IMG/VR virus record: IMGVR_UViG_3300031857_001341
Coordinates: 1-24,276 of that record
Reading direction: 5' to 3' (one strand)
DNA length: 24,276 bases
From: a virus
In this document: in pieces, positions 1 to 24,276 of the stretch
Layout of the letters: each line of letters opens with the position of its first letter
Position numbering within the stretch: the first letter of the stretch is position 1
The notes under the pieces: model-generated
Databases searched by the model: none
The model's input: only the letters and a program-made list of their open reading frames with translations
What the model was told of the DNA's origin: nothing
Program-made: the position numbers and the translations under genes

Positions 1-1
1 A

Positions 2-178
2 TACAATGCAAAAAATAATGCAAACCTTAAAGCACCTGCTCCAAACCCTAAAACAAAAGCTGACGAAGGCCGTAAAAAAAGTTTTTGCGCAAGAATGAGC
101 GGAATGCCTGGTCCTATGAAGGACGAAAAGGGCAGACCAACCCGTAAAGCTGCATCTTTAAAGAACTGGAACTGCTAA
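2..178 (+). CDS. Small basic phage protein, 5' end missing
   Basis: The open frame enters from the left edge (first full codon at base 2) and ends at TAA 176-178, leaving 58 residues. The visible part has a lysine- and alanine-rich lead-in, then a compact C-terminal block with the motifs KSFCARM, GPMKDEKG and SLKNWNC. That block, with one Cys near its start and one as the last residue, resembles small proteins found in many tailed phages, whose function is unknown to me. The strong positive charge suggests nucleic-acid contact or packaging into the virion, but this is inference. The stop overlaps the next start (TAATG), so translation is probably coupled to the two genes that follow. Confidence 0.7.
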   Translation, partial: YNAKNNANLKAPAPNPKTKADEGRKKSFCARMSGMPGPMKDEKGRPTRKAASLKNWNC

Positions 179-345
179 TGGCTACTAAACCCGGACTCTA
201 CGCCAATATTCACGCTAAAAGGGAAAGGATCGAGCGCCAAAAGGCTGCTGGAAAGACTCCTGAGAAGATGCGTAGCCCAGGCACTAAGGGCGCTCCAACT
301 GCCAAGGCCTTTAAGGAATCGGCCAAAACTGCAAAGAAAAAGTAA
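178..345 (+). CDS. Small lysine-rich phage protein (55 aa)
   Basis: The ATG overlaps the stop of the preceding gene (TAATG), and the frame ends in a TAA that again overlaps the next ATG. The product is very basic, starting MATKPGLYANIHAKR and ending in a Lys run, with a middle block KMRSPGTKGAPTAKAF. The KPGLYANIHAKR block is a motif I associate with small phage proteins of unknown role, often found near packaging or structural genes. It has no membrane segment or signal peptide. Chaining with its neighbours and no intergenic space indicate one translationally coupled unit. The similar charge and size of the three neighbours suggests related roles, which I infer only from composition. Confidence 0.72.
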   Translation: MATKPGLYANIHAKRERIERQKAAGKTPEKMRSPGTKGAPTAKAFKESAKTAKKK

Positions 346-488
346 TGCCGCTCATTAAAGACATTGGCAAAAAGGCATTCCAAAAGAATGTCAAAGCTGA
401 GATTGCTGCGGGCAAGCCAGTTAAGCAGGCCGTGGCTATTGCGTACTCAGTTAAGCGTGAGGCTGCAACCAAGAAGAAGAAGAAATAA
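345..488 (+). CDS. Small basic phage protein with KQAVAIAYS motif (47 aa)
   Basis: The start overlaps the stop of the previous gene and the stop overlaps the start of the metalloprotease-like gene, both as TAATG. The product begins MPLIKDIGKKAFQKN and has a central block GKPVKQAVAIAYSVKR, then a Lys tail. The KPxKQAxAIAYS block is very common in tiny proteins of tailed phages. Those proteins are annotated as hypothetical or as domains of unknown function, and no role is established that I know of. The predicted structure is helical and amphipathic with a strong positive charge. It is the third of three such genes in a row, which makes a shared function plausible but unproven. Confidence 0.72.
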   Translation: MPLIKDIGKKAFQKNVKAEIAAGKPVKQAVAIAYSVKREAATKKKKK

Positions 489-2089
489 TGGCCACATTGT
501 CAGATGTTTTGCGTGAAGCAAAATATGCGCCGCGCACAACCTTAGCCCAAACCCAAAAAAATTATGTTATGGGCATTGGCCCAACTGCCATGAAAAACCT
601 TGCTAATCAAAGGGCGGACATAGATGCTGCGTTGGTTATGGGTGATGCGGGGTTACAAATAGGTAACAGAGAGGCGTTTGAGCGCCAAATTTCCGAAGTA
701 CCTAATGTGGCCGGTATGTTTATTGGCCCCAAGTCATCTGCCTGGAATAAACCTGCTTACGAAAAAGCCGTAGAAATGGAAAAGGCTGGGGCGCGACCCT
801 CTGATATTTGGCGCGAAACCATGACTGCCCGCGGCTTAGACAATAAATGGCGGCAAGAGATACCTGATTATGGCGCAGTATTGAATATGGAAAAAATACC
901 AAAAGCGCCTAATGAAATTGATTTAGCAAACAAATTATTATTACAACGAGGATTTATTCCACCAGAAAAGGTTGGTCTTTTAGGTGTGGGAAGTAGTGAA
1001 AATTTAATACCTGCAGCAGCCCAAAAAAAGGCTCTTGAAGATGCTAGATGGGAAATATTAACTAAACCAGCGCAACAAGTTCGTCTAACTTCTGCATTGC
1101 AACATAATGCGCTTGAGGAGGCTTACCCTAATCTTGTTAACAATCTAAGAATTGCGCGTGAGACCCGTAAAGACATACGCGGAGCCTACGACCAAGAAAA
1201 GAAACTGGTTACAACTGGTGGTGCAACCCATATTGGCCAAACCGCAGACGAGCAAGCCAATGCAGCCAGATCAACATTGCTGCATGAAATCCAACACGCT
1301 ATCCAACAGACCGAAAACTGGGGGCGCGGTGGTAGTCCAGAATCTGCCAAACTAATTGCTCAAGCCCAAATTAAGTCTGAACTTGCGCCCTTGGCCACCC
1401 CATTTGCGACTAACCGTAAATATTGGGACGATTACGGCGCAGCTGCTAGGTCAGAATACATGGTCCGGCTTGGTGACATTGCGACCAAAGAAAACATCAA
1501 ACCAAGAACTATTTACAATCTGCAAGATTGGTATGTATACGGTAATGATTACCGGCGTGAGGCTGGTCCACAACCTAAAAAGCCAGGCGCAGCCAGAGAT
1601 GAATGGTTTAGGGGCGCGGCTCAATTTATTCAAGACCGTAAATTTTCATCCGATGCTAAGTATCAAGACCTGCCATATGACAACCTGCGAGACGCGAAAA
1701 ACGCACAAAAACGGGCTATGACCCAGATCAAGAAAACCGATGAGGCTGCGCGTCAGTTTCAAGAATTAGGCGCAAAACAAAAACGATTTGACGAATTGTC
1801 TGATACAGAGGCCTATAGACGGTTGGCCGGTGAGGCCGAGTCAAGATTGACCCAAGCAAGAGAAACGCTCAATATGAATGAGCGCCGAGAAAACTTTCCG
1901 TTTAATGAGCGATATGAAAGAACGACCAATTTAGGTATTAAAACCGTTACAAATCCTTTTGGATTGGATGTTCCAGCCAAAGAAACTGTTGCGTATACCC
2001 AATTTGGTGACCCATTAGCAATGTTTTTAAGTAGTAAACCTACCCAAGACCCATTACAGATGTTTATTGGACTTCCAAAGAGTCGATAA
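488..2089 (+). CDS. Polyvalent-protein-type domain with HEIQH metalloprotease-like motif (533 aa)
   Basis: A 533-residue soluble protein whose ATG overlaps the stop of the tiny gene before it. The key feature is STLLHEIQHAIQ with H266, E267 and H270, a zinc-metallopeptidase-type HExxH motif. The N-terminal part (FIGPKSSAW near residue 79, then WRETMTARGLDNKWRQEI) and the C-terminal part (LSDTEAYRRLAGEAESR) match what I recall of a large polyvalent protein-associated domain. That domain occurs in giant phage and conjugative-element proteins that enter cells with DNA, and in standalone prophage proteins. I see no signal peptide or membrane helix. Possible roles are a virion-borne or maturation protease, or an enzyme acting on host proteins; none is shown. 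A third zinc ligand was not identified. Its 3' end overlaps a minus-strand gene by 26 bases. Confidence 0.8.
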   Translation: MATLSDVLREAKYAPRTTLAQTQKNYVMGIGPTAMKNLANQRADIDAALVMGDAGLQIGNREAFERQISEVPNVAGMFIGPKSSAWNKPAYEKAVEMEKAGARPSDIWRETMTARGLDNKWRQEIPDYGAVLNMEKIPKAPNEIDLANKLLLQRGFIPPEKVGLLGVGSSENLIPAAAQKKALEDARWEILTKPAQQVRLTSALQHNALEEAYPNLVNNLRIARETRKDIRGAYDQEKKLVTTGGATHIGQTADEQANAARSTLLHEIQHAIQQTENWGRGGSPESAKLIAQAQIKSELAPLATPFATNRKYWDDYGAAARSEYMVRLGDIATKENIKPRTIYNLQDWYVYGNDYRREAGPQPKKPGAARDEWFRGAAQFIQDRKFSSDAKYQDLPYDNLRDAKNAQKRAMTQIKKTDEAARQFQELGAKQKRFDELSDTEAYRRLAGEAESRLTQARETLNMNERRENFPFNERYERTTNLGIKTVTNPFGLDVPAKETVAYTQFGDPLAMFLSSKPTQDPLQMFIGLPKSR

Positions 2090-2225
2090 CCTCACCAGTT
2101 TTGGCCATGATTAGGTCTATCGTGCGATTAAGAACCGCTAATTGTTGCTCACCAGTAAGCATTTCAAAGTTTAAGGAATAAACAATAGTTTGCTCACCTG
2201 ATAGATAAAGATACATATCGTTCAT
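2064..2225 (-). CDS. Hypothetical small protein, last gene of minus-strand cassette (53 aa)
   Basis: It reads leftward from ATG at 2225-2223 to TAA at 2066-2064. The ATG overlaps the TGA of the gene before it in an ATGA arrangement, which argues for real, coupled translation. The product begins MNDMYLYLSGEQTIVYSL, contains LTGEQQLAVLNRTIDLI and is mildly acidic, with no membrane segment or recognised motif. The second half looks like an amphipathic helix. Its 3' end overlaps the C-terminal codons of the metalloprotease-like gene on the other strand by 26 bases, so the transcripts are convergent. Function unknown. Too short to have been called by a 60-residue cutoff. Confidence 0.6.
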   Translation of the reverse strand: MNDMYLYLSGEQTIVYSLNFEMLTGEQQLAVLNRTIDLIMAKTGEVIDSLEVQ

Positions 2226-2386
2226 AAATGCCTTTCTTTAAGTAACTTTTCAATATAGTCAAACGCATCCTTATGTTTTTGCTCTAAAGCCACTATTCGG
2301 TCAGATTGTTGGCGCAGCATTGCAGCCACATCCTTAAACAACTGGCCAAACTTATCCAGATCATCTGCCATCTCATTTGCGCTCAT
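2222..2386 (-). CDS. Hypothetical helical protein, middle gene of minus-strand cassette (54 aa)
   Basis: It reads leftward from ATG at 2386 to TGA at 2224-2222. A purine-rich GAAAGGG lies upstream as a possible ribosome site, inside the end of the preceding tiny gene. The product begins MSANEMADDLDKFGQLF and continues with DVAAMLRQQSDRIVALEQ. It is highly charged and almost entirely helical in appearance, with heptad-like spacing of Leu, Ile and Phe that suggests a short coiled coil or helical hairpin. No DNA-binding motif is evident. The 4-base overlap with the downstream gene supports it as part of an operon. Function unknown; a small regulator or an inhibitor of a host protein would fit its size, but that is speculation. 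Confidence 0.65.
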   Translation of the reverse strand: MSANEMADDLDKFGQLFKDVAAMLRQQSDRIVALEQKHKDAFDYIEKLLKERHL

Positions 2387-2453
2387 CTTGGCCCTTTCTC
2401 AAAGCAATGTGTTTTTGTAGGATATGCCAGAACTCCGATTTGATTATTTCCAT
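2373..2453 (-). CDS. Micro-protein, first gene of minus-strand cassette (26 aa)
   Basis: A 26-codon frame reading leftward from ATG 2453-2451 to TGA 2375-2373. It is preceded by GGAGGAG at 2462-2456 on the minus strand, among the strongest Shine-Dalgarno sequences in the window, a few bases before the ATG. The product begins MEIIKSEFWHILQKHIALR and is a single amphipathic basic helix. Its last 14 bases overlap the start of the next gene. It could be a true micro-protein or a leader peptide that loads ribosomes for the next gene. The strong ribosome site is the main evidence; composition alone would not justify the call. Confidence 0.45.
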   Translation of the reverse strand: MEIIKSEFWHILQKHIALRKGQDERK

Positions 2454-2455
2454 AA

Positions 2456-2462
2456 CTCCTCC
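2456..2462 (-). promoter_or_regulatory. Strong ribosome binding site GGAGGAG for minus-strand cassette
   Basis: The plus strand reads CTCCTCC at these positions, giving GGAGGAG on the minus strand just upstream of the ATG at 2453. It decides the start of the 26-codon frame and is the main reason to believe leftward transcription through this region. Confidence 0.55.
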
Positions 2463-2468
2463 ATTAGA

Positions 2469-2481
2469 GTAAACAGTTTAC
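2469..2481. promoter_or_regulatory. Perfect 13-bp palindrome, candidate operator
   Basis: GTAAAC-A-GTTTAC is a perfect inverted repeat with 6-base arms around one central base. It lies in the short space between the minus-strand cassette and the terminase genes, 16-28 bases upstream of the leftward ATG at 2453. Without a longer stem or T-run it is not a terminator, so a dimeric repressor or activator site is the natural reading. A TATAGT box on the minus strand (2487-2482) abuts it and would place a leftward start inside the palindrome. The same bases read TATAAG (2484-2489) on the plus strand. Neither box has a convincing -35 partner. Confidence 0.4.
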
Positions 2482-2556
2482 ACTATAAGATTAACACAAA
2501 CAACAAGAAACGATTTATTATTATGTAACTGGAACTTATTGATTGAGTTAATCACT
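2482..2556. promoter_or_regulatory. Divergent intergenic region, AT-rich, possible promoters
   Basis: This roughly 75-base AT-rich stretch separates the leftward cassette from the small terminase gene. It contains TATAGT on the minus strand and TATAAG and TATTAT boxes on the plus strand, but no good -35 match at 16-18 bases from any of them. A rightward late promoter using a phage-encoded activator, or readthrough from the left, could therefore serve the terminase genes. I see no hairpin. Promoter presence is inferred from the divergent gene layout and is weakly supported by sequence. Confidence 0.3.
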
Positions 2557-2826
2557 ATGGCCGCACCGATAGGAAATTCTAATGCCGTGAAAGGCAAGAT
2601 GTTTTATGACAAGCTGAGAAAGGTTCTAACTCAAGAACCTCAAAAGCTGGAAAACATTGTTAAGCAGCTCGTTACGCAAGCTGAACAAGGCGAGGCCTGG
2701 GCTGTGAAAGAGGTCATTGACCGGTTGGATGGTAAGGCCGTTCAAACAAACCAAGTAGAAAACGCCGATGGAACTCCGCTTTTATCTGGTATTCAGGTCA
2801 TGTTTGTAAAACCACAAGATGCTTGA
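2557..2826 (+). CDS. Probable terminase small subunit (89 aa)
   Basis: A short protein directly upstream of and overlapping the large terminase gene by 8 bases, the classic position for the DNA-recognition subunit of the packaging motor. It begins MAAPIGNSNAVKGKMFYD. The APxGNxNAxKG opening is common in phage small terminases and packaging-associated DNA-binding proteins, and helical segments follow (LRKVLTQEPQKLENIVKQL). I start it at ATG 2557 rather than an upstream in-frame TTG at 2539, because homologous proteins begin at this APIGN block. At 89 residues it is shorter than many small terminases, so only the N-terminal DNA-binding and oligomer helices may be present. The C-terminus ends in the short beta-like stretch SGIQVMFVKP. 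Confidence 0.65.
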   Translation: MAAPIGNSNAVKGKMFYDKLRKVLTQEPQKLENIVKQLVTQAEQGEAWAVKEVIDRLDGKAVQTNQVENADGTPLLSGIQVMFVKPQDA

Positions 2827-4099
2827 GACTTTAGATAAAGCAGTAGCCAACGCAGAATTCCCCGTAAAACTGGCTTTTTTGTTTGAGCCAAAGAGATACA
2901 AGATTCTTTATGGTGGGCGCGGTGGCGCTAAGTCTTGGGGAGTTGCCAGAGCGTTACTTATTAAGGCAGCAAAAGACCCTATTCGCATTCTTTGCGCCCG
3001 TGAGTTTCAGGTCTCTATTAAAGATTCTGTACACAAATTACTGACAGACCAGATTGACAGTCTTGGATTAGAGTCGTTTTACGAGGTCACCCAGACCAGT
3101 ATTCGGGGTAAGAATGGCTCAGAGTTCTTCTTTATTGGCCTTAAAAACAATATTACCAATGTCAAATCCTTTGAGGGCGTAGACATTTGTTGGGTTGAGG
3201 AGGCCCAGACTGTTTCTAAAACAAGCTGGAATGTCCTAATCCCGACCATTCGTAAGGACAACTCCGAGATATGGATTACTTTTAACCCGGAACTAGAAAC
3301 TGATGACACATATCAGCGGTTTGTACTCGCGCCCCCAACCAACGCGATAGTCCAAAAAATTACCTGGCGCGATAACCCTTGGTTTCCTATGACCTTGCGG
3401 GAGGAAAAAGATAACCTCCAAATGCGGGACACAGAGGCTTACAACACTGTCTGGGAAGGCCTATGCCGTAAGACCGTAGACGGAGCGGTATTTGCCAATG
3501 AGATAACCCGTGCTGACCTGGAGGAGCGCATTACCCGCGTACCTTATGACCCAATCAAACCGGTTCATGCGGTTTTTGACCTCGGTTGGTCGGATAATAC
3601 GGCCATTTGGTTTGTTCAATTTATAGGCTTTGAGATCAGATTGGTCCGATACATGGAGGACAGTCAAAAGACCATGTCCTATTACATGGCCGAGATGCAG
3701 AAGTTCGGCTATCACTATGACACCATTTGGCTACCGCATGATGCTGAGAACTCAACTCTGGCAGCTGCTGGGCGCTCGATTGCCGATATTGTCAGGGCAG
3801 CAGGTTACAAGGTGCAGATTGTGCCAAGAACTCCAACTGCGGACTCCATCAATGCAGCCAGAACAATATTCAACAAGTGTTATTTTGATAGAGAAAATTG
3901 CCATCAAGGATTACAATGTTTAAGACATTACCGATATGATGTGGACCCAGATACCAAGCAATTCAGTAAAACGCCGCTGCACGACATTTATTCCCACGGT
4001 GCCGATGCGTTTAAATATCTTGGATTAGTGGTGAATGAGCCCCGTAAATCGGTAACAAAACAAGCCGTGCGACAGCCGGCTGGATCATGGATGGGATGA
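2819..4099 (+). CDS. terL: Terminase large subunit (ATPase and nuclease)
   Basis: The packaging motor that cuts concatemeric DNA and pumps it through the portal using ATP. The 426 residues show both expected domains. The N-terminal ATPase has Walker A GGRGGAKS at 32-39 and Walker B ICWVEEA at 123-129, with the coupling glutamates at 127-128. The C-terminal RNase H-like nuclease has acidic residues in VFDLGWSDN (D254), LPHDAEN (D308) and HDIYSHGADAF (D389 and D396). The layout and motifs fit the PBSX/Terminase_3-like group. Length is typical and no catalytic residue appears lost. It overlaps the small subunit gene by 8 bases and is followed at once by portal. Confidence 0.95.
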   Translation: MLETLDKAVANAEFPVKLAFLFEPKRYKILYGGRGGAKSWGVARALLIKAAKDPIRILCAREFQVSIKDSVHKLLTDQIDSLGLESFYEVTQTSIRGKNGSEFFFIGLKNNITNVKSFEGVDICWVEEAQTVSKTSWNVLIPTIRKDNSEIWITFNPELETDDTYQRFVLAPPTNAIVQKITWRDNPWFPMTLREEKDNLQMRDTEAYNTVWEGLCRKTVDGAVFANEITRADLEERITRVPYDPIKPVHAVFDLGWSDNTAIWFVQFIGFEIRLVRYMEDSQKTMSYYMAEMQKFGYHYDTIWLPHDAENSTLAAAGRSIADIVRAAGYKVQIVPRTPTADSINAARTIFNKCYFDRENCHQGLQCLRHYRYDVDPDTKQFSKTPLHDIYSHGADAFKYLGLVVNEPRKSVTKQAVRQPAGSWMG

Positions 4100-4101
4100 T
4101 T

Positions 4102-6348
4102 ATGGCAAACGACCAGCGTATACAAGACGCACAAAAATTCTTGAGATTCGCCAATGATGCGGACTCTTACAATCGCCAGGATGCCCTGGATGACCTTAAG
4201 TTCTCATCTGGTGATCAATGGCCAGTTGAGGTGCAGAACTCTCGAAACCTTGAGGCAAGACCCTGCTTAACGATTAACAAACTGGATGGCTTTATCCGCC
4301 AGGTCTGTAACCAGCAGCGCCAAGCCAGACCCCGCATGAAAGCGCACTCGATGAACTCGGCTGCCAACGCTAAAGTAGCGGACATCTTGACGGGCATTTT
4401 TAAGCATATTGAGGTCAATTCGGACGCAGATACCGCCTACGATACGGCCTTTGAGTTTGCCGTACGCATGGGTTGGGGTTATTGGCGGGTTCTTACCGAC
4501 TACACACGGGCAGACTCGTTTGACCAAGAAATCTACATTAAACCCATTGCCAACCCTTTTACTGTTTACTATGACCCTAACAGTCAGATGCCAGACGGCT
4601 CAGATGCCGAATGCTGCCTGATTACTGAGGTAATGAGCAAGAAAGAATTTAAGGCCCAATACCCTAACGCAGACGATGGCGGCAACTTTAATATGCGTGG
4701 TACTGGCGATGCGGACGCTGATTGGATTATGAAAGATGACATTCGCATAGCTGAGTGGTGGTATACCGAGCGCAAAAAGACCAAATTGCTCATGCTCTCA
4801 GACGGTACGCAAGTCTATAAAGAGGACGCACCCAGCGATGACATGATGATGGCAGCCGGTATTGAGGTGGTTGCCGAGCGTGAAACCATGCGCAAAACCA
4901 TCAAATGGGCCAAGCTAACCGGCTTACAAATCCTTGAGGAATCTACTTGGATTGGTAAGTACATCCCCATTATTCCCGTCTACGGCCAGCAACTGGTGGT
5001 TGACGATAAGCGCAAGAAGTACGGCATTGTGCGTATGGCTAAAGACCCGCAGCGGATGTACAACTACTGGCGTACTGCCTTAACTGAGTCGGTTGCTCTC
5101 GCGCCCAAGGCTAAATGGCTATTGGCAGAAGGACAAGACGAAGGCCATGAGAATGAATGGAACTTGGCTAACATCAAAGCCACGCCAGTATTGCGTTACA
5201 AGCAAAAAGACATTGAGGGACAACCCGCGCCGCAGCCAACCAGACTGCAACCAGAGCCACCAGCTGCCGGAATCGTTGAAGCCACAAGCGCTATCAACAA
5301 TGACCTGCAGACCGTAGTAGGGATATTTGACCCAAATATGATGGCCCAAGGCAATATGTCTGGTAAGGCTATTCGCGGTCAGCAGATGCAGATTGATATG
5401 TCGAACTTCCATTACTACGACAATCTGACCCGTTCCCTCAAGCAAACTGGGCGCGTAATCCTAGATTTAATCCCCAAGATTTACGATAAAGAGCGGGTCA
5501 TGCGGATTATTGGCTACGATAACCAGCCCGAAATGGTAACGATTAACCAGCGCGCCGTGGATGAAAGCGGTACAGAAAAGATACTTAACGATGTAACTGT
5601 GGGCGAATACGATGTTTACATGGATACAGGCCCAGGCTACCAAAGCAAGCGCCAAGAGGCAGTCGAGTCTATGGTCCCGCTCTTGCAGGCTAACCCTGAA
5701 CTATTCCAAGCTGCGGGTGATTTAGTGTTCCGCAACATGGACTTCCCAGGCGCAGATGTTATTGCTGACCGCCTAGCTGCTATGAACCCATTGGCTAAGA
5801 TTGACGAGAAATCGGATATTCCGCCACAGGTCCAAATGCAGTTGATGGCCAGCCAAAAGATGGTTGCCGATATGCAACAACAGATTGCGGCCTTGACCTT
5901 GAACCTGCAACACCAAACCGATGTGCAGCGTATGAAAGAAGAAGGCCAGACCAAGCGCAAACTCATGGATGTTACCTCTAGGGCGTACAACACCGAGACC
6001 ATTAATGAGGCTAAAGTCAATCAAACCAACATGAAAGCAGTAACCGACCAAAACCGGACCGAGTTAGATGCTATTACCAAACTGTTACTAAAGGGCATGG
6101 ACTCACGCGCTTTGCAGCAAGAAATGGCCCGCAGAGATGCGGAACAAGGCCAAGTTGCCTCGTTTGCTGAGAGCGAAGTAAATATGAATGAGTCACCATT
6201 TTTGCGTGAAGAAATGGCGATTGCCCAGCAACCTATGGTGAACCCTGGAATAGATGATCAAATGGCAGCGCAGTTTGCAGCACAAGAAATGCAACCGCAG
6301 CCGTTAGAGCAACCTGCAATCCCTGGCGTACCAATGGGGCCTCGTTGA
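4102..6348 (+). CDS. Portal protein, P22 gp1 family
   Basis: The dodecameric ring at the capsid vertex through which DNA enters and leaves. From ATG 4102 the product is 748 residues, close to P22 gp1 (about 725). The N-terminal part has the family-typical stretch LEARPCLTINKLDGFIRQ then VCNQQRQARP (50-77), and the middle part contains AINNDLQTVVGIF then SGKAIRGQQMQID. The C-terminal third is long, helical and rich in Gln, Met and Ala, like the P22 barrel domain. I prefer ATG 4102 (MANDQRIQD) over ATG 4087, because it lies just past the terL stop and follows GGGAT; the upstream start adds only MDGMI. The gene position between terL and scaffold matches P22. Confidence 0.93.
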   Translation: MANDQRIQDAQKFLRFANDADSYNRQDALDDLKFSSGDQWPVEVQNSRNLEARPCLTINKLDGFIRQVCNQQRQARPRMKAHSMNSAANAKVADILTGIFKHIEVNSDADTAYDTAFEFAVRMGWGYWRVLTDYTRADSFDQEIYIKPIANPFTVYYDPNSQMPDGSDAECCLITEVMSKKEFKAQYPNADDGGNFNMRGTGDADADWIMKDDIRIAEWWYTERKKTKLLMLSDGTQVYKEDAPSDDMMMAAGIEVVAERETMRKTIKWAKLTGLQILEESTWIGKYIPIIPVYGQQLVVDDKRKKYGIVRMAKDPQRMYNYWRTALTESVALAPKAKWLLAEGQDEGHENEWNLANIKATPVLRYKQKDIEGQPAPQPTRLQPEPPAAGIVEATSAINNDLQTVVGIFDPNMMAQGNMSGKAIRGQQMQIDMSNFHYYDNLTRSLKQTGRVILDLIPKIYDKERVMRIIGYDNQPEMVTINQRAVDESGTEKILNDVTVGEYDVYMDTGPGYQSKRQEAVESMVPLLQANPELFQAAGDLVFRNMDFPGADVIADRLAAMNPLAKIDEKSDIPPQVQMQLMASQKMVADMQQQIAALTLNLQHQTDVQRMKEEGQTKRKLMDVTSRAYNTETINEAKVNQTNMKAVTDQNRTELDAITKLLLKGMDSRALQQEMARRDAEQGQVASFAESEVNMNESPFLREEMAIAQQPMVNPGIDDQMAAQFAAQEMQPQPLEQPAIPGVPMGPR

Positions 6349-6385
6349 CAACTATCGAAAAACAGTTTCTAATAGATTTAACCTA

Positions 6386-6408
6386 CCGATGGGTTCATCG
6401 GGTTTATT
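6386..6408 (+). terminator. Hairpin after portal, weak terminator or processing site
   Basis: CCGATG (6386-6391), loop GGTT, CATCGG (6396-6401), followed by GTTTATT. The 6-bp perfect stem can be lengthened by AAC/GTT across a small bulge. It lies in the 74-base gap between the portal stop and the scaffold ATG, the largest plus-strand gap within the head genes. The T-run is broken and short, so termination would be partial at best; mRNA end formation or stabilisation is the alternative. Confidence 0.45.
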
Positions 6409-6422
6409 CTTGGAGTTAATCC

Positions 6423-7349
6423 ATGTCCGATGCAGAAGTAGTGCAGGAACCAGCAAGGAAACAAGCTGCGAACCTGGTAACAAATGAGAATTTAGCTGAG
6501 TTTAATGCACAAAAACTTGGTTTAGCCACTCAGGAAACTCCAACTGAGGCCGCAGAAGCGGAGCCGGTTGTTGAGCAAGAGCGGAGTGAACCAGAGGCAG
6601 AAACAGAGGCTGCTGCAGGTGAAAAGAAGCACAACCCGAAACTTGAGAAGCGGTTTTCAGAACTGACCAAGCAGCGCGAAGCGGCCCGCCAAGAAGCGGA
6701 TCGTGAGCGTACGGCTCGTGAGGCTCTTGAGGCGCGATTGAGGGACATGGAAGCTAAGGCTAATCCGCCAAAATCGGAAGAACCAGACCCTAAACCAGAC
6801 CCATCGCAATTTAATGATGCCCTAGAGTATGCTGAGGCTCTGGCCGAGTGGACTACTGATCGAAAGATGCGGGAGCGGGATCAAGCAGAACTTGCTCGTA
6901 AAGTTGAGGCGGAACAGTCGCGGATGCGACAGAAGTTCCAAGAACGACTAGATAATGCGAAACAAGATTTGCCGGATTATGAGGAAATGATTGCGTCAAG
7001 CGATGTCTCGGTGTCACAACCGGTCACCGATGCAATTATTGAGAGTGATGTAGGCCCACAAATCCTATATTACTTAGCCGAAAATCCAGAGTTCGCTCGT
7101 GATTTGGCGGATAAATCCATCACTTCACAACTCCGTGCCATCGGGCGTTTAGAGGCTAAATTTGAGAAATCAGAGCCAACTAAACCGAGCGTAAGAGAAC
7201 CTGTTGCGAAGAAGTCAAATGCTCCGGCACCGATTAACCCATTGAAAGCCGGTGGTAATCCTAGTGATATTGCTTTGGATTCCGACCGTAAGTTTCATGG
7301 CACCTACCAGCAATGGAAAGCTGCAAGGGCCTCTGGGAAGATTAGATGA
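6423..7349 (+). CDS. Scaffolding protein (P22 gp8-like by position and composition)
   Basis: An internal assembly protein that shapes the procapsid and leaves before DNA fills it. At 308 residues it is very close to P22 gp8 (about 303), and it sits between portal and coat exactly as gene 8 does. The first 75 residues are acidic and Glu/Ala-rich. Residues about 76-125 form a charged helix or coiled coil (KRFSELTKQREAARQEADR), and a central EYAEALAEW region follows. The C-terminus (KFHGTYQQWKAARASGKIR) is short and basic, like the coat-binding tail of P22 scaffold. TGGAG precedes the ATG. Sequence identity to gp8 itself is not obvious to me, so the call rests on length, charge pattern and synteny. 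Confidence 0.85.
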   Translation: MSDAEVVQEPARKQAANLVTNENLAEFNAQKLGLATQETPTEAAEAEPVVEQERSEPEAETEAAAGEKKHNPKLEKRFSELTKQREAARQEADRERTAREALEARLRDMEAKANPPKSEEPDPKPDPSQFNDALEYAEALAEWTTDRKMRERDQAELARKVEAEQSRMRQKFQERLDNAKQDLPDYEEMIASSDVSVSQPVTDAIIESDVGPQILYYLAENPEFARDLADKSITSQLRAIGRLEAKFEKSEPTKPSVREPVAKKSNAPAPINPLKAGGNPSDIALDSDRKFHGTYQQWKAARASGKIR

Positions 7350-7382
7350 CGGATAACTTTAAAATTAATTTGGAGAATTATC

Positions 7383-8630
7383 ATGGCAAATAACTTGCTA
7401 AGCATCTCCATGATCACCAACGAGGCGTTGATGGTCTTGGAAAACAGTTTGACCTTTACTGGTCGTGTAGACCGTAACTATGATGACCAATTTGCGGTTA
7501 TCGGTGCAAAGATTGGTAACACAGTCAATGTACGCCGTCCTGGCCGTTTCATTGGTACCACCGGACCGGCTTTAAATGTCGAGGACTTCAACGAGACCTC
7601 AACCCCTGTGACCCTCAGCACTCAATTCCATGTGGATACGCAGTTCACAACACAAGATTTGACCTTATCGTTAGATATGTTCTCTGACCGTGTTTTGAAG
7701 CCAGCAATCGCTGCTATTGCCAACAAAATTGACTTTGACGGCACCACAATGGCAGTAGATAACACAGCTAATACCGTTGGTACAGCTGGTGTAGTTCCAT
7801 CTGACATCGCAACATTCCTAACCGCCCAGGCTTATTTGGACGGCGAAGGTTCGCCCCGCGATGGCAAGCGTTCTTGCGTGGTTGATCCCTTTACAGGTGC
7901 CTCGATTGTTGGCTCCTTAAAAGGTCTCTTTAACCCACAAGGCACTATCTCTGGTCAGTACGAAAAGGGAATGATGGGTCGCGACACCATTGGTATGAAC
8001 TGGTATATGGACCAAAACATTGTGTCCCATACTTATGGTTCTTACTCAACCGCCACATTGTCTACCAACACCAGCACATTTACTGGTTCGTTGACAACTG
8101 GCTGGGCTCAGACCTCGACAATTACCATTGCAGCTGCAACCGCTAACGCCAACTTGAAGCAAGGCGATACGATTCAGATTGCTGGTGTATTCGCAGTCAA
8201 CCCACAGAACCGCCAGCCATACGGTGGTAATGTATTGCGTAACTTTGTAGTTACTGCCGATACAACCATCACTTCTGGCGGCACAGCATCTGTAACTGTT
8301 TCCCCAGCGATTATTACTGCTGGCCAGTTCCAGAATGTGAGCGTATTGTCTACCTCGTCAACTGCAGTTGTCACACCGTTCAACAAGACCGGTATTGTCA
8401 GCCCACAGAACTTGGTATTCCATCGCAATGCGTTTACCCTGGCTACAGCCGACCTCCAATTGCCTGACGGCGTACATTTTGCAGGTCGTGCAAGCGATAA
8501 GGACAATGGTTTGTCGATTCGTGTGGTGCGTCAATACACCATTAACAACGACTCCATCCCAACCCGTTTAGATGTTTTATACGGCTGGGCTCCGCTTTAT
8601 CCAGAACTCGCCTGCCGCGTAGCAGCTTAA
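7383..8630 (+). CDS. Major coat protein, P22 gp5 family (HK97 fold)
   Basis: The main capsid subunit. At 415 residues it is close to P22 gp5 (430). The N-terminal block MANNLLSISMITNEALMVL and IGNTVNVRRPGRF (44-56) are hallmarks of the P22 coat family. Residues about 225-330 are threonine-, serine- and valine-rich beta sequence (including GDTIQIAGVFAVNPQ and ASVTVSPAI) and match the inserted telokin-like I-domain of P22 coat. The chain ends SIPTRLDVLYGWAPLYPEL. Ribosome site GGAG lies 7 bases before ATG. It is followed by a small head-fibre-like gene and then a strong terminator, so this pair probably shares the highest-level transcript. Confidence 0.95.
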   Translation: MANNLLSISMITNEALMVLENSLTFTGRVDRNYDDQFAVIGAKIGNTVNVRRPGRFIGTTGPALNVEDFNETSTPVTLSTQFHVDTQFTTQDLTLSLDMFSDRVLKPAIAAIANKIDFDGTTMAVDNTANTVGTAGVVPSDIATFLTAQAYLDGEGSPRDGKRSCVVDPFTGASIVGSLKGLFNPQGTISGQYEKGMMGRDTIGMNWYMDQNIVSHTYGSYSTATLSTNTSTFTGSLTTGWAQTSTITIAAATANANLKQGDTIQIAGVFAVNPQNRQPYGGNVLRNFVVTADTTITSGGTASVTVSPAIITAGQFQNVSVLSTSSTAVVTPFNKTGIVSPQNLVFHRNAFTLATADLQLPDGVHFAGRASDKDNGLSIRVVRQYTINNDSIPTRLDVLYGWAPLYPELACRVAA

Positions 8631-8648
8631 TAGGAAAGGAACCTAATC

Positions 8649-8882
8649 ATGTCAAATCCAGGACCAGCAAGTACCCAAACCTCCAACTTCCTAATGAACG
8701 GAAGTGCAGCCGATGGTGTTTTACTCGGCATTGCAGGAGGTGAGGTTGGTTTTTACGGCGAGACTCCAGTAGTTCAAGCCGCTGCAATTACATCTTTGGC
8801 TGCAACCCCAACTACTGCTGAAACGGTAGCTGCTGTTAATGCCATCATTACAGCGTTAAAAAACATTGGCATTACTGCTTAA
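8649..8882 (+). CDS. Probable head fibre or capsid decoration protein (77 aa)
   Basis: A small protein made directly after coat, with strong AGGAAAGGA ribosome-site sequence upstream. The block GVLLGIAGGEVGFYGETPV followed by VQ resembles the LGFYGxTPVxQ motif seen in short phage proteins annotated as head fibre or head decoration. The C-terminal part (TAETVAAVNAIITALKNIG) is a single helix that could trimerise. No membrane segment. Position after coat and before a terminator suggests high-copy expression, as expected for a capsid surface protein. The motif comparison is from memory; the exact capsid location is inferred. Confidence 0.65.
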   Translation: MSNPGPASTQTSNFLMNGSAADGVLLGIAGGEVGFYGETPVVQAAAITSLAATPTTAETVAAVNAIITALKNIGITA

Positions 8883-8900
8883 AATGTTTGTTTGATTGGA

Positions 8901-8929
8901 AAGGCCACCCCCATAAAGGGTGGCTTTTT
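8901..8929 (+). terminator. Strong intrinsic terminator after coat/head-fibre genes
   Basis: The stem GCCACCC (8904-8910) pairs perfectly with GGGTGGC (8918-8924) around a 7-base loop and is followed at once by TTTTT (8925-8929). The flanking AAG and the T-run can extend the stem, giving partial bidirectionality. It lies 19 bases after the head-fibre stop and 17 bases before the next ATG. A start codon for the downstream gene inside this stem (GTG 8920) is therefore unlikely. Confidence 0.88.
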
Positions 8930-8946
8930 CCATTTACGGAGACTGC

Positions 8947-9630
8947 ATGAAACACATTATGATTGCAATGCCGGCCTATACTGGCACAGTTCATATGGGA
9001 ACAATGCGTTCCTTATTTACCGATTTAATCTCTTTAATCAAAAGAGGCGATAAATTTACCTTAGTTGATGACATTGGAAATGCGTTAATTGCCGATTGTC
9101 GAGGCGTAATTGCCACTAATTTTTATCATTCCGACTGCGATGAGTTAATTTTTATAGATTCAGATGTGGCCTGGCAAGCTGGTGCTTTGTTAAGGCTAGT
9201 AGACGCGCCCGTTGATCTAGTTGCCGGAATATATCCCTCAAGAGCAGAGCCCATAAAATACAATGTTCGTTACCTAGATAAACCTGAGTTATGGGCCGAT
9301 CCGGTTACCGGATTATTGGAGGTTCAATGCGCTCCCACGGGATTTATGAAAATTAGTCGTAATTGCATAACAAAAATGATTGAGGCCTATCCAAAGACTG
9401 GATTTCACCATGAATGCAAAACAGAGCAGTTTTATCCATTATTTGACTATATTTATAACGAAGAATTGAAATATAAATTTGGCGAGGATTATTCTTTTTG
9501 TATTAGATGGCGAGATATTGGCGGCCAAGTATGGGTTGATCCAGAGATAGAAATGGGTCACATAGGACTAAAATGTTTTCAAGGACACTTTGGAAATTGG
9601 CTTAAAAGTAGGATAATTAAACAAACTTAA
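8947..9630 (+). CDS. Glycosyltransferase-like protein, GT-A type (227 aa)
   Basis: Start chosen at ATG 8947, which follows GGAG at 8938-8941 with 5-base spacing; a longer frame from GTG 8920 would begin inside the terminator stem. The N-terminus MKHIMIAMPAYTG and the acidic motif LIFIDSDVAW (D71 and D73) fit the nucleotide-sugar-binding DxD motif of GT-A glycosyltransferases. GEDYSFCIRWRDIGG (179-193) resembles the late catalytic ED motif of that fold, followed by WVDPEIEMGHIG. No membrane helix or signal peptide. The substrate is unknown; host surface glycan, virion protein or modified DNA base are options. The gene sits alone between the terminator and fibre genes and looks like an accessory insertion into the morphogenesis operon. 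Confidence 0.72.
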   Translation: MKHIMIAMPAYTGTVHMGTMRSLFTDLISLIKRGDKFTLVDDIGNALIADCRGVIATNFYHSDCDELIFIDSDVAWQAGALLRLVDAPVDLVAGIYPSRAEPIKYNVRYLDKPELWADPVTGLLEVQCAPTGFMKISRNCITKMIEAYPKTGFHHECKTEQFYPLFDYIYNEELKYKFGEDYSFCIRWRDIGGQVWVDPEIEMGHIGLKCFQGHFGNWLKSRIIKQT

Positions 9631-9645
9631 CCATAAGGATTAATC

Positions 9646-9978
9646 ATGGATTCCCTTAAAATTCTTTCTCCAACCTATCGGCTGGACCTTACAACTTCCG
9701 CATCATCCGCTTTACAACTAATCCCAGATACGCCAACCCTTGCATTTCGTGTGGCTATCCTAAATACTGGAACGGGTACGGCAGCGATTACTTTTGGCAC
9801 AACTGATTCCAATATGGCTACCCCTGCGATTGCGTCAACTGGTGGCAGCGGGTCATTTATCTTGGCTCCAAGTATGTTTTTGCCAATTATTATTGATTGC
9901 CCAAGACCCAACTTTTTTATTAAGGCTATTTCGTCAACAACAAACACGCTTTATTTGACGCTCGTAGCTAACGAATAA
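9646..9978 (+). CDS. Small beta-rich protein, probable virion component (110 aa)
   Basis: A 110-residue Ser/Thr/Ile-rich protein with AAGGA before its ATG. The opening SLKILSPTYRLDLTTSA, the middle AFRVAILNTGTGTAAITFG and the end TNTLYLTLVANE read as alternating beta strands of a small sandwich domain. Similar short proteins with an N-terminal TYRxxxTTSSA pattern sit beside fibre or decoration genes in many phages. I recognise the type but know no proven function. It lies 10 bases upstream of the large fibre gene with no promoter or terminator between them. A fibre-base or capsid-surface part is the best guess. Confidence 0.55.
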   Translation: MDSLKILSPTYRLDLTTSASSALQLIPDTPTLAFRVAILNTGTGTAAITFGTTDSNMATPAIASTGGSGSFILAPSMFLPIIIDCPRPNFFIKAISSTTNTLYLTLVANE

Positions 9979-9988
9979 GGGATTTACC

Positions 9989-12754
9989 ATGTCCAACGAC
10001 ACCGCAAAGACTATAACAACCAATATAGTGCCGGTCCAAGGAACTTTTGAGCCCTTGCCGCCGTATGAGTGCATTAACTTAATTGGACCTGCTGGAACGC
10101 CGTTTTTTGCCCCTACAAACCCTAATTTGGATGGGGTAAGCATTACCAATAGCACGATTAATAGCACTACGATTGGGGCAACAACCCCGTCAACTGCGGC
10201 GTTTACCTCGGCAAGCGCAACAAGTCTGCCTGTTGGCGGTAATGACCTAACCAATAAAACCTATGTTGACGCGGCATTGGCTGGTATTTCTTGGAAAGAG
10301 CCAGTTCGTGCCGGAACAACGGCCAACATTACCCTATCAGGCGCACAAACAATTGATGGCGTGGCAGTCGTTGCTGGTGATCGAGTATTGGTAAAAGACC
10401 AAACTAACGCAGCGCAAAACGGTATTTATGTGGCAGCTGCGGGCGCGTGGGCAAGAGCAGAAGATGCCAATACTTGGGACGAATTGGTGTCTGCTTTGGT
10501 TTTTATAACCTCCGGTGGATTATCCGGTTCAGCTTGGTATTGCTACATTCAGCCAGGCGGCACTCTTGGAGTTACCGCGGTCAATTGGTCAAACTTCCAA
10601 GTGTCTGGCGCTTATTTTGCTGGCACCGGTTTATCGTTAGCAGCAAATACTTTTAGCATTACCAATACTGGTGTTTCTGCCAATACTTATGGATCGGCTA
10701 GCACGGTTCCAGCCATTGCAGTCAATGCCCAAGGTCAGATTACTAGCGCAACTAATACAAGTATTGCTATTGCAGGCAGCCAAGTTACTAGCGGAACTAT
10801 TGATACTGCTAGAATTTCAGGTTCTTATACAGGCATTACCGCGGTTGGTACGCTATCTGGATTGACAGTCAGCAGCACAATTACCGGCTCGATTTCGGGT
10901 AACGCAGCCACCGCAACAACTGCAACCACGGCTACAACGGCTACAACGGCCACCAACCTTGCAGGCGGCGCAACTGGTTCTATTCCCTATCAAAGTAGCG
11001 CTGGAACAACAACATTTTTAGCAGCTGGCAGCAACGGTCAAGTATTAACTTTGGCTGGTGGCGTACCAACATACGCGACACCAACCACGGGAACGGTCAC
11101 CTCTGTAGGCGGTACTGGAACGGTATCTGGCATTAGTTTGTCGGGAACGGTAACAAGCAGCGGAAACCTTACACTTGGCGGCACATTAGACTTATCCGCG
11201 CCCCCAACCATTGGTAATACAACTGCAAATACAATTCGTGGCACAACCGTTACCGCAACTACTGGTTTTGTAGGTACTAATTTTGATGCTGCAGGATCAG
11301 GCGGTGGTAATTTAAGAAATTCTAGTGGAACCCCTCAAATTCAATGGGGCGGCGGTGGTGGTAACAATGTTTCTATTGATGTAGCAACTAACATTAATCC
11401 AGCAAATGCTGCGGTAGCAATTAGTCCTACCGGAACTGGAACTGTTGCAATATCGCCTGCGGGCGCGTTGACTGTAAATCCAACAACCGCATCAACCATG
11501 AACAATGTGGCTATTGGCGGAACAACGCCGCTGGCTGGCACATTTACTGATTTAAGGGTAAACAACACTATTTCTTTGGCCGGAACTACCGGAACGGCTG
11601 GATTTGTTTTGACTTCCAATGGCGCATCTGCCCCAACCTGGCAATCTGCAGCAGGCGGTTTAACAATTACAGACGATACGACTACAAATGCAACTCGTTA
11701 TTTAGCATTTACAAGCGCTACAAGCGGATCAATTACTGGTCAGAATGTATCATCTACCAAGTTGCAATTTAATCCCTCTACTGGATTTTTAGCATCAACT
11801 GGAACAATTGTTGGTGCTGGCACAGTATCAGCCCCAGCCATTACATTTACTGGCGATACCAACACAGGTATTTATTCCCCAGCAGCCGACACTATTGCCT
11901 TTACAGAAGGTGGTGTTGAGAGTATGCGGATTGATTCATCAGGTAATGTGGGTATTGGCACTACTAGTCCGTCTGCACCATTAGATATACAAAGCGACTC
12001 AGGCGGTACTGGAATTAGAGTTCGTGGCAGAGCAAGCGCAAACGCTGGAGCAATTCGTTATTTTGCTAACGACAATACTACGCAACGAGCAAGAATTGAG
12101 TCCAACGACACTAGTTTGGAAATTAATTCTATTTCAAGCCTACCCATAACAATTCTTACAGCCAACGCAGAACGGATGCGTATTACCTCTGGTGGTGATG
12201 TTTGCATTGGAACAACAACTGCCAACGCAAAGCTAGAAGTTGTTGGCGGTCAGTTTCGTGTAGCAAATACATCAACTGCTGCACTTTGTATTATTAGCAC
12301 CGATAGCACCTCAACCAACGGCATTACCATTGAATCTTCTTACTATGGTGGTGCTGGATATGGACCAATGAAGTTTAATGCTGGTGGTTCAGAACGGATG
12401 CGTCTTGATACTTCTGGTAATCTGTTATTCAACTCAGGTTACGGCTCAGTAGCTACAGCATACGGTGTTCGTGCTTGGGTTAAGTTTACTGGTTCTAGCG
12501 GCGCTATATCTTCATCTGGTGGGGTATCTTCTGTAACTAGAAATAGTACAGGCCATTACACAGTTAATTTATCTTTTACTATGCCAGATGCAAACTACGC
12601 CGTTACTGCTATGCCATTTAATCAATCAAGTGGTAGTGGAACACGCTGTATAGTAGGTGAAGGCACCCCAACAACTACAAGTTTCCAAATATTTAACATG
12701 CTTTTTAACGGCTCTCAAGAAGACGCTAACACAGCAGTTATGGTAACTAGATAA
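9989..12754 (+). CDS. Large repetitive tail fibre or appendage protein (921 aa)
   Basis: A long Gly/Thr/Ser/Ala-rich protein with the low-complexity beta character of phage fibres. In order: the N-terminal region includes NDLTNKTYVDAALAGISWK and DGVAVVAGDRVLVKDQTNA (about 83-135), a widespread fibre module. GVSANTYGSASTVPAIAVN follows near 230. An Ala-Thr-Thr tract lies at about 309-325. From about 640 there are three spaced copies of a motif of the form ERMRIDSSGNVGIGT (near 642, 727 and 800). The C-terminus (TANTAVMVTR-type ending after FQIFNMLFNGS) may be a receptor-facing tip. There is no obvious collar domain or intramolecular chaperone. In P22 nothing is found between coat and gp4, so this is part of an inserted module. 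It probably makes a trimeric side or head appendage. Confidence 0.82.
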   Translation: MSNDTAKTITTNIVPVQGTFEPLPPYECINLIGPAGTPFFAPTNPNLDGVSITNSTINSTTIGATTPSTAAFTSASATSLPVGGNDLTNKTYVDAALAGISWKEPVRAGTTANITLSGAQTIDGVAVVAGDRVLVKDQTNAAQNGIYVAAAGAWARAEDANTWDELVSALVFITSGGLSGSAWYCYIQPGGTLGVTAVNWSNFQVSGAYFAGTGLSLAANTFSITNTGVSANTYGSASTVPAIAVNAQGQITSATNTSIAIAGSQVTSGTIDTARISGSYTGITAVGTLSGLTVSSTITGSISGNAATATTATTATTATTATNLAGGATGSIPYQSSAGTTTFLAAGSNGQVLTLAGGVPTYATPTTGTVTSVGGTGTVSGISLSGTVTSSGNLTLGGTLDLSAPPTIGNTTANTIRGTTVTATTGFVGTNFDAAGSGGGNLRNSSGTPQIQWGGGGGNNVSIDVATNINPANAAVAISPTGTGTVAISPAGALTVNPTTASTMNNVAIGGTTPLAGTFTDLRVNNTISLAGTTGTAGFVLTSNGASAPTWQSAAGGLTITDDTTTNATRYLAFTSATSGSITGQNVSSTKLQFNPSTGFLASTGTIVGAGTVSAPAITFTGDTNTGIYSPAADTIAFTEGGVESMRIDSSGNVGIGTTSPSAPLDIQSDSGGTGIRVRGRASANAGAIRYFANDNTTQRARIESNDTSLEINSISSLPITILTANAERMRITSGGDVCIGTTTANAKLEVVGGQFRVANTSTAALCIISTDSTSTNGITIESSYYGGAGYGPMKFNAGGSERMRLDTSGNLLFNSGYGSVATAYGVRAWVKFTGSSGAISSSGGVSSVTRNSTGHYTVNLSFTMPDANYAVTAMPFNQSSGSGTRCIVGEGTPTTTSFQIFNMLFNGSQEDANTAVMVTR
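10913..10957 (+). repeat. Tandem 9-base repeat encoding Ala-Thr-Thr units
   Basis: Five in-frame 9-base units related to GCTACAACG (two of them identical) encode successive ATT triplets at about residues 309-323 of the large fibre protein. The repeat is in phase with codons and probably a flexible or triple-stranded linker that can change length by slippage. Confidence 0.75.
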
Positions 12755-12763
12755 GGAAATAAA

Positions 12764-13180
12764 ATGTCACAAGTAATTATTTTTACTAACGAAAATGGGA
12801 ATGTATCAGTTACGTACCCAACACCAGAATATTTAGAGACAAACACAATTGAAGACGTGCTGGCTAAGGACTGCCCAGAACACGCTATTATTGTTGATGC
12901 CTCAGAACTGCCAGAAGACGCAGCTGACTTTTTTGACGCATGGCGTTTAGTTGATGGTGTTGTTTCTGTTAACTTAGCTGCGGCTAAAGAAATAACAAAA
13001 ACTCGTTTACGTGCAGAACGTACACCACTATTGCAAGCACAAGATGTAGCCTTTCAGAGAGCATTAGAGTCTGGTGCAGATACGACTGCTATTGTTGCTG
13101 AAAAACAGAGATTGCGTGATATTACTAACTTGGCTGATACAGCTACAACCTTAGACGAACTAAAGGAAATTACAGTATGA
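12764..13180 (+). CDS. Probable fibre-associated or tail assembly chaperone-like protein (138 aa)
   Basis: It starts 9 bases after the large fibre stop with AAGGAAAT upstream. The N-terminal half (SQVIIFTNENGNVSVTYPT) is a small beta domain, and the centre is acidic (LPEDAADFFDAWRLVDGVV). The C-terminal half is a long helix with TKTRLRAERTPLLQAQDVA and AEKQRLRDITNLADTA. The RxxRxxLL-type helix after a small beta domain resembles fibre-assembly chaperone-like proteins encoded just downstream of phage fibre genes. It could instead be a structural fibre partner. No membrane segment. Its last bases overlap the next ATG (ATGA), so it is co-translated with the two small proteins that follow. Confidence 0.58.
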   Translation: MSQVIIFTNENGNVSVTYPTPEYLETNTIEDVLAKDCPEHAIIVDASELPEDAADFFDAWRLVDGVVSVNLAAAKEITKTRLRAERTPLLQAQDVAFQRALESGADTTAIVAEKQRLRDITNLADTATTLDELKEITV

Positions 13181-13470
13181 GCTTTACATGGAATGTAGTA
13201 CAGATGGACAGACTTACTTCTGATGGCTTTGTAGTTACAGTACATTACACAGTAAACGCAGTAGATGGTGATTACTCTGCGTCTACCTACGGCACAGTAG
13301 GTTACACAGAGCAACCTGGCAAGCAATACATTCCTTACATTGATTTGACTGAAGCTGAAGTTGTTGGCTGGGTGCAAGAATCGCTTGGCAAAAACACAGT
13401 AGAGGAAGGTTTGGCAGCACAGATTGAAGCGCAAAAGAATCCGGCACAAGAGTCTGGTGTACCTTGGTAA
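13177..13470 (+). CDS. Small phage protein ending SGVPW (97 aa)
   Basis: It overlaps the previous stop by 4 bases (ATGA). The N-terminal half (FTWNVVQMDRLTSDGFVV then AVDGDYSASTYGTVGY) looks like a beta sandwich, followed by the helical block LTEAEVVGWVQESLGK. The C-terminus is AQESGVPW. This pattern, with TW-xx-QMDR at the start, VxGWV in the middle and GVPW at the end, recurs in short proteins near phage fibre genes. No biochemical role is known to me. It is acidic and has no membrane segment. The following gene appears to be a divergent relative. An association with fibres is inferred from gene order. Confidence 0.62.
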   Translation: MSFTWNVVQMDRLTSDGFVVTVHYTVNAVDGDYSASTYGTVGYTEQPGKQYIPYIDLTEAEVVGWVQESLGKNTVEEGLAAQIEAQKNPAQESGVPW

Positions 13471-13483
13471 TTAAAGGCAAATA

Positions 13484-13795
13484 ATGACTGAATATCAATG
13501 GACAATATTAGAAACTCTTATTATTGATGGGGCTCTTAAATCCGTTAAATATTGGTGCAAAGCAACGGATAGTAAGCATTCCGTAGAGACAGAGGGTAAC
13601 TGGAAAATGCTTATTCCGCACATGGTTGATGAAGATACAACAGAACACCAGGTTATCCATTGGCTTGATTTAGATGCTACCCAAGACGGCAAACATCTTA
13701 TAAAATACAGATTACAAGAGCAGCTGGATGCGCTTAGTTTTGAAATATCAACTAAACCGCCCTGGGCCGTGGACACATTTAAGGTGACGATATGA
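13484..13795 (+). CDS. Hypothetical small protein, likely distant paralogue of its neighbour (103 aa)
   Basis: It starts 13 bases after the previous stop and overlaps the gp4-like start by 4 bases (ATGA). It begins [19 protein letters not shown] and contains [16 protein letters not shown] and the end block [11 protein letters not shown]. The layout copies the preceding gene: a W-I/V opening, a beta half, a helix starting near xxHQVIHWL that parallels EAEVVGWV, a Q-rich helix ([11 protein letters not shown] against EEGLAAQIEAQ) and a PPW or VPW near the end. The similarity is weak by eye but covers the whole chain, so a diverged duplicate is likely. Function unknown. It is the last gene before the P22-like tail genes resume. 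Confidence 0.6.
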
Positions 13796-14757
13796 CACAA
13801 CCAATCGACATCATCTCCCGCGCCCTAAAAGACATTGGGGCTTTGGAGGCTGGTGAAACTCCCGCTCCAGCGGACTCGCAAGACGCATTTGATATGCTCA
13901 ATGACATGGTTGACCAATGGTCAAATGAGCAAATGATGGTCTTTTATAAGACCGAAATTATTTTTACCCTGACCGCTGGCCAAACCCAATACACCATTGG
14001 TGCGGGTGGCCAAATCGGGGGTACTATTACTGGATCAATCAGCGGCACGACCTTAACCGTTACCAATGTCTCTAGTGGCGCCATTGCCCTTGGAATGACA
14101 TTGTCAGGCTCTGGTGTGGCAGCTGGTACAAAGATTACTGGTTTTAAATCGGGTGCGGGCGGTAATGTTAATTCCAATGGAACTTACACCGTTAATATCT
14201 CGCAGACCGTAGCCAGTACGACAATTAGTGCGTATTACGAGCGCCCTTTATCCATTAATTCTGCATTTGTTAGGGTAAACACTAACTCCAATGGCCAGCC
14301 TATTTTGAATGGTGGCTTAGATTATCCGGTGGCTATTCTTAACCTAGAAAACTATGAGTTGATTGGTTTAAAGACTCTCAATGGTCCGTGGCCTCGCGCC
14401 CTGTACTATCAGCCAGGCGAATCTTTGGGAACAGTTACCGTATGGCCTAATCCATCCCAAGGCGAGATGCATATTTTTGCCGATACCCTGTTTCAGCGCT
14501 TTGCCTCCATTAACGATGAGATAGTCATCCCACAAGGCTATTTAATGGCCCTTAGATGGTGTTTAGCCGAGCGTTTGATGCCGATGTATGGAAAAGCTAG
14601 TCCAACGCAAATACAGATGATTAACGGCTTTGCTAACCACGCTAAGGCAACTATTAAACGCAACAATATGAAACCAATGCAAGTGGCTCGATTTGAGGAT
14701 TCATTAATTGTAGGCAAGAGAGCAGACGCTGGCTGGATTCTGACCGGAGGCTTTTAA
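13792..14757 (+). CDS. Tail accessory factor / DNA stabilisation protein, P22 gp4-like (321 aa)
   Basis: An adaptor protein that binds the portal after packaging and helps retain DNA. The N-terminal helical region ([36 protein letters not shown], residues 6-46) is typical of this group. The C-terminal part contains [19 protein letters not shown] and a helix ending near [10 protein letters not shown] roughly 70-residue beta module is inserted at 78-147, between YTIGAGG and RPLSINSAF, two blocks that are adjacent in related proteins as I recall them. Without it the chain is about 250 residues. It starts as ATGA on the previous gene and its stop overlaps the gp10-like ATG. Confidence 0.8.
14023..14232 (+). 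repeat. Beta module copy A, inside gp4-like gene
   Basis: It encodes residues 78-147, opening [19 protein letters not shown] and ending [17 protein letters not shown]. Two related copies lie in the next gene. Shared anchor motifs are TGSIS-x-TTLTV, SGxI-A-x-G, GxGV, GTYTV and SQTVASTTI. This copy has the variant [10 protein letters not shown] in place of the GTGSGGVG found in the other two. Confidence 0.85.
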
Positions 14758-16628
14758 TGCCAGACTTTGGATTTGTTGGCGCAGCTTACGAGGCTCCCTC
14801 TATTTATCAGGATGCCCAAGAATGCATTAATTTTTATCCTGAAATAGACCCCACTAAGCCGCAAGGTGACCGTGGAATCATAGCGCTTTATCCAACACCA
14901 GGCTTAGAAACTGTAGCAATTCTTCCCAATCAAGAAGAAGTGCGTGGTATTCGCACCCTGTCCGGTGGGGCTCAGGTCGTGACCGTATGCGGTGATTTTG
15001 TATATGTCATGGAATCAGACTACACGCCCAAAATGATTGGCCAGATGAATACCTCTACCGGCTTGGTCGGAATTGTGGATAACGGCGTGAATGTCTACAT
15101 TGTTGATGAGACTTATCGCTATACATGGTTTATATCCAATCCATCCGCAGCAACCTTTACTGGATCAATATCAACAACGACTTTGACAGTTACCTCTGTT
15201 TTGAGCGGAACCATAGCTGTTGGCCAAGCTATTTTTGGTCAAGGAGTTTCCCAAAATACCGTCATTACTGCGTTAGGTACAGGTAGCGGTGGGGTTGGAA
15301 CTTATACGGTTAGCAACTCGCAAACTGTTGCATCCACTACTATTAACTCGGTTGCCTCTCCTGCTATTGTTACTGGTGCTATATCAGGAACAACCCTTAC
15401 GGTCTCTGCGGTCACTAGCGGGACTTTGCGGATAGGTCAAACCATTGATGGTACTGGCGTAACCGATGGCACGATTATTAAGGCGTTTGGTACAGGATCA
15501 GGAGGCGTAGGTACTTACACAGTTAGCGCGTCCCAGACTGTTAGTAGCACAACTATATTTGCCATGAATTGGACCGTATTACCAGCTAATGACGGCCCAT
15601 TTGAAGGTGGTGGAACGGTTGATATTACCGACAATTATTTTGTTTATAACAAACCTGATTCGCAGCTTTGGGCTGCCACAGATTTATTAAGCCCTATTAC
15701 CGACCCGCTATCATTTGCTAGTAAGGATGGCTCACCCGATGACCTTGTGTCGATTATTGTTGACCGCCGAGAAGTTTATTTATTGGGTGAGATGTCCTCC
15801 GAAGTATGGATTAATTCGGGCGCGGTGCCATTTCCATTTACTAGGATTCCTGGTACATCTACCCAACAAGGTATTGCAGCGCAATATTCTATGTCTCGGA
15901 TGGGTAATTCGTTTGCATATGTCTCCAAAAACAATCGCGGTGAGGCAATGGTTGTGCGCATGAATGGATATTTTCCTGAAAGAATATCAACCCATGCGGT
16001 AGAAACAACCTTAGTCAATCAGAATGTGTCTAATGCGATAGCGTGGACCTATCAGCTTGAAGGCCATGAGGTCTATGTGGTGACCTTTCCCTCAATTGGT
16101 GATAACGGCCTTACCTGGGCATTTGACAACACAACTGGCCTTTGGCATAAATGGTTGTACCGTAACAATCAGAATGAATACGAGCGACACCGTGGTAATT
16201 GCTGCGCATTCTTTAACCAGCAAGTATTGGTTGGGGATTACCAAAACGGCAAGATTTATCAGTTAAGCCGCAACTATTACACAGACGATGGCCAGCCAAT
16301 CCGCCGGATTCGCAGAGCCCCACACATTACAAGCGACTTGCAGCGCCAGTATTTCCATGAGTTGCAGATTCAGTTTCAGCCTGGCGTTGGACTATCTACC
16401 GGCCAAGGGGATGACCCCCAGGCTATGTTGCGCTGGTCTAATGACGGCGGCTCTACTTGGTCTAATGAATATTGGACAAGTATTGGAAAACAAGGAAAAT
16501 ACCTAAATCGTGCTATTTGGCGGCGGTTAGGGTTTTCCCGTGATAAGGTTTTTGAGGTATCTATCTCAGACCCCGTCAAGGCAGTCATTATTTCAGCAAA
16601 TTTAAAGGCCGAAGCTGGAGAAAATTAA
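14757..16628 (+). CDS. Tail accessory factor / DNA stabilisation protein, P22 gp10-like (623 aa)
   Basis: A tail-hub protein that attaches below gp4 and plugs the portal. The opening [19 protein letters not shown] followed by YPE (9-30) and [10 protein letters not shown] are characteristic of the gp10 group. The remainder is beta-propeller-like, with blocks such as [35 protein letters not shown] and [14 protein letters not shown]. The chain is about 150 residues longer than P22 gp10 (472). The excess is almost wholly explained by two tandem copies of a beta module at 134-198 and 204-269. The start overlaps the gp4-like stop as TAATG. Adjacent gp4-like and gp10-like genes reproduce P22 order. 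Confidence 0.86.
15156..15350 (+). repeat. Beta module copy B, inside gp10-like gene
   Basis: It encodes residues 134-198, opening [19 protein letters not shown] and containing [18 protein letters not shown] and [10 protein letters not shown]. It lies in tandem with copy C, separated by about five residues, and is closely similar to copy A in the upstream gene. Confidence 0.88.
15366..15563 (+). repeat. Beta module copy C, inside gp10-like gene
   Basis: It encodes residues 204-269, opening [19 protein letters not shown] and containing [18 protein letters not shown] and SQTVSSTTI. The core [13 protein letters not shown] is identical to copy B at the protein level, although the codons differ at several positions. 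The copies are therefore not a very recent DNA duplication. Confidence 0.88.
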
Positions 16629-16846
16629 TGTCTACACCGCAAAATCAACGGCTACCAACCAGCCCATTAATTGATAATACGGGACGGCCTACTCGCGCCT
16701 GGCAGCTGTTTTTATTAAACTTGTTGAACTTTTCAAGCGCCACAACGGCTACGGCTGGATCGGCTACTTTGCCAGCAAACCCAGAGGGATTTATTGAGGT
16801 TACCGTAAACGGTGAGTCTAAAAGAATTCCCTATTACAACCTATGA
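16628..16846 (+). CDS. Hypothetical small protein ending KRIPYYNL (72 aa)
   Basis: Its ATG overlaps the gp10-like stop (TAATG) and its stop overlaps the next start (ATGA). The N-terminal half has a proline-containing stretch and a helix (RAWQLFLLNLLNFSSATT). The C-terminal half ends with a beta hairpin FIEVTVNGESKRIPYYNL. That last motif, a V-NG-xxxKIPYY pattern, recurs at the C-terminus of small phage proteins in this neighbourhood, with unknown role. It occupies the position of the P22 tail needle gene 26 but is far too short and lacks the long coiled coil, so I do not call it a needle. A tail-hub cofactor is possible. Confidence 0.6.
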   Translation: MSTPQNQRLPTSPLIDNTGRPTRAWQLFLLNLLNFSSATTATAGSATLPANPEGFIEVTVNGESKRIPYYNL

Positions 16847-17274
16847 ATGCACAATTACTTGCCCCTCTTAGTTTGCCGCCGACTGCGCAACGGTGGCTTT
16901 TGGACTTTTTTGATGTTATCCAAGGGCTAGATGATTGGCGCGATGATGACCCAGTAGACCCAAAACAAAAAGAAAAGGTAATTTATCAGGTTATGGTGGA
17001 ATTACCCCAAAATCATTTTTTCCAAACCCATTGCCACAATTTGTTGCCTTTAGTAAGTATTCTTGTTTTGAAGTGGATTGGCGCTAACAAATTGGAAGAT
17101 AATAGAGAACAATTACACAAGGCCTATATGTGGCGGGCTGCGTACTACGATTTAATATTAGAAGTAGTGCGCTTAGTTCACGGGTTTGATGGGGCGGCTC
17201 ATGCTGCCGAGTATGTTGCCAAATTGTATGGCGAGACTTATGAAGATTATGTAAAGGAGTTTGAGAATGCCTGA
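16843..17274 (+). CDS. Conserved hypothetical helical protein (143 aa)
   Basis: It overlaps the previous gene by 4 bases and the following gene by 8. The protein is almost entirely helical and tryptophan-rich: RWLLDFFDVIQGLDDWRDD, LVSILVLKWIGANKLED, HKAYMWRAAYYDLILEVVR. A conserved pattern of this kind (a short acidic DDWRDDD stretch, then a MWRAAYY helix) is seen in phages with similar tail-gene order, but I know no function for it. No signal peptide or clear transmembrane segment; the hydrophobic helices are interrupted by charges. Its place just before the ejection-protein genes matches P22 gene 14, which suggests an assembly chaperone. That is inference from position only. Confidence 0.62.
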   Translation: MNAQLLAPLSLPPTAQRWLLDFFDVIQGLDDWRDDDPVDPKQKEKVIYQVMVELPQNHFFQTHCHNLLPLVSILVLKWIGANKLEDNREQLHKAYMWRAAYYDLILEVVRLVHGFDGAAHAAEYVAKLYGETYEDYVKEFENA

Positions 17275-18307
17275 TCCAGTTACCGGTACTATTGCAGCCG
17301 TTTCGCTTGGTAGCGGCTATATGCAATCACGAGCCGCAAAAGACTCTGCAAGAATGCAAATGGACGCGGCTAATCGCGCTATGGACCAAGAACGGTATAT
17401 GTATGAGCAAGGCAGAGAAGATTTAGCCCCATACCGCGAACAAGGATATGCCGCCCTTAAAGATATTGAGCGGATGAAACCATTTTTAATAGGTAGATTT
17501 GGCCAGCCCTATCAGTCTCAAGTTGGATATAGATTGCCTACAACAACAGGTCCTGCTCCAATTCCTGCCAATTATCAACAAGCCAGAGATGCTTTTCAAC
17601 AACAACAACAAGCGGAAGTACAAAGAAGGATTGATGCTGGTGAGCCTTTAGCACCTCCACAATTAACAATAACTGGTAAAGATCAATTTGGAAAAGAATT
17701 TGGTCTTGCCTCAGATGCGGCGGCATTTGATAAATTCTATAACGAAAATTATGGAGCGCCAGCACCTGTAATGGGTGAGCAAACAATGCCAATAAGTGGG
17801 CCAGGTAGCCCATTTGAGGAATACTTAGACCCTAGTATGGCATTTAGAATGCGCATGGGAACTCAGGCCACAGAGCGTTTAGCCAATATTGGTGGCGGGG
17901 CAATAAGCGGAAATACGATGCGCGCCCTGACTGATTATGGTCAAAATTTAGCATCAACTGAGTATGGCAATGCATTTAACCGTTACCAGACTGAGCGTGG
18001 CAACATTTATAACACCCTAGCCAATATTGCTGGAATGGGTCAAGGCGCGGTCAATACTGGCGTAACTGCTGGGCAAAATTTTGCAGGAAGCCAAACCGGA
18101 TTAATAACGGGCCAAGCAGCTGCCGGCGCTGCTGGAACAGTTGGCTCTGCAAATGCTTATAGTGGCGCTCTTGGAAATATTGGTAATGCTTATATGCTCA
18201 GTCAGTTTATGAAACCACCAGGCGGTAATCCGGCGGTACCAAATCCGCAACAAAATGCAATGTCACAAAACCCATACCAACAGTTTGCTATGTCTACTAA
18301 TGCATAA
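17267..18307 (+). CDS. Candidate DNA ejection protein, P22 gp7 position (346 aa)
   Basis: Start chosen at ATG 17267, which follows AAAGGAG; an in-frame TTG at 17261 would add two residues only. The opening PDPVTGTIAAVSLGSGYMQ is a glycine/alanine-rich amphipathic segment. A helical block with AMDQERYMYEQGREDLAPY (about 38-56) follows, a pattern common in internal virion or injection proteins of short-tailed phages. The middle is Gln-rich (FQQQQQAEVQRR), and the C-terminal part is Gly/Ala/Asn-rich with GQAAAGAAGTVGSANAYSG. It is the first of three consecutive large genes in the place of P22 genes 7, 20 and 16, whose products are ejected ahead of DNA. Identity is inferred from order and composition. 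Confidence 0.68.
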   Translation: MPDPVTGTIAAVSLGSGYMQSRAAKDSARMQMDAANRAMDQERYMYEQGREDLAPYREQGYAALKDIERMKPFLIGRFGQPYQSQVGYRLPTTTGPAPIPANYQQARDAFQQQQQAEVQRRIDAGEPLAPPQLTITGKDQFGKEFGLASDAAAFDKFYNENYGAPAPVMGEQTMPISGPGSPFEEYLDPSMAFRMRMGTQATERLANIGGGAISGNTMRALTDYGQNLASTEYGNAFNRYQTERGNIYNTLANIAGMGQGAVNTGVTAGQNFAGSQTGLITGQAAAGAAGTVGSANAYSGALGNIGNAYMLSQFMKPPGGNPAVPNPQQNAMSQNPYQQFAMSTNA

Positions 18308-18317
18308 GGAATAAATT

Positions 18318-19667
18318 ATGGCAGTTAATATAAAACCAGACATCTCATTAAGCGCTAAACCACCAACAATGATGACATTGCCGGAAATGGTTAACATGGC
18401 TCGTAATGCGCAAGCATACCAGCGTGAAAGAGAAATATTCCCTGAATTGGTACAACAAGCTAAAACACAAACGCAACAATCCCAATTTACCTTAGATAAA
18501 GATCAAACTGCTGGCATTATGTCTTTAGTTGGTGGTTATCGAAATGACCCTCGAATTAATAGTGGAGACGCTAACCAAGCCGCAGAGGCAATGCAAGAAA
18601 TCCGCTCTAAAGCCGTGGCTATTGGAATTCCTGAAAAACGAGTAGACGATTTAATGCGCATGGGTAACGCAATTGCGTTGCGCAATCCCAAAAACCTTGG
18701 CCAATATTTTGATAATGTAATCCAATCTCAGATTGGACCGTCTGGCCAACAAGCATTACAAACACCGCAAATCGTAAGTTCGGGCGGTCAGTCTGGCATA
18801 TTCCGTGGCGGCCCTGCAACCGTAACAACATTGCCATTACCTGGAGCCGCTTCTTCGCCAGCGCCTACAGGCGTAACTCCAGCAGATATGACTGCTCCCA
18901 TACTACCAAAACCAGCAGCTGCTCCGGCTGCAGGTCCAGCGTCAACATCAATGGTGCAGCCAGATACGGGCCGTTTGCCTTTAACTTATCCGGTGCGTCA
19001 AGCCGGCGTACCTTTTGCTGCGCTTCCGCAAGAAGAAACAGACCGCACCGCTGGCAGCCAATACCGAAATGGTTTAGTGCAGCGTCAGTCTGAACTGACA
19101 ACGGCACGGCGTAATTTACAAGAAGTTGTTAAGACCGCACAAAAACTGCAAGAAGAATCTGTATTACCAGAAACAGGCCCTGTTGGTGCAGTTAAAAGAA
19201 AATTTGCTGATATTGTTGGTGATCCAACTTATAAACAATTATCTAAAGACCTGGCTAATGTGCAGATTTCTAACATTAAAGCCGTTGGTGGCTCATTAGA
19301 TACGGTTGGCGGTCAACAATTAATTCGTATGGCAAGTGGTGACGAGACATTCCCACCAGATGTATTGCTAAGTATTGCCCGCCGCGCCGATGCCGATATT
19401 ACCAATCTTGACATGATGGCAACCGGAATGCAGAGACATACCCAAAAATTTGGTGATGCTAACGCTAAACGATTCCAGCAGATGTGGTCATCAAACGCAG
19501 ACTCTCGTATTTTTGAAATTATGAATATTGCGCGTGATGTTAAAGATGTTAATAAACGCAAGGAATTAACCGACAAGTTGCTTGGTGATATGGATGACAA
19601 CCAACGCAAAGACCTGTATCGTAAATACAACAATTTAGTAAAATTAACAAATTCAGGTGATTTGTAA
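18318..19667 (+). CDS. Candidate DNA ejection protein, P22 gp20 position (449 aa)
   Basis: An AGGAATAAAT stretch precedes the ATG. The N-terminal 60 residues are helical and Gln-rich (NMARNAQAYQREREIFPEL). Residues about 160-235 form a Pro/Ala/Gly-rich linker that could let the protein unfold. The C-terminal 190 residues are a helical domain with RQSELTTARRNLQEVVKTA, TGPVGAVKRKFADIVGD and RRADADITNLDMMATGMQR. The length is near P22 gp20 (471). The stop overlaps the next start (TAATG). Sequence similarity to gp20 is not apparent to me, so the call rests on order, length and the coil-linker-helix architecture. An internal scaffold-like role remains possible. Confidence 0.62.
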   Translation: MAVNIKPDISLSAKPPTMMTLPEMVNMARNAQAYQREREIFPELVQQAKTQTQQSQFTLDKDQTAGIMSLVGGYRNDPRINSGDANQAAEAMQEIRSKAVAIGIPEKRVDDLMRMGNAIALRNPKNLGQYFDNVIQSQIGPSGQQALQTPQIVSSGGQSGIFRGGPATVTTLPLPGAASSPAPTGVTPADMTAPILPKPAAAPAAGPASTSMVQPDTGRLPLTYPVRQAGVPFAALPQEETDRTAGSQYRNGLVQRQSELTTARRNLQEVVKTAQKLQEESVLPETGPVGAVKRKFADIVGDPTYKQLSKDLANVQISNIKAVGGSLDTVGGQQLIRMASGDETFPPDVLLSIARRADADITNLDMMATGMQRHTQKFGDANAKRFQQMWSSNADSRIFEIMNIARDVKDVNKRKELTDKLLGDMDDNQRKDLYRKYNNLVKLTNSGDL

Positions 19668-22048
19668 TGCAAGACATTGGCCAACTTATATTAGGTGGCT
19701 CAAAACCGCCATCCCAGCAACCGTCTAAAGATAGTTTTCGTTTTGAAAATTTGCAACCCACACAGGTGCAAATGGCGGTAAAACGGTTTACTGATATGGG
19801 ATATAACCCTAATCGATTACAAGAGATATTAACTACTCCTGAAAAATTTAATAATTACCCATTAGAGGTTCGTAAACAGTTTTTTGAACTGTCCTCTGGA
19901 TCGCAGCCAGCAATGGCTAGGCCGTACACTAACGAGCCCGTAACCACAGAGATAACAAATAAACCGGCCGTTGCGCAACCCACTATGCGCCAAGCTGTTG
20001 CCGACCCTATTGGTGACATGATTTTAGGAAAACCAGTAGAAGTTAAGACAACCGAGCCACCAGCCCGTAAAGTTGGCAAAGTTAAAGATATGAGCGAGGC
20101 CAGCCCATTAACCCAGTTTGGTCGTACTGCTGCTAGTTTTTATGATGCAACCATTGGCAGCGTTGTTCCAGGGATTGTAGAACCAGTTACTTATGCAGGA
20201 GCCCGTGCAATTGGCAAAACGCCAGAGCAGGCTAAACAAATAAGTACGGCAGCTGCTGCGCCCTTTGAGTCTGGTATGGGCAAGACTTTTGGCGTAACAG
20301 AAACTCCAGAATATCAAAGCGAGGCAACTCGCCGCTTGTTTAATTTTGTTGGTGAAAATTTCCAAAAGGGCGCTGCGTGGATTGCTGAAAAAACAGGATT
20401 ACCGGCTACCGATATTGAAAACATGATGGGAACTGTTGCAGCCGGTGGTGGCGTAAAAGCTGCGCCAGCCGTACAACGCGGAATCGTTAAGGGTGCAGAA
20501 ACCGTAGAAACTGCTTTAGGAACTGCAGTACCAAAAGCCCCAGAGGCACCTAGAGTTGAACCAACTTTAGCCGGCAAACCTAAAGTAACTTATGCAGAGT
20601 TTCAGGCTCAATTACAAAACAAACAAGGTGGAACGGCTGCTACATTACCACCAGCGCCAAAAATACAAACCCCAACAATGCCTGCACCAACCAATACGCA
20701 GCCATTCCCAGAAGTTAAGTACGCACAAAAGGGCAGCGTAAATCTGCCAGAGCAAGAACAACGCAAGCAAATATTGGCTCGTGTTGGCTTAGAAAACGCC
20801 CGTCAATCCTCTATTTTGGGTGACGGTTTTGCTGCGGCTAACGAGTTTCAGACTAGCAAAGTAGACGCTCCCGTAGGCCAGCTTTACAGAGATACACTAG
20901 CCAATGAGCGGGCTACATTAGAAAACTTTGGCCAAAAAATTGTTGAGCGCACGGGCGGAACTTTAGGCCTTGATGAAACTTCTTTATATGACCGCGGCAC
21001 ACGAATTGCACGGCCTTTTGATGATTTTAAGAATGTACTGCAAACTCAAATGGATCAATCGTATGCCCAAGCTAAAAAAGTAGCTGGAACGCAGCCAGCG
21101 GTTATACCAAGCGACCTACAGAAATTCTTAGATACAAATTCTAACTTTACTGTAAACGACAGTTTTATGTCTTTGCGCCGCGGGGTTGAGGCTCATTTGA
21201 AAGAAAATGATTTACTTGATGCAAACGGCAAAGTAAAACCAATGACAGTAGAGCAGGCCGAAGGTTTGCGTAGATACATTAATTCGAATTGGAATAATGA
21301 GCGCTCTGGAATTATTGGCCGCCTAAAAGACAAAATTGACAATGATGTCACTAAGGTTGCTGGCGAAGATGTATACAAAAAAGCCAGAGACATTCGTACC
21401 AAAATTGCTCGCTTGTTAGATGATCCAAAAGGCGTAGCCAAGATTATGGATTACGATCCACAATCCCCAATGAATCGCGCCGTACCGTTTGAAAAGATTG
21501 CCTCAACCGTGGAGCGGATGGATGTAGACCAGCAGCGGCATTTAATTAAACTGTTAAAAGAAATGCCAGACGAATTACGGCCCCAAGCAGATGCAGCAAT
21601 TGCAGAAATTAAAGCCCAGTTTGCTAATCGCATATTGCAAGAGGGCTCTAAAAACAAGGGTCAATGGAATGCCGGCAATATTACAAAATACTTAAATGAC
21701 AACAATCGCAAACTTGGCGTATTGATGGAAGATAAAGAATTGGCCCAGATGGTTAAAGACTTGCATGATGCTGGCCATTTGGTCAAATATGACGCGTCCT
21801 ACCCTGGCGCAGCAATACAGGCTCACAATTTAATTCGATTGGGCGCGGCACCATTATTGGGAACTTTAGGAACCTCAGTAGGCGGAGCGGTTGGAGGTGC
21901 TTTTGGCGGTGTGCCAGGCGCTGGAGTTGGAGCGACTGTTGGCGGTATGTATGGCGCAAAGAAGGGTGTGGCAATGGCAGAAAAATCTGCATTAAAACGC
22001 GCTCAGAAAAAAATGGTTCCCCTCAAAGATGTTGGTAAAGGACAATAA
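19667..22048 (+). CDS. Candidate DNA ejection protein with glycine-zipper C-terminus, P22 gp16 position (793 aa)
   Basis: The largest of the three ejection candidates. The N-terminal 280 residues are Pro/Thr/Ala-rich and contain two copies of a short motif, DIGQLILGG (3-11) and DPIGDMILGK (about 113-122). The middle (about 380-700) is helical and charged (MDQSYAQAKKVAGTQPAVI, TVERMDVDQQRHLIKLLKE). Near the end, residues about 724-771 hold a long glycine-zipper stretch (LGTSVGGAVGGAFGG then VPGAGVGATVGGMYG), which could insert into a membrane as expected for proteins forming a conduit across the host envelope. I see no lytic transglycosylase motif. Length exceeds P22 gp16 (609). The call is by synteny and architecture. 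Confidence 0.65.
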   Translation: MQDIGQLILGGSKPPSQQPSKDSFRFENLQPTQVQMAVKRFTDMGYNPNRLQEILTTPEKFNNYPLEVRKQFFELSSGSQPAMARPYTNEPVTTEITNKPAVAQPTMRQAVADPIGDMILGKPVEVKTTEPPARKVGKVKDMSEASPLTQFGRTAASFYDATIGSVVPGIVEPVTYAGARAIGKTPEQAKQISTAAAAPFESGMGKTFGVTETPEYQSEATRRLFNFVGENFQKGAAWIAEKTGLPATDIENMMGTVAAGGGVKAAPAVQRGIVKGAETVETALGTAVPKAPEAPRVEPTLAGKPKVTYAEFQAQLQNKQGGTAATLPPAPKIQTPTMPAPTNTQPFPEVKYAQKGSVNLPEQEQRKQILARVGLENARQSSILGDGFAAANEFQTSKVDAPVGQLYRDTLANERATLENFGQKIVERTGGTLGLDETSLYDRGTRIARPFDDFKNVLQTQMDQSYAQAKKVAGTQPAVIPSDLQKFLDTNSNFTVNDSFMSLRRGVEAHLKENDLLDANGKVKPMTVEQAEGLRRYINSNWNNERSGIIGRLKDKIDNDVTKVAGEDVYKKARDIRTKIARLLDDPKGVAKIMDYDPQSPMNRAVPFEKIASTVERMDVDQQRHLIKLLKEMPDELRPQADAAIAEIKAQFANRILQEGSKNKGQWNAGNITKYLNDNNRKLGVLMEDKELAQMVKDLHDAGHLVKYDASYPGAAIQAHNLIRLGAAPLLGTLGTSVGGAVGGAFGGVPGAGVGATVGGMYGAKKGVAMAEKSALKRAQKKMVPLKDVGKGQ

Positions 22049-22050
22049 TT

Positions 22051-22794
22051 ATGGCAGTCAATCTATCCCCTATAGGCAATGGTTTTCAGTTTTTTAACAA
22101 TGATGGCCTGCCTTTAAACGCCGGTAAGATTTTTACTTATCAGGCTGGATCAACTACTCCGCTTACCACTTATACAGATTCTAGCGGGCTAATTGCCAAT
22201 ACAAACCCCATTATTTTGGGAACGGATGGCCGTCCACCCTCTACTATTTGGTTAACAGAGGGATTTTTCTATAAGTTTGTTTTAAAAACTTCTGCCGATG
22301 TAACCATACAGACATATGACAATTTGTATGGAATTGTTGGCGCAACTCCACCAGCTGCAACCCCAATACCATCTGGCGGTATTTTCTTGTGGTCAGGATC
22401 AATTGGATCAATACCAGCCGGGTATGTTTTATGTAATGGATCGAATGGTACGCCAGACTTGCGAGACCGATTTGTAATTGGCGCTGGCTCATCTTATGCA
22501 GTAAACGCAACTGGCGGCTCTGCAGATGCTGTAGTTGTTACCCATACTCATGCTGCAACCTCAGTTGTTACTGATCCTGGTCATACCCATACAGCACCAA
22601 TTTTCTTTCAAGATTCAAGTACCCCAAGAAATCAATTTAGAGCAAGTTTTGCGGATGTAAGTCAAGGAACTGCCACTACAAATAGCAATACAACTGGAAT
22701 TACTGTAGCTACTACTAATGCTAATGCTGGTGTAAGCGGAACTAACGCTAACTTACCTCCATACTATGCTCTTTGCTACATAATGAAAACCTAA
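22051..22794 (+). CDS. Short tail fibre with phage collar domain (247 aa)
   Basis: Residues 1-97 form a beta N-terminal domain of the kind that anchors fibres or tailspikes to a virion (LNAGKIFTYQAGSTTPLTT, IILGTDGRPPSTIWL). From 108 the chain follows the phage tail collar pattern: GGIFLWSG, IPAGYVLCNG (121-130) and TPDLRDRFVIG (134-144). Histidine pairs follow in THTH (164-167) and GHTH (177-180), of the type that bind metal along the axis of collar-type trimers. The C-terminus LPPYYALCYIMK (235-246) is the standard ending. AAGGA precedes the ATG. It is likely a receptor-binding fibre, with the 97-residue anchor fused to a collar/tip. It immediately precedes the membrane-protein genes. Confidence 0.85.
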   Translation: MAVNLSPIGNGFQFFNNDGLPLNAGKIFTYQAGSTTPLTTYTDSSGLIANTNPIILGTDGRPPSTIWLTEGFFYKFVLKTSADVTIQTYDNLYGIVGATPPAATPIPSGGIFLWSGSIGSIPAGYVLCNGSNGTPDLRDRFVIGAGSSYAVNATGGSADAVVVTHTHAATSVVTDPGHTHTAPIFFQDSSTPRNQFRASFADVSQGTATTNSNTTGITVATTNANAGVSGTNANLPPYYALCYIMKT

Positions 22795-22795
22795 T

Positions 22796-23050
22796 ATGGA
22801 ATGGCAAACTATCATCAATATTGGCCTTGGATGTGTTATTGCATCAATTGGCTGGTTTGCTAGAGAACTTTGGGACTCTGTTAAAGAGTTGCGCAGAGAC
22901 ATCCACCAGATTGAAAAAGGTCTGCCAGAACTTTATGTGCGCAAGGATGATTTAAAAGAGGTGCGGATTGAGATGGCAGCACGATTTGACAAGTTAGAAA
23001 GCATTATGGCCTCGTTTTTTGACCGATTAAACGATAAGGCAGACAAGTAA
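22796..23050 (+). CDS. N-terminally membrane-anchored coiled-coil protein (84 aa)
   Basis: It starts one base after the fibre stop without a clear ribosome site, so translation is probably coupled. Residues 6-24 form one membrane helix (IINIGLGCVIASIGWFA). A charged helix or coiled coil follows (DSVKELRRDIHQIEKGLPE), with a break at LPELYVRKDDLKE and a second helix. Small proteins with this architecture are common in phage lysis or tail-end regions and are sometimes compared with XhlA. It shares the spacing of W20 and a QIE-x-x-x-P-x-L motif (38-46) with the 86-residue protein at 23895. A role in lysis or envelope attachment is inferred from context. Confidence 0.65.
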   Translation: MEWQTIINIGLGCVIASIGWFARELWDSVKELRRDIHQIEKGLPELYVRKDDLKEVRIEMAARFDKLESIMASFFDRLNDKADK

Positions 23051-23265
23051 TGGATGTGCCATATAACAATGGCAAAATTAAGATTGGTTGTAAATACGAC
23101 CTTAATCCACTTAAACCAAAGTACATTGAACGCGATGAGGATATGTTGGAGTTGCAGAGTTACCTAATTCACGACCCGCGTTTACTTAATAAACAGTATT
23201 GGGCAAAGCGAATTTACGCTGCAATCCTGTTATTTATATTAACAATTATGCTAATGGCCAACTAA
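23050..23265 (+). CDS. C-terminally anchored small membrane protein (71 aa)
   Basis: Its ATG overlaps the previous stop (TAATG). The first 50 residues are soluble, with MDVPYNNGKIKIGCKYDLN, then a charged helix (YIERDEDMLELQSYLIHD). Residues about 53-70 form a single C-terminal membrane helix (RIYAAILLFILTIMLM) with only Ala-Asn after it, a tail-anchored layout. The VPYNNGKIKIG opening is recognisable to me as a recurrent phage sequence, but I know no function. It is followed immediately by an even smaller membrane protein. It may be an accessory lysis protein such as an antiholin or a spanin partner, both unproven. Confidence 0.6.
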   Translation: MDVPYNNGKIKIGCKYDLNPLKPKYIERDEDMLELQSYLIHDPRLLNKQYWAKRIYAAILLFILTIMLMAN

Positions 23266-23439
23266 ATGTTAACCACCATATTAAATATTTTTGCTTTATT
23301 TGTAGCTATTTTTGCGGTGCTTATATTTACGGTATTGTTTGCTTTTTTTCTATTTATTATGTTTGCTTGCACCTTTATTGGATGGAAAGAAATCAACTCA
23401 ATGCCGGTATCGGACATATGGCAAAAATTAAAAAAATGA
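23266..23439 (+). CDS. Hydrophobic micro-protein, possible holin-like (57 aa)
   Basis: Its ATG follows the previous TAA directly (adjacent, no gap) and the frame ends at TGA 23437-23439. Residues 5-39 are nearly uninterrupted Phe, Leu, Ile, Val and Ala (LNIFALFVAIFAVLIF, then FAFFLFIMFACTFIGW). That is long enough for one extended or two very short membrane helices. The C-terminal tail (MPVSDIWQKLKK) is polar and basic and would stay cytoplasmic. The size and charge layout suit a small holin or a membrane-inserting regulator, but no family is recognised. It is too short for a 60-residue cutoff. Codon-perfect junctions on both sides support it being real. Confidence 0.55.
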   Translation: MLTTILNIFALFVAIFAVLIFTVLFAFFLFIMFACTFIGWKEINSMPVSDIWQKLKK

Positions 23440-23445
23440 TGATAT

Positions 23446-23898
23446 ATGTCAGACGAACTGGGGCTATCCGCTGGTGCCAAGGGTATCAGCGAAGGGATGA
23501 AAACCGGTAGAGAAGCCGGTAGAGAAATTGGCAAGAATATTGAGGAAGTACAGAAGGAAGCAGTAGATGTTGCAAAGCAACAAGCAAACGCAAGAATACA
23601 GGAACGCAGGGAAGCGGAGTTAAGGAAAGAGCGGGCAATATTTAAAGCCCTTGAGGAGTACAAACACCGCAAGAAGATTTCCGATGAGGAGTACCAGCTG
23701 CGCATAGATTTTATAAAGAAGTACGGCACTAAAGAATGGCAGAAGTTAATTGACATTAAGGCCGAGATTGAAAAGCTAGAAAAAGAAGATAAGAAATATT
23801 TTGATGCGGAGTTGGCAAAGGTTAAATGGGTACAGTTTTGGTGTTTTTTAGTGGCAGCGTGGATTGCTTATTACATGGTATGGGGGTCTAAAAAATGA
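23446..23898 (+). CDS. Charged coiled-coil protein with C-terminal membrane helix (150 aa)
   Basis: The N-terminal stretch SDELGLSAGAKGISEGMKT is followed by REAGREIGKNIEEVQKEAV. A long highly charged helix runs to about residue 120 (Lys/Glu/Arg-rich, including ERAIFKALEEYKHRKKISD). One Trp-rich membrane helix follows at about 127-146 (WVQFWCFLVAAWIAYYMVW) and ends in GSKK. It starts 6 bases after the previous stop and overlaps the next ATG by 4 bases. The strongly conserved-looking N-terminus recurs in phages with similar lysis-end clusters, but its role is unknown to me. A membrane-tethered coil could act as a spanin-like bridge, although the orientation (anchor at C-terminus) is the reverse of inner-membrane spanins. 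Confidence 0.6.
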   Translation: MSDELGLSAGAKGISEGMKTGREAGREIGKNIEEVQKEAVDVAKQQANARIQERREAELRKERAIFKALEEYKHRKKISDEEYQLRIDFIKKYGTKEWQKLIDIKAEIEKLEKEDKKYFDAELAKVKWVQFWCFLVAAWIAYYMVWGSKK

Positions 23899-24155
23899 AT
23901 ATGCAAGATGTCTTAAAGGCGGTAATACCAATTTTGGTGGCCTGTATTGCCTGGCTATTGGGCCAAGTATCGTCATTTCAGACCCGTTTGACCCAGATTG
24001 AAGGCAAAATGCCAGCGCTGATTACCAACGAAGGTGTGCCAACGGACAGTCCTATTTCAGCCGAGCGCAGGGCAAAGATGCGTGAGGAACTGTACAAGGA
24101 ACTCCATGACCTCCATGTGCGGGTCAAGTTACTGGAAGAAAGGTCTAAAAAATGA
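23895..24155 (+). CDS. N-terminally anchored coiled-coil protein, possible paralogue of 22796 gene (86 aa)
   Basis: It starts as ATGA on the previous stop and ends ATGA on the next start. Residues 5-24 form a membrane helix (LKAVIPILVACIAWLLG) with Trp at 20, as in the protein at 22796. A short coil and QIEGKMPAL (34-42) follow, parallel to QIEKGLPEL there. The second half (AKMREELYKELHDLHVRVK) is a predicted coiled coil ending in ERSKK. A linker, NEGVPTDSPISAE, separates the halves. The pattern fits an inner-membrane anchored helical protein such as an i-spanin, but I see no overlapping outer-membrane partner. Confidence 0.6.
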   Translation: MNMQDVLKAVIPILVACIAWLLGQVSSFQTRLTQIEGKMPALITNEGVPTDSPISAERRAKMREELYKELHDLHVRVKLLEERSKK

Positions 24156-24238
24156 ATCGATATGACCTACTCGTAGCTACTTGGATGGCAGCAATTTTGT
24201 TTATTTGTATGGGGATTAATTCATGGATGCGTTATTAG
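24152..24238 (+). CDS. Single-helix membrane micro-protein (28 aa)
   Basis: Its ATG overlaps the previous TGA (ATGA), and its TAG lies 16 bases into the next gene. It consists of NRYDLL, a membrane helix (VATWMAAILFICMGI, about residues 8-22) and NSWMRY. There is little beyond the helix. The overlaps on both sides are the only support apart from composition. It might be a small lysis regulator, a leader for the downstream gene or chance, so confidence is modest. Confidence 0.42.
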   Translation: MNRYDLLVATWMAAILFICMGINSWMRY

Positions 24239-24276
24239 GAATACTTAAAGGGGTTGCGCCCGTATTAGCTACTGCC
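24223..24276 (+). CDS. Start of probable phage holin, cut by right edge
   Basis: It begins at ATG 24223 within the end of the previous micro-gene and stays open through 18 codons to the window edge. The visible residues MDALLGILKGVAPVLATA resemble the N-terminus of small phage holins of the 3TM-holin type, which often open with a similar GILKGxAPxxATA stretch. The context (immediately after six small membrane genes) fits a lysis cassette, and an endolysin should follow to the right. Only the N-terminus is visible, so the family assignment is provisional. Confidence 0.45.
   Translation, partial: MDALLGILKGVAPVLATA

What the first reader, a model, noticed from the sequence alone, without database searches (positions are those of the whole stretch)
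2064..2453. Unannotated three-gene minus-strand cassette of micro-proteins inside a plus-strand late operon
Between the metalloprotease-like gene and terS, three frames of 26, 54 and 53 codons run leftward. They show a 14-base and an ATGA overlap and a GGAGGAG ribosome site at the head. Everything else in the window is on the plus strand, and the last gene overlaps the convergent gene by 26 bases. The products have no recognisable motif. A divergent leftward micro-operon placed beside the packaging genes is a typical site for anti-host or regulatory phage genes. That these are translated is seen in junctions and ribosome site; the function is inference.
Basis: partly seen in the sequence, partly recalled or inferred. 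Interest (0 to 1): 0.6.

Follow-up and report, generated by a model that had tools for sequence, protein, structure and literature searches.

The report
Phage micro-operon paired with convergent effector
Three tiny backward-running genes in an uncultured phage are real; the last one overlaps, end to end, the gene for a probable injected effector enzyme and is always found with that effector type in other phages, so it may be the effector's matched inhibitor or helper.

Summary
In detail: ORFs of 26, 54 and 53 codons run leftward at the stated coordinates, with the stated junctions, ribosome site and 26-nt overlap. They are genes. Frames persist in IMG/VR relatives with dN/dS 0.11-0.19, and 55 of 61 relatives with a visible site carry a leftward cassette there. 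The cassette is modular: nine small-gene families shuffle at ATGA junctions behind a highly conserved divergent control region.

The larger result lies beyond the coordinates. The upstream "metalloprotease" gene is a polymorphic, polyvalent-protein-like effector with exchangeable N- and C-domains. The last micro-gene tracks its C-domain without exception: the 53-aa P1 goes with the metalloprotease domain, and a 69-aa remote relative, G, with a second domain. Among 57 distinct junctions, 14 are P1-type and 43 G-type, none crossed; 56 overlap by 26-98 nt and all 57 keep one phase. The pair also occurs beside unrelated terminases. My leading reading is a cognate inhibitor (immunity-like) or chaperone of the effector. 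Passive linkage through overlap remains a serious rival. No expression or biochemical data exist.

The parts
2373..2453 (-). P3: 26-aa first gene (MEIIKSEFWHILQKHIALRKGQDERK); its 3' end carries AGAAAGGG, a likely Shine-Dalgarno for the next gene
   Evidence: (dN/dS 0.11)
2222..2386 (-). P2: 54-aa exchangeable cargo gene (helical, coiled-coil-like by eye)
   Evidence: dN/dS 0.19
2064..2225 (-). P1: 53-aa last gene; beta-hairpin, short helix, long helix; partner of the convergent effector
   Evidence: pLDDT 83; dN/dS 0.17
488..2089 (+). polymorphic effector gene, 533 aa: LPD23 domain and HExxH (HEIQH); C-terminal DPLxMF motif twice
2064..2089 (.). 26-nt convergent 3' overlap of P1 and the effector gene; overlap length is 2 mod 3 in all 57 distinct junctions of the family
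2456..2462 (-). GGAGGAG ribosome binding site of P3
   Evidence: sequence directly
2469..2481 (.). palindrome GTAAACAGTTTAC; mean pairwise difference 0.040 among near relatives against about 0.34 at fourfold sites; possible operator
2475..2503 (-). candidate leftward promoter TTGTTT-17-TAAACT (weak match to consensus)
   Evidence: by eye; one search found no site at or above 9/12 matches
2493..2521 (+). candidate terS promoter AACACA-17-TATTAT (TTCACA-17-TATCAT in distant relatives); mean pairwise difference 0.028
2557..2826 (+). putative small terminase (terS), ATG start preceded by a conserved inverted repeat at 2540-2554

Best explanation
Shown: 2064-2453 is a real leftward micro-operon, one allele of a modular accessory cassette. 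Its last gene (P1) forms a conserved convergent, 3'-overlapping pair with a polymorphic effector gene (488-2089). Inferred: the effector is made late, packaged and delivered into the next host as polyvalent proteins are thought to be. P1 (or G for the other effector type), made from its own leftward promoter before the late operon is active, binds the C-terminal effector domain and keeps it inactive in the producing cell until packaging, as an immunity protein does for a toxin. The upstream micro-genes (P3, P2 and substitutes) are exchangeable accessory cargo that use the same promoter; P3 also supplies the ribosome site for whichever gene follows.
For: (1) Coding and selected. (2) Pair specificity: P1 only with the metalloprotease type, G only with the second type, whichever N-terminal domain the effector has and whichever micro-genes lie upstream. 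(3) Loci found with the small gene alone (19 by P1; 34 by G) all carry the matching effector: 216 of 216 profile hits are paired, counted with redundancy. (4) Loci found with the second effector domain: all 58 with at least 41% identity carry a G-family gene, two of them with a disturbed G frame. (5) The pair persists beside a 37%-identical TerL or no detectable related terminase (L196, L203, L207, L209, L215). (6) P1 and G are remotely related by profile comparison (60.9%, P 8e-5) and share a predicted fold. (7) No effector (L054/55) or an ART effector (L060) means no P1/G, although the leftward cassette is still there. (8) Phage polymorphic toxins with small partner ORFs are documented: 89.4% of MuF toxin genes (PMC5576092), and a prophage ART with two neutralising proteins (PMC11699363).
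Against: The two genes overlap, and exchange by flanking homology would always move both, so co-occurrence need not mean function. Remote effector homologues (metalloprotease type at 41% or below, second type at 36% or below, isolate C72C1 at 28.5%) lack the small gene. A convergent immunity gene is unusual. G charge is not uniform (one member pI 8.9). No fold match names a function. Neither toxicity nor virion packaging of the effector is shown, and expression timing is not measured.
Confidence: 0.42

Rival explanations
1. P1/G is a chaperone or packaging adaptor of the effector, comparable to small chaperones encoded beside secreted effectors: it escorts the effector to the virion rather than blocking its activity.
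For: Same co-occurrence data. All effector variants end in a DPLxxF[LIV]-like tail that could be a loading signal. P1 is small and acidic (pI 4.05).
Against: ART and remote metalloprotease effectors carry the tail but have no P1/G, so the tail does not need it. P1/G follows the enzymatic domain type rather than the N-terminal type.
Confidence: 0.2
2. Passive linkage: P1/G is an independent early accessory gene (host takeover or unknown) that stays with the effector only because their 3' ends overlap and recombination exchanges the whole non-homologous block.
For: The overlap exists in 56 of 57 junctions, always in one phase, which fits a single old overlap inherited since. Swaps occur where flanking homology exists, in the shared effector N-termini and upstream micro-genes. 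Leftward neighbours look like early accessory genes.
Against: The folded core of P1/G lies mostly outside the overlap and the overlapped tail is low-confidence, so the core could be lost freely; yet it is kept under purifying selection in all 58 second-type loci and was never found without the effector.
Confidence: 0.3
3. Antisense regulation: the leftward transcript runs into the 3' end of the effector gene and limits its expression early; the peptides matter less.
For: Convergent overlap in essentially all members; no intrinsic terminator found just downstream of P1 (nearest minus-strand candidates near 1886 and 1725, no more than chance).
Against: Protein-level selection on all three genes. 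ART effectors do without the pair.
Confidence: 0.05
4. The ORFs are chance open frames.
For: Short products, no family matches.
Against: Conservation, codon-position bias, ribosome sites, 63 of 94 junctions with 4-nt ATGA-type overlaps.
Confidence: 0.01

Closest known systems
MuF polymorphic toxins of temperate phages with downstream small ORFs (Jamet et al. 2017, PMC5576092)
   Same: Large phage protein with exchangeable C-terminal domain; a small adjacent ORF that follows the toxic domain.
   Different: N-termini here gave no Pfam match and I did not test for a MuF domain specifically; the small gene is convergent and overlaps the effector's 3' end; the phages are uncultured and temperate growth is not shown; toxicity not tested.
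Polyvalent proteins of phages and conjugative elements (Iyer et al. 2017, PMC5512222)
   Same: Effector variants carry LPD23 and an HExxH motif (window) or ART-PolyVal (L060, L081).
   Different: A small cognate partner is not discussed there ('immunity protein' does not occur); the proteins here are short (345-581 aa).
Bxa ADP-ribosyltransferase with Bsi/BAH immunity proteins of a Bacteroides prophage (PMC11699363)
   Same: Phage-encoded polymorphic effector neutralised by neighbouring small proteins.
   Different: Different domains, host and gene arrangement; function proven there, not here.
Early leftward accessory regions of lambdoid phages (e.g. Sf101)
   Same: Runs of small exchangeable genes on the early leftward transcript; gene D of the cassette has a relative there.
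   Different: Here a separate mini-operon lies between the effector gene and terS, away from the leftward block seen elsewhere in the genome.

Membership tests
Phage polymorphic toxin with immunity gene | Exchangeable C-terminal effector domain behind shared N-terminal domains | tested here: met
   Shared N-termini with different C-domains and the reverse: WIN/L043, L032/L069, L078/L081, L060
Phage polymorphic toxin with immunity gene | Small ORF next to the toxin end, specific to the C-domain type | tested here: met
   P1 or G, never crossed, 57 distinct junctions; but convergent rather than co-directional, and absent next to ART variants
Phage polymorphic toxin with immunity gene | Toxic activity and neutralisation by the partner | not testable with these tools
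   Needs expression and binding experiments
Polyvalent proteins | Domains typical of the class (LPDs, MPTase, ART-PolyVal) | tested here: met
   LPD23 E 6.9e-9 above cut-off; ART-PolyVal E 8.9e-14 in L081 above cut-off, 1.9e-5 below cut-off in L060; HExxH
Polyvalent proteins | Packaged in the virion and delivered to the host | not testable with these tools
   Only position in the late operon and the shared DPLxxF motif
Anti-CRISPR, anti-restriction or other named counter-defence gene | Sequence match to a named family | tested here: not met
   No match above cut-off in PHROGs, Pfam, NCBIfam or PADLOC for P1-P3; no informative fold match for G (PDB, BFVD) or P1 (BFVD only)
Early accessory micro-operon | Compact co-directional small genes with exchangeable content behind one promoter | tested here: met
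Early accessory micro-operon | Early expression | not testable with these tools
   No transcript data; candidate sigma-70-type promoter is weak

The most novel reading that the evidence does not exclude
P1 and G found a previously undescribed superfamily of phage microproteins (beta-hairpin plus long helix), each the dedicated partner of one class of phage effector domain and encoded convergently so that the two genes are entangled through their 3' ends. This would be an antisense-entangled effector-immunity module that moves between unrelated phages.
Probability: 0.35. Interest if true: 0.78.

Novelty: new variant of a known kind. Interest (0 to 1): 0.58.

Why it matters
If the pairing is functional, phage effectors come with matched neutralisers that annotation misses because they are under 70 codons and sit on the wrong strand over the effector's 3' end. 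The rule (look for a small convergent ORF at the effector's 3' end) is simple to apply and to test, and it would bring effector-immunity logic to uncultured environmental phages. The cassette is also a clear natural case of small-gene shuffling at translational-coupling junctions.

Tried and rejected
Rfam: nothing in the window. INPHARED tblastn with P1: no match; with G variants only insignificant matches. Bacterial genomes with G and with the second effector domain: no relatives, so host and prophage state remain unknown. PDB profile searches with G, P1 and both effector domains: nothing convincing. NCBIfam hint of P1 to glycyl-radical cofactor GrcA2 (18 bits against a cut-off of 145): rejected, no glycyl-radical motif. 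The Manatee Spring relatives have plus-strand small genes at this place; a weak resemblance of one to P1 was noted by eye and not pursued. First P1-G profile comparison with narrow alignments gave no signal; broader ones did. Considered whether P3 might be frameshifted into P2; rejected because P3 is found in front of many different genes with its own stop.

Full report
What is in the sequence. The three minus-strand frames exist exactly as described: P3 at 2373-2453 (26 aa), P2 at 2222-2386 (54 aa), P1 at 2064-2225 (53 aa), with 14-nt and 4-nt (ATGA) overlaps, GGAGGAG just before the first start, and a 26-nt overlap of P1 with the convergent gene 488-2089. The window is a 24,276-base viral record. 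A contig 100% identical over the segments compared (G002, 33,021 bases) shows the window to be part of a genome of about 33 kb. Three related contigs of 32-35 kb (G003, G006, G008) have terminal repeats of 69-123 nt, so that is close to genome size. Outside the window G002 has a separate leftward block that by eye includes SSB-, YqaJ-exonuclease- and Erf-like genes; I did not test those names.

Are they genes. A terS-based scan of IMG/VR gave 69 relatives. Of 61 with at least 400 nt of DNA before terS, 55 carry a leftward cassette at this place (my count). dN/dS is 0.11 for P3, 0.19 for P2 and 0.17 for P1, with substitutions concentrated in third positions. The cassette is modular. Nine small-gene families (P3, P2, P1, G, D, E, H, Z, SEC) occur in many combinations, such as P3-P2-P1 (window), P3-P1, P3-G, P3-P2-G, D-P3-G, D-P3-P1, E-D-P3-P1, P3-H-P1 and Z-SEC-P3-H-H-P1. 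Genes are joined by 4-nt overlaps in 63 of 94 junctions. In nearly all loci the first start lies 74-94 nt from the terS ORF start whatever gene comes first. In L025 and L029 the start of P3 is fused to P1 (MEIIK|NDM). In L040 the H cassette is flanked by a 21-nt direct repeat, AGAAAGGCACAAGAGAAATGA, that includes the ribosome site and start of the next gene. This suggests how the modules are exchanged.

Control region. The DNA between the cassette and terS is far more conserved than fourfold sites of terS or P3 (0.34 and 0.33 mean pairwise difference): the palindrome GTAAACAGTTTAC 0.040, a plus-strand promoter-like block 0.028 and the terS leader 0.022. In distant relatives the terS promoter reads TTCACA-17-TATCAT. 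The leftward candidate TTGTTT-17-TAAACT overlaps the palindrome. Both are weak by consensus, and the mechanical scan reported none at 9/12 matches. The palindrome is intact where a near-relative cassette exists and only half kept where the cassette is missing (L077-L081), which fits a leftward operator but does not prove it.

The convergent gene. The 488-2089 product carries Pfam LPD23 above cut-off and HEIQH. In relatives the same position holds proteins with shared N-termini and different C-domains or the reverse: window and L043 share an N-terminus but not the C-domain, L032 and L069 likewise, L078 and L081 likewise, and L060 and L081 carry ART-PolyVal. This is the pattern of polymorphic effectors and matches the polyvalent proteins described in PMC5512222. 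Delivery in the virion is inferred. Most variants end in a DPLxxF[LIV]-like tail, seen in the large ORFs of the genomes examined only in this protein and once in the 793-aa late protein.

The pairing. Whichever N-terminus the effector has and whichever micro-genes lie upstream, the last leftward gene follows the C-domain: P1 with the metalloprotease type and G with the second type. Scans with the small gene alone found 34 G loci and 19 P1 loci. Six-frame profile searches over everything fetched gave 216 hits, all paired (redundant, and partly ascertained through effector scans). A scan with the second effector domain gave 67 analysable loci: all 58 with at least 41% identity have a G-family gene converging on the effector (L205 and L210 with a disturbed G frame), and nine at 35-36% have none. 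With the metalloprotease domain, the analysed loci with at least 57% identity have a P1-family gene (L251 a divergent one; truncated L253 could not be read) and those at or below 41% do not. Collapsed to distinct 180-nt junctions there are 57 pairs, 43 G and 14 P1, none crossed. All 57 are in the same phase (2 mod 3), and 56 overlap by 26-98 nt; the exception is the truncated L210. The pair occurs in front of related terminases, beside a TerL of 37% identity (L196, L200), and where no related terminase is in reach (L203, L207, L209, L215, L131). Loci without an effector (L054, L055) or with the ART effector (L060) keep the leftward cassette but lack P1/G.

The small proteins. AlphaFold2 gives both P1 and G a beta-hairpin, short helix and long helix (mean pLDDT 83.0 and 82.4), with the overlapped tail at low confidence. 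Profile comparison of broad alignments links them (60.9%, P 8e-5), a modest score. G has weak fold matches to unnamed proteins of uncultured phages and none that names a function.

Interpretation. I take as shown that the micro-operon is real, modular and under selection, and that P1/G and the effector types are an obligate-looking convergent pair in these phages. I infer that P1/G acts on the effector, most likely as an inhibitor in the producing cell, with a chaperone as second choice. The strongest counter-argument is mechanical: overlapping neighbours without homology to other alleles will always be exchanged together. What passive linkage does not explain well is why the folded core of a dispensable 53-70 aa gene is kept in every second-type locus down to 41% effector identity and was never found elsewhere. 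What the inhibitor model does not explain is why remote homologues of both effector types do without a partner. The question needs a binding or neutralisation experiment.

Novelty. Effector plus small partner is a known kind (MuF toxins, PMC5576092; Bxa, PMC11699363). The protein families and the convergent 3'-entangled layout found no match in the libraries searched, and the few literature searches made found no description; that is a limited search. Hence a new variant of a known kind.

Noticed in passing
window 2009-2086 (effector residues 508-533) and 793-aa protein 19667-22048, residue 113: Motif DP[LIM]xx[FMI][LIVF] occurs twice at the effector C-terminus and once (DPIGDMILGKP) in another late protein; 3 hits in the window's large ORFs against 0-0.1 expected from shuffles. 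Possible packaging signal.
   Followed up: partly
window 2540-2554, before the terS ATG at 2557: Conserved inverted repeat (TGATTGAGTTAATCA here, TAGATTGAGACAATCTA in distant relatives, with one A-T to T-A pair switch) between GGAAC and the terS start; may shorten the Shine-Dalgarno spacing or be a protein site.
   Followed up: partly
L040, the two junctions flanking gene H (about -157 and -417 from terS): 21-nt direct repeat AGAAAGGCACAAGAGAAATGA on both sides of the inserted H gene, carrying ribosome site and start codon: likely scar or substrate of cassette exchange.
   Followed up: partly
L060 (contig 3300037502_001423), L210 (3300020044_001869), L205 (3300008110_004149): P2 split by a frame disruption next to an ART effector (L060); G truncated or disturbed in L210 and L205. 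Could be decay or assembly error.
   Followed up: no
L057, L061, L073-L075 (Z and SEC genes of the cassette): Swapped-in genes include a four-cysteine zinc-ribbon-like protein and a protein with an apparent signal peptide (MRKLLGCLLFIPTMAFGA...), possibly acting in the periplasm.
   Followed up: no
L196, 4327-5256 on the + strand: A second large ORF with an ART-like start (VFHGSPY) directly follows the effector/G pair, suggesting an effector array before terS.
   Followed up: no
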